From Closterium sp. NIES-65 (Eukaryota; Streptophyta; Zygnematophyceae; Desmidiales; Closteriaceae), in the NCBI GenBank assembly GCA_948144175.1, contig CANXME010002327.1, positions 2,062,501 through 2,126,500 of the forward strand: a DNA stretch of 64,000 bases, read 5' to 3'. Shown here one piece after another: positions 1 to 64,000 of this stretch (position 1 is its first letter; each line of letters starts with the position of its first letter). A program made the position numbers and the translations under genes. The notes under the pieces are model-generated. The model was not told the origin of the DNA, searched no databases, and saw only the letters and a program-made list of their open reading frames with translations.

Positions 1-84
1 TGGCGGGCCCCTTATTTTGCCCCACACCAGCTGGTGCTGCCCCGCATCAGCTGGTGCGCGCATGGTGCTAGCTCTCCACGGATG

Positions 85-615
85 CACCATGCGCGAGAGA
101 TTTTCTCCAGACCCGGAAACGGTGATTTGCCGTTGCACACGTAGGCTCAATTTGCTAGCGTGGTCGGACAATTTGATGATAATTGCTCGAGTGGTCTTGC
201 CAGAGGTTTCCTCTGGCTTTTTTTTTATCCGGCACATTACCCAAAACCGGTTTTTAGCCCTGCTTTTCTTACGTCGTTCGTGTCTCTTCCCGCAAAAACG
301 TGGCATGTGTTTTTCCGCCCGATTTTTTCGGCTGGGTGACGTGCGCGAGGGCGGCCACGTCATCGTTCTATTACACGACAATAATCAACACGATCATGTT
401 GGGCGAACAATCGCACTCATTTTCGGTCCAATTCTTGACCAATCCGCGCATAGAGATATGAATCCCCGATCATATACTCAGTTGCACGACTGTCCACACG
501 CGCGACCAATTACAGAGCGCGTGTGATTGGTCGACTTTATGCGCAAAGTACTTTTTTACCTTGCGCGTCCAATCAGGCGCGGTCATGTAAGATCGCGCTC
601 ATATAAAACCGCGCA
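85..615 (+). repeat. Left arm of the foldback element
   Basis: Inverted partner of 1068-1593. Similarity is high by eye, with scattered substitutions and small indels. It contains a perfect short hairpin (CCAGAGG / CCTCTGG) at about 199-217 followed by a T run, which resembles a bacterial terminator but here is only part of the arm. Confidence 0.75.
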
Positions 616-1067
616 TTTACCTATATGAGCGCGCATATGTGGTGCTCGAATGTATGTGCGATCTGTTTTATTAATAAACAACTATATTAATAGAATCGAG
701 AGACGTTCACTACCGGTGTTTTGCCATTGTATCTTTATAACACTGTGCGGTCCGTTCATTTAGCAATCATAGGGTTTATTGTATCTGTAGACATGTCGAC
801 CTCTAGGCATGCCTACAATGATATTACGTAGATTTGATGTGTACTGAGCACGCAATATCATTGTTGACCATACGTCTCATCAGTTATTGTGCAGAAAGGC
901 ATCGATTATGTCGTCCGCCGCCCCTGCACAGGTTTAGCAAACAAGTTCATTAGATGAATGCAGGGTTTAATGAAACTACAACATATGAATAAGCACTAAT
1001 ATATTGGTATGTGTACCTTTTGTACCACTGGTGAGTTTAAACATATATTCCATTTCCAGTAGCGCGA

Positions 1068-1593
1068 TCTCATATGGGCGTGACCCTATATGAGCGCGCC
1101 TGATTGGACGCGCAAGATCAGAAAAGGGCCCGCGCATAGAGTCGACCAATCACACGCGCTCTGAAATTGGTCGCGCGTGTGGACAATCATGCAATTGAGT
1201 ATATGATCGGAGATTCATATCTCTATGCGCGGATTGGTCAATAATTGGACCGAAAATGAGCGCGACTGTTCGCCGAACATGATCGTGTTGATTATTGTCG
1301 TGTATACGAACGGTGACGTGGCCGCCCTCGCGCACGTCACCCAGCCGAAAAAAATCGGGCGGAAAAACACACGCCACGTTTTTGCGGGAAGAGACACGAA
1401 CGGCGTAAGAAAAGCAGGGCTAAAAACCGGTTTTGGGTAATGTGCCGGATAAAAAAAAAGCCAGAGGAAACCTCTGGCAAGACCACTCGAGCAATTATCA
1501 TCAAATTGTCCGACCACGCTAGCAAATTGAGCCTACGTGTGCAACGGCAAATCACCGTTTCCGGGTCTGGAGAAAATCTCTCACCATGCGCGC
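1068..1593 (-). repeat. Right arm of the foldback element
   Basis: Reverse-complement copy of the left arm. The inner end carries the tract CTATATGAGCGCGCC, matched in the left arm by related GCGCGCTCATATAAA-type sequence. Confidence 0.75.
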
Positions 1594-1610
1594 ATCAGTG
1601 GTGCGTCGGT

Positions 1611-2840
1611 TTGCCAGGAGAGGAGGGTTCCGGGAACGCACATTCAGTTCCCGAACCTGGGGCCAAAAAGGGTGTTCGGCTGCCATCATGCACCAGTTCG
1701 CTTCGGTGCTCATGCACCTATCCCAGCCCCGAGTCAGCAGATCCCAGACCCGAGTCAACACTTGTCCGCTTCTCTCAGAAGCTTTTAGGGAGCACACTTT
1801 ACTGTAGCTGTACCCGAGCCTGTGCCTGATGCGCCAGTCGAACAGGGCCAAAACACCTCCACTGCTCGTCATGAGTCAGCCAAGAAATGAAAGAACACTT
1901 TGGAGACCAAAAACCACTTGTTTTCCGTACAAGCCAACCTATTAATGGTAATGTCATACACAAACTAATCACCAAACTGTTACAAAAGAGCTTATGCTAC
2001 TAAGCTACTATATAACATTGTAGGAACTTAGCCATGTGAAGACCATGACGATCAAAATGTTTATGAGAGATGCAATGGTTTTACAACAATATATATCATT
2101 GTGGTAGACGTACCCTAACTTCAACTGTGAAAATTTCACAAAAACAGAATCAAAGTGTTTTACCTTTTCTAGCACACAAATGTTCCTCTAGTGCTGATTA
2201 TGTTCTTTCTTTATTTCTTTCTCTCTTCTTTTTCCTGTTTTTGCATGTTTCAATCAAGCAACCGTCCATGCTAAATACACACTTAATATATGTTAATCTA
2301 CTAAAACCGCACCATCGATAACAGCGACTGCTACTCCTACTGGCCCTAAAAACTAGGACTCTTGGTATTGGTGGGGTAGCTGCCTGCAAGTAGTGCTGTG
2401 GGCGATCGTGGATGGTGTGTAGTTATACTTTTTATGGTGTACCTCAATTGCCCTTGCCCATGCTTAAACTTGTTTAGGAATGGCAAATGCATCGTCCGCT
2501 TTAGCACATGAAGGGGGATGCGGACGCGCCCACTACGCCCAAGTTCCTAGGAGTAGCAACTCCAGTTTCTGGTGACGTTCCCGCACAGCAACCTCTCGCG
2601 CCTGCAGAGAATCTCCTACTTTTGCAGCAACTCTAAGACGAATGCCGGCCTATAGCACGACTTAGGTCGTATCCATGGCTCGTGGCAATTTACTGTAGGT
2701 GGCAAGCGGGAAATTCGCTTGTCACCAAGTGGAGCCGCGCTCCAGGTTGGTGTCAATGTTGCCAACATTGGGCGATATACCGGCGATGGATTGTCAAACC
2801 GAGCGCATGCAGTGCGACCATCTGCACGATCGAATGTTCA
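1611..2840. other. Unassigned stretch
   Basis: No convincing gene, splice-flanked exon or terminal repeat was seen. The first 200 bases are C-rich and the middle part (about 1880-2330) is AT-rich. Only short chance frames are present. Confidence 0.5.
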
Positions 2841-3134
2841 TCAGCAACTCCTCGCAACCGGCATCTCATACGTTCGGAAAGAACAACGTCTGTCACCACG
2901 TTCTAACTTCTGTGCCAGCACAAAGTGTACGTTTTCTGCTTGGCCGTCCTCGCCGTGCGCGAGGTACTGGGATGTAGATCGAGGGCTGTCGGCACCCTCG
3001 TATGCGATGCGTGGGTTAGCAGCTCCTTGAGCTTGACGCGATTTCATCCAGGCTACGTAAGAAGGATCAACCCAGGGCTTCTGATCGTCTACTTTGTGCT
3101 TGCCTTTCTGGCTACGACTTTTACGAGGCGGCAT
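2841..3134 (-). CDS. Hypothetical small ORF, function unknown
   Basis: A 97-codon frame on the minus strand begins with Met-Pro-Pro-Arg-Lys-Ser and is Lys/Arg-rich for its first 17 residues. After that it shows no domain I recognise. The composition resembles the first exon of a nuclear or transposon-encoded protein, but no continuation, splice partner or sibling copy was found here. It may equally be a chance frame in decayed transposon DNA. Confidence 0.2.
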   Translation of the reverse strand: MPPRKSRSQKGKHKVDDQKPWVDPSYVAWMKSRQAQGAANPRIAYEGADSPRSTSQYLAHGEDGQAENVHFVLAQKLERGDRRCSFRTYEMPVARSC

Positions 3135-3627
3135 GCTGGTGAGCTTGTTGGATGCTGAGCTGTTGTGATCGTAATCTGCTGAAGCAGGCAGATCAACCCT
3201 TGTCTGTGATGTTTATGACTTTGTGAAGTTGGATCTGTTGCGCATGGCTATTGGGAAATTGGTGGTGTTTCAATTTCCCGCCGGGAATTGTGACGGGTTC
3301 GCGTCACCACATGACAGGCGGGCGCGCGGGCGATTTGTGTGTGCGGTTTGCAATTTTGCTGGTGTTTGGGTGATAGGCGATTTGTCAGTTGTCGCAAAGC
3401 GGGTGTTGCGACGTGTCCATTCAACTTTTCGAAGCATCCCCTCTTGACACCAGAAGGTTTATTCCTCCATGTGTTTTTCGAGTTGGTGGCATGCCACTAA
3501 CCAATCTTGCCACCAGCTGGGGATACGACCTTAGGTAATTTGCAATGAACGACTTTTCTGAAGGTCCATTGTGGGGCCTTCCACGCTCACCGCACCATGC
3601 AGAGAGTCACTTTAAAACGGGATGGAC
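3135..3627. other. Unassigned stretch before copia A1
   Basis: No gene seen. It ends at the TG of the copia A1 left LTR. Confidence 0.5.
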
Positions 3628-3750
3628 TGTCAGAACTCTACTGTAGGCTGTAGTGGGGCACTCCTTAAAGGGTACAGTACTGTTAGGTTTTGCCTACACA
3701 AACCTTGTACTCTCCTGCTTCTAGTCATTCTCGTTTCCTACCTTGTGACA
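3628..3750 (+). repeat. Left LTR of copia A1
   Basis: Begins TGTCAG and ends GACA. It is followed directly by the primer-binding site and shares the block GGCTGTAGTGGGG with the LTRs at 43024 and 50861. Confidence 0.75.
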
Positions 3751-3762
3751 TGGTATCAGAGC
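3751..3762 (+). other. Primer-binding site of copia A1
   Basis: TGGTATCAGAGC directly abuts the LTR end. This is the usual plant copia site, complementary to the 3' region of initiator Met-tRNA. Confidence 0.85.
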
Positions 3763-3789
3763 AGAATCGTTCCTAGGGCCAACCGAACG

Positions 3790-4931
3790 TTCCGCCCTGC
3801 CCTAACTGATTTTTTTTTTACGCTGCCCCTGCAGCCGCGCTGCCCTTGGAGCCCGTGTGCTGCCCCTGCGACCGTGCTGCCCCTGCAGCCGTGCCTGCCC
3901 CTGCAGCCCGTGGGCGCTGCCTCTACAGCCCGCGCGCCGCCCTACCGAGCCGCGTATCGCCCCTGCAGCCAGTGGGTGCTGCCTTTGCAGCCAACACGCC
4001 GCCCTGCCGAGCCGCGCGTCGCCCGTGCAGCCCGTGGGTGCTGCCCCTGCAACCCGTGCGCCGCCCTGCCGAGCCGCGCGTCGCTCCTGCTCGTCGCGAC
4101 GCCCCTGCGGGACCCGCACGGCGTCGCCCCTGCTTGTCGCGGCGCCCCCTGGGCACCGTCCCTGCTCGTCGCAGCGCCCCCTGGACGCCTCCCCTACTCG
4201 TCGCGGCGCCCCCAGGGCGTCGCCCCTGCTTGTCGCGGCGCTCCCTGGGCGCCGTCCCTGCTCGTCGCGGCGCCCCCTGGGCGCCGTCCCTGCTCGTCAC
4301 GTAGCCCCCCTGCCGCCGTCGCGGCCCCGCCCCGCAGCAGCTGCCGCGGAGCCCCCTGTTGCAGTCGCGGCCCCGCACATCAGCAGCTGCCGCGAAGCCC
4401 CCTGCTGCCGTCGCGGGCCCGCCCTGCAGCAGCTGCCGCGGAGCCCCCTGCCGCCGTCGCGGCCCCGCCCTGCAGCAGCTGTCGTGGAGCCCCCCGCCAC
4501 AGTCGTAGCCCCGCCCTGCAGCAGCTGTCGCGGAGCCCCTTGCCGCCGTCACGGCCCCGCCGTGCAGCAGCTGCCGCGGAGCCCCCCCTGCCGGAGTCGC
4601 GGCCCCGCCCTGCAGCAGCTGCCGCGGAGCCCCCTGCCGCCGTCACGGCCCCGCCCTGTCGATGTCGCGGCCCCGCCCTACAGCTGTTGCGGCCCCACCA
4701 GGCCGCTGTCGCGGCCCTGCCCTGCCGCCGATGCAGCCCTGCCTTGCCGCTATCGCGGCCCCGCCTGCAGCAGCTGTCGCGGCTCTGTCCTGCCGCTGTC
4801 GTGGCCCTGCCCTGCCACTGACGCGGCCCTGCGCTGCAACCGCTGTCGCGGCCCCGCCGTCACCGCCGTCGTGCGCCTGCCCTACCGCCGCCCACCGAGC
4901 GCCGGCCCTGCTCGCCCGGTGAGCGCCTGCC
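3790..4931 (+). other. GC-rich Pro/Ala-type leader of copia A1 (first part)
   Basis: Long irregular repeats built from CCCTGC, GCCGCG and CCCCGCCCTGCAGCAGCTG occupy the space between primer site and gag. Open frames exist on both strands because stop codons are rare at this composition. No frame has a credible start or domain, so I treat this as untranslated leader. Similar tracts follow the primer sites at 25309, 29320 and 43155, so the property belongs to the family. Confidence 0.6.
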
Positions 4932-5301
4932 TGTGAGGATCTAGGATCGAGCTCAGAAAAGAGAATGTGAATCGAATGATTCACCTGGGTACAAGACGAG
5001 GCTATATATAGGCTCGACACAAGGCCAGTTACCCAGGTGTTACGCGAATGTTCTGAGGGTCGCGAAGCGTCCCGAACAGAACCTTCCCGAACTCAGTAGA
5101 AAGCAATTCGGTGGAAACCAAATAGGCTTGAGTTCGGTACACGTAACCTGGTTCGGTGCTATAACTATAATAAAATATAGGAATGCACCTTACCTAGGAA
5201 ATCAAGCATATCTATGCATGATAAATAAATCCCAAGCTAGATATAGCATAATAAGGTCTAGGCAAGCTAGCAAAGCCAGCATAAGCCGTCGTACTCTCAC
5301 A
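4932..5301 (-). repeat. 3' LTR of gypsy1
   Basis: 370 bp, TGTGAG...CTCACA. It carries a palindromic TATA-like CTATATATAG at about 5009-5018. Confidence 0.9.
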
Positions 5302-5316
5302 CGTCCCCCCCTCAAA
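5302..5316 (-). other. Polypurine tract of gypsy1
   Basis: The minus strand reads TTTGAGGGGGGGACG directly next to the 3' LTR, the expected plus-strand primer of reverse transcription. Confidence 0.8.
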
Positions 5317-6890
5317 GCTGGGTGGCGTGAGAAACACCCTGCTTGACAAGATAGTCCTTGAGAGCACGGCGTGCGTTGCCCATATCAGCTTCTGCAACCC
5401 AACTGTCCTCAGTGGGGTCGTATCCCTTCCAGCGTATCAGGAACTCGAGGGTCTTGCCGCCGCGGCGCCGATGAGTGAGAACACGCTCCACTTCGTATTC
5501 GGGTTCATCCTGTATGAGAACAGGTGGTGGTGGCGGTAGCTGCTGTCCCTGGAACTGTTGGTTGGGGTCCTTGTAGGGTTTCAGTAGCTGAACATGGAAA
5601 GCATTGTGAAGCTTCCATGTATCGGGTAAGCGCAAGCGGAATGTAACTGGTGTCACCTGTGCCTCAACGAGAAAAGGACCACAGAAGCGAGGCCGGAGTT
5701 TGGATGGGAGGTAAGACAGGTTCAAGTTGCGCGTGTCAAGAAGCACCTGATCTCCGACTGCTACTGAGTGATCTCGTCGCTGACGATTGGCATACTGCTT
5801 CTGGGAGTTCTGCATCGTGGTGAGATGTCGCTGAGTCTTCTCCCATAGCTGCTGCATGGTGGTGACGAAGTCGTGTGCGGCTTGGACGTGTGCTGGTGTG
5901 GTTGGCTGCTGTGGTGTAAGTGGTTCCCATCCGTAACACAGGAAGAAAGGAGTTTTCCCTGTGGCCGCATGTGACGCGTTGTTGTAAGCGAACTCTAGGG
6001 TCGGTAACTGTGTGTCCCAGTGGCTGACGTCGTCCTTGCAAGTTGTGCGCAGTAACTGTTCAACCACTTGATTGAGTCGCTCTGTCTGTCCATCAGTCTG
6101 TGGGTGGTATGCTGAAGACATTGCAAGTTTGGTCCCCAATAGTCCCATGAGCTCCTTCCAGAACTTACTCGTGAATTTGGGGTCTCTGTCTGAGATGAGT
6201 GTAGCGGGGATGCCGTGGATGGTGATGATGCGGTCTAAGAAAAGGTGAGCAGTTGCTTCAGCTGTAGCTGTGGCGTTGGTCGGGATGAAGTGACCCATTT
6301 TGGAGAACTTGTCGATCACCACGAGTATAGCGTCATGCCCTCGTGAGGTCGAAGGAAGTCCCGTGATGAAGTCGAGGCTAACGACCTGCCATGGCTGCTC
6401 CGGTACGGGTAGAGGCTGAAGTAACCCTGCTTTTTTCTGCTTGCTGCTCTTCATCCGCTGGCACGTGTCGCAAGAGGTGATGAACTGCTGCACGTCTGCT
6501 GCCATCCCGGGCCAGTAGTAATACTTTGCTATCCCTGCTAACGTCTTGTTGCTCCCGAAATGTCCCGCGTAAGGTACGTCGTGAAACTCCTCCAATAGGA
6601 TCTGCCGTAGCGGGGCGTAATTCGGTACCCAAATCTTTCCTAAACCCTTCCTTACAGCTAAGTCTTTCTCCCATTGTAATAGCTTCTTGGTCTGTGCTGT
6701 AGCGATCTCTGTGTCCATGGAGTACCCATGTTGGAATAGACCCTTGAGCAGAGGGTTGATCTCGTCGAGCTGGATGCCTGCTACATGACCGGGGCGGCTC
6801 AGCGCGTCTGCTTTGTTGTGTAGCCCGGGCTTGTAGACGATGTCGTAGTGGAAGTGAGTTTCCAGGAAGTCCACCCACCGCACCTGTCGT
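5312..6890 (-). pseudogene. gypsy1 integrase with C-terminal chromodomain
   Basis: This frame continues pol after a frameshift near 6890. It opens with the end of RNase H ([19 protein letters not shown]), then the HHCC zinc-binding domain (His-x3-His replaced by GHFGSNK context, CDTC). The catalytic core follows, with Asp in LDFITGLP (about 6370), Asp in SDRDPKF (about 6185) and Glu in TERLNQ (about 6075), the DD35E triad. The C-terminus has a chromodomain (about 5350-5505) with YEVERVL, FLIRWKGY and DSWVAE, which places the element among the chromoviruses. Such domains are known to direct insertion to modified chromatin. The frame is intact up to its stop, but it is out of frame with the upstream pol. 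Confidence 0.9.
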
Positions 6891-9800
6891 CGAAGAGAGC
6901 GTCGACTGCGACTTCAGGTATTTGAGACTGCAGTGGTCAGTATAGTCTGTAGGCTTGGCTCCCTCTAGGTAACACCTCCACGCCTTGAAGGCTATGACTA
7001 TCGCTAAGGCTTCCTTGTCATGGATGGGGTAGTTCAGTTCTGCTCCATGTAGCTTCTTATTGAGGTAGGCGATGGGCTGCAAACCGCGTCCGTGATCCTG
7101 CATCAGTACTGCTCCGACTGCCTGGTCACTAGCGTCTGCTTCAACTATGTAGTCCTTCTCGGGGTCTGGTAGGATGAGTACTGGGGCTGTGGTCAGTGCT
7201 GTCTGTAGCTGTTCCATGGCTTGCTGATGAGGAGTATCCCATTTGAAGGGTGTATCCTTTTTCAGTAGGTCGGTCAGTGGCGCTGCTATCATAGCGTACT
7301 GCGGCAGGAACCTGTTGTAGTAGTTGGCAAAGCCGAGGAACTGCTGCAACTCCTTCACGTTCTCCGGTACTTTCCACTTCTTGACGGCTTCGATCTTCCG
7401 CGGGTCCACGTGTACGCCCTCGGCACTCACCATGTGCCCGTGAAACTGCACCTTCTTCAGGGCGAAGTCGCTCTTCGACAGCTTCACGTAGAATTTGTTT
7501 TTCCGCAGGATCTCGAACACCTTCCGTAGATGCTCCACGTGCTCCTTCATGTTCTTGGAGTAGATGAGTATATCGTCCAGGTACACCACTACGCACTCGT
7601 CCAGCAGGGGTCGAAGGATATGATTCATCTCTGCCTGAAATTTTGCTGGTGCGTTGCAGAGTCCGAACGGCATCACCAAGTATTCGTAGGAGCCGTATCT
7701 GGTACGGAACGCCGTCTTGTGGATCGAGTTGTCCGCCATCTTAATCTGCCAGTAACCCGACCGTAGGTCCAGCTTCGAAAAGACTGTTGCACCACGCAGT
7801 TGGTCTAGTAGGTTGTCTATGCGCGGTATGGGGTATTTGTTTTTAACTGTCTGTTTTTTCAGTGCGCGGTAGTCGATGCACATCCGTAAACTGCCGTCTG
7901 GTTTTGGTGTGAAGAGGACTGGTGCACCGTAGGGAGAGGTGGATGGGCGGATCAGTTGTCTGTCCAGTAGATACTCTATCTGTTTCTTCATGTCTGACAG
8001 CTCGTTCGGACTCAGTCGGTATGGTGCGCGTGAGACGGGCTTCGCACCTGGTTCCTCCACGATCTCGTGCTCGTGGGTGCGTGCAGGGGGTACGCCTGCA
8101 GGTAGGTCGTCGGGCATTATATCCTTGTACTGCTCCAAGACCTCCTTCACTGCTGCAGGTAGCTCCAAACTCGGCTTCTCCTCCTCTGCTGCTGCCATAA
8201 CCAGTGCTAGGTAGCCCGTGTTACTCGCGTTCACCGTCCGTTCGAACCGTGCCAGTGTCGTTTCAGGAACGCTCCCTGTATCCGTCCAGCTTCGCGGCTC
8301 CACTCGTTTCCCGTTGTTGTAGATGCACGCCTTCCTGTTGACCCAGTCGATCTCGGGGTTGAACCGCTTCAGGAAATCTTGCCCCAAGATGATCGGCAAT
8401 GTCGGCTTCCACCTCAGCGCCCCTATGTGCAGCTGTAGTGATGCTTCGCCGTGTATGGGGAGTTTCGTACCGTCCACCATCGTTGCCGTGAACTTGGTCT
8501 CCTCTGAAGATTCTCCGATTTTCTCCAACGTCTCGCGGTCGCACACCGAGTGAGACGCACCGCTGTCTACCAGTGCCTGGAGGCGTGGCCCGTTGCAGAT
8601 CACCTCGAGTAGTAGTGGTTGTTGCTGCTCCGAGTAACCGTAGATGGTCTCGCTTATAGGATCGTAGGGTATGTCGAACAGATCGTCCCTCGGTCCTGCG
8701 CTCGAAGCTGCTGACTCGATATCAGTTTCCAGCGGATTAGAAGGATTTATCCGAGGCCGATTCAGCTTCGTCTTGGCCTGGAACCTTCCCTTAAGCCTTT
8801 GCAGCTGTGTGGGCTTCTCCTGTGGGCGATGGGGAGCCTTAACACCATGCTGCGGGGAGAGAATATTAACTCCTTGGAACGTACGACCCTTTTCAACGCT
8901 CCGGAGTGGTTTGCCCAACTTTTCAGGTACCTGAATAATGTCTGAAGGCTTTTTCTTGGCCTTGAAATCTCCCCTGAATTTTTTAAAGGCTTGAAAACCT
9001 CGAGAGAGAATATTCTTACTCTCGGGGGTGTTTGGCTGGAGTTTCTCGGTCGGTGCAGAGTCTTGTTTCGCGGTGCCTCCATTTGTCTCGGCGTTTTCCC
9101 CTGTTGCCGGCCGGTTGTGGCGTTTTAAATTCGCGCCATCGTGTCCTCCTTTTTTCGCCATCGTGGATGTCGAACTGTTGCTGCCCTGCAGCTCCGCTAG
9201 TACCTTCTTCAACTTCCAACACGCCAAGACTCGATGTCCTGCTGCGCCGCAAAATTCGCACTTCTCATATTTTGTCGGCCGCTGCTTCGCGTCGGTCTTG
9301 TTGATATCCATCGGGTTGGCGGTCGTGGGTGGTGCCGATCGCTTCGTGCCAAATGATAGGTTCGGCACGTGGCGTCGTGTCTTGGGTTCACATCGCATCA
9401 GTGCATCGAATCTCTCTGCTGCACACACCATGTCGCAGTAATTGTTGTAGTTCGCGGCAATCACCTGTCGGTGGACCTCCATCTTTAGCCCCTCAGTATA
9501 CGCTTGGATTTTTTCCCCTTCGGTCAGGTCGGTAATTCGGTTGAAGAGGCTCTCCATCTGCTGCGTGTACTGTGTTACACTGCCGGACTGTTTATGCCGA
9601 TGAATCTGCTGCCGTGCCATGTAGCTGGAGTTGATTGGTTCGAAACGTTGAATTAAAGCTTCCCAAAACTGCGTCCATGACCCCTCGCCTCGGATCTTAT
9701 TGCTGTTGTAAATCTACTCGAGCGCCGGGCCTCGTAACAGTGTCGCTGCGAGCCGAATCCGCATTGCATCGTGTGTCGGGGTCGTACAGCCAACGGCCTC

Positions 9801-10124
9801 GAAGTATATTTCGAGGGTCGCAATGAATCGACGAACGTCAGCGTCTCTCGCATTCGGATTGAACGTCTCCGGTAGCCTCGGACGTGCCGCCTCAAGATTC
9901 ACTGTCGCCGCTGCCGCTGCTGCTGGGTGAAGTGTCGGTGTCGCTGCTGCTGCTTCTGCTGCTGACGTCGCTGCTGCATTCGCCGCTGGGTTCGCTGCTG
10001 CCGTGGCGGCTGCCGACTGGTTCGCGAGGAGCTCCTCTATTTGCTGGAGTGCCGCTCGCGTCTGGTCCAAGCCGGTGTGTAACTCCATAATTTTTCGTAC
10101 GGAATTATCACCATTTTCCTCCAT
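6890..10124 (-). pseudogene. gypsy1 Gag-protease-RT-RNase H polyprotein, broken
   Basis: Gag starts at 10124 (MEENGDN) with an Ala-rich stretch. A TAG at 9714-9716 interrupts it where the sibling at 36182-35031 has Trp (PALEW), and the same frame then runs on. Gag ends with a zinc knuckle, CEFC-x4-H-x4-C, near 9250. Next come an aspartic protease (VDSGASHS, about 8560), reverse transcriptase with YLDD (7572-7583) and MPFGLCNAP, and RNase H with EADASDQ, HDKEALA and TDHCSLKYL. Near 6890 a net one-base shift moves pol into another frame. The open reading that continues to 6378 in the old frame is out-of-frame noise. The polyprotein is typical of Ty3/gypsy in order and length. Confidence 0.9.
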
Positions 10125-10540
10125 TTGGCGATTTACAGGAAGATTTGCGACGGAAATAATTGAATTCTAGGCTCTGGTCATCTTACTGTGAGTCGAATCG
10201 ACTGTAGAATTGACGAGCGCTGATTCTGTAGGTCACGTAGTCCTCCCTCAGTTGAAATTCGCGTCCGATCTCGGCCGTTGAGAAGAAATTCGATCCAACG
10301 CTTCAAATTCCAACCTTTTTGGTCGAAATTCTCAGGGCCGTTGAGATTCAAAACGATCCGACGGTCGAACTTCCAACTTTTTCGCCACTGGACCTGAGGA
10401 GTGCTCGAAAACCGGTTCGAGGGGGACGTTAAAAAATAGCGCGGAACTGGTTTACGTACCCGAAATCGGCGCTTTCCGTCGTCGCCCCCGCGGTTTTAAA
10501 AGCTAGGTTTTAGCGGTCGAAAAACTTCGCTTCTAAACAG
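10125..10540 (-). other. gypsy1 5' untranslated leader
   Basis: Lies between gag and the primer site. It contains four related blocks resembling GGCCGTTGAGA-N-GAT-CGA. No ORF is assigned. The leaders of the related pieces at 36400-36812 and 41000-41411 are homologous. Confidence 0.6.
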
Positions 10541-10555
10541 GCTCTGATTACCAAG
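10541..10555 (-). other. Primer-binding site of gypsy1
   Basis: The minus strand reads CTTGGTAATCAGAGC directly after the 5' LTR. This is a Met-tRNA-type site with one extra A compared with TGGTATCAGAGC. Confidence 0.75.
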
Positions 10556-10923
10556 TGTGAGGATCTAGGATTGAGCTCAGAAAAGAGAATGTGAATTGAA
10601 TGATTCACCTGGGTACAAGACGAGGCTTTATAGGCTCGACACAAGGCCAGTTACCCATGTGTTACGCGAATGTTCTGAGGGTCGCGAAGCGTCCCGAACA
10701 GAACCTTCCCGAACTCAGTAGAAAGCAATTCGGTGGAAACCGAATAGGCTTGAGTTCGGTACACGTAACCTGGTTCGGTGCTATAACTATAATAAAATAT
10801 AGGAATGCACCTAACCTAGGAAATCAAGCATATCTATGCATCATAAATAAATCCCAAGCTAGATATAGCAGAATAAAGTCTAGGCAAGCTAGCAAAGCCA
10901 GCATAAGCCGTCGTACTCTCACA
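10556..10923 (-). repeat. 5' LTR of gypsy1
   Basis: 368 bp partner of 4932-5301. The TATA-like tract has lost two or more bases compared with the other LTR (CTTTATAGG instead of CTATATATAGG). Confidence 0.9.
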
Positions 10924-11164
10924 CTGCCCTTCGTACCACAGGTGAGCACCTGCCCTACCCACACTTCCCGCGCGCCTGCCTTACTAGCGCACTGCCGCGC
11001 CAGCCTGCCTGCCTGCCTGCCGCGCCGAGCCGCCCAGCCGAGCCGCGTCGTGTTGTCGGGCTGTGCAGCCCTGCTCTCCTGAGCCGCACTACCCTGCCCA
11101 CGCTGCTACTGCTGCTACTGCTGCTACTACTGCTACGACTGCTACTGCTGCTACTGGCAGTGGC
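10924..11164 (+). other. Copia A1 leader, resumed after gypsy1
   Basis: Starts with the second copy of the CTGCC target duplication. It continues the Pro/Ala-type leader and ends in CTGCTACTG triplet repeats before gag. Confidence 0.6.
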
Positions 11165-11581
11165 CAGATGCAGCTCCAGTGACGTCCACGCGAGTCTCTC
11201 ATGTCCCAGCAGCTTCGTGAGTGGTACGCTAGTTGGGGTTGTGGCGGTGGCCATCGTGGCTGTCGGCCTGGAGCTGGTCAGTCGGGAGCGTCTGGCGGTG
11301 GCCAGATGCAGCTGCAGCGGCGTCAGCGCGAGTCTCTCACACCCCAGCAGCTTCATGAGTGGTGCGCTAGTTGGGGTTGTGGCGGTGGCCGTCGTGGCTG
11401 TCGCCCTGGAGCTGGTCAGTCGGGAGCGTCTGGCGGTGGCCAGATGCAGCTGCAGTGGCGTCCGCGCGAGGCTCTCACGCCCTAGCAGCTTTGTGAGTGG
11501 TACGCTAGTTGGGGTTGTGGCGGTGGCCGTCTTGGCTATCGCCCTAGAGCTGGTCAGTCGAGAGCGTCTGGCGGTGGCTAG
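11165..11581 (+). repeat. Three 138-bp tandem repeats in copia A1 gag
   Basis: Units start at 11165, 11303 and 11441, and a fourth start at 11579 leads into the single-copy gag. Each unit is 46 codons and encodes a module with LTPQQLxEW followed by a Gly-rich segment. Two stop codons, TAG at 11483-11485 and at 11579-11581, sit where the sister units have CAG. A sibling element at 24005 has one copy of the module. Confidence 0.85.
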
Positions 11582-12424
11582 ATGCAGCTGCAGCGGCGTC
11601 TGCGCGAGACTCTCACGCCCCAGGAGCTTCCTGAGTGGTACACTCAGAATAGAGGGTCACGGAGTACTGCTCGCTGCCCGTATGTCATTCGCACAGGTGC
11701 TCGGGCTGGTCAGCCTTGCGGGACGGTTGGTTACACAAAGTCTCACTGTTTCTCCTGTCTGAGCGACGCCTGGCGTACGGAATTTGGCGACGACGCTGAG
11801 CTCCCCTCCTGGCTGGAGCTACTTAGGCAGAGGGTAGATATCTTTGCTCTTGACTATGATGCTATCCTCACTGCCATGTATGCATTGCCTACTAGTGCTG
11901 AGGGTGCCTACTACCTATGTCTGCCGCCTGACCCAGGTATAGAGTCTGCTTTTCTCGGTGCTGGTGAGGCTCTAGGTGCTATTGCGTCTCCTGCTCTAGA
12001 TGCCGATGAGGCTGCTGCTCTAGGCGCTAGTGAGTCCACTGCTCCAGGTGCTGGTGAGTCTGCTCTTTCTGGTACTGCGCCAGCTACGGCCTTGCACACT
12101 TTCACCCTTGACTCGGATGCTTCCCGCTCCTTCTTTCGCGACTGCACCGCACTCTCGCCGCTCAGTCGGCCGGTGGCAGTCTCTATGGCTGACCCCTCAA
12201 GGGGTCCGGTCATTGCACAATCCTCCACGGTTCTGCCATGTCCGGCGGTCCCGTCTAGCTCTCTGTCTGGCCTCCACCTCCCCTCGTTCTCCATGAACAT
12301 GGTGAGTGGAGCTGACCTTCAGGACGCGTGGGTTGACCAATTCACTCCTAGAGGTCAGCGGGTGACCCATTGTTCGTGTACTCGGACGGGCCGGCGCCTG
12401 GCCATGTTCACCCTGCGGAGATAA
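11582..12424 (+). pseudogene. Copia A1 gag C-terminus and protease remnant
   Basis: The frame begins MQLQRRLRETLTPQ and includes a Cys/His cluster of unusual spacing (C-x12-C-x8-HC). A conserved block follows (DAWRTEFGDDAELPSW, then DYDAILTAMYALPTS) and a low-complexity Ala/Gly/Ser region. The aspartic protease signature is damaged: TLDSDASRSFF, where A2 and A3 read TLDSGASRSFF. The frame stops at 12424, just before the copia-B LTR, so the pre-integrase and integrase found in A3 are missing. Confidence 0.75.
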
Positions 12425-12428
12425 CTAG

Positions 12429-13361
12429 TGCAACGGGAGCTAGACTACGGGCTAGGCACGGGGCAAAAGTGATCGTAGCGTTTGTTCGTTCCTTAGTCGT
12501 TTCCAAGTGCTAACACTGCTTGCTGGTTCACGGGGAAAACGGGCAAGAGTTTCACTAGGAAAAACATAACAACAAAAGTTCAGAATAATTTCATCAACAT
12601 TGGCAACACTGACTACATCACACCTAGCAAGGCTTGCTGGTCCACTGCCAGCGCAGCACGGTCGACCGCGTGCCAGCACAACTCTGTCGACCGCGCTCTA
12701 GCAGAGCAGAGTCGTGGCTTGCCAACGTTGCAAGTCCGCGGTGCGCCAACGCTGCAGTATGTCGGCTGCACAGCGTCGCATCCGCGGGACAACGGTGCAC
12801 CAGCTTCGCAGGTGCGTGCAGCTGGTTGGCGCCCAACTCCCCGTCACATGCCCAGCGCAGACACTTCGCCCGTGACGGCGCCCACCAGCCACGTCGACCT
12901 CGGGATACCACCCCCGAGATCGCCATCGTAGATAACATCCCCGGCGACATTCGCGCACGTCGCCCGGGTATCCTGGTTGACCGGGTACTTCGCGGTCCTC
13001 CCGCGGTTTCTTGGCCACCGTGGTCCTCCACGGTTTCGTGGCTCCACGATCCCCCCTGATTTCGTGGCTCCGCGGTTCCCCACGATTTCGTGGCTCCGCG
13101 GTCCCCCACGATTTCTTGGCTCCGCGGTCCCCCACGATTTCGTGGCTCCGCGGTCCCCCACGATTTCGTGGCTCCGCGGTCCCCCACAATTTCGTGGCTC
13201 CGCGGTCCCCCACGATTTCGTGGCTCCCACGAGCCACTCCAATTTCGTGGCTCCCACGGGCCACTGCAATTTCGTGGCTCCCACAGGCCACTGCAATTTT
13301 GTGGCTCCCACGGTCGGCTCCGCCCAAGCGAGGACGGGGCCAAACACAACTCCCGTTGACA
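12429..13361 (-). repeat. LTR of copia family B with internal minisatellite
   Basis: About 933 bp. It is homologous at its outer parts to the LTRs at 30214-31128 and 41816-42965 (ATCGTAGCG, CTGCTTGC, and the GCGCCCAAGCGAGG block at the far end). The middle is taken up by repeats described separately. Confidence 0.7.
13008..13310. repeat. 26/27-bp minisatellite in the copia-B LTR
   Basis: About twelve units. The first seven or eight resemble TGGCTCCGCGGTCCCCCACG + ATTTCG. The last four change to TGGCTCCCACGGGCCACTGC + AATTTCG. The repeats make long frames on both strands that I do not regard as genes. Confidence 0.85.
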
Positions 13362-14638
13362 CTTCCCTGCCGCGTTCACGCTTGGGCCCCTCCCCCGGCC
13401 CACACAGCAGTTTTGCTCGGAGAATAGCCCGTCAGCGTGCACACAACGCACAGCACGCCAGTCACCACACCAGCCATGCAAAAGGGCATGGCACCTACTG
13501 CTGCACGTCATTGTCACCGTCGCCCACATTGGCCAGGAGCACTTGGCCGATTGCAACGGAGCACCGGTTGAAGGCCGGGTAGTGCAACGCCTTCGTCAGG
13601 AAGTCGGCCGGCTACTCAGCGGTCGGGATGTACTTCAGCGAAAACTTCCTGCGCTTCACCATGTGTTGCAGCCAGGCCTGACGCCGTTCTATGTGCTTGA
13701 GGTTGCCCGTTAACCCCATGCCCTCGCCGACCGTGATAGCCGACTTGTTGTCCACCCTGAGGATAGTCGGCTTTCCGGCGTCCAGCCGCTGGAATTCCGC
13801 AAGAAGGAAGCGAAGGCGACGTCCCTCCTTGCCGGCTTCGATGGCCGCCACGTACTCCGACTTGGCCGACGACAGCGTCGCGCACTTGATGCGCTGGCTC
13901 GACCAGGAGACCGCGGCCCCTCCGTAGACGAACGCGTATCCGCCCGTGCTCATCCGGTTCTGCTTGTCGCCCGCGTCGTCGGCGTCCACGAAGTCGACCA
14001 ACTCCAGTGACTCTGGACCACCGCCGTACTCCAGAGCGGTGTCTCGCGTGTTGGCAAGGTAGGCGAGACAGCGGTCGGCTTCGCGCCAGTGCTGGTCGCT
14101 CCTCACCGTGAGGCCGCTCCCCAGCTTGCTGCACGCGAATGCGATGTCCGGCCTCGTCGTCATCGCCGCGAACTGCAGCGAGCCGACCTTCTGCCGGCAC
14201 TCCTCCTCCTCACGCTCATGCGCCTCCTCGTCGTTGAATGTCTGCTCCGCGTAGGCGGCGACGGAGACTGACGTCTTCAGTGTGCGCCCGTTCTGCTCCT
14301 CGTCGATGAAGCGGCTGCGCAGCTTTTCGGCGTAGCCCTGCTGGTGTAGCCACAATTTTCGCGCCGGCCTGTCGCGCAAGATCTCCAGGCCGAGATACTT
14401 CTGCACCGGCAAAATTTCGCGCAGCCCGAAAGAGGCCTCCAGCAGCTCCTTCAGCTCCTTCAGCATTGCGGTGCTGCTGCTCGCGGCGAGAAGGTCGTCG
14501 ACGTAGACCAGCACCCAGCAGGTCACCTTGTCGTCGCCGGCCTTGAAGTACAGAGCCTCATCGACTTGGCTCTTCTTCCACCCGGCGCCAACCAACACAC
14601 GTCGTTGAGAGCCGTGTACCACAGCAGCGGCGACTGCT
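13362..14638 (-). pseudogene. Copia-B reverse transcriptase C-terminus and RNase H
   Basis: The long frame (14658-13612) shows YVDDLLAAS, a typical copia catalytic motif, then KYLGLEI and LWLHQQGY. RNase H follows, with ADADDAGDKQNR, RVDNKSAI and LKHIERR. A TAG at 13612-13614 cuts it where family sibling 31242-32432 has Gln (SEQPADFLTKAL). The remaining C-terminus can be read to about 13500. The 5' part of pol is absent. Confidence 0.8.
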
Positions 14639-16040
14639 TCCTGGAAGTCCACAGGCACCTACGTTGACGACGTTCCCCCGCGTGGGGCGAACATCGTCAG
14701 TGGCATGTGGATTTTCAGGGTGAAGCGGCCGCCGGGTTCTCCGCCTGTCTTCAAAGCTCGTTACTTGGCTCGTAGCTTCAGTCACTGGCAAGGAGCTGAC
14801 TACTTTCAGACCTTCTCTCCCACCCCGAAGATGACCACTCTTCGGGTACTGCTGCACATAGCTGATCACCGTGACTACGAGCTGCACTCTCTTTTCCTCC
14901 TGGCACCCAGTGGAGCCTCCAGCGGCTAGTCTACGGTCTCGGCCAGGCATGGCGTGAGTGACACGACTCACTGAGGACTACACTTGCGGCTCTTGGGTTT
15001 GCTCCCTCTACTGCCGACCCGTCGGTGTTTCTGCGCACTGACACTTCTTTGCTGCTGTTCTACATCCTCGTGTACGTCGACGACTTGGTCTTTGCCACAG
15101 CTGACACTGCTGGACTCGCCCACGTAAAGTCCAAGCTGCAGAAGAGACACACGTGCACAGACGTGGGTGAATTGCGCAGCTACCTTGGCCTGCAGATCAG
15201 CCGGGACTGAGCACGCCGCACCATTACCCTGACTCAGTCACACATGGTGCAGCAGGTCCTTCAGCACTTCGGCTTCACGTACTCCTTGCCTCAGGCCACT
15301 CCTCTGCCTACTCGCCACTCGCTCTCAGCTCTGCCTTCGAATGAGTTTGTAGAGTCAAGTGGCCCGTATCCAGAGCTTGTTTGCTGCCTCATGTACCTGA
15401 TGACCTGCACACGACCTGACCTTGCATACCCTCTTAGCATTCTTGCACGCTATGTTGCTCCTGGGAGACACCGACCAGAGCACATGGCTGCAGCGAAGAG
15501 GGTGTTGCGCTACGTGTGCAGTACGTCGGGCATGGGGCTTGTGCTTGGAGGGCAGAGTCCAGTGGTCCTCACTGGTCACGCAGACGCTTCTTGGGCTGAC
15601 GACCAGGCTACGCAGCGGTCGTCACAGGGTTACACCTTCAGCCTTGGTTCCGGCTCTGTTTCGTGGCGGGCTACCCGCTCGTCTTCTGTTCTCAGCTCCA
15701 GTGGTGAGGCTGAGATCTACGCAGGGGCCATGGCTGCACAGGAGCTTCGCTGGCTCACCTACCTGCTGACTGACCTTGGAGAGCCGCCTTGTTCTCCTCC
15801 AGTGCTGTACGTAGACAACAAGGCCATGCTGGCCTTGTGTCGGGAGCAGAGACTGGAGCACAGAACGAAGCACATTGGTCTCTGCTACTTTCTTGCTCGT
15901 GAGCTACAGCAGCGTGGTTAGCTGCGCCTTGCGTACGTGGCCTCTGAGGCCAACACTGCTGATATCTTCACCAAGGCGCTTGCGCGTTGTGATCATCAGC
16001 GCTTCTGTACTCAGCTGGGTCTTGTGCCTGCCTTGCCTCA
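14639..16040 (+). pseudogene. Copia A1 reverse transcriptase and RNase H, decayed
   Basis: It starts at the WKSTGTYVDDVPP region of RT. About 90 bp of the RT core are missing relative to A3 (after YELHSL), with CTCTT at both edges of the gap. YVDDLVFATADT appears near 15075. A TGA near 15208 and a TAG at 15919-15921 (CAG in A3) interrupt the frame. The RNase H part, 15244-15921, is well kept: HADASWADDQ, CEAEIYAG-like SGEAEIYAG, LYVDNKAM and HRTKHI. The segment can have no function on its own. Confidence 0.85.
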
Positions 16041-16253
16041 CTTGCTCACCCCTTGACGTTGTTTGTACTGTTACATATATATATATACACCTGCTCTTGC
16101 TTGTCTAGCCTTATATATATATGTAATCATGCCTGTGAACTGGCCTTGTGGCCTTGAACTTGTGCTCGGAATGTGTTGTGACTTTGTGATCCACCCTGAG
16201 CTTGCTTTGCTTTGCTTGACTGGTCTTGTGACCCCTTGTTCTCCCATACTTTG

Positions 16254-16392
16254 CCTATGGGGGTGTGTCAGATTTATATGACATAGCTACTGTAGGCTAT
16301 AGTGGTGTAGCACATATGTGGTACAACTTTCTAGGGTTTGTACTTGTACCCAACTTTCGCTTAGTCATTTCATTCTCGTTTCAGTTTTCTCA
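16254..16392 (+). repeat. PPT and right LTR of copia A1
   Basis: CTATGGGGGTG (to 16265) is the polypurine tract shared by all family-A copies. The LTR at 16266-16392 begins TGTCAG and ends TCTCA, 127 bp. Confidence 0.8.
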
Positions 16393-17724
16393 AGTAGTGA
16401 TGCACCGAAAGTTTGAATCTCATGTGAGAGAGAATGTAAATGACTGAGTTGATAATAGCGTGCATACATCAGGTTTATATAAGAATACAAGGGAATACGA
16501 AAAGACCTAGACTAGCCATGTACTGTAAGGGGTACATTCCCTTATTGCAGCGAAATTCAAACCGTGATGCGCGGGAACCCGTTTCAAACCTGTTCCCGCT
16601 CTTTTCACTTCAAATGCTTCTGCCTGCATCGGTCTTGGTCGGATGGTTGCTGCGTCGCTTCGACTCTTCTGACTCCTCGTCTTCGTACTCTATAGAGTCG
16701 GCTCCTGCAGCATACATGAATGCCCTCTCATATGAAATCATATTGTATTACCTCTTTTATATTCTACCACTCTTTTTCAAAACAGTTGCACAGTTCCACT
16801 GACACCATTCCCTCCCAACCCGATTGCACTCCTTAACGAGCACCCTTTTCTATTACCACTAGCATGTGACTTCTTCCAAGCCAAGATACAATGTCCCATT
16901 CAACTCATTGTTAGAGCTTGTCAATGTATGCAGCAAAACAACCTACATTAGGCAAAAATATCAATTTATTCGAGCAATCCGTTTGCTGAGAGTGTAACGA
17001 ATATTATCAGGCATATGGTGGGAATGGAGGGATTGGATTCTGGCCACCACCACCGTTATTTTTCTTATACACTGAACTTGGTCAAGGGAAGTTTTGGAGC
17101 CACTACTGCATATTAGTGTGTTGGATACGCACGTGAATTTGAATAACATCTAAATAAAGAAGCGCTCACATTCGTAATATTGATAAGCGCATTAATCTCT
17201 TTTCATTATTGCGGATTGGCTTTCTGGTTAGAGGCGGAAAAGAAGGATCATGTGGTGCATTAAAAAGTCTATCACGCAACCAGTACTCTACAATGCAATC
17301 ATCATACCCGATCGCATCACCTTTTCATGTGCTCCCATGCAAATGCCTTCATGTAGGCAGAGAATTTGCATCATGTTCGCCGGGCTCGATCCCATCTTCG
17401 CATGTAGTACGACCTGGATGGAGTGGTAACAATATTGGCTACCCATATAGTATGTTGGAAAAGGACGAGATTGAGGAGCATGTGGTGCTGGTGGGGTAGA
17501 AGGTGGTGGAAGAGCTGGAAGAGAAGGAGGAAAATGCTCGTACTAGGGTCACTATAATCCCTAAGGTAGGCAACGAGTACATAAGAACAACGGAAAGGAG
17601 TGGTTGTACGTGGCAAGTTGGCCATGGCCTCCACATAAACATATTGGGCGGGAGTAATTGGGACATTCACTATATAACATAAGCCTTTTCTTAGGCTCCC
17701 AATTAGGACCATTGTCGAAAGGAG
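16393..17724. other. AT-rich spacer between copia A1 and the hAT element
   Basis: No gene or repeat assigned. Minus-strand frames at 17371-17712 have no recognisable domain. The last eight bases before the hAT element (17725-17732) are its target duplication. Confidence 0.5.
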
Positions 17725-17732
17725 CTCTAATT

Positions 17733-18387
17733 CAGGGCTCTCGTTATCAGACCAATTTGGTCTGATGGTCTGAGTTTAAGACTTGATTTTTGGTATCCAT
17801 CTGCTTCCTAAGAATCTGTGTTTGTTCTCATCTGATTAGTAAGATAAGCGTTTTAGGTTCGTATGATTTTTCCAGATGTGTAGAATTCTTAATCTGAATA
17901 TACAGATATCGAGTTCGATTTCGTCTGAAACCGACATCTTGACCGGCTAAGCCATATGCCCAGTGGACCAGAGGATAGGACCACAGGTACAGCCATTTGC
18001 TGCTCTGTAACAGCACGCGCATTCAATACGCGTGTCTTATAGCAGCCTCGCTGTCATGTAACTGCGGCATATGCTGCCAGGAGTTTGTCGTGTGGCTGGC
18101 TGTCAGTGCTGACGCCAGCCACAACCACAGCAACGCGTTGTCCCGTTGTGCCACTACTAGCGCATTTGCATTTCCTAGACGGCACACAACATTGCACTGT
18201 GGTCGTAGTGCCCCCCGCTCCCAATACGCAGCGCCTTTTGGTTCTGAATGCAGTGCATGGTGTTGGGGTTTCATGCAACTGGGTGAGGCTTGAAAACAAG
18301 CATGTTTCTCGTGCTTGTCCTCAACTCTCACTCAGCCGAGCATGGACCGTATCCCTCCAAGCGTCTGTTTTCCCAGCGTTTAGACTA
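17733..18387 (+). other. 5' region of the hAT element
   Basis: Between the left terminus and the first coding exon. A frame at 17997-18293 has a Cys cluster but no clear BED zinc finger, so no exon is assigned. Confidence 0.4.
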
Positions 18388-18524
18388 TGGCCGTCCCCGC
18401 CGGCGGACCATACGATGCGGAGCCCGTGCTTACGGCGTTAGACTTCCTAATGCGGGGCAAGCAGATCGCTTCTGTTGCCCCACTGTTTGCGTCGACCTCT
18501 GCTGCGGTCCCTTTGCCCGAAGTG

Positions 18525-18668
18525 TGAAAGAAACTAGAATGAGAATGAATGAACTATGAATGAAGTGAGTACATATAGGAAACCCTGATTGGGTTGTACC
18601 CCCTATGGGATACCCCACTATAGCCTACACAAATATATAAGCTATAATGTTCTGATACACCCCCATAG
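18525..18668 (-). repeat. 3' LTR and PPT of copia A2
   Basis: LTR 18525-18657, preceded on the minus strand by the family PPT CTATGGGGGTG. The LTR start reads TATCAG instead of TGTCAG, so the TG terminus is lost. Confidence 0.75.
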
Positions 18669-18874
18669 GCAAAGTGGGGGAGAACAAGGGGTCACAAGAC
18701 CAGTCAAGCAAAGCAAAGCAAAGCTCAGGGTGGATCACAAAGTCACCACACATTCCGAGCACAAGTTCAAAGGCCAGAAGGCCAGTTCACATGCAAGATC
18801 TCATATATAAATATATATACAAGAGGCTAAGCAAGCAAGAGCAAGAGTATATATATGTGACAGTACAAGCAAGG

Positions 18875-21010
18875 TCAAGAAGTGAGCAAGTGAGGCAAGA
18901 CAGGCACAAGACCCAGCTGAGTGCAGAAGCGCTGATGATCACAAGGCGCAAGTGCCTTGGTGAAGAGATCAGCGGAGTTGGCCTCAGAGGCCACGTACGC
19001 AAGCCGCAACTGTCCACGCTGCTGTAGCTCACGAGCAAGAAAGTAGCGGAGAGCAATGTGCTTTGTTCTGTGCTCCAGTCGCTGCTCTCGACACAAGGCC
19101 AGCATGGCCTTGTTGTCTACGTACAGGACTGGAGGAGAACGAGGCGGCTCTCCAAGGTCGGTCAGCAGGTAGGTGAGCCAGCGAAGCTCCTCGGCAACCA
19201 TAGCCCCAGCGTAGATCTCAGCCTCACAACTGGAGCCGAGAATAGAAGACGAGCGGGTAGCCCGCCACGAAACAGAGCCGGAACCAAGACTGAAGGTGTA
19301 ACCCTGTGACGACCGCTGCGTAGCTTGGTCGTCAGCCCAAGAGGCGTCCGCGTGCCTAGTGAGGACCACTGGACTCCGCCCTCCAAGCACTAGCCCCATG
19401 CCCGACGTACTGCACAAGTAGCGCAACACCCTCTTCGCTGCAGCCATGTGCTCTGGTCGGTGTCTCCCAGGAGCAACATAGCGTGCGAGAATGCTAAGAG
19501 GGTATGCAAGGTCAGGTCGTGTGCAGGTCATCAGGTACATGAGGCAACCAACAAGCTATGGATACAGGCCACTCGACTCTACGGACTCATCCGAAGGCAG
19601 AGCTGAGAGCGAGTGGCGAGTAGGCAGAGGAGTGGCCTGAGGCGAGGAGTACGTGAAGCCGAAGCGCTGAAGGACCTGCTGCACCATGTGTGACTGAGTC
19701 AGGGTAATGGTGCGGCGTGCTCTGTCCCGGGTGATCTGCAAGCCAAGGAAGCTGCGCAGTTCACCCAGGTCAGTGCACGTGTGTCTCTTCTACAGCTCGG
19801 ACTTCACATAGGCGAGTCCAGCAGTGTCAGCTGTGGCAAAGACCAAGTCGTCGACGTACACGAGGATGTAGAACGGCGGCAGAGAGGTGTCGGTGCGCAG
19901 AAACAGCAACGGGTTGGCAGTAGAAGGAGCAAACCCAAGTGCCGCCAGTGTAGTCCTCTGTGTGTCGTGCCACTCACATGGCGCCTGGCGGAGACCGTAG
20001 ACTGGACGCCGGAGACTCCACTGGGTACCAGGAGGGAATGACCCAGTGAAGCCAGGTGGGCGGCGCAGCCAGATCTCCTCGTGCAGGCTGCCCTGCAAGA
20101 AAGCAGTGCTGAAGTCGAGAGAGTGCAGCTTGTAGTCACGGTGAGCAGCAACGTGCAGCAGTACCCAAAGAGTGGTCATCTTCGGGGTAGGGGAGAAGGT
20201 CTGAAAGTAGTCAACTCCCTGCCGCTGACTGAAGCCACGAGCCACGTAACGCGCCTTGAAGACAGGCGGAGAACCCGGCGGCCGCTTCACCCTCAAGATC
20301 CACATGCCACTGACGATGTTCGCCCCAGGAGGGGGGACAGCGTCAACGTATTTGCCTGTGGACTTCCAGGAAGCCATCTCTGCATCCATAGCTGCCTGCC
20401 ACTGAGAGGAGTAGGGACCCTCTATCGCCTCCGCGTAAGAGCGCGGAGTCAGGATGTCAAGTGCATCCGGGTCTCCCTCAGGGGTAAGCAGTACAGACAC
20501 GAGATGAGGTGAAGCAGCGGCCAGACACTGGAACTCCTCCTGCCTGTCCTCAAGGACGTCCGTGCCAAGGGCACACTCACCCTCGACGGACGGAGGACAG
20601 ACAGACTCTGACAAAGCGACAAGACTCGCAGCGTAGTCTAGGCGACAACGAGCAGCAAAGTTGACGAGCTCAGTAACAAGGGCAGACGCAGCAGTAGTTT
20701 TGAAAGAAGGGTCAGTGACGGCAGTATCAAGGAGACGCGTGTCAGTAGGACTGGCAGCACGAAGAGAGTCCGACTCCGGGTCGGCAAGAGCAGGAAGAGA
20801 GGACTCAGGAGGAGAAGGCAAAGGGGCACGCAGAGGAGCAGCGGACGGACGCAGAGACATCCGGTGCGTGCCAGGGACAGGAGGAGGACGCTGACGCGAA
20901 CCGCGACCACTAGCGCGCGCAGCACGAACAGGCGACGCAGGACGAGACGCAGGCTCACGACGCTCAGTAAGACCTCCAGTAGGACCAGCGTAGGGAGAAG
21001 GAGCAGGCAA
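18875..21010 (-). pseudogene. Copia A2 reverse transcriptase and RNase H
   Basis: The RT frame 21010-19790 has MDAEMASWKSTGKYVD, FKARYVARGFSQ, LDFSTAFLQGSL, GLRQAPCEWH and YVDDLVFAT (near 19853). It stops at a TAG (19790-19792 on the plus coordinate) where A1 has CAG (KLQKRHTC). Two further frames, 19741-19556 and 19540-18875, complete RT and RNase H (SHMVQQVLQRFG, CTRPDLAYPL, RHADASWADD, CEAEIYAG, LYVDNKAM). Damage is limited to that TAG and another stop near 19556. Confidence 0.88.
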
Positions 21011-21014
21011 AGGG

Positions 21015-22060
21015 GAGGCAGGGTGTAGCTGTGACTATGACTGGACAAGCTGTGGACCCTCTAAGGGAGGAGGAGGAGGACCAGTAGAAGGTGTAAGACC
21101 AAGAACCTGCTGCAGGAGTGGAACGAAGTACGGTCGAGGCCGCGTGGCGATGTCAGAAACAGCAGAGACAGCACCAGGACCCCCAGCAGGAGTACCCGCT
21201 CCAGCAGCACCTCTAGTAGCTCCAGCACCTCCAGCAGCACCTCCAGCAGCTCCAGAACCCCCAGCAGCACCTCCAGCAGCTCCAGAACCTCCAGCAGCAC
21301 CAGGAGCACCCCCAGCAGGACCGCCAGTGGTAGTCTCAGCGCCAACACCCTCAGCAGCACCAGCTCCAGTCGAACCTGCAGGCCCAGCAGCTCCAGTACT
21401 TCCAGAACGAGCACCTCCGGGACCCGCGACAGCAGCACCCTCAGTAGCCGACGAACCTCCAGCACCAGCAGCACGGCTCTAGCGCCGGGCAAACCACTCG
21501 CGCAGCTCCTGTGGAGAGAGTGGCTCTCGGCGAGACGAAGCACCCGGAGAACCTCCAGGCGGAGCACCTCTAGGCACAGCACCCCCAGGTCCAGCACCCC
21601 AAGGCAAAGCACCCCCAGGCTCAGCACCCCCAGGCTCAGCACCCCCAGGGCTAGCACCCCCAGGCCCAGCACCCCCAGGCGTAGCACCCCCAGGCTCAGC
21701 ACCCCCAGGCTCAGCACCCCTAGGCTCAGCACCCCCAGTAGCCGAAGAACCTCCAGCACCAGCAGCACGGCTCCAGCGCCGGGCAAACCACTCGCGCAGC
21801 TCCTGTGGAGAGAGTGGCTCCCTGCGAGACGAAGTACCCGAAGAACCTCCAGGCGGAGCACCTCCAGGCTCAGCACCCCCAGGCCCGGCACCCCCAGGCA
21901 AAGCACCCCCAGGCGTAGCACCCCCAGGCTCAGCACCCCCAGGCTCAGTACCCCCAGGCTCAGCACCCTGAGCAGCACCAGAGTCACCAGTGACCTCGAC
22001 AGGCTCGACTACGTCTATCTGGGACACACCTGAAGGGGCAGGACCCTGAGGGGGGAGGGG
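21015..22060 (-). repeat. Pentapeptide-repeat linker between integrase and RT of copia A2
   Basis: Repeats of 15 bp encode GGAEP/GGATP-type pentapeptides on the minus strand. Two copies of a larger unit end in EPLSPQELREWFARR (about 21480-21530 and 21785-21830). The in-phase copy in A3 lies at 47800-48086. Alternative frames give long Leu/Gly/Val-rich frames that are shadows. Confidence 0.8.
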
Positions 22061-22826
22061 GTCTACCCGGGGGGGGACCTGGTACAAGGAAGAGCGGGGG
22101 CGGGGGGAGGGACGGAGTGCGGTAGGGGAAGAGGCGGTAGTAGGGTACTGACTCGTCAAACGTGACGTCCTGGGAGGACAGAACACGGCGAGAGGTGGGG
22201 TGGTAGAACTGCCACCCAGGCGCGTCAGGGGGGAACCCCAGGAAGACGCAAGGAGCAGCACGAGGGGACAGTTTCTCCGCAGACAAGTCGCGGACAAACG
22301 CCCGAGATCCCCAGACCCGGAACGCCGATGCATCGCCAACCTTCCCCGTCCACAGCAAGGCTGGGGAGGTCTCCGGGCTGGAGACCCTGGGGTGAAGGTT
22401 GATCTGATGCGCCGCGTACCTCACCGCAAACGGCCACAGAAAATGGGGGGCAGCCGCATGCATCATAGACGTACGAGCGACGTCCATGACCATGCCAATG
22501 CGCCGCTCAGCAATCCCATTTTGCTGCGGAGAGTCCGGAAGCGTGAAGGTCTGACGGATGCCCCGTGCGCGACAGTAGGCTCTCAGAAGGCCAGAGGAAA
22601 ACTCTCCGCCTCTGTCCGAGTGAAGACGCTGAACAGGAAAGTCCGAGCCAAAGCTCTGCCTGAGCTGGAGACGAGCTGCGCGGATCCAGTTGATCAGCAT
22701 CTCAGTGACATCACCCTTGCTGCGCAAGGGGAAGACTGCGGTGTAACGCGAGTAGTCGTCAACAACTAGCAGGAAGTAGCGCTCGTGACCCTGTCCACGA
22801 ACGCGGGCTGGGCCCCACACGTCCAT
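21984..22826 (-). pseudogene. Copia A2 integrase core
   Basis: Catalytic Asp in MDVWGP at the start, second Asp in HSDRGGEF (about 22610), Glu in NGIAERRIG. It then has the copia-type C-terminal region RVWGSRAFV, SPRAAPCVFLG and FDESVPYY. The core is continuous. A stop at about 22840 separates it from the pre-integrase. Sibling A3 has PLQTLHMDVWGP at this place. Confidence 0.9.
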
Positions 22827-22838
22827 GTGAATCGTCTG

Positions 22839-24005
22839 CTACGGGGCCTCTGTCGGAGGAAACTGGGAGGAGTGAGGGGCAGCACGCTGGCGCCCCTTGA
22901 CACAGGGGACATAAGAAGGGCCAGGGCCCTGAGGAAGGGGAGGGAGGGACCGGGGGAGACCAGAAACAAGAAGACGAGAGGACATGCCTCTGAGCCGAAG
23001 CAGAGAGGGGTGACCAAGGCGGTGGTGCCAGAGGAGAGTCTCGTGAGACAGGAGACGACACGAACAGGGGGCAAACTCAGGACCAGACCTGGACGCTGCA
23101 GCAAACACCTGACCCGACGCAGCTACCCTACCAGACTCAGTAACTGGAGGAGACGCAGTGGTCAGTGTGTACAGGCTCGACCCCGGCCGACGAGTAAACG
23201 TGGCCAGGTGTCGGCCTGTCTGAGCGTCTGTGCAGTGGGTCACCCGCTGACTCGCAGGAGTGAACTGGTGAACCCCCGCATCCTGCAAGTCAGCACCACT
23301 CACCAAGTTCGTAGAGAACGAGGGGAGGTAAAGACCAGACAGGGTGCCAGAGGGGGCCGCCGGACACGGGAGGATAGTGGAGAAGTGAGCAAGGACAGGG
23401 CCCCCAGAGGGGTCTGCCAGAGAGACTGCAACTGGCCGACCAAGAGGCGTGAGTGTGGTGCGGTCTCGAAAGAAGGAGCGGGAAGCCCCCGAGTCAAGGG
23501 TGAAGGTGTGAGAGGCCGGAGCCGACGCGGTACCCTAGAGAGCAGACTCACTAGCACCTAGAGCAGCAGCCGCACCTGTACCTAGAGCAGGAGACACACT
23601 AGCACCCAGAGCAGCAGCCGCACCAGCAGCTAGAGCAGCAGGCTCTATACCCGGGTCAGGCGGTACGCACAGGTGACCGGCACGGTCAGCACTAGTAGGG
23701 AATGCATACATGGCAGTTAGAATAGCATCATAGTCAAGAGAAAATATATCTACCCTCTGCCTAAGCAACTCCATCCAGTCGGGGAGCTCAGCCTCGTCGC
23801 CAAACTCGGTACGCCAGGCGTCGTTCAGACGGGCGAAGCAGCGGGACAGTGTATGACTAGGCGTCCCACAAGGCTGACCAGTTTGAGCACCAGTGCGAAT
23901 CACGTAAGAGCAGCGAACAGAACTGAGAGACCCTCTACTCTGAGCGTACCACTCACGAAGCTGCTGGGGCGTAAGAGACGCGCGTGGGCGTCGCTGGAGC
24001 TGCAT
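22839..24005 (-). pseudogene. Copia A2 gag C-terminus, protease and pre-integrase
   Basis: Gag part (24005-23535): LTPQQLREWYAQ module, a Cys cluster C-x12-C, and DYDAILTAMYAFPTS. A stop at 23535-23537 ends it. The protease-pre-integrase frames (23557-22839) show TLDSGASRSFFRDRT and WHHRLGHPSLLRLRGM, the copia pre-integrase His motif. They are split by a frame change near 23300. Confidence 0.85.
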
Positions 24006-24009
24006 CTGG

Positions 24010-24810
24010 CCGCCGCCAGTAGAAGCAGGAGCAGGAGTAGCAGCAGTAAGGAAGGCAGAGGCTCACCAGTGGTGGGAAGAGCAGGCTCGACGACTCGGCG
24101 ACTCGCAACTCGGCGGCACGGCGGCACTGCAGTAACTGCGTCTCGGGCGACCCGGGCGGCTCGGCTGCTCGGGCGACTGGGGCGGTTCGGCGGCTCGGCG
24201 GCTTGGCCGGCTCGGGCGGCTCGGGCGGCTCGGCTGCTCTGCGGCTCGGCTGCTGGGCTGCTCAGCGGCTCGGCTACGGCTCGGCTGCTGGGCTGCTCGG
24301 CGGCTCGATGGGGGGGGCGGCTCGGCAATGCAGCAGGCGATGGGCCGGGGCAGCTGCGCGGGGCCGGGACGGGCGGTGCACGGGCGGCGTGGGGCCGGGA
24401 CGTGCGGTGCACGTGCGGCGTGGGGCCGGGACGGCGGCGCGCTGCCGGAACGGGCGGCGCACGGGCGGCGTGGGGCCGGGACGGGCAGCGCACGGGCGGC
24501 ATGGGGCCGGGACGGGCGGCTCACGGGCGTCAACGGGCGGAGCAGCGGCGCGCGGTCGGGACGGGCGGCGCGCGGGCGGCTAAGGGCCGGGACGGGCGGC
24601 GCGCGGGCGGCTAGGGGCCAGGACAGGCAGCGCGCGGGCGTCTAAGGGCCGGGACGGGCGGCTAAGGGCCGGGACGGGCGGCGCGCGGGCGTCTAAGGGC
24701 AGGGACGGGCGGCGCGCGGGCGTCTAAGGGCCGGGACGGGCGGCGCACGTACGGTTAGGGGCCGGGACGAGCGGCGCGCGGGCGGCTAGGGGCCGGGACG
24801 GGCGGCGCGC
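24010..24810 (-). other. GC-rich leader of copia A2
   Basis: From about 24330 the sequence is a ragged array of a GGGCCGGGACGGGCGGCGC-type unit, 30 to 33 bp, more than ten copies. On the minus strand it is the Pro/Ala-type leader of family A. Frames on both strands are composition artefacts. Confidence 0.6.
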
Positions 24811-25178
24811 CAGAAAAGGAAGAGTCCGCGGAAGGAGGAGCGCGACGGCGTGAAGAAAGTGCAAAGGTCCATTGCTAACTTCCACCGGGGGGACGATGAT
24901 GTCAAGCGTCTTGCTCGCTTGATGGCTATCGTGTTATTCATTTGCAAGTTTGACGCTCCCATTGTGCTATTTGTGGCTTTGGTTCAGTTCATGGTAGAGC
25001 AGGGGACTCCCGATCTGCCCTTGAAGGAGAACGGGACGTACTACAGCGAGTAAGTGTCCCGTTCAAAACTTCTGCTTTGTGTTCCGTGGGTTTACAATAC
25101 TAACGAGTCTTAACCCCGCGTGTCTCAGATACGGCTTCGCACAACTGGTCGAGACCATGGTGTGCTACCTGAAGTCCC

Positions 25179-26573
25179 TGTCAGAATATTATCTTATTGT
25201 TCTAGCCTGTAGTGGGGTGCTCTATAGCGAGTACAACCCTTCTAGGGTTTGCTATTTGTATCCTCATTCTTGCTAGTTCAATCCTCTTTCTTTCTTCTAA
25301 TTTTGACATGCTATCAGAGCAGGTCGATCCCCTTGGATCGATCCTGTGGGTGGGTTACCACCTCGCTTCCGCTGCTACTTTTTCCTCCCGCTGTGCGCCC
25401 CGAGGCGCGCGGCGGCTTTCTGCCCGCCGTGCGCCCCGAGGCGCGCGGCGGTTCATTGCCCGCTGTGTGCCCCGAGGCGCGCGGCGGGCTTCTCCCCTAT
25501 GTCGCGGCCCCGCCCCGATCGTCGCGGCCCCGCCCCTTGATGCGGCCCCGCTCTACGTCGCAGCCCCGCCCTGGCCCGTCGCCGTCCGTGCGCCTGCCCG
25601 GCTCGGCCCCGCCCTACCTTCGCGGCCCCGCCCAACGTTGCGGCCCCGCCCTATGTCGCGGCCCCGCCCTACGTCGCGGCCCCGCCCTATGTCGCGGCCC
25701 CGCTCCGACCGTCGCGGCCCCGCCCCTCGTCGCGGCCCCGGCCCCGTCCCCCCCCCCCCCCCCTTTTCTCCCCTCCCCCCCAATTCCCGTCGTCCGTCGA
25801 GGCGACCTGAGGGGCGCGCTGTGGGGTGGAAGGTATGGGGGTGGCCAGTGTACTTTCCTCCCTTTGCTCCTCCTCCTCCTTCGTCTCCCACTGCTGCAGC
25901 TGTCGCTGAGGGGGGTGGTTGTGTGGGAGACTGGGTTTAGGGTTTTAGGGGGGTGCGTGGGAGTAGAGCTAGTGGTGTAGCAGTGGGTGTGTATCAGGGG
26001 GGTGGGACTGTGTGCGGGAGGATGAGCGGAGGTTGCCAGTTTGTCGTCAGCAGCACCTGTAGTCCGGGGCGCTGTCCCGGTAGCCCAGTCGTAGCCAGCT
26101 GTGCCAGCCGCCCGTGGGTCCGTTGCCCGTCCGCCGCTATTTGAGCCGCGGGGCCTGTTACTCCTGTAGTCCGGGCGCTGTCCGGTAGCCGCTGTGCCAG
26201 TCTGCCTCCTGTTGCCCGTGTGTCTGCAGCTTCAGCCGTCGCCTCCTGTCTCCTCTCCCCTCACTCTCCCTCCTCCTCCTCACTTGCCCGTTGTGACTAC
26301 CACTAGCTTTGCTTATAATTGTGAACTCTAAACTATTTCTTCTTGAACTTGTGCTCAGAATGTGTGGTGACATTGTGATCCACCCTGAGCTTGTTTTGCT
26401 TTGCCTGCTCTGCTGATTACACCCCACTTTGGCTATGGGGGTGTGTCAGAATATTATCTTATTGTTCTAGCCTGTAGTGGGGTGCTCTATAGCGAGTACA
26501 ACCCTTCTAGGGTTTGCTATTTGTATCCTCATTCTTGCTAGTTCAATCCTCTTTCTTTCTTCAAACTTTGTCA
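25179..26573 (+). mobile_element. Non-autonomous copia derivative (TRIM/LARD-like), complete
   Basis: Two 130-bp LTRs (25179-25308 and 26444-26573) are nearly identical and differ only in about four positions near their ends. The target duplication GTCCC is perfect (25174-25178 and 26574-26578). A primer site TGCTATCAGAGC directly follows the first LTR and the family-A PPT CTATGGGGGTG precedes the second. Between them is only the GC-rich leader, a degenerate middle and the family-A 3' untranslated end. There is no gag, protease, integrase or RT. It is therefore 1395 bp long and must have been mobilised in trans, presumably by a family-A copia. It lies within a transposase exon. Confidence 0.93.
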
Positions 26574-28491
26574 GTCCCGCCAGCTAAAACACATCCGCGA
26601 TAGTCCGTACCTTGGCATCTAGTTGGACGAGAGCACCGACCGACGGCGGGGGAAACACATGATCGTCTATTTGACGTTCATGCATGACAACGCTCCCGTC
26701 AATGAGTTCTTCACTTTGATCACTGTGGATCAGTGTGACGCCGCGTCACTCACTACAGTTCTCTTGACTCATCTGGAGAGTACCGGCATTGACCTGATGC
26801 GCCTCACCGGTATGAGCACTGATGGTGCTTCTGTCATGCTTGGACAGCACAACGGAGTCACAGCGCGCTTCAAAGTCAAGGTTCCTCATCTTGTGTCATC
26901 CCATTGCATCGCGCACAGGTAAGTTTGTTGCTTCGTGTTTTCCATACTTAAAATAAAAAATACCCGTGCTAATGTTACGTTCCGTTGTCTTGCAGGGAGG
27001 CCTTGGCAGCCAAGGATGCTGCCACCGCGCATCCGGACTTCAACATCGTGGACAAGGTGGTCCGTGCCGTAGTAGAGAACCTTGGTCGCTCTTCTGTTAA
27101 TCACGCACGCTTTCAAGAGCTTCAGGAGGTCATTTGCGAGACCCACCTCGAAGTCCAAGGCATCAAGGACGTCTGATGGTTGTCTCGTGGTGACGCCATC
27201 CAGCACCTCGTGAAGGTATTTCCTGCAGCGGTGATGGTCTTGCACGAGACAAATAAGAAGATGTATCAAGTCGTAACGAGCTACAAATTCCATTTTCTGC
27301 TGTTCTTCCTTGCTGATGTCCTGAAGGAGCTCAACCTTCTCAGCTTGAAGTTTCAGCGGCGCCATGTGAGCAGGTTTCTCGACTTACTGTTTGTTGTTCT
27401 ACCATACTTTTAATAGCATCCTGTTGTTGGAACCCTGTTTACAGGTCGTCGCAACTCATGTGTTGCCGATGGTGCACAACACCACCTTACTGCTGTGCAC
27501 ACGTTACCTCGACTACAACGACGCGACTTTTGGCCAGGGTGGAGACGCGTTGGGCCCGTTCCTCGACAAGCACGCATCAGGGGAGTTCCGTGAGGTCCTC
27601 GTTGCTGGCACAGCTTCCCACGGCACATCGGTCAGCTATCAATACCGACTGCACGAGGAGAAAATCAAGGGGCAGAAAAGTGGTGTGGACCACCAAGCGT
27701 GTTTTGGGCTGGCGCGCGAGCTCATCACGACCTTGGTTGGTCGGCTCGACTACCGCCTCAAGGATCTTTCACACCCCAACGGGGCAAAGCTGTTCAAGCA
27801 GGGATCGTATCTCAAGAACCAGGCAAAGCGTGAGCGAAGGCTAGGCCAATGGCTCCAGTCTCTGCGCAACATGTTCAAGAAGAAGCCAGAAGACCCTGAT
27901 ACTCTACCAGGTGCGTCAAATGCCAGGAATGTGCTGCTATAGTCTTCAGAATTCTCTTTCAGCTGCATGTTTCAACCCTTTATGATCTCCTGTCTCACTG
28001 CCCCCATGCGCACCCCAACTGCAGGCATCAACTGGGCGAGAGCGCAGAGGGAGATCGTCACCTTTTCAGCAATCATGGCCTCACACCAGGAGGATGTTGG
28101 GTTTGCGGACGGCCTGAAGCTCATGCTATCCTCCCCCGACTGGGCGACATGCTACCCGAACCTCGTCCACCTGTGGATGGCCGTCGCCGTGCTTCCGCTC
28201 AGTACTGTCGAGTGTGAGCGCGGCTTTTCACGGCAGAACATCATCAACAGCTGGCTTCGCGGGAACCTGTGCGACGCAAAGCTAGGAGAGCTGATGGCCG
28301 TCTCGCTCCTTAACTACGACATGGAGTGGCCCAAGTTACTAAGGAGGTGGAATGCTTCCAAGAAGCGCAGGCCTGCGAATGATGTGCTGATGGCGTCCGG
28401 GGAGAGACCGAGCAAGCGTGCGAAGAAAAGATCGGCTGCAGCTGCAGCAGCAGCAGCAGCAGCACTAGCAGCAGCAGAAGCGGCTGCTTGA

Positions 28492-28860
28492 GAAGCGGCC
28501 CTAGCAGTAGAAGCAGCAAGGATGGATGCTGAGTACCTGTGGCTTAGCAGGAAAGAAAGGGCCACTGTCCCAGAGTCAGTTGTTAGCGAGGGTGATACTG
28601 ATAGCAATGTACGGCTCTAGTGACTCTGACAAAGTCCTTTGCTACTACAGCTAGGTTGTTAGGTACTATGACTAGACTTGCTGGTAGGATTACAGTAGGT
28701 TGACTTTTAACTGGAATTTTTTTTTCGTCTTATTTATCAGACTAGAAAAACTATTCTAGCTTATAAAGCAGACCATGTAAATTTCATTGTCCGAGCGTAA
28801 GACGGGGGAAAAATTTTTCAGGGTATTGTCAGACAGCCCCAAAACCTAGCGAGAGCCCTG
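28492..28860 (+). other. 3' end of the hAT element
   Basis: Non-coding tail from the transposase stop (TGA 28489-28491) to the right terminal repeat. It holds a T-rich tract and no gene. Confidence 0.7.
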
Positions 28861-28868
28861 CTCTAATT

Positions 28869-29214
28869 ATCAAATTAAGAGTTATAGAGCCTCTAGAGAT
28901 GGCATACAAAAGATATAGGTGGCAGGGCATTTGAGCATTTGCCCTTGTTGGACTGACTCAATAGCATTCCCTTTTTATTGCTCTCGAAGCAACATACATG
29001 GGCATGGAGGCTGAGAATAATATATTGTTGACAAGCGTGTTCGCTCGATGCAACACTGGGGATCCTATTGGATAACGATGCAACTTTGCCGCATGCGTTG
29101 GTACATTATATCATAGTTTGTGGCATATTTAAGATGAGATCATTCTCACACAACCTAGTGCGAAGTTAATGCGATCAGAAGTGTTAACCTATATTTACAT
29201 ATTCAAGATGAGAT
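28869..29214. other. AT-rich spacer
   Basis: Continues the sequence interrupted at 17724 by the hAT element. No gene seen. Confidence 0.6.
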
Positions 29215-30213
29215 TGTTAGGCTACAGTGAGGTGCATAGTACAAGGACAACACGTTAGGGTTGCCTAATTGTATCTCATGTTTGCTAGTTCACATCACTC
29301 CGCTGTACGTATTGTGACATGGTATCATCGTAGGTTGATTCCACCGCCTATCAAGCTAGGTTCTAGACCCCCCACCACCTTCCTTCCTAGGCCCTAGCAG
29401 TCCCGCCGTAGACCAGGCATTCTGCCATCCGGCTAGCAATCCCTCCAGCCAGCCTTTCTGCCGCCAGTAGAACGTGCACACTTCATGCAGTAACGACCTC
29501 GAACGCCCTCCCCCCCCCCCCCTTCCCCCTCTTCAAAGTGTACCCTGGCGAGGCCCCCTAGGGCCCCCTTCCGTCGCGCTAGATCGAGGTCCTCGCAAGG
29601 TTCGCCTCCCGTAGAGCCCCCCCCCCCCCCCGCAGCCCCCTTTCCGTCATATAATGTCCCCCACACCCCCTAGCCCACCCCTCTGTGGGCTTTGATTTCG
29701 CCACCCTGCGGGCCCTGCCGTCGCGCTTCAGAAGGCCATGTCTGCAGGCACCGTTTTCATCACGTTAGGCAGGCTCCGCAAGCCCCATTTTTCGTCACAC
29801 TAGGTGGCTCCCTCCCCTCCCCCACCCCTTCGGCCCCTCGTAAGATCGTCACAGCTCGTCTGCATGCCCCGCTTGCGCACTCGTCGGCCCCGTTTCCATC
29901 TCGTAAGGTGGCCTCTCCACCCCCTCTTCCCACCCTCTCACGGGCTGCGTTTGGTGAGTCTGGGACAGCCCCGTCAGCCCTCCCCACCATCCCGCTGTCG
30001 CGCGTCCCGCTACCAGGGCGCGCCAGCATTAGCACACTGCCACCAGCGCCTGCCACCACCAGCACACCGCCACCATCGCGCACCAGCAGCAGCATAGGCC
30101 GCCGTCAGTAGCACTAGCGGTAGCACAAGCCTCCGCTAGCAGCGTGCGCCCCGCTTGTGAGCCGCCCTCCTACCTAGCTCTACCGCCGACCTCCTTAGTG
30201 CGGAGAGTCACTA
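29215..30213 (+). mobile_element. 5' end of another copia: LTR, primer site and leader
   Basis: An LTR-like block 29215-29319 starts TGTTAG and ends GACA. A damaged primer site, TGGTATCATCGT, follows at 29320-29331. The next 880 bp are C-rich leader with the poly-C runs 29508-29523 and 29619-29632. The copia-B LTR at 30214 ends it. No coding part was found. Confidence 0.65.
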
Positions 30214-31128
30214 CACAACGGGAGTGGACTACGGTGGAGGGCACAGAGTTGTGCGGGTGATCGTAGCGTTGTTCTAACGTTCTTACTGCTTGCTTGTGTT
30301 CACAGAGAAAGTTTGCGAGAGTTTCCACTAAGGAAGTTGAAAAGAACAACTTGGAATGAAAAGTTGGTAGTACAATTGAGGCATGGAGAACAAAATCAAC
30401 TAGAAGGGCATTCAACTCCTAGCAAGGGCGAAATCTGCTAGCGCAGCAAAAGAGCGGCTTGCCAACGTTGCAGCAGAGTGTTCTGCCAACGTTGCACTGC
30501 GCGCGGTCTGCCAGCGTTGCAGTCGCAGGTGACTATCTGCAATCGCAGGTAAACAGCTGCAGTCGCTGGTTGTCTATCTGCGCAGATGTGCGCACCTACC
30601 AAGTAGGTGCAGGTTGGTGGTTTCACCGTCAGGCACATTGCGCAGGTGCCAGGTAGAAAACGTTTCATCGGTTTCTTGAGGTGCACAACGTCGAGCACGT
30701 TCTACCGTTCCGCAGGTAGAACTTTGCCAAAATCTCCTGGGCGAAAGTTCGCACACCTCCGCAAAGTTTCGCAGAACTCTGCAACTTCGGTCGAAGGACT
30801 CGCCATCGCTCGGTCGAACAGAGTTCGACGAGCAGAGCTCCTTGACCAGAACTCTTCGACCAGAGTTCCTCAACGCGAACTCCTCGACAAGAGTTCCTCG
30901 ACTCAAACTCCTCGACCAGAGTTCCTCGACGGAAGTTCGTCGCGCAGAGATCCTTGACCAGAGCTCATCGCGCAGAGATCGTCAACCAGATACCGTCGAG
31001 CAGAGTTTGCTCGACTGTAACTTCCGTCAAACTGCAGAAGACTACTTTTTCTACCAATCCGTCGAGAACTTCCCGTCGACAGCGAGATCGGCTGCGCCCA
31101 AGCGAGGGCGGGGCCTTTCTCTTCGACA
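30214..31128 (-). repeat. Left copia-B LTR (3' LTR of the composite)
   Basis: About 915 bp. The part 30803-31010 is a run of imperfect 15-bp units around CTCGACCAGAGTTC. It differs from the LTR at 12429, where other repeats fill the same place. Confidence 0.75.
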
Positions 31129-31241
31129 CTCCCCAGCCCAGCTCACGCTTGGGCATCCACACACAAGGTCCACCCAGAACCCAGAGGGATAGAATACAAG
31201 GAGAAATTCCTTCTACGTGCACCCAACACATAGCACGTAGA

Positions 31242-33529
31242 TCACCGCACCAGCCGTGTATAAGGACACGGCACATACTGCTGCACCTCGTCATCCCCGT
31301 CGCCCACGTCGGCCAGACTCACTTGGCCGATTGCGACGGAGCACCGGTTGAATGCCGGAAAATGCAGCGCCTTCGTCAGAAAATCCGCCGGCTGCTCGGA
31401 GGTCGGGATGTACTGCAGAGCAATTTTCCCGCGCTTCACAATCTGTTGCAGCCAGGCGTAGCGTCGCTCCATGTGCTTGAGGTTGCCCTTGAGCCCCAAG
31501 CCCTCTGCGAGAGTGATCACCGACTCGTTGTCCACGTGCATGTCGGGGTCGAGCTCGGGCAGATCGACGTCGTCCTCTGCATCGTCGAGCAGAGTAATGT
31601 AGGCCATCGGCGGCAGACAAGCGTAGTAGCTCAGCTTCTCAGGCGGCTTGCCGAAGTTGGAGCGGGTAGAATGGCGTGGTTTCTCCTTTTCGACCGCTAC
31701 CTCTACCACGTCGTCGTCTTCGGACTGCTCCCCTTCTCCGCCACCGGCCGCACCGACGACTTCCACAACGCCGTCGCTCGACGAATCGTCGTCAAACTGC
31801 TCCCCTGTCGGCAACTCCTCTACCGGTTGCTCCCCCGGGATCGCCTTCTCTGCCATCGGCTCCCCTAAATTTGGCGCCTCTACTGATGGCTCCTCTGCAG
31901 TCTGCTTCGGCGCCTCTGCCAGTAGCTTCTTTGCAGCCGGCTTCGACGCCGACCGCTCCCCTGTCGTCTGCAGCTTCCCGTCGCTGACCTTCTCAGCGTC
32001 ACGTCGGCCACCGGCGATGCAACCGGTCGGCGCCGCAGGCGACGCACCAAGTCTCCCCTCATCGCCGGCGGCCGACGAGGGCACAACGGGAGGAGGGAGC
32101 GAGACTTCCACGACGTCCTCATCATCATGCTCGTCAACGACGGCGGGCAGAGGAGGCAGCTCCAAGGAGGAATCCAACAGCGGGGCAGACGACGGCCGCC
32201 CTTGCTCTCTGGTGACACGCCGAGGTGGAGACCCCATCGAGCCTTTGGCGCCAGCTTCCCGCCCCGCTGCTGCTCGGGGACCATGAACTGCACCATGCAG
32301 CCCCAGACGCGCGCCGGCGTCAGATCCGGCTTTGTCTCGAAGAGCAGTTCGTGCGGCGTCGTCCCCTGCGGCAGAGAGGCCCGCTCGAAGCAGTTGCGCA
32401 CCCAGACAGCTTGGCGCAGAGCGAGGTACCACCAGTGATGCTTCACGCCCATGTGCAGAAGCATCGTACGCACGGCCTCGACCACCATACGCATCTCCCG
32501 CTCAGCCATCCTATTCTGCTGCGGAGTGTAGGGGCACGTCAGATTGTGGAGGATTCCCTTGTCCTCAACGAGGTCGGTGAAGGCGCGACCGAGGAACTCC
32601 CCTCCGCGGTCAGAACGCAGCTTCTTCACGGTCTTCGACGTCTACCACTCTACCTCCTTCAGCCACTTTTTGAGGACGACCAACACGTTGCTCTTCTTCG
32701 CGATCGGCCTCCCCCACACGTAGCGAGTCTTCCGATCTTTTAGCTAAAGAAAGTAGAAGCTGCCATCGTTGGCGGCTACTCAAAATGGCCCGCAGATATC
32801 GACGTGCACCACATCAAGAGCGTTCTCGGCGTCCGATCCTTGATCGGGGAAGGTGTGCCGTGCAAGTTTGCCGCCGACGCAGGAGGCACACGACATATCA
32901 TCTGCGGTCGACTTCGTGATGTCCAGACCGGCAGCGACCTCATGTTTCGCCGAGCTCTTTATCGTGTCGACGCCGACGTGCGCAAGCCGTGCGTGCATCA
33001 TGCCTGGGGTCAGCTTTGTCGCAGACGCGATCGTCCGCAGAGCCACAACCTCCATCAAAGTCATTGTAGACTTCGTCGAGCAGGGGCGCAGGCCGGTGCA
33101 GAGTACTCTGCCGGAGTAGCGTGCCCGACCAAGGACATCGCCGGCAGAAGACACCAGCAGCATCTCTCCGTCCTCGTCCTGTAGCTTCACGCCATTCTCC
33201 TTGAGCTGGCCAGCAGAAAGGAGGTTCGCGTGCACACCCGGAACGTAGAGTACGTCGGGGACGAGGACCTGCTTCCCGGCCTCCCCTTGCAGAGAAACGG
33301 TGCCTCTGCCTTCGACGCTCTTAAGTGCCCCGTTGAAGCCGCGAACGTGACGAACATCTCCGCTCGGCTGCATGTCGACGAAGGCCTCCTTCGCCCCCAT
33401 CAAATGGTGGGAGCAGCCGCTGTCGAGTAACACGACGGTCGGATTGGCCTGCACAGCAGCAGCGACCGCCTTGAAATCTTCGCCAGCCTCCAGCGCCAGC
33501 AAGATCGTCGGCTCTACCACGTTGACCAT
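31242..33529 (-). pseudogene. Copia-B polyprotein copy 1, RT deleted
   Basis: Read on the minus strand: protease VLLDSGCSHHLMG (about 33430), pre-integrase with MMHARLAHVG and CASCVGGKLARHTFP, integrase with HVDICGPF, LRSDRGGEFLG and QQNRMAEREMRMV, and an acidic linker. The frame then jumps from linker (DPDMH) directly to the end of RNase H (VDNESVITLAEGLGLKGNLKHMERR). The whole RT and most of RNase H are deleted in frame, leaving one frame 32432-31242. Stops: a TAG near 32641, where a Gln before TSKTVKKL is likely, is shared with copy 2. Confidence 0.85.
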
Positions 33530-33699
33530 CGAGCACGAAGCCTCCTCGCCATGAGCATTGCCGCTAGAGGAGTCCGCATCCTTCGTCGAAGACGTCTTCG
33601 ACGGCTGCTTCTCCTTGCGCGGATGGTTGTCGCGACGACGACGGCCACCATCTCCCTTTCTGCGGTTGGCGTCCCGGTCGTCGTCAGACTCATCTCGGT

Positions 33700-36182
33700 C
33701 GGTCCAGCTCCTTCTTGAACTTTACTCGTGAATTTGGGGTCTATGTCTGAGATGAGTGTAGCGGGGATGCCGTGGATGGTGATGATGCGGTCGAAGAAGA
33801 GTCGAGCAGTTGCTTCAGCTGTAGCTGTGGCGTTGGTCGGTATGAAGTGACCCATTTTGGAGAACTTATCGATCACCACGAGGATGGAATCATGTCTCCG
33901 TGAGGTCGAAGGAAGTCGTGTGATGAAGTCGAAGCTAACGACCTGCCATGGCTGCTCCAGTACGGGTAGAGGCTGAAGTAACCCTGCGTTTTTCTGCTTG
34001 CTGCTCTTCATCCGCTGGCACGTGTCGCAAGAGGTGACGAACTGCTGCACTTCTGCTGTCATCCCGGGCCAATAGTAATACTTCGCTATCCCTGCTAACG
34101 TCTTGTTGCTCCCGAAATGTCCCGCGTAAGGTACGTCGTGAAACTCCTCCAATAGGATCTGCCGTAGCGGGGCGTAATTCGGTACCCAAATCTTTCCTGA
34201 ACCCTTCCTTAGAGCTAAGTCCTTCTTCCACTGTAATAGCTTCTTACTGAGGTAGGCGATGGGCTGCAAACTGCGTTCGTGATGCTGCATCAGTACTCCT
34301 CCGACTGCTTGGTCACTAGCGTCTGCTTCCACCATGTAGTCTCTGTCTGGATCCGGTAGGATGAGTACTGGCGCTGTAGTCAGTGCTGTCTGTTTGTTCA
34401 GTGCGCGGTAGTCGATGCACATCCATAAACTACCGTTTGGCTTTGGAGTGAAGAGAATTGGTGCACCGTAGGGAGAGGTGGATGGGCGGATCAGATGTCT
34501 GTCCAGTAGATACTCTATCTGTTTTTCATGTCTGTCAGTTCAGTTGGACTCAGTCGGTATGGTGCACGTGAGACGGGTTTCGCACATGGTTCCTCCACGA
34601 TCTCGTGCTCGTGGGTGCGTGCTGGAGGTACGCCTGTGGGTAGGTCGTCGGGCATTATATCCTTGTACTGCTCCAAGACCTCCTCCTCTGCTGCTGCTAT
34701 AACCAGTGCTAAGTAACCCGTGTTACTCTTGTTCACTGTCCGTTCGAACCGTGCCAGTGTCGTTTCAGGAACGCTCCCTGTATCTGTCAAGCTTTGCAGC
34801 TCCACTCGTTTCCCGTTGTTGTAGATGCACACCTTGCTGTTGACCCAATCGATCTCGGGGTTGAACTGCTTCAGGAAATCTCGCCCCAAGATAAAATCTA
34901 ATCCCTTGATGTTCGTGATCGGCAACGTCGGCTTCCACCTCAATGCCCCTATCTGCAGCTGCAGTGTTGACTTTCCGTGGATGGGAAGCTTCGTACCGTC
35001 CACCATTGTTGTTGTAAACTGGGTTTCTTCTTAGGATTCTCCAATTTTCTCCAACGTCCCGCGGTCGCACACCGAGTGGGACGCACCACTGTCCACCAGG
35101 GTCTGGAGGCGACGCCCGTTGCAGATCACCTCGAGTACTAGTGGTTGCTGCTGCTCCGAGTATCCGTAGATGGTATCGCTTATATGATCATAGGGTACGT
35201 CGAATATGTTATCCCTAGGTCCTGCGCTCAAAGATGCAGCTTCAGTATCAGTTTTCAACTGAGAAAGGTTAGAAGGATTTATCCGAGGCCGATTCGACTT
35301 CTCTTGGGCCTGGAACCTTCCACTAAGCCTTTGCAGCTGTGTAGGCTTCATCTGTGGGGAACAGGGAGCCTTTAAACAGTGCTGCTGGGAGAGAATATTA
35401 GTTCCTCGGAACGCTCGGCCCATATTAGCGCTCTGGAGTAGGGTCCCCATAATACCCGGTACCTGTTTAATTTCTGACTCTCCCTTAATAAAGGCTTGAA
35501 ACCCACGAGAAGTAATATTCTTACTTGTCGGGGTATACGGCTGGAGTTTCCCAGTCGATGCAGGGTCTTGTTTCGCAGATCCTCCATTAGTCTCGGCGAT
35601 TTCCCCTGGTGCCGGCTGGTCGTGACGTTTTAAATTTGCGCCACCATATTCTCCTTTTTTCGCCCTCTCCGAAGTTGCCACGTTGTCCGTTTTCTGCTTC
35701 GGGGGTGCCGCACTGTTCTTGTCCTTCAGCTCCGCACACCTTCTCTCCATTTTCCAACACGCCAAGATACGATGTCCTGTAGCGCCGCAAAATTTGCACG
35801 TCTCATTATTTGCTAGCCGCTGCTCCACATCGCCCTCGTCGTTCTCCATTGGGTCAGCAGTCGTGGGTGGTGCCAATCGCCCCATGCCACTAGTTGGCTT
35901 GTTGCGTCGTGTTCCGTAGTAGCTACTGTTCAACGTGTCAAACTGTTCGATCAGTGCTGCCGGAACCTGCGCCAACGTCCCCTCGCCTTGGACTATTCTG
36001 TTGTTGATCCACTCTAGAGCTGGGCCTCGTAACAGTGTTGTTGCGAGCCGTATGCGCATTGCGTCTTTTGTCAGGGTCGTGCATCTAACGGCTTCAAAGT
36101 AAATTTCGAGTTCAGCTACAAATCGACGAACGTCGTTCCTTTTTACTGTAGGATCGAACGCCTCCGGTAGCCTCGGCTTCAC
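33700..36182 (-). pseudogene. gypsy2 gag-pol with RT core and RNase H deleted
   Basis: Gag (36182-35031) keeps the Trp lost in gypsy1 (PALEWINN) and a zinc knuckle CKFC-x4-H-x4-C, but has an internal gag deletion. Protease [11 protein letters not shown] is intact. After a stop near 35032 and a one-base change near 34520, pol continues [12 protein letters not shown] and jumps to [13 protein letters not shown], so YLDD is missing. It jumps again from LSKKL to LLQWKKDLA, removing the rest of RNase H. Integrase then runs to DPKFTSK. Both pol deletions have short direct repeats at their edges (see findings). Confidence 0.85.
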
Positions 36183-36826
36183 TGCTTCGAGGCTAACTGT
36201 AGCTGCTGCCGTTGTCGCATGTAGAATTGTCGGTGTAGCCGCTGCTGCTGCTGCTACTGTTGTCGCTGCTGCTGTGGCGGTTGCCGACTGGTTCGTAAGG
36301 AGTTTTTCGAGTCGTGGGAGCGCTGCACGTATTTGCTTATGCTCAGCACGTAACTCCGCGATTTTCTGTACTGAAATATCTCTTTTTTCCCTCCATTTGG
36401 CGATTTACAGGAAGATGCGCGACGAAAATAATCGAATTCTAGGTGCTGGTCGACTTACTGCGAGTCAAATTGACTGTAGAATTGACGAGCGTGAATTCTG
36501 TAGGTTGCGTAAATCTCCCTTAGGCGAAATTCGCGTCCGATCTTGGCCGTTGAGGAGAAAATCGATCCGACGCTCCAAATTCCAACTTTTTTTGGGCGAA
36601 ATTCTCTGGGCCGTTGAGATGAAACTCGATCGAACGGTCGAAACTCCAACCTTTCCACCAGTAAATCTGAGGGGTGTTCGAAAACCGAATCGAGGGAAAC
36701 TTCGAAAAATTGTACGGAACTGGTTTTACATACACGTATCGGCGCTTTCGTCGTCGCCCCCGCGGTTTTTAAAGGCCGGAACTAAGCGGTTGAAGACCTC
36801 ACGTGTAAACCCGCTCTGATACCAAG

Positions 36827-37199
36827 TGTGAGTATCTGGGATCGAGCTCATAAAAGATTATTCAAATTGAATTGAATGATCACCTGGGTACAACACGAGG
36901 CTATATATAGGCTCGACACAAGGCCCCGTAACCAAGTGTTACGCGAAGGTTCCGCGGGTCGCGAAGCGTCCCGAACAGATCCTTACCGAATTCGGTAGAA
37001 GGCAATTCGGTGGCAACCAAAAAGCCAGAATTCGGTGCACGCAACCTAGCTCGGTGCTATAACTATAATAAAATATAGGAAAGCACCTAGCCTAGGAAAT
37101 CAAGCAATTCATGCATGCATATAATTATCCTATGCTAGAAATAGCATAATAAAGTAAAGGCAAGCAAGTATAGCTGGCATAAGCCGTCGTACTCTCACA
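36827..37199 (-). repeat. 5' LTR of gypsy2
   Basis: 373 bp, TGTGAG...CTCACA. Nearly identical to 41427-41799 and clearly related to the gypsy1 LTRs. Confidence 0.9.
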
Positions 37200-40100
37200 C
37201 TCCGATTCTGCTTGTCGCCAGCATCGTCGGCATCTGCATAGCCGACCAGACACAGCAACTCTAGTCCGCCGCCGAACTCCAGAGCGGCGTCTCGAGTTTC
37301 AGCGAGGTAGTGCAGACAGCGATGGACCTCACGCCAGTGGTTGTCGCTCCGCACTGTCAGGCCGCTGCCCAGCTTGCTGCACGCGAATGCAATGTCCGGC
37401 CTCGTCATTGTCGCCGCGAACTACAGCGAACCGACCTTCTGCTTCCTCGCGCGACTGAAACTCCTCGTCGTCGAACACCAGCTGTGCGTAGGCGTCGACG
37501 GAGACCGGCGTCTTCGGCACTCGCCCGGTCTGCTCCTCGTCGATGAAACGCCGGCGCAGCTTGTCGACATAGACTTGCTGATGAAGCCACAGCTTCCGCG
37601 CAGGATGGTCGCGCACGATTTCCAGCCCGAGATACTTCTCGACCGGGCTGATTTTGCGCAGCTCGAAGGCGGCCTCCAACAGCTCCTTCAACTCTTTCAG
37701 CATCGCAGTGCTGCAGCTTGCAGCGAGCAGATCGTCGACGTAGACGAGCACCCAGCACGCCAATCCATCGTCGCCAACCTTGAAGTAGAGCGCTTCGTGT
37801 ACCTGGCTCTTGCTCTAACCGGCGTCGGTCAGCACCGCGTCAAGCGCCGAGTACCATAGCAGCGGACTCGGCTTCAGTCCGTACAAGCTCTTCAGCAGCT
37901 TGCAGACTCGGCCAGTTCCGTCGTTGAAATAGTCGTGCTGGTTCATGCGATCCAGCTTGCTCTGTAGAAACGTGTTTTTCATGTCCAGCTGCATCAGGTG
38001 CAGGTCGAGAACTGCTACGATACTCAGGAAAATCCGCAGAGCTACGTAGCTCCCCACCGGCGCGTACGTCTCGTCGTAATCTGCGCCGTAGACATGTGTG
38101 AAACCTTTCACCACCAGACACGCCTTCTTGCGGGCGACCGTGTTGTCGACGTGGTACTTTGTCGTGAGTACCCAACGATTCTTCATCACGTTGACACCGC
38201 GCGGACGCTCGACCAGCTCCCACGTTCCGTTGGAGATGAGACTCTTGATCTCCTCGTCCATGGCCGCTTTCACCGCCTTGCCTTTCCAGCTCGCCAACGC
38301 TTCCTTCATCGCCATGGTGGCGATGTCCTAGCAATGCTCTGGGTCGGCGTGCATGTCGGGGTCGAGCTCGGGCAAATCGACGTCGTCCTCTGCATCGTCG
38401 AGCAGAGTGTTGTAGGCCATCGGCGGCAGACAAGCGTGGTAGCTCAGCTTCTCAGGCGGCTTGCTGAAGTTGGAGCGGGTAGAATGGCGTGGTTTCTCCT
38501 TTTTGACCGCTACCTCTACCACGTCGTTGTCTTCGGACTGCTCCCCTTCTCCGCCACCGGCCGCACCGACGACTTCCACAACGCCGTCGCTCGACGAATC
38601 GTCGTCAAACTGCTCCCCTGTCGGCAACTCCTCTACCGGTTGCTCCCCCAGGATCGCCTTCTCTGCCATCGGCTCCCCTAAAGTTGGCGCCTCTGCTGAT
38701 GGCTCCTCTGCAGTCTGCTTTGGCGCCTCTGCCAGCAGCTTCTTTGCAGCCGGCTTCGACGCCGACCGCTCCCCTGTCGTCTGCAGCTTCCCATCGCTGA
38801 CCTTCTCAGCGTCACGTCGGCCACCGGCGATGCAATCGGTCGGCGCCGCAGGCGACGCACCAAGTCTCCCCTCATCGCCGGCGGCCGACGAGGGCACAAC
38901 GGGAGGAGGGAGCGAGACTTCCACGACGTCCTCATCATCATGCTCGTCGACGACGGCGGGCAGAGGAGGCAGCTCCGAGGAGGAATCCAACGGCGGGGCA
39001 GACGACGGCCGCCCTTGCTCTCTGGTGACACGCCGAGGTGGAGACCCCATCGAGCCTTTGGCGCCAGCTTCCCGCCCCGCTGCTGCTCGGGGACCATGAA
39101 CTGCACCATGCAGCCCCAGACGCGCGCCAGCGTCAGATCCGGCTTTGTCTCGAAGAGCAGTTCGTGCGGCGTCGTCCCCTGCGGCAGAGAGGCCCGCTCG
39201 AGGCAGTTGCGCACCCAGACAGCTTGGCGCAGAGCGAGGTGCCACCAATGATGCTTCACGCCCATGTGCAGAAGCATCGTACGCACGGCCTCGACCACCA
39301 TACGCATCTCCCGCTCAGCCATCCTATTCTGCTGCGGAGTGTAGGGGCACGTCAGATTGTGGAGGATTCCCTTGTCCTCAACGAGGTCGGTGAAGGCGCG
39401 ACCGAGGAACTCCCCTCCGCGGTCAGAACGCAGCTTCTTCACGGTCTTCGACGTCTACCGCTCTACCTCCTTCAGCCACTTTTTGAGGACGACCAACACG
39501 TTGCTCTTCTTCGCGATCGGCCTCCCCCACACGTAGCGAGTCTTCCGATCTTTTAGCTAAAGAAAGTAGAAGCTGCCATCGTTGGCGGCTACTCAAAATG
39601 GCCCGCAGATATCGACGTGCACCACATCAAGAGCGTTCTCGGCGTCCGATCCTTGATCGGGGAAGGTGTGCCGTGCAAGTTTGCCGCCGACGCAGGAGGC
39701 ACACGACATATCATCTGCGGTCGACTTCGTGATGTCCAGACCGGCAGCGACCTCATGTTTCGCCGAGCTCTTAATCGTGTCGACGCCGACGTGCGCAAGC
39801 CGTGCGTGCATCATGCCCGGGGTCAGCTTTGTCGCAGACGCGATCGTCCGCAGAGCCACAACCTCCATCAAAGTCATTGTAGACTTCGTCGAACAGGGGC
39901 GCAGGTCGGTGCAGAGTACTCTGCCGGAGTAGCGTGCCCGACCAAGGACATCGCCGGCAGAAGACACCAGCAGCATCTCTCCGTCCTCGTCCTGTAGCTT
40001 CACGCCATTCTCCTTGAGCTGGCCAGCAGAAAGGAGGTTCGCGTGCACACCCGGAACGTAGAGTACGTCGGGGACGAGGACCTGCTTCCCGGCCTCCCCT

Positions 40101-40876
40101 TGCAGAGAAACGGTGCCTCTGCCTTCGACGCTCTGAAGTGCCCCGTTGAAGCCGCGAACGTGACGAACATCTCCGCTCGGCTGCATGTCGACGAAGGCCT
40201 CCTTCGCCCCCATCAAATGGTGGGAGCAGCCGCTGTCGAGTAACACGACGGTCGGATTGGCCTGCACAGCAGCAGCGACCGCCTTGAAATCTTCGCCAGC
40301 CTCCAGCGCCAGCAAGATCGTCGGCTCTACCACGTTGACCATCGAGCACGAAGCCTCCTCGCCATGAGCATTGCCGCTAGAGGAGTCCGCATCCTTCGTC
40401 GAAGACGTCTTCGACGGCTGCTTCTCCCTGCGCGGATGGTTGTCGCGACGACGACGGCCACCATCTCCCTTTCTGCGGTTGGCGTCCCGGTCGTCGTCAG
40501 ACTCATCTCGGTCGGGGCAGTCGTACGAGAGGTGGTCAGGAGCATCTTAGATGTAGCAACGGCGGCCTTCTCGACGCGAGCCACTGCTGCCGTGATCTCC
40601 ACCTTTCGCCGACTTCCCGCGGTCGGCGCCCTCCGTCGATTTTGCGTTCGATGACTTCCCACCACCGCCTCCGGCAGACTTCCCATGCTGCCCCTGTTGG
40701 CGTCCCTGCTTCGCCGGGGCGACGTAGTTGACCTGCAAAAGCAGTTCTGCAGGTCGCTCAGACTCCTGCATGAACTCGTCCTGGATGATGTGGCTTGAAA
40801 GCGAATCCTCGTTCAGAGTCTCGCGCGTGCCGGGAATCTTCAGCATCCGTCGCATCAGATTGTAGCCTGAAGGGAG
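37200..40876 (-). pseudogene. Copia-B gag-pol copy 2 (gag to start of RNase H)
   Basis: Minus-strand order: gag C-terminus (40855-40547; MRRMLKIPGTRETLNED, with a Gly/Lys/Ser-rich tail), protease DSGCSHHLMG, pre-integrase, integrase, acidic linker, then RT (38315-37815 and 37763-37329) with WKGKAVKAAMDEEIKSL, LMQLDMKNTFLQ, SLYGLKPSP and YVDDLLAAS. RNase H begins (ADADDAGDKQNR) and is cut by the gypsy LTR at 37199. A stop occurs at 37815-37817 between the two RT frames, where the copia-B piece at 14560 has Trp. A TAG near 39454 in integrase is shared with copy 1. Confidence 0.85.
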
Positions 40877-41815
40877 GCGGTTGCCGACTGGTTCGCAAGG
40901 AGTTTTTCGAGTCGTGGGAGCGCTGCACGTATTTGCTTATGCTCAGCACGTAACTCCGCGATTTTCTGTACTGAAATATCTCCTTTTCCCTCCATTTGGT
41001 GATTTACAGGAAGATGCGCGTCGAAAATAATCGAATTCTAGGTGCTGGTCGACTTACTGTGAGTCAAATTGACTGTAGAATCGACGAGCGCGAATTCTGT
41101 AGGTTGCGTAAATCTCCCTTAGGCGAAATTCGCGTCTGATCTTGGCCGTTGAGGTGAAAATCGATCCGACGCTCCAAATTCCAACTTTTTTTGGGCAAAA
41201 TTCTCTGGGCCGTTGAGATGAAACTCGATCGAACGGTCGAAACTCCAACCTTTCCACCAGTAAATCTGAGGGGTGTTCGAAAACCGAATCGAGGGGGACT
41301 TCGAAAAATTGTGCGGAACTGGTTTTACATACCCGTATCGGCGCTTTCGTCGTCGCCCCCGCGGTTTTTAAAGGCCGGAACTAAGCGGTTGAAGACCTCG
41401 CGTGTAAACCCGCTCTGATTACCAAGTGTGAGGATCTGGGATCGAGCTCAGAAAAGATTATTCAAATTGAATTGAATGATCACCTGGGTACAACACGAGG
41501 CTATATATAGGCTCGACACAAGGCCCCGTAACCAGGTGTTACGCGAAGGTTCCGCGGGTCGCAAAGCGTCCCGAACAGATCCTTACCGAATTCGGTAGAA
41601 GGCAATTCGGTGGCAACCGAAAAGCCAGAATTCGGTGCACGCAACCTAGCTCGGTGCTATAACTATAATAAAATATAGGAAAGCACCTAGCCTAGGAAAT
41701 CAAGCAATTCATGCATGCATATAATTATCCTATGCTAGAAATAGCATAATAAAGTAAAGGCAAGCAAGCATAGCTGGCATAAGCCGTCGTACTCTCACAC
41801 CTCCCCCCCTCAAAG
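40877..41815 (-). mobile_element. gypsy LTR, leader and gag start fused to copia-B gag
   Basis: LTR 41427-41799, primer site 41412-41426 on its left and a polypurine remnant (TTTGAGGGGGGGAGG type) 41800-41815 on its right. An LTR with both a PPT and a primer site is an internal LTR of a tandem or recombined element. On the left the gypsy gag start joins copia-B gag at about 40876. Confidence 0.8.
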
Positions 41816-42965
41816 CACAACGGGAGTGGTCTACGGTGGAGGGCACAGAGTTGTGAGGGTGATTGTAGCGTTGTTCTAACGTTCTTACTGCTTGCTTGTG
41901 TTCACAGAGAAAGTTTGCAAGAGTTTCCACTAAGGAAGTTGAAAAGAACAACATGGAATGAAAAGTTGGTAGTACAATTGAGGCATGCAGAACAAAAGGA
42001 ACTAGAAGGGCATTCAACTCCTAGCAAGGGCGAAATCTGCCAGCGCAGCAGAAGAGCGGCTTGCCAACGTTGAAGCAGAGAGTTCTGCCAACGTTGCACT
42101 GCGCGCGGTCTGCCAGCGTTGCAGTCGCAGGTGACTATCTGCAATCGCAGGTAAACAGCTGAAGTCGCAGGCTGTCTATCTGCGCAGATGTGCGCACCTA
42201 CCAAGAAGTTTGCAGGTTGGCGGTTTCACCGTCAGGCACATTGCGCAGGTGCCAGGTAGAAAACGTGTCGTCGGTTTCTTTAGGTGCACACCGTCGAGCA
42301 CGTTCTGCCGTTCGGCATGTAGAACTTCGCCAAAATCTCCTGGGCGAAAGTGTCAAAATATGTTATTCATATTTATATAATTGTCTGTAGTGCTAGTGTA
42401 GTTATGTTTCCCGTTTGGTGGTGCACCTCATTACACTAGTTCTTGCCTATATCTTTGTACCTTTGCTCTTTATTGAACCCTTCTTCACTCTCGACTTTTC
42501 AACTTGCTCCATACTCGAACTCAACCTCCCTCTTATCACCTAAGGTTTCCATGCCTCCTAAGTCTTAGAACTTTTCACAAAAAGTTCGCACACCTCCGCA
42601 GAGTTTCGCAGAACTCTGCAACTTCGGTCGAAGGACTCGCCATCGCTCGGTCGAACAGAGTTCGACGAGCAGAGCTCCTCGACCAGAACTCTTCGACCAG
42701 AGTTCCTCAACGCGAACTCCTTGACCAGAGCTCCTCGACTCGAACTCCTCGACCTGAGTTCCTCGACGGAAGTTCATCGCGCAGAGATCGTGGACCAGAG
42801 CTCATCGCGAAGAGATCGTCGACCAGATACCGTCGAGCAGATTTTTCTCGACTGCAACTTCTGTCAAACTGCAGAAGACTTATTTTTCTACCAATCCGTC
42901 GAGAACTTCCCGTCGACAGCGAGATCGGCTGCGCCCAAGCGAGGGCGGGGCCTATCTCTTCGACA
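41816..42965 (-). repeat. Right copia-B LTR, interrupted by a solo LTR
   Basis: It matches 30214-31128 over its whole length once the 229-bp insert at 42351-42579 and its duplication are removed (about 916 bp). Confidence 0.85.
42351..42579 (+). mobile_element. Solo LTR of a third family
   Basis: 229 bp, TGTCAA...TCACA, flanked by GAAAG on the left and AAAAG on the right. The uninterrupted sister LTR reads GGGCGAAAGTTCGCACACC at this point, which fixes the borders. No primer site or coding sequence. Confidence 0.75.
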
Positions 42966-43023
42966 CTTAGCCTAGTCCTTAACTGGCCAACAAGCACCTG
43001 CACACTGCCACCACCCACCAATG

Positions 43024-43166
43024 TGTCAGAACATTATAGCTTATGCTTTTGTGCAGGTTGTAGTGGGGTAGCCCATATGGGGTACAACCCAATTAGGGTT
43101 AGTACTTTTACCCAACTCTTTCATATTGCATTTATTCTCGTTCTAGTTTTCTCATGGTATCGAGCA
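43024..43166 (+). repeat. 5' LTR and primer-binding site of copia A3
   Basis: LTR 43024-43154 (TGTCAG...TCTCA). The primer site TGGTATCGAGCA has lost an A compared with TGGTATCAGAGC. Confidence 0.88.
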
Positions 43167-43199
43167 GGTTCCCTCGTGGGAGCTGTTCCTAGGGCCCGC

Positions 43200-43790
43200 C
43201 AATTCGATTTTTTTTCCTGCCCGGAGCGCGCTCAGTTCTTGCCCGAGTCGCGCTCCCCCCTCTCGACCCTCTCGCGCCGCCTTAGCGGCCCCGGTGCCGC
43301 CTTTTCTCGGCCCTGACGCCGCCCTTCCCGACCCGGCCCTGCCTCTGCTGGCCCCGTCGCCTACCTCTGCGGCCCCAACACCGCCCTTCTCGGCCCCGGC
43401 ACTGCCCTTCCCGGCCCCGGCCCAGCCTCTGCTGGCCCCGTCAACGCGCCCTTCCCGGCCCCGGCCCCGCCTTCACGCGGCCCCGCCGAGCTACTGCCGA
43501 GCCGCCAGCGCCACCCGACCCGCTCGAGCCGCCGCGCCACCTGAGCCGCCCGAGCCGCCGTACCGCCGAGCCGCCCGAGCCGCCGAGTCGCCGAGCCGCA
43601 GTTGCCGCCGAGCCGCCCGAGCCGCCCGAGCCGCCGAGCCGCCCGAGCCGCCCGAGCCGCCGAGTCGCCGAGTCGCCGAGCTGCAGTTCCTGCCGAGCCG
43701 CTTAGCCGCCCGTGCCGCCCTATCCGGTAAGAGCAGCCGCTCTGTCACTACACTGCCCTTACCCCACTGTTCGCGCTACTAGTCTACTAC
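43200..43790 (+). other. Leader of copia A3
   Basis: C/G-rich, with GCCCCGGCC and GCCGAGCCGCC repeats, ending just before the gag ATG at 43795. Confidence 0.6.
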
Positions 43791-43794
43791 TGTC

Positions 43795-44562
43795 ATGACT
43801 ACCCCTAGTGTCCTCGCTTTTGACGCTGAGGGTCAGGCCATTGACTTTGACGTCTGGGTAGATGACCTACAGCTTTTCCTACAGTGCGATAGGGCAGACG
43901 GTCTCTCCCTCTTTGACCTCACCTCTGGTGCCTCTCCTGCCCCTGTTGCTGATGCTGACGCCACTGTTCGCTCACAGTGGGCCACACGCGATGCTGCTGC
44001 CCGTCTTGTTGTGCGTCGCCACCTGCCTACCTCTGAGCGTGTGCACTTTAGCTAGTACAAGAGTGTTCAGACCTTGTACGACGCTGTAGTTGCACGCTAC
44101 TCCTCCCCTGCCACTGCTGCACTAAGCCGCCTCAAGCTACCATACCTCTTCCCTAACCTTGCTGCCTTTCCCATAGTCGCTGACCTCATTACGCATCTCC
44201 GCACTAGTGACACTCCCTACCGCGCAGCGCTTCCTGCTGAGTTCTGTGCCAAGAACCCCCCCCCCCCATGTACATCACTCTCTACTACATTGTCACCCGC
44301 CTCCCTGACTCCCTTCGCGTAGTAAGGGACCACTTCGTTTCGGTTTGCCCCACCACTCTCATCGTTGACCTCCTCGAGAAGGCCCTCTTAGCAGCGGAGA
44401 AGAGCATAGTTGCTGTAGGAGCCTCTCGTGGTGACCCTCGCTCCCCCATCTTTGAGGGGTGTTCCCCCTCCCCCCTTTTGCCCTCTGTTGCCTCTGCTGC
44501 TACGGCCAACCTCGTTGGGCTTGAGTCGGTCGGTATAACGTCTACCCCTAGCGGGAGACGCC
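43795..44562 (+). pseudogene. Copia A3 Gag N-terminal domain
   Basis: The ATG at 43795 (MTTPSVLAFD) opens a copia-type Gag: IDFDVWVDDLQLFLQ, ATVRSQWATRDAAARLVVRRHLP, ALSRLKLPYLFPNLAAFP, MYITLYYIVTRLPDS, VDLLEKALLAAEKSIVAVGASRG. TAG at 44053-44055 replaces a likely Gln after VHFS. A poly-C run at 44257-44269 shifts the frame between FCAKNPPP and MYITLYY. Copies A1 and A2 lack this entire domain. It is cut by the mini-element at 44563. Confidence 0.85.
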
Positions 44563-45471
44563 TGTCAAGGTGAGAGAGGAATGATGTCGACTAGTTTGGG
44601 GCATGGGGTACAAAAGTGACGAGAGAAAAGTTGTACCCCCTAAGAAACACCCCTACAAAACCTAAACCTAAATTATATAGATCATATAATTTGACACACC
44701 CCCATAGGTGAAGTAGGGGGATAGCCAAACCTAACAGGGGTCACAAGACCAGTTCACATGCAGGTTTATAACACAGCAAGAGATACAGTGATCACATCCT
44801 AGCAAAAGTAAACATGCAGGCATATATATATATATATAGTGATCACAGTACAAGCAGGGTCAAGAAGTAAGCAAGTGAGGTCCAGTAGGTACAAGGCCTA
44901 GCAGAGTGCAAAAGCGCTGATGGTCAACAGGCGGAAGCGCCTTGGTGAACACATCAGCAGTGTTGGCCTCAGTGGCCACGTAACGCAGACAAAGCTGACC
45001 ACGCTGCTGCAGCTCTCGAGCAAGAAAGTACCGCAGAGCAATGTGCTTCGTTCTGTGCTCCAGTCTGTGCTCCTGACACAAGGCAATGGCAGCCTTGTTG
45101 TCGACGTACAACACTGGAGGAGAACCAGGCCGCTCTCCAAGGTCGGTCAGCAGGTAGGTCAGCCAGCGTAGCTCCTGGGCAGCCATGGCTGTGGCGTAGA
45201 TCTCAGCCTCACAACTGGAGCTGAGAACAGAAGAAGAGCGTGTAGAACGCCAGGAAACTGAGCCTGAGCCAAGGCTGAAGGTGTAACCCTGTGACGACCG
45301 CTGAGTAGCCTGGTCGTCTGCCCAAGAAGCGTCTGAGTGCCCTGTGAGAACAGTTTAGATGTCGACTAGTTTGGGGCATGGGGTACAAAAGTGACGAGAG
45401 AAAAGTTGTACCCCCTAAGAAACACCCCTACAAAACCTAAACCTAAATTATATAGATCATATAATTTGACA
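44563..45471 (-). mobile_element. 909-bp copia deletion derivative nested in A3 gag
   Basis: Target duplication ACGCC is perfect (44558-44562 and 45472-45476), and removing the insert rejoins gag (SGRR to RPGKGKGG). On the minus strand it has a 5' LTR remnant (45471-45358), the last part of RNase H, a PPT CTATGGGGGTG and a full 3' LTR (44696-44563, 134 bp). The 114 bp shared by both LTRs are identical by eye. A deletion runs from about 20 bp before the end of the 5' LTR into RNase H and has removed the primer site, gag, integrase and RT. No deaminated stop is seen in its RNase H frame, which fits a young insertion. Confidence 0.9.
44860..45357 (-). pseudogene. RNase H C-terminus inside the mini-element
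   Basis: An open frame with SEAEIYAT-like context, MAAQELRWLTYLLTDLG, LYVDNKAAIALCQEH, HRTKHIALRYFL and ADVFTKALPP. It starts without an initiation context because the 5' part is deleted. Confidence 0.85.
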
Positions 45472-46490
45472 ACGCCGCCCTGGCAAGGGCAAGGGGGGCA
45501 GGGGCGTTGGAGGAGATAGCGGGGGCGTTGGAGGCGGCGGTGGAGGCGGCGGTGGAGGCGGCGTTGGAGGCGGCGGAGGGAGTGGGGGTGGCGGTGGGGG
45601 TGGTGGCAGGGGTGGAGGTGTCGGTAGCGGCAGTGGATGCGGAGGCGGCGGCGGTGGCGGTGGGAGCGGAGGTGGCGGCGGTGGCGGCGGTGGAGGAGGC
45701 AGTGGAGGAGGAGGTGGAGCTGGACGGGGTGGCGCTGCGCAGAGGGTCGGCTCCGGTGGTGGTCAGCGCCAGCAGCAGCAGCAGCAGCAGCACCAGCAGC
45801 ACATTCGTGACATCCCCCCCCTCAGCAGCTCCGTGAGTGGTACGCTGCACGCCAGCGGGGTGGGGGTACTCGTCCGTGCACCTACGTCCTACGCACCGGC
45901 GACCGCGCGGGTGAGCAGTGTGGGGGTGCGCACTCCATCTAGCGCTGTTTTGGCTGCCTGACGGACGCTTGGCGTCACCAGTTTCCGGAGGCCACTGAGA
46001 TCCCCCGCTGGGGTGAGCTGTCTAGGGCGGGAGTAGCTATCTTTGACCTTGACATTGATGCTATTCTTGCTGCCATGTATGCTGTGACTATTAGTGATGA
46101 AGGTGACTGTTACCGGTGTTTCCCGCCCGACCCGGGCATTAAGACTACTGCTCTAGGTACTGGTGAGGCTGCTGCTCTAGGTGCTAGCGAGGCTGCTGCT
46201 CTAGGTGCTAGCGAGGCTGCTGCTCTAGGTGCTAGTGCATCTGCGCTCTTAGGTACCGAGCCGGCTTCGGCCTCCCTCACCTTCACCCTTGACTCGGGGG
46301 CTTCTCGCTCCTTCTTTCGAGACCGCACCACACTCACGTCGCTTGGTCGGCCAATTGTAGTCTCTCTGGCAGACCCCTCTGGGGGTCCTGACCTTGCTCA
46401 CTTCTCAGCTGTACTCCCGTGTCCGCGGCTCCCTCTTGCGCCCTGTGTGATCTTTACCTCCCCTCGTTCTCTACGAACTTCGTGAGTGGT
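45472..46490 (+). pseudogene. Copia A3 gag C-terminus and protease
   Basis: After GKGKGG comes a very long Gly-rich tract from (GGCGGTGGA)n (45510-45730) and (CAG)n. A degenerate LREWYA-type module and the Cys cluster follow (CTYVLRTG...CG...RCFGCL, with a TAG at about 45941). Protease TLDSGASRSFFRDRT lies at about 46285-46330. A triplicated EAAALGAS repeat precedes it. Confidence 0.75.
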
Positions 46491-46577
46491 GCTGACCGAT
46501 AGGATGGGGGAGTTCACCGGTTCACTCCTGCGAGCCAGCGGGTGACCCACTGCACGGACGCTCGGACAGGCTGACAC

Positions 46578-48086
46578 TTGGCCACGTTTACTCGTCGGCC
46601 GGGGTCAAGCCTGTACACACTGACCACAGCGTCTCCTCCTATCCCTGCGTCTGGTCAGGTAGCTGCGTCGGGTCAGGTTTTTGCTGCAGCGTCCAGGTCT
46701 GGTCCTAAGTCTGCCCCCTGCTCGTGTCGCCTCCTGTCTCACGAGACTCTCCTCTGGCACCACCGCCTTGGTCACCCCTCCCTGCTTCGTCTCCGAGGCA
46801 TGGCCTCCCGTGTCCTTGTCTTTGGTCTTCCCCGGTCCCTCCCTCCCCTTCCTCCGGGGCCTGCCCCTACCTTCATCCCCTGTGTCGACGGACGGCAGCG
46901 GGCTGCCCCTCACTCCTCCCAGTTTCCTCTGATAGAGGCCCCGCTGCAGACGCTTCACATGGACGTGTGGGGCCCCGCCCTCGTCCTTGGACTGGGTCAC
47001 GAGCGCTACTTCCTGCTGGTAGTTGACGACTACTCGCGTTACACCATAGTCTTCCCCTTGCGCAGCAAGGGTGATGTCACTGAGGTGCTGATCGACTGGA
47101 TCCGCGCAGCTCGTCTCTAGCTTAGGCAGAGCTTTGGCTCGGACTTTCCTGTTCTGCGTCTGCACTCGGACAGAGGCGGAGAGTTCTCCTCTGGCCTTCT
47201 GCGAGCCTACTGTCGTGCACGAGGCATACGCCAGACCTTCACGCTTACGGACTCTCCACAGCAAAATGGGATTGCTGAGCGCCGCATTGGCATGGTCATG
47301 GACGTCGCTCGTACGTCCATGATGCATGCGGCTGCCCCCCATTTTCTGTGGCCGTTTGCGGTTCGGTACGCGGCGCATCAGATCAACCTTCACCCCAGGG
47401 TCTCCATGCGGGAGACCTCCTCAGCTTTGCTGTGGATGGGGAAGGTTGGCGATGCGTCTGCGTTCCGTGTCTGGGGATCTCGGGCGTTTGTCCGCGACTT
47501 GTCTACGGACAAGCTGTCCCCTCGTGCGGCTCCTTGCGTCTTCCTTGGCTTACCCCCTGACGCGCCAGGGTGGCAGTTTTACCACCCCACCTCTCGCCGT
47601 GTTCTGTCCTCCCAGGACGTCACGTTTGACGAGTCGGTCCCCTACTACCGCCTCTTCCCCTACCGCACTCCGTCCCTCCCCCCGCCGCCGCTCTTCCTCG
47701 TACCAGGTCCCCCCCCGGTAGACCCGCTTTCCCCTCAGGGTCCAGCCCTTTCCGGCTTGTCCCACGTAGACGCAGTCGAGCCTGTCGAGGTCACTGGTGA
47801 CTCTGGTGCTGCTGAAGGTGCTGAGCCTGGGGGTGCTGACTCTGAGGGTGCTGAGCATATGGGTGCTACGCCTGGGGGTGCTGAGACTGGGGGTGCTGAG
47901 ACTGGGGGTGCTGAGACTGGGGGTAATGAGACTAGGGGAGCTGAGCCTGGGGGTGTGGAGCCTGAGGGGGCTGGGCTTGCTCGTGTGGCGTATGGCGATA
48001 CTGGGCCTGGAGGTTCTCCGGGTGCTTCCTCTCGGCGGGAGCCACTCTCTCAACAAGAGCTGCGCGAGTGGTTTGCCCGGCGCTGA
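46578..48086 (+). pseudogene. Copia A3 pre-integrase, integrase and repeat linker
   Basis: Pre-integrase WHHRLGHPSLLRLRG, then integrase Asp in MDVWGPA (46960), Asp in HSDRGGEF (47166) and Glu in NGIAERRIG (47270), followed by RVWGSRAFV and FDESVPYY. TAG at 47118-47120 replaces CAG of A2 (AARLQLRQ). The linker has GGAEP/GGAET repeats and the module EPLSQQELREWFARR. It stops at a TGA (48084-48086) where A2 has TGG. Confidence 0.9.
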
Positions 48087-50634
48087 AGGCGTGCTGTTGG
48101 AGGTGGAGGGTCTTCGGCTGCTGAGGGTGCTGGTGCCGCGGGTCCCGGAGGTGCTCGTACTGGAGGTACTGGAGCTGCTGGGCCGGCGGGTGCGACCGGA
48201 GCTTGAGCTGCTGAGGGTGTTGGTGCTGAGGCTACTGCTGTCGGTCCTGGAGGCGGTGCTACTGTAGGTGCTACGGGTGCTGCTGGAGGTACTCGAGCTA
48301 GAGGTGCTGCTGGCGCTGGTGCGGCCGCTGGGGGTGCTGGTGCTGTCCCTGCTGTGTCTGGAGTCGCTGAGCGGCCTCGGCCATACTTCGTTCCGCTCCT
48401 TCAGCAGGTTCTTGGTCTACCGCCTTCTACTGGTCCTCCTCCTCCCTTAGAGTGTCTATAGCCTGTCCCGTCACAGTTACAGTTACCGCCGGCCTCCCCA
48501 CTGCCTGCTCCCTCTCCCTACACTGGTCCTATTGGAGGTCTTGCTGAGCGTCGTGAGCCTGCGTCTCGCCCTACGTCGCCCGTCCGTCCTGCTAGCACTA
48601 GTGGTCGCAGTTTGCGTCAGCATCTTCCTCCTATCCCTGGCATGCACCGGATGTCTCTGCGTCTGTCCACTGCTCCTCTGCGTGCCCCTTTGCCTTCTCC
48701 TCTTGAGTCCTCTCTTCCTGCTCTTGCTGACCCGGAGTCGGACTCTCTTCGTGCTGCCAGTCCTACTGTCACGCATCTCCTTGCTACTGTCGTCACTGAC
48801 CCTTCTTTTGAGTCCACTACTGCGTCTGCCCTCGTTGCTGAGCTCGTTGACTTTGCTGCTCGCTGTCGTCTAGACTACGCCGCTAGTCTTGTCGCTAAGT
48901 CTGAGTCTGTCTCTACTCCGTCTGTCGGGGGTGAGTGTGCGCTTGGCACGGACGTCCTTGAGGACAGGCAGGAGGAGTTCCTGTGTCTAGGTGCTGCTTC
49001 ACCTCATCTCGTGTCCGTACTGCTTACCTCTGAGGGAGACCCGGATGCACTAGACATCCCGACTCCGCGCTCTTACGCGGAGGCGATAGAGGGTCCCTAC
49101 TCTTCTCATTGGCAGGCAGCTATGGACGCAGAGATGGCTTCTTGGAAGTCCACAGGCACCTACGTTGACAACGTTCCCCCGCCAAGGGCGAACATCGTTA
49201 GTGGCATGTGGATTTTCAGGGTGAAGCGGCCGCCGGGTTCTCCGCCTGTCTTCAAGGCGCGTTACGTGGCTCATGGCTTCAGTGAGCGGTAGGGAGTTGA
49301 CTACTCTCAGACCTTCTCTCCCACCCCGAAGATGACCACTCTTCGGGTACTACTGCACATAGCTGCTCACCGTGACTACGAGCTTCACTCTCTTGACTTC
49401 AGCACAGCTTTCCTGAAGGGCAGCCTGCACGAGGAGATCTGGCTGCGCCGCCCACCTGGCTTCACTGGCTCTTTTCCTTCTGGCACCCAGTGGAGCCTCC
49501 GGCGGCCAGTCTACGGTCTCCGCCAGGCACCGCGTGAGTGGCACGACACACGGAGGACTACACTTGCGGCTCTTGGGTTTGCTCCCTCTACTGCCGACCC
49601 GTCGCTGTTTTTGCGCACCGATACTTCTTTGCCTCCGTTCTACATCCTCGTGTACATCGACGACTTGGTCTTAACCACAGCTGACACTACTGGACTCCCC
49701 ACGCAAAGTTCGAGCTGTAGAAGAGACACACGTGCACAGACCTGGGTGAACTGCGCAGCTACCTTGGCTTGCAGATCACCCAGGACAGAGCACGCCGCAC
49801 CATTACCCTGACTCAGTCACACATGGTGCAGCAGGTCCTTCAGCGCTTCGGCTTCACGTACTCCTCGCCTCAGGCCACTCCTCTGCCTACTCGCCACTCG
49901 CTCTCAACTCTGCCTTCGGATGAGTCCGTAGAGTCGAGTGGCCCGTACCCAGAGCTTGTTGGCTGCCTCATGTACCTCATGGCCTGCACATGACCTGACC
50001 TTGCATACCCTCTTAGCATTCTCGCACGCTATGTTGCTCCTGGGAGACACAGACCGGAGCACATGGCTGCAGCGAAGAGGGTGTTGCGCTACTTGTGCAG
50101 TACGTCGGGCATGGTCTTGTGCTTGGAGGGCAGAGTCCAGTGGTCCTCACTGGGCACGCAGACGCTTCTTGGGCTGACGATCAGGCTACGCAGCGGTCGC
50201 CACAGGGTTACACCTTCAGCCTTGGTTCCGGCTCTGTTTCGTGTCGGGCTACCCGCTCGTCTTCTGTTCTCGGCTCCAGTTGTGAGGCTGAGATCTACGC
50301 CGGGGCCATGGCTGCACAAGAGCTTCGCTGGCTCACCTACCTACTGACTGACCTTAGAGAGCCGCCTCGTTCTCCTCTCGTGTTGTACGTAGACAACAAG
50401 GCCATGCTGGCCTTGTGTCGAGAGCAGAGACTGGACCACAGAACGAAGTACATTGATCTCCGCTACTTCCTTGCTCGTGAGCTGCAGCAGCGTGGTCAGC
50501 TGCGTCTTGCGTACGTGGCCTCTGAGGCCAACACTGCTGATATCTTCACCAAGGCGCTTGCGCCTTGTGATCATCAGCGCTTCGGTACTCAGCTGGTTCT
50601 TGTGCCTGCCTTGCCTCACTTGCTCGCCTCTTGA
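48087..50634 (+). pseudogene. Copia A3 second linker, reverse transcriptase and RNase H
   Basis: The linker continues Gly/Ala-rich to about 48500. RT: AAMDAEMASWKSTG (49110), FKARYVAHGFSER then TAG 49290-49292 (A2: SQRQG), LDFSTAFLKGSLHEEIW, and a YIDD catalytic box at 49652-49663 instead of the usual YVDD. A one-base loss near 49700 and a TAG at 49718-49720 follow. RNase H: CTxPDLAYPL with TGA 49991-49993 in place of CGA, HADASWADD, CEAEIYAG, LYVDNKAM, ending LAS at 50634. Confidence 0.9.
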
Positions 50635-50849
50635 CTTTGCTTGTACTGTTACATATATATATATACACCTGCTCTTTCTTGTCTAGCCTTTTATATATAT
50701 ATACATATATATGTACTTCTGCATGTGAACTGGCCTTGTGGCCTTGATCTTGTGCTCAGAATGTGTGGTGAGTTTGTGATCCACCCTGAGCTTGCTTTGT
50801 TTTGCTTTGCTTGACTGGTCTTGTGACCCATTGTCTTCCCTCACTATGC

Positions 50850-50991
50850 CTATGGGGGTGTGTCAGAACATTATAGCTTATGCTTTTGTGTAGGCTGTAG
50901 TGGGGTAGCCCATATGGGGTACAGCCCAATTAGGGTTAGTACTTGTACCCAACTCTTTCATAGTCAATTTATTCTCGTTCTAGTTTTCTCA
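50850..50991 (+). repeat. PPT and 3' LTR of copia A3
   Basis: CTATGGGGGTG (50850-50860) then the 131-bp LTR. Confidence 0.9.
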
Positions 50992-53738
50992 CAGTGCTTG
51001 TCGCCTTTTACTATTCCTGTCCCTCGAGACACTTCTCGCAGCCGCTGGAGGTCGTATTCTCCCCGTGCTGGCGTAAATTAAGGTTTCTTCATTACCGTCA
51101 GTCGTCCACCATTCATAGACTGCGTTCTTATTCAGCTGTTATTAATCTCCGCTCCTTTTCGCCATGTCGTTAGCTAGAATTCAATATCGGAAGTCTTAGT
51201 AGTGGGGACCTCAGCGGCAATAACGTCTTGAGGAGAAATTAGGCATCAATAACAGTGATTTTTTCCCCACTTATTAGAAAAAATCATGAGTGGGAACACT
51301 AACATACTCGTGAGATTTGTTTATTTTATTTATTGGAAAATATGAAGCTGCCATGCTGATTTTTTAATTCTATTTTTTACAGCTATAAATTTCGCTAGAA
51401 TAAAAGAAGATGAAAAACAGGGCCTTTTGAAATTATTATAAGCCCGCCAGGGCCTATATAGGAAGTATGGAATATTGGTTTAAAAAACATTAACTAGCCC
51501 ATAGAATGTAGCATATATGCAATAACTTGGAAGATGTAAAAAGCTAACATTCAGGCCTAGAATGATATACACTTGCTCCCGAATTACGAGATTTTTTTTT
51601 GTCTCGAAATGACAGGTCGGGTAGCTGCCAAAATGGCTTGGTTGCTCCGCAACGTGAACGGGTGCGTGCGGAATGCGTACCGTACGCAGCTCAACTGCGG
51701 TGCTCGCTTGGTTCTGTACCGCTACGCGCTTTCCACCTTGAAAGTTGAAGCCATGGGCGAGCTGTACGATCTGGTGGGCTTGTTGCGTTGGGCTTCCTAC
51801 ATACAGCTCTGCACTGCACATCCGTGTACGATCAAGTTTACATGTACAGTCCTTCGTCTGGGTGGACCAGTCTCACCGACCCAATCAGCTGTCGTTTGGA
51901 CACCAGCGTGACAGATCCACCAACCCCTGCCAAACCAAGCTTGTACGTACAGCAACTAACACTGGCGTTGCCTGCAGTCAAGGTTCACAAGCAAGCAACA
52001 CGACTGCCAGCGCACCACCAAGTGAAGCAACACCGGCCACACGACCGCATCAGCCAGACCACCACGCGCGGAGACACACGCCGCACCAGCTCCCTCACAC
52101 TTCCCCCTAAGGGCGAACCCGAAACCCGCAACCTGGGGAAATGCAGTCACCTGGCCCCTGTTTCAGCCCCTCCCCTGACCAACGTGTCCCCCCGGCCCCT
52201 ATTTTCTTCCCTATCATTCATTTTGCAGCAAACACCTCCTTTGATGGGCGCTGTACTTAGTAGTCAGACTGCCGTTTCTTGCGTGGTGTAGTGATACAGA
52301 TCGCCATAATCACACAAAACAACTAAAGAGTCGAGACCACAAGGTCATTTGCTGGTTGGAAGACAATGAACGGGCACATATGTTTTGTCTTACAAGCATT
52401 TGGGTTCCCCCCTTCCCCTAGGTAGCGAGGTCTGAGCAACCATCTGTAAATTCGGTCGCGCAACGTCGCACAAACGAAGCGGCGCGCCCTCGCCTACGCG
52501 AGTTTCTCGCATCCCCCCTCGCTCGCACGCGGTTGTTTTTTTCTTGCCCAAAGTGGACCCTTATCTTGACCTTTTCTGGTCATCCAGATCCACTCCGCGT
52601 CGCACCAGCCGATCGTTCTTCCTCACCAGCCTCCTCGAGATAACACCTAACCCCAGCCCTTGGTTTTATCGACCCGCATTGTCTCTGACTCGCTGCGCCT
52701 TTCACATCCGCTAGGCTGTCACGTTCGCTCATTGTGCCTGTCGTTGCACTGGGCTCCTTGATTGGCTGGCTGGCTCGGTCCATGCCCGCAACGTGGATCC
52801 CGCGCTCGACGACAGACAAAGCAAGCAATCAAGCGATTGCTTGCGAACACAAAAGCAGCCGCATTTTCCATGTCGCAAGTTTGCGATGTCGCACACACGC
52901 AAAGCCACGCCAGCAAGCCGCCATTCAGTCACTTAGAGCGGCTGACTGGGGCAGAAGTGCTTGATTAGACCGCCTTCTCAGGTTCGCAAGTCCTGAATTT
53001 ATTCGCAGAAGCCAAGGAATCAGGTAACCAAACCACGGCTCAAAAGCAGGTGGGAGCTAGGCGAGGGGAGCTGCGAAGGACTGCGAGTCATGCGAAGCAA
53101 CGATGGCAGGTTACAATTCAGGGTTGCTGGCCGGACTGGAAAATGGCGTCACTCCAGGAGCACTGCATGAATGCAGCACAGAAGACTCAGTGCTTTCACT
53201 TCACTGAGTGCTTTCACTTCCTGGCATTTCCCTCATACGTACGCGTACATCCTCCTCGATAACCAGCTCTTCCAACACCCGCAAATCCCTCATTTCGTTG
53301 GTATTTATTTCTCAATGATACCTCAGGCTCGCATGTGTGTCTATTCGCTGGTTGGTAGTGCTTTTTGAATATTCCCTAAGAAACACAGCCAGCGTTAACA
53401 TCCTCTCTCGCAAGCGCTGCCGTAGATTTCATCGAATCGAGACTTGTCGAAAGCTCGTACTCAGATCCGAGCGGGGACGAGACGCCACGTGCTTAGCACG
53501 TGTGCGGCGGCGGCGGTGGCGGCGACGGGGCCAGCATTAGCTTGCCAAAGTGGAGAAGTGCTACTACTGTTGCTGCTACTACATCAGTTACTTGATATTG
53601 AGCTGACATCACTGAGCGACGCTTACTTCACGAGACGACACTGGACTGGAGCAAGGAGAGCGGAGTGAAAAAAATCGAGTGAAAAGAGCGGAATCGGAAT
53701 CTCATACTACACGCGCGCGGAGACTCGCCGCCGCAAGG
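50992..53738. other. Spacer upstream of the copper ATPase gene
   Basis: No transposon or gene recognised. 51180-51560 is AT-rich. 51600-52560 has mixed composition with short frames only. 53188-53226 holds a short direct repeat (AGTGCTTTCACTTC twice). The last 300 bases must contain the promoter and 5' UTR of the ATPase gene, but no clear TATA box is visible close to the start. Confidence 0.5.
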
Positions 53739-56700
53739 ATGATGACGGCGGAAAGCGGTGCGGGTCCTCCTCCTCCGCCGCCGCCCGCGCGCCGTCGCCG
53801 CCAGCAGGGCGTTTTGGAGCTTCTCCAGTGCGCGCTATTCGCGCCGAAAGGCCGTCCGCCGCCGCGCGGCGCGCCGAGCGGATCAACGTCCGCTCCGCAA
53901 GTTTCCCGCGAGGCAGAGCTCGGCCTAGCCGGCGCCGGCGCGGAGCCGATCTCCACGGCGGCGGGCGCATCTTCAACCTCCCCCGACGCGGAAGCCGCCT
54001 CGACTGATGGGAGCGGCGGAGAAGGCGGAAGCCGCCGCAGTGGCGACGTTGCGCCTGTGGCGGCGGAGGTCCTTCTCGCGGTGGGCGGAATGGCTTGCGC
54101 CGCGTGCGCCGCTTCCATCGAGAAGGCGCTTCTGCGCCTCGAAGGCGTGTCGAACGCGACGGTCTCCGTTATTAGCGAGCGCGCTAAAGTCACCTTCGAC
54201 AGCGCGTTGACGAATGTGAGTGCCACCCGTGCCGCCGCTGCCGCCACAGCCGCCGCCGCCGCTGCGCGACCTCGCGAGCGCACCGCTTTCAATGCTAACA
54301 ATACTTGCGTCCCTTTCAGCACTACCGCCAGAACACACATCATTACCGCTTTCAGACGCAACATATTCGCTTGAACCCGTACCATCCATCAGAGTCTATT
54401 ATGGTTATGGCCCGTCTCCGTTGTTCGTCTCATTCTAATAATTCTGTGTCGCGTCGCGCGCCTTGTGGCTGTAACAGGAGGACGAAGTAGCGAGCGCCGT
54501 CGAGGACGCGGGATTTGACGTCAGCATCATCTCCTGCACCATGCTCGCCGTGTCCGGCGGCGGCGGCGGCGGCGAAGGAGATGCGGGAGACGCCAGCAAC
54601 GCCACCGCGGGAGATGCGCACGCGGCAGCGGCGGCGGCGGCGGGAGGGCTACCCAAGTCGATGGGCGGAGCGCGCGCGATTCGCTTCCGCGTGCCGGCGT
54701 CGTCCGCGGATCCAGAAGAACGAGCAGCAGCAGCAGCAGTAGCAGCAACGGCGGGGATCGCCGCCATCAGCGGAGGAGATTCGATGGAGGAAACGCCGTT
54801 GGTGGTGGATCAAGCGACGCTGCTGGAGCGAGCGCTACAAGCGACCCCTGGTGTTCTGGCCGCGTCAGTGACTTGGAGTCGCGTGCCCGGCGGCGGTGGC
54901 GGTGGCGGCGGCGGCGGTGGCGACGGTGACTTGGAAGCGCACGTTGTGTACTCCGTCTCCCCTTCCCCCGCGCCCGCTTCCCCCGCTTCCGCCGCCGCCA
55001 CTTCCGCTCCCCCCGCGCCTCTCTCCCCAGCGGCGCTCCTCGCGGTTATCCACAAGGCGGGCTTCCCTTCCGCGAACCTTCTCTTCGATTCCCCCTCGAG
55101 TTCCGCCAATTCCGCCGGTTCCGCGGGTTCGCAGCACCAGCAGGTGCGCTTCCAACTTAAGGGGCTCGCGTCGGCCATAGCAGCCGGCACGTCCCAGTCC
55201 GGAACCGAAGCTACTAAACTCTCCGCGTCTGTCAAGGGCACTAGCAGCAGCGCTCCTTCCGCTTCTGTCAAAAGGACAGGCAGCTCTTTTTCCGCTTCTG
55301 GTAGGAGGAGAAAGGCTCCCTCCGCTCCGCCCTCCTCCCCCGCCGCCCTCTCCGCCTCCCCCTCCCCCTTCCTCTCCGCCGCCCCGTTCTCGCCCGCGCT
55401 CGCCGCCCTCCCGCTCCCCACCTTCATCGAAGCTTCCCTCTGCCTCCTCCCGGGCGTTTCCGCGGCAGCAGTCAGCACCCCCAGCCAGCACGTCACCGTC
55501 TCTTTCAACCCCGATATAAGCGGACCCAGGACTCTCCTAGAGGCTCTACAATCGGGGCTGGTCGAAACGAGACGGCTGGAGCAGGTAGACTTGGCGGATA
55601 GGGAAGGGGGAGGCGTGGGGGGGAGCGCGGGGTCGAGGCAGCGAAGGAAGGAGATAAGGAAGCTTCGGCAGCAGTTTATTTGGAGCTTGGTGTTTTCCGT
55701 GCCTGTGTTTCTGCTGGCCATGGTGCTGGATCGAATCCCGCCCTTTGACGAGTGGCTCATGTATCGAATCGTAAACTGGTGAGTTGGTTTCTGCGCGTGC
55801 GCATGTGTGTGTTGTGAGCGTGCGTTCGTGCCGGTGTTGATGCTGTGCGATGGTGCTGGTGCATGTGGGTTGTGAGTTCGATCCGTCCCGCCCCTGCCGT
55901 ACCTACCTATAGCTCAGTTGAAGGCCATGGTGCTGGATCAAATTCCGCCGTTCGACCACTGGCTCATATACCAAATTGTCAGCTCAGCGCCGCTCAGCCA
56001 ACATGGATGGACGTAGCCATTTTAGTTTTGAGACGCCTCAAAATTAAAGATGGACTTCGCTAACGTAGCCATTTTCTACTCCCTCTTCATCCTCCTCGCC
56101 TCTGCTCCCTTTCCTCTTTCCCCTCCCTCTCCCCTCTCCCTCTCCCTCTCCCCTCGCTCCTCCCTCTCTCCTCCCTGCCTCCCTTCTCTCCCCTCTCCCC
56201 GTTCTCCCCCACACCAGCCTGACAGTGGGAGTGCTGGCGCGGTGCATCCTCACCATCCCAGTGCAGTTCATCATCGGCTGGCGCTTCCACACGGGCGCCT
56301 TCAATTCCCCTTCCCTTTTCAACCCCTCTTTACGCCTTCCAACTCCTTTCAAATCCCTCTCCTCCCCTCTCGCAGCCTGACAGTGGGAGTGCTGGCGCGC
56401 TGCATCCTCACCATCCCCGTCCAGTTCATCATCGGCTGGCGCTTCCACACGGGCGCCTTTCACGCACTCAAGCGCCGCTCTGCCAACATGGACGTGCTCG
56501 TGTCCCTTGGCACCAACGCCGCCTTCTTCTACTCTTTCTTTATTCTCATCGCCTCGGCTGTCACCCCGCCTATGGAACTAGCTCCCCCCTCTGCTTCTCC
56601 TCCTGCTGCTCCTCCTGCTCTTCCTCCTCCAAATTCTGCTGGTGCTCCCGGCACGGGAACCAACTCATCGAGTCCTGCGAGTAAGATTGATTTTTCTGCT

Positions 56701-57053
56701 CTGGCTGGGTTTCAGGGCATGCCTGGTGCTGCTGGTAATGCTGGGGGCAGCAGCACAGCATATGGGACCAGAGGAGGAGGGGATTTTTCTGGGACGGTGG
56801 GTACGTGGGAGTGGATTGGGCGCATCAACAGCAGGAATGAGGGCCTCTCTGGACTCGGTTCTTCCAGTGCTGCTGCTGCTGCGGATGCGACTTCTGAGAC
56901 GTCTCAAAAGTGGATCACGCACGTGAACAGCAGGAGCCAGGGCCTGTCTGGCGCCGGTTCTTCCAATGCTGCTTTTCCAGGGTCGACTCAGAAATCGGCA
57001 ACGGTTCCGGTACAGGGGAGGATGGTTCAGGAGGTGGCAGCAGGAGGAGCGGC

Positions 57054-57102
<49 letters not shown>

Positions 57103-59121
57103 ACAGCGGCACCAGCTAAAACAGCACCGCCAGCACCCGCAGCAAATGCAACGGAAAGCCAAGGGGAGGGAGCAGGAGAAGCAGCGGGAGGAGGAGGAGG
57201 CGAAGGAGGCGAAGGAGGAGAGGAGGAGATGCCAGTTACAGTCACGTACGCATATGCTGGGATCGACTTCTTTGAAACGAGTGCGCTGCTGATCTCGTTC
57301 ATCATGTTGGGAAAGTACCTGGAAGCTGTGGCGAGAGGCAAGACGAGCGATGCCATAGGGAAGCTGCTGAAGCTGGCCCCTGATACTGCCACGCTGCTAG
57401 AGGTGGAGTATGGGGGGAAGGAGGGGGGAGAGGAGGGGGGAGAGGAGGGGGGAGATGAGGGAGGAGGAGAAAAGGGAGGGACGGGAATGGAGATTGGGGT
57501 TGAAAAGTGTGACAGTGGTGGTGGTGCTGCTATGGCTGCTGCTATGGCTGCTGCTGCTATGGTTGCTGGTGCTGGTAACCCTACCTGTGCTGTGGTTACC
57601 AGTGCTAGCAGCGGCAGCAATGGGTATGGTTGTATGAGTCCGGTCAGGGATGACAGTAGCTTCACACGTGGCAGTGCCATGCAGGAACATGACTACAGTT
57701 TCCAGTCGGATGACGTGGCGCTCTTTGATTCGACGCGCCAGGTCGGCTTCAGCTTCAAGTCTGACGTGGCGTCTGTTGATTCGTGCTTGGAGAAAGAGGT
57801 TATGATGACGTTGATGGCAGGCGATCGTGGGGGGGTGAGTGGGGAGGAGGAGGGGGGGAAAGAGACGGGAGAGGAGGCGAGGGGATTGATAGCTGGGAAG
57901 GAGAAGAGGGGGTATGAGTTGGGTAAGCAGGATGGGAATGCGGCAAAAGAGGAGAAAGAGGGAACGGAAGGGAAGGAGGGGAAGGAGGGGAAGGGCGGAG
58001 AGATGAGGGTGGTGGGGGAGAGGGAGATTGAGGCGGCGTTGATTCAGCGGGGAGACATCATTCGAGTGGTGCCGGGAGCCAAGATCCCCACGGATGGGGT
58101 TGTCGTGTGGGGGCAAACGTGAGTATGCTGCTTTGGGTATGCCGTGGTGCTTGGTGTTGTGCTGTCGTCGTGTGGGGGCAAACGTGAGTATGCTGCTTTG
58201 GGTATGCCGTGGTGCTTGGTGTTGTGCTGTCGTCGTGTGGGGGCAAACGTGAGTATGCTGCTTTGGGTATGCCGTGGTGCTTGGTGTTGTTCTGTCGTCG
58301 TGTGGGGGCAAACGTGAGTATGCTGCTTTGGGTATGCCGTGGTGCTTGGTGCTGTGCTGTCGTCGTGTGGGGGCAAACGTGAGTATGCTGCTTTGGGTAT
58401 GCCGTGGTGCTTGGTGTTGTGCTGTCGTCGTGTGGGGGCAAACGTGAGTATGCTGCTTTGGGTATGCCGTGGTGCTTGGTGTTGTGCTGTCGTCGTGTGG
58501 GGGCAAACGTGAGTATGCTGCTTTGGGTATGCCATGGTGCTTGGTGTTGTGCTGTCGTTGTGTGGGGGCAAACGTGAGTATGCTGCTTTGGGTATGCCGT
58601 GGTGCTTGGTGTTGTGCTGTCGTCGTGTGGGGGCAAACGTGAGTATGCTGCTTTGGGTATGCCGTGGTGCTTGGTGTTGTTCTGTCGTCGTGTGGGGGCA
58701 AACGTGAGTATGCTGCTTTGGGTATGCCGTGGTGCTTGGTGCTGTGCTGTCGTCGTGTGGGGGCAAACGTGAGTATGCTGCTTTGGGTATGCCGTGGTGC
58801 TTGGTGTTGTGCTGTCGTCGTGTGGGGGCAAACGTGAGTATGCTGCTTTGGGTATGCCGTGGTGCTTGGTGTTGTGCTGTCGTCGTGTGGGGGCAAACGT
58901 GAGTATGCTGCTTTGGGTATGCCGTGGTGCTTGGTGTTGTGCTGTCGTCGTGTGGGGGCAAACGTGAGTATGCTGCTTTGGGTATGCCGTGGTGCTTGGT
59001 GTTGTGCTGTCGTCGTGTGGGGGCAAACGTGAGTATATATATTCTGTGGCTTTCAAGTCCATTACAAGGATGGTATGAGGGAAGTGCGAGTCCTGAGACG
59101 TCTCAGAGTTTGTGTGAAGCC

Positions 59122-59164
<43 letters not shown>

Positions 59165-60129
59165 ACACACACACACCCACACACACGTGACGTGAGTGCG
59201 TTATCCTCACTTAGATATTCAGGCTCGGTAATTCCTCCCTTCCCTTATCCCTTCCCCTTCCCCTTCCCCTCCCCTGCAAACCCATCCTCCCGCTCCCTTC
59301 CCCCACCCCACCGCAGCTATGTGAACGAGAGCATGATAACGGGAGAGTCCCGCCCCGTGCTGAAGCAACTCGACTCCCCTGTGATAGGCGGCGCGCTCAA
59401 CCTCGCAGGGAGCATCCACGTGCAGGCCACCAGGGTGGGCGGGGACACGGCCCTAGCGCAGATAGTGCAGCTGGTGGAGGCGGCTCAGATGGCCAAGGCG
59501 CCCATTCAACGCGTGGCTGATCAGATATCAGCGATCTTCGTGCCCATGGTGAGTCACTGTGAGGGGGAAGGCTGGGAAAGCTGGGAAAGGCGCTGCCACA
59601 GGGAGGCAGATCGTGCAGCTGGTGGAAACGGCTCGGCTCAGATGGCCTAGGCGCCCATTCGGAGGGTCGCTGACAGCATATCGGCGATATTTTGTTCCCA
59701 CGGTGAGCGGCGGTGGTGGTGGTGCTGTGGAAGGGTGAGGAGGGTGGGAAGGGAGTGGGAGGCTGGGTGACTGACCCGCCAGTACAGAGGTCGCATTGCA
59801 ATAGTGCATGTGCGAAGGTATGCATCCTTTGTCGACAGGATATCAGCGAGCACGGTGTATTCGTGCGACTTTTGAGAATTCTCAAAGGATATCAGCGAGC
59901 ATGGTGAGTGGGTGCGTTTGGTGCTGTGCAGGGTGGTGTTGCTGTTGTAGGGTGGTGTTGCAGAGAGAGAGAGAAGAGCAGTGGTACCTTGGTGTATTTG
60001 TTTGTTTGTTTGTTTGTTTGTTTGTTTGCTTGTGTGTTTGGTTGTTGGCTCGCTTGACTGCTGGTTGATTGCTTAGACTAGCTTAGTGCCAATGACTGTA
60101 CCTTGATGCTATTAATACGAAGGACTGTT

Positions 60130-60168
<39 letters not shown>

Positions 60169-63100
60169 CTCAGACGTTGTCCCTCCCTCCCTTCCCTTAT
60201 TCTCCTTGCTTATCCTTCCTCTCACCCTCCCGCCCAAACCTCCCGTCCTCCCCAGCCCCCCTTCTCACCCTCTCACCCCTTTCCTCTCCTCCCCCCCTTC
60301 CACCTCCCCACCCCCTCCCCCAACCAGGTGGTGATAATCGCACTAGTCACCTTCACCATCTGGCTGATTATAGGGTACACCGGAGCGTTACCCTCGTCGT
60401 GGTTACCTCAGGGGATGACCTATTTCGAGCTGGCCCTCCAGTTCGGCATATCCGTACTCGTTATAGCGTGCCCCTGTGCGCTGGGACTCGCTACACCCAC
60501 TGCTGTGATGGTGGCGACAGGAATCGGCGCGCGGCAGGGCATTCTCATAAAAGGGGCTGATGCTTTGGAGAGGGCACATAAGGTGAGCAATGGGAAGGGT
60601 TCGCTGTTCTTGTCACGGGTATTGGTGGCTACAAGAATCGGCGCGCGCGGCAGGGCATTCTCATAAGAGGGGCTGATGCTTTGGAGAGGGCACACGAGGT
60701 GAGCGGAAATTAAGCTTGATGGGATAGGCATACCTTCTCATAGGCATACCTTCTCATAAGCATACCTTCCCATAGGCATACCTTCCCATAGGCATACCTT
60801 CCCATAGGCATACCTTCCCATAGGCATACCTTCCCATAGGCATACCTTCCCATAGGCATACCTTCCCATAGGCACATGGGAAGGGCTCAGCGTCCCTTCT
60901 TGTTCTCTCGTCTCCTCGTCTCGTCTCACCGTGTAATGCTGTAGCACCCCCTTCTCTTCAAGTGTTCCCCAAGTACTCTCAGATTGAAACGGCGGTGTTT
61001 GACAAGACACAGGCACTCTCACCTCACTCAAGGAAGGCCTATTGCCACCACCTGCACTCTCTTCTCCTTTCAACCTTTGCTCCCTGCCCGCCCTTGTATC
61101 ATTTCTCTACCTGTGTCTGTGTGTGTGCTCTCAGATCGAGACAGTGGTGTTTGACAAGACAGGCACTCTCACTCAAGGAAGGCCCAGCGTCACTTCCTGC
61201 ACTCTCTTCTCCTCCCGGGTCTCGCAGTCAGAGCTGCTTGCTATCCTGGCTGCTGCTGAGGTAGGCATACGCACAGACAAGCACGCACACCATGCGTGCA
61301 TGCACACAGGCAAGCACACATATCTCACACAGGCATGTACGCATGCACACCATGCAGGCATGCACACCATGCAGGCATGCACACCATGCACACCATGCAC
61401 ACCATGCATGCATGCGCACCATGCACACCATGCACGCATGCACACCATGCACACCATGCACGCACTCGTCTCGCAGTTGGAGTTCCATGCTATCCTGGCT
61501 GCTGCTGAAGTATGGACAGACATGTCTGGGAGATGTTGAGAGGTTATGAACTGAGTACAACGGGAAAGGGAGTGGGGGAAACAGGGTGTGGGTAAGGGAG
61601 TGAGGGGGAAGGGGATGGGCAGGCCGATAGTCACCTCTCACCTCGTGCTCCCTTTTTGAGAATTCTCAAAAACCTTCTCCCCATCGCTGTTTGTAGCACC
61701 TTGAGTCGTAATCGAGGTGACCTTTGAGTCGACTCAAAAGGCAGTTGGAGCACCTTGAGTCATAATCGAAGGGCCGCAGTAGGCGTGAGGGAGTGGGGGA
61801 AAGGGGATGGGCAGGCCGATAGTCATCCCTCACCCCATGCCCCCCGTCGCAGTTGGAGCTTCTAGCTATCCAAGCCGCTACTGATGTATGGAGGCCAGCA
61901 GACACATGCACACACAGAAACATCCCCCGACGCCCTGCAAACACCCGCAACCCTCCTCATCCCCTTCCTAGTCCCCCATTTCCGCCCCCTTTCCCCCTGT
62001 TGCAGGTTAGCAGCGAGCATCCTTTAGCCAAGGCAATAGTGGACTATTGCCTCTCCTCCCCGCACATGCCCAGGACCTTTCCCCCATGCTCAAGAGTTTC
62101 ACTCACTCTCCCTCTTCCTCTCCCTCATCCTCTCGCTCCCGCCCCCTTTCCCCATTACAGGTTAGCAGCGAGCATCCTTTAGCCAAGGCAATAGTGGACT
62201 ACTGCCTCTCCTCCCCGCACATGCCCAGGACCTTCCCCAACCTCTCCCACATTCCCTTCCCCTCCTCCTCCCCACCCTCTTCCTCGCCACCTTCCTCCTC
62301 TCCCAAATCTCTTCGTGCTCTCCCCTTCTCCTTCCCCCTCCCCTCCTCCACCTCACCTCTCCCCCACTCCCCAGCTCTTCTCCCGTCTCCCTCACCCCTC
62401 CACCGCTACTCTCCCTCCCCATTGTCCTCCCTCCATCCTTCCCCCCATCATTCAACATCCCCCCCATCCTCTAACTCATCTCTTCACTCCACGCCCAATC
62501 ACCCTACCACCGCCACCACCGGCGACATTTCTTCCCAAGACACCTCTCCTTCCAAGAAGCTTCTGCACACTCTCCCTCCTGCCGAGAGCTTCGAGGCAAT
62601 AGCGGGGCACGGCGTGGTGTGCCGAATCAATGGGCGCCACGTGGCAGTGGGGAATCTGAAGCTCATGCGGACCAGGACCGTTGTCATGTGCAATGCACCG
62701 GCGCCGATCGCAGAAGGGGAGAACAACAGCAGCAGATCACAGGAGGAGATTACAGGCACTGTCACTGATGCTGCTGATGCCACCGCTACTGCCAACAGCA
62801 GCACCGTCAACAGCAGCAGCAACGCCACCACAGACCCCTCCCTCCCTCCTCTCCCTCGCGGCGTCCTCGAATGGCTGGCAGAAACCGAAGCAGGCGCCGA
62901 AACCGACGTGCTCATAGCCCTCGACGGCCACGTGATAGGCGGCGTGTCTGTCTCCGATCCTGTCAAGCCGGAAGCAGCAGCCGTGGTGGGGATCCTTCAG
63001 TCCATGGGCATGCGCACGGTCATGGTTACAGGAGACAACTGGGGATCCGGCAGGGCTGTGGGGCGAGCGGTGGGGATAGAGGGAGACGATGTGGTTGCAG

Positions 63101-63558
63101 AGGCTTTACCCGCGGATAAAGCCGCATTTGTGAGGAAGGTGCAGGGGGAGGGGAAGCAGGTGGCAATGGTGGGAGACGGGGTGAATGATTCGCCTGCGCT
63201 GGTAGCTGCTGATGTCGGGATTGCGATTGGTGCGGGGACGGATATTGCTATAGAGGCGGCGGATATTGTCCTCATGCGCTCGTGTCTCGAAGACGTCGCG
63301 ACAGCCATTGATCTCGCGCGGACCGCGCTTCGACGGATCAGATTGAACTACGTCTGGGCGTTCGGGTATAACATCACAGGTATCCCCATCGCGGCGGGGG
63401 TACTCTTCCCAACCGCCCTCCGGTTCCGCCTCCCCCCGTGGGTGGCTGGGGCTGCAATGGCTCTATCCTCAGTGAGTGTGGTGTGCTCGTCTCTGCTGCT
63501 ACGACTCTACAGGAGGCCCAGGAAGCTGGACCTGATCAAGCTGGAGGTGCAGCAGTAG
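53739..63558 (+). CDS. Copper-transporting P1B-type ATPase (HMA5/HMA7-like), seven exons
   Basis: Exons: 53739-54215, 54478-55778, 56376-58118, 59317-59548, 60328-60582, 61135-61260, 62161-63558. All introns are GT-AG and the phases agree, giving 1843 residues. It pumps Cu+ across a membrane using ATP; plant relatives load the secretory pathway or export copper. Seen: metal-binding GMACAAC (residues 117-123), two HMA-like folds without CxxC (about 265-340 and 470-515), TM1 about 557-580, TGES (1182-1185), CPC (1299-1301), DKTGT (from 1343), SEHP (1381-1384), TGDN (1668-1671), GDGVND (1716-1721). Then YVWAFGYN and MALSSVSVV, both typical of Cu+ pumps. It is nearly twice the usual 950-1000 residues because of low-complexity inserts of about 220 residues before TM3 and about 210 in the actuator domain, plus one of about 115 in the nucleotide-binding domain. 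The start is the first in-frame ATG; an ATG three bases on is equally possible. Confidence 0.93.
54216..54477 (+). other. Intron 1 of the ATPase gene
   Basis: 262 bp, GTGAGT...AACAG, phase 0. No exon echo seen. This is the only intron without one. Confidence 0.85.
55779..56375 (+). other. Intron 2, carrying copies of exon 2 and exon 3 ends
   Basis: 55924-55981 resembles the last 60 bases of exon 2 (GGCCATGGTGCTGGATC, GTGGCTCAT equivalents). It runs straight into 55983-56012, which resembles the middle of exon 3 (GCGCCGCTC-GCCAACATGGA), and 56046-56100 resembles the next part. 56218-56302 copies the first 85 bases of exon 3 (56376-56460) with about five changes, including the preceding AG. 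Confidence 0.88.
57052..57110 (+). repeat. (GCA)n microsatellite coding poly-alanine
   Basis: Lies in exon 3 and codes for about 20 Ala residues in the insert before TM3. Confidence 0.9.
58119..59034 (+). repeat. 65-bp tandem array at the start of intron 3
   Basis: Donor-containing units repeat with an exact 65-bp period (GTGAGT at 58119, 58184, 58249 and so on to 59029: fourteen intervals). Each unit ends with GTCGTGTGGGGGCAAAC, which is also the last 17 nt of exon 3 (58102-58118), followed by GTGAGTATGCTG. Units differ by only one to three substitutions. Because 65 is not a multiple of 3, the minus strand happens to be open in long frames with a Pro/Thr/His-rich repeat. I do not call those genes. 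Confidence 0.97.
59126..59187. repeat. (CA)n microsatellite in intron 3
   Basis: Nearly pure CA/AC repeats with a few CCCA interruptions. Confidence 0.95.
59549..60327 (+). other. Intron 4, with three partial copies of the exon 4 end
   Basis: 59606-59709 matches the last 96 bases of exon 4 plus donor (GCAGAT-GTGCAGCTGGTGG, GATGGCC, GCGCCCATTC, then GGTGAG). 59838-59861 and 59884-59908 repeat the last piece (GATATCAGCGAGCA-GGTG). Also holds (TTTG)n at 59997-60027 and (GA)n at 60131-60168. Confidence 0.9.
60583..61134 (+). other. Intron 5, with copies of exon 5 end and exon 6 start
   Basis: 60618-60704 repeats the exon 5 end and donor (GGCAGGGCATTCTCATAA, GGGGCTGATGCTTTGGAGAG, then GGTGAGC). 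60983-61040 repeats the exon 6 start with its CTCTCAG acceptor (GTGTTTGACAAGACA), but with three and two extra bases. 60722-60873 is a 16-bp minisatellite (CCTTCCCATAGGCATA, about ten units). Confidence 0.9.
61261..62160 (+). other. Intron 6, with copies of exon 6 end and exon 7 start
   Basis: 61475-61516 and 61851-61890 repeat the exon 6 end (CTCGCAGT-GAG, GCTATCC, GCTGCT). 62006-62085 repeats the first 80 bases of exon 7 with its acceptor, offset 155 bp, and with one substitution in the first 60 bases. 61290-61460 is a run of CACACCATGCA-type repeats. Confidence 0.9.
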
Positions 63559-64000
63559 GGGTGACTGAGATGCTCATTTGACCCCTACTGGAGGAGAATT
63601 CCCCTACGGGTGGGTTGCTGCTGGTGCAGCAATGGCCCTATCCTCTGAGTGTGGTGTGCTCCTCTCTGCTGCTACGCCTCTACAGGAGGCCCAGGAAACT
63701 TGACCTGATAAAGCTGGAGGTGCAGCAGTAGGAATTGGAGCTGTTGCTTTCATCTCCAATGCGGAAAAGAGGGGGAGTTTGGGGGTTTCCTATTATTCAC
63801 CTAACGAGTCAGACTGTAAAGGAGGCCAAGCGAACTTGACCTGAGCAAGCTGGGTGTGGAGCATTGGTTGGGAGGAGTGGTGTGTGATAACCTCTAGCAG
63901 GGAAAGTAGGGAGAGGCAGGGGAGGGGAGGGGAGGAAGGGGGTGTAGAAGGGGGGTTGGAAGCATCCAGGGGGTGTTGTTGTTGGCTATACAGGAAGCCA
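63559..64000 (+). other. 3' flank with copies of the last exon
   Basis: 63609-63731 repeats the last 115 bases of the coding sequence, through the same CAGCAGTAG. 63814-63860 is a weaker copy of the last 45 bases. The window ends in CTATACAGGAAGCCA (63986-64000), the start of what looks like another copy. No polyadenylation signal is certain. Confidence 0.88.

Follow-up and report, generated by a model that had tools for sequence, protein, structure and literature searches.

In rice, tandem duplications are the commonest insertions of 50-200 bp, their share dropping beyond 125 bp, according to excerpted text of PMC7971508; the same text cites Vaughn and Bennetzen 2014 and Schiml et al. 2016 for patch repair of adjacent nicks as a source of small tandem duplications, and an excerpt of PMC8355091 derives such duplications from fill-in at breaks by Pol alpha-primase. 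Introns, for their part, may be gained when exon sequence is tandemly duplicated (Zhuo 2007 and Lehmann 2010, both as cited in PMC3488318). A gene of the green alga Closterium, described here, resembles each of these systems in part. It shares with the products of patch repair and of Pol alpha-primase the local direct repeats, the 50-200 bp scale and recurrence, and its duplications occur within an exon and within an intron as well; it differs from them in that most of its border copies have no alignable flank, in the unrelated spacers between copies, in offsets of 114-249 nt and in that the differences are mainly silent. With intron gain by tandem duplication it has in common introns that hold copies of the neighbouring exons together with splice signals. 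In that model, however, the start of the next exon is said to lie 5' and the end of the previous exon last within the intron, whereas introns 2, 5 and 6 of the Closterium gene hold the exon-end copy first and the exon-start copy after it, a reversed order on which the model was rejected.

Two further systems bear comparison. Mutually exclusive tandem exons likewise adjoin their original and show coding-like divergence, whereas the Closterium copies are partial, have one splice site and are often broken in frame. Where homeologous or allelic gene copies undergo exchange or gene conversion, silent-biased differences, unalignable introns and a mosaic of versions result, and in these respects the Closterium gene is similar; unlike that system, it has many small events at successive borders, by insertion rather than replacement, and its donor is a putative one. 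A literature search found no paper on exon-edge copies within introns.

The gene and its exon-edge copies

The gene, which encodes a P1B copper ATPase, lies within the 64-kb window, that is, the whole stretch of 64,000 nucleotides that was analysed (Table 1). Its seven exons join into a single open frame ending at a stop codon, with GT-AG at all six introns. Both models used for assignment to the copper P1B-ATPases, TIGR01511 and TIGR01525, exceed their cut-offs for the portion encoded by exons 4-7 (480.7 bits, cut-off 397, and 508.9 bits, cut-off 346.25, respectively).

BLAST comparison of the exons with the introns and 3' flank (E <= 1e-3, low-complexity filter on) gave 13 matches, the 65-bp array not being one of them, against a mean of 0.0 in 50 sets of dinucleotide-shuffled introns. 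All the exon-edge copies listed in a first-pass annotation of this DNA were located, and intron 1, in which it had seen no echo, gave no exon match in the same search of introns and 3' flank. The copies lie in direct orientation on the same strand, 114-625 nt from their source; in other words, they are adjoining direct repeats, exon-end copies being placed just downstream of the exon ends and exon-start copies just upstream of the exon starts. In intron 2 the copies of exons 2 and 3 abut, as they might in a retrocopy of spliced RNA, although 91 nt are missing from the beginning of exon 3. Many copies keep their GT or AG, as had been noted, and the spread of Ks between copy and exon, from 0.12 to 1.30, bears out the earlier view that they arose repeatedly. 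They are, nevertheless, partial exons and not whole exons with both splice sites and an open frame: several carry frameshifts or a stop, and frame-breaking indels are found in the copies of exon 4, exon 5, the exon 6 start and the exon 7 end.

The proposal that exon borders are copied systematically stands only in part. The source lies no more than 10 nt from an exon border in 10 of the 13 matches; the other three have off-border sources, two being interior pieces of exon 3 (copies 55986-56007 and 56062-56106) and one a piece from the middle of exon 6 (copy 60879-60917), and to these are added one exon-internal and one intron-only duplication. Neither these two duplications nor the three off-border matches were in the earlier list. 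Palindromes of the form TTTGAG-NNNN-CTCAAA stand at some of the duplicate junctions.

Table 1. Positions of the gene, its exons and the duplicated segments in the window. Identity is the share of aligned bases. For the duplications inside exon 3 and inside intron 6, the source and copy columns give the two segments by position. Aligned copies of the exon 6 and exon 7 starts begin at 60984 and 62007, one base late, which leaves the substitution counts unaffected.
Feature	Source	Copy or location	Strand	Identity	Remarks
Gene		53739-63558	+		seven exons
Exons 1 to 7		53739-54215, 54478-55778, 56376-58118, 59317-59548, 60328-60582, 61135-61260, 62161-63558	+
Exon 2 end	55716-55777	55923-55984	+	81%	no indel; Ks 0.75, Ka 0.139
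Exon 3 interior, decayed copy		55986..56117	+		interrupted by palindrome; intact version (20 residues) in NIES-54 protein
Exon 3 start	56376-56459	56218-56301	+	96%	acceptor AG kept; silent 3/3 substitutions; common to NIES-54
Exon 3 internal duplication	56810-56874	56909-56973	+		in frame; spacing 99 bp
65-bp array	exon 3 end and donor (unit)	58102-59036	+		14.4 units; 98% matches
Exon 4 end	59458-59548	59606-59702	+	87%	then GTGAGC; silent 8/12 substitutions; five indels
Exon 4 end, two short copies		59838..59905	+		flank a palindrome; visible in sequence, under BLAST threshold used
Exon 5 end	60509-60582	60623-60698	+	93%	then GTGAGC; silent 2/5 substitutions; one 2-nt indel
Intron-like piece nested in intron 5		60699..60982	+		GTGAGC at start, CTCTCAG at end; between exon 5 and exon 6 copies
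Exon 6 start	61135-61213	60983-61068	+	87%	acceptor AG kept; silent 6/10; indels
Exon 6 end	61219-61260	61468-61509	+	86%
Exon 6 end, second copy		61844-61885	+	78%	source 61219-61260; downstream 61886-62005 runs GT..AG
Intron 6 intron-only duplication	61592-61652	61785-61844	+	87%
Exon 7 start	62161-62238	62006-62083	+	97%	acceptor AG and alignable intron tail; silent 2/2; common to Naga37s-1
Exon 7 end	63445-63558	63620-63731	+	93%	reaches stop codon; silent 8/8; one 2-nt indel
Exon 7 end, second copy, decayed	63503-63554	63812-63863	+	79%	silent 4/11

Extent of similarity and silent substitutions

The impression that likeness tends to halt at the border is upheld, since at six of the eight borders tested it goes no further than the splice consensus or the stop codon. 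In shuffle tests no alignable flank was found at the ends of exons 2, 5, 6 and 7 or at the starts of exons 3 and 6, the power of the flank test being 0.96-1.0 for 20% divergence in the four flanks simulated. The copy of the exon 7 start has an alignable intron tail (2/1000 shuffles), and flank likeness at the exon 4 end copy is marginal (50/1000). A head-to-tail repeat that includes the flank is seen in the 65-bp array and at the exon 7 start, marginally at the exon 4 end, and not at the six others. Even between the two non-coding copies of the exon 7 end, likeness stands at 80% in the exon part but does not extend to the flanks (116/1000).

Over nine copies, 46 of 73 substitutions are silent against 32.1 expected when the exon side is also allowed silent change (P 0.0008), an excess that weakens if the exon 7 end copy is left out (38 of 65 against 28.6, P 0.013). 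The pooled Ka/Ks is 0.17, with bootstrap ranges of 0.10-0.28 (codons resampled) and 0.09-0.26 (copies resampled) and values of at least 0.5 in 0/5000 replicates; the yardstick here is that a copy dead from birth would show about 0.5, which presumes equal mutation rates and an exon taking silent changes only. The pooled value speaks against codon-position-blind decay of a non-coding copy; two copies, that of the exon 5 end and the second of the exon 7 end, are compatible with such decay when each is taken alone. A mutational bias could still account for part of the signal because the copies compared with one another show third-position bias (11/19); the exon-internal duplication shows none (4, 5, 5). 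The silent bias and the border-limited similarity go beyond what ordinary decaying tandem duplicates display.

Counterparts in other strains

The same copies, together with their spacers, are read through in gene models of two other strains, NIES-54 and Naga37s-1, the sharing of each spacer being matched in 0/1000 shuffles. In a paralogue of the strain Yama58-4 the end of the last exon is doubled, as revealed by blastp self-comparison of the protein in 50-residue windows. Three other strains and one paralogue hint at a genome-wide habit. A second protein search had no Closterium protein among the best 120 of its 7807 matches, and a third gave no match.

At the level of residues, the exon 4 copy ends in ACG (T), like the exons of NIES-54 and Naga37s-1, where the window's own exon has ATG (M), and the exon 3 interior copy has an 11-residue stretch that matches the exon of NIES-54 and differs from that of the window. 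The exon 5 copy (ARQG) and the exon 7 start copy (MPRTF) have this lineage's residue where NIES-54 and Naga37s-1 differ. An older paralogue (P0008-P0012) was considered as donor and set aside, since the copies of the exon 2 end and of the exon 7 end read, by eye, like the studied gene instead. In two strains of the Closterium complex, the cultures of which are haploid, duplication affects more than half of the ortholog groups (PMC10407611).

Competing explanations

The findings point to repeated local duplication, with different versions of the gene exchanging sequence, and fall short of demonstrating a new exon-copying machine. The echoes are real and inherited. In the preferred reading, to which we give a probability of about one half, the gene duplicated its own exon borders locally and repeatedly, and several of the copies were exchanged with a diverged version of the gene. 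The copies of the exon 2, exon 4 and exon 7 ends and of exon 3 would last have split from their exon while within a working protein-coding version. Out-of-register exchange, or template switching, involving a putative diverged second version of the gene, perhaps an allele, a homeologue or a duplicate, would have inserted them or rewritten them afterwards. The outcome would be a mosaic locus in which exon parts resemble one another, the changes being mainly silent, and intron parts can no longer be aligned; the exon 5 end copy may be a plain duplication of the gene's own exon followed by neutral decay. A selection filter would then act on all such events: border copies would persist because splicing removes them, and copies inside exons would need both a kept frame and a dispensable loop, as in exon 3. 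The silent-biased differences expected from exchange with a diverged gene copy are present. Against exchange, the residues that match other strains could be retained ancestral states, and the copies of the exon 5 end and the exon 7 start bear the residue of this lineage.

The first-pass annotation knew of no described process that copies exon borders with such regularity. That none could do so is not supported: local tandem duplication, dominant among the 50-200 bp insertions of rice (PMC7971508), could serve. Any local duplication that carries part of an exon over into an intron, with the exon itself unharmed, must by its geometry span a border. Small tandem duplications at random sites, from repair of nicks or breaks, with neutral decay, with in-exon copies purged and exon-derived ones recognisable longest, would fit the 65-bp array, the duplication inside exon 3, the purely intronic one of intron 6, the alignable tail at the exon 7 start and, marginally, the flank at the exon 4 end, as well as the number of borders affected (nine of 13, where 6.7-8.4 are expected from 9-13 random events). 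Plain duplication of this kind is downgraded to unlikely because of the flank tests, with six borders lacking an alignable flank and the two non-coding exon 7 end copies differing in theirs, and because the Ka/Ks is well away from 0.5. A mechanism directed at the exon borders themselves, such as template switching or nicking tied to splicing or R-loops, would account for the closeness of most sources to a border, for the halting of likeness there and for recurrence in another paralogue and strain; it is quite improbable, in that a fresh copy should decay neutrally, against the Ka/Ks observed, and that the three off-border matches and the exon-internal and intron-only duplications lie away from borders. 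Reinsertion of spliced RNA, one of the routes suggested earlier, is disfavoured for the exon 4 and exon 5 copies, where the unspliced donor GTGAGC is retained.

That two diverged gene versions were zipped into a single contig is very improbable. Silent-only exon differences beside unalignable introns do have the look of merged versions, but several copies hold frameshifts or a stop, and a fault of one assembly, a concern raised at the outset, is unlikely because NIES-54 and Naga37s-1, in independent records, carry the same copies and spacers. Selection on the copies as alternative or decoy splice borders could explain the low Ka/Ks, the kept splice signals, the GT..AG stretches that lie within introns 5 and 6 and the in-frame inclusion of copies in the predicted proteins of two strains; it is, however, highly unlikely, given that the copies are only partial exons, that frame-breaking indels occur as noted above, and that a reading continued past the copies of the exon 3 and exon 7 starts leaves the frame, their offsets being 158 and 155 nt.

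A wider form of the exchange reading, distinctly unlikely as it stands, is that border-limited recombination operates throughout Closterium, exon edges with their splice consensus being pasted from a diverged second gene version beside the matching edge. The same recombination would build the nested exon-intron-exon blocks of introns 5 and 6, and the palindromes may perhaps aid such pasting. Were the preferred reading of duplication with exchange to hold, the introns of this alga would record exchanges between gene versions in a lineage that is haploid and rich in duplicated genes, and intron growth, splice-site doubling and gene-copy exchange could become datable from sequence. There is also a warning for annotation, in that predicted proteins of NIES-54 and Naga37s-1 count the copies as protein and one protein of Yama58-4 has a doubled C-terminal end.

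The gene and its exon-edge copies

One + strand gene occupies the final 10 kb of the window, and its seven exons join into a single open frame across GT-AG introns. Its exon 4-7 part scores above the TIGR01511 and TIGR01525 profile cut-offs and is a copper P1B-ATPase. The nearest proteins come from two strains of the zygnematophyte alga Closterium: that of NIES-54 is partial, lies on a 12-kb contig and is 84% identical over 97% of the query, and that of Naga37s-1 lies on a 1-Mb contig and is 74% identical over 100%. A more distant Closterium gene copy has entries from NIES-68, NIES-64, NIES-65, NIES-54 and Yama58-4.

The first-pass annotation had claimed that the edges of these exons are copied into adjoining introns and 3' flank, with intron 1 exempt. 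The listed copies were recovered by tandem-repeat search, self-BLAST, pairwise alignment and a filtered exon-to-intron search, bar the two shortest (exon 4 end, near 59838 and 59884), which are seen by eye in the sequence; intron 1 is indeed without copies in the filtered search. This search yielded 13 matches, where 50 sets of dinucleotide-shuffled introns averaged 0.0; the source comes to 10 nt or less from an exon border in 10 cases and stays farther away in three. Copies of exon ends sit 3' of the source exon and copies of exon starts 5' of it.

Every unit of the intron 3 array contains a GTGAGT donor, such that a row of identical donors stands behind exon 3. At the internal duplication of exon 3, a palindrome lies immediately 5' of the second copy, and the proteins of NIES-54 and Naga37s-1 are of different length there, with an ET residue pair kept.

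Repeats, palindromes and neighbouring features (window coordinates)
Feature	Position	Description	Method
65-bp array, intron 3	58102-59036	14.4 units, each exon 3 end plus donor	tandem-repeat search
In-frame duplication within exon 3	56810-56973	spacing 99 nt	self-BLAST
Candidate fourth copy of exon 7 end	63977-64000	may be a weak copy; score 21; truncated by window end	
TTTGAG-NNNN-CTCAAA	56027-56042, 56893-56908, 59871-59886, 61653-61672, 61723-61738		
Related palindrome CTGAGACGTCTCAG	59093-59106		
Identical palindromes	33098/39911, 33584/40397	offset 6813 nt, both pairs	
Identical palindromes	36984/41584	offset 4600 nt	
Reading frame	50017-50634		translation

Divergence between copy and exon

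Across nine copies, 46 of the 73 substitutions are silent, compared with about 21 expected from random placement of the same 73 (summed means), or with 32.1 when silent change is permitted on the exon side too (P 0.0008). The corresponding values are 38/65 against 28.6 when the exon 7 end copy is left out (P 0.013), and 55/93 against 40.5 for all eleven copies (P 0.0016). Codon counting over 215 codons gives a pooled Ks of 0.335 and Ka of 0.058, with a ratio of 0.17 (95% range 0.10-0.28 over codons, 0.09-0.26 over copies); none of 5000 bootstraps, codon-wise and copy-wise alike, reaches 0.5, which is roughly the yardstick for a copy dead from birth, assuming equal mutation rates and an exon changing only silently. 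All substitutions are silent in the copies of exon 7 end (eight), exon 3 start (three) and exon 7 start (two). The exon 5 end copy, with two silent and three non-silent substitutions and one 2-nt indel, fits neutral decay. Ks per copy spans 0.12 to 1.30, and the copies are therefore of several ages or sources. As controls, the exon 3 internal duplication lacks third-position bias (4, 5, 5), but a copy-versus-copy comparison does show it (11/19), such that mutational bias may be part of the cause.

On the intron side, past the splice consensus, exon and copy are alike at exon 7 start (2/1000 shuffles) and marginally so at exon 4 end (50/1000). Such likeness was not detected at exon 2 end (123), 3 start (216), 5 end (172), 6 start (755), 6 end (653) or 7 end (429, each of 1000 shuffles). 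Detection power, simulated for four flanks, is 0.96 to 1.0 at 20% divergence and falls to 0.17-0.78 at 40%. For the exon 3 copy, the tail scores 41, 30 and 28 to the tails of three other introns versus 24 to that of its own partner. Between two non-coding copies of the exon 7 end, identity is 80% over 50 nt of exon part (self-BLAST), with flanks not detectably alike (116/1000 shuffles). The clear exception to border-limited similarity is the 65-bp array, whose units cross the exon end.

Duplication and proposed exchange between gene versions

Some of the copies are inherited, recurring in NIES-54 and Naga37s-1. The NIES-54 gene model begins within the exon 3 interior copy (55986..56117 in the window), after which a 33-residue stretch appears twice, separated by a spacer matching that of the window's intron (PLFTPSNSF; 0/1000 shuffles as good). 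In the Naga37s-1 model, a 20-residue stretch is followed by a spacer, which holds 13 residues also present in the window's intron 6 (0/1000 shuffles), and then by the true exon 7 start; this model has one more short copy of 11 residues. In the more distant paralogue, the end of the last exon appears twice in Yama58-4 protein P0011, as residues 1927-1990 and 1995-2058 (98-100% identity in the longer matches); the model of this protein is fused to an unrelated upstream reading frame. No such repeat was found in four other paralogue proteins (P0008, P0009, P0010, P0012), which weighs little because spliced-out copies cannot show in proteins.

Any local duplication placing an exon copy in an intron, with the exon itself kept intact, must necessarily cross a border. 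Placed at random, 17% of duplications would cross one border, 46% would lie within exons, where most are presumably harmful, and 37% in introns or flank. Nine of 13 borders are affected, slightly above the 6.7-8.4 expected for 9-13 random events. Border targeting is not proven, but given the sharp ends of similarity it may play a part. Local tandem duplication at random accounts for the array, the repeat inside exon 3 and an intron-only repeat in intron 6, probably also for the exon 7 start copy and perhaps for the exon 4 end copy. It does not explain other copies, which match in coding sequence and splice consensus only and differ mainly silently. These differences look like those between two working versions of a gene.

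This reading is supported by the exon 4 copy, which ends in codon ACG (T) like NIES-54 and Naga37s-1, where the window's exon has ATG (M); an 11-residue reading of the exon 3 interior copy, too, matches the exon of NIES-54 and differs from that of the window. Alternatively, both could be retained ancestral states. That all copies had a foreign donor is argued against by those of exon 5 and of exon 7 start, which carry the own-lineage residue at sites where NIES-54 and Naga37s-1 have another. Gene copies abound in the species complex: PMC10407611 gives more than half of ortholog groups as duplicated in NIES-65 and NIES-4550, from haploid samples, and one of its section headings names hybridisation. 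On these grounds, we favour a combination in which local duplication would recur within the gene and diverged gene versions would exchange with, or overwrite, the copies.

Intron gain by tandem duplication predicts a definite order of pieces, which is not seen in the Closterium gene. The subject appears in the reference list of the review PMC3488318. In rice, insertions stem most often from tandem duplications, which are enriched at 50-200 bp with a share that drops past 125 bp and are ascribed to adjacent-nick repair (PMC7971508). Pol alpha-primase action at breaks also yields small tandem duplications (PMC8355091). No published account of exon-edge copies in introns was found in a literature search mostly outside subscription journals.

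Palindromes and neighbouring sequence

The TTTGAG-NNNN-CTCAAA palindromes have differing, mostly still palindromic centres (ACGC, ACGT, AATT twice and TCGA), with one mismatch in the exon 3 member; within 61653-61672 the motif stands at 61655. The rest of the window has three sites with two mismatches, none palindromic, and sites with at most one mismatch are confined to this gene. Of the six palindromes, two are 2 nt or less away from a duplicate edge (P 0.037) and three are 5 nt or less away (P 0.021), values that hold for a fixed edge list, other adjacencies having been spotted afterwards. Elsewhere, the recurring offsets between identical palindromes look as if they reflect larger repeats at the listed positions, and the separate reading frame resembles a Copia-type retrotransposon at its RNase H end.
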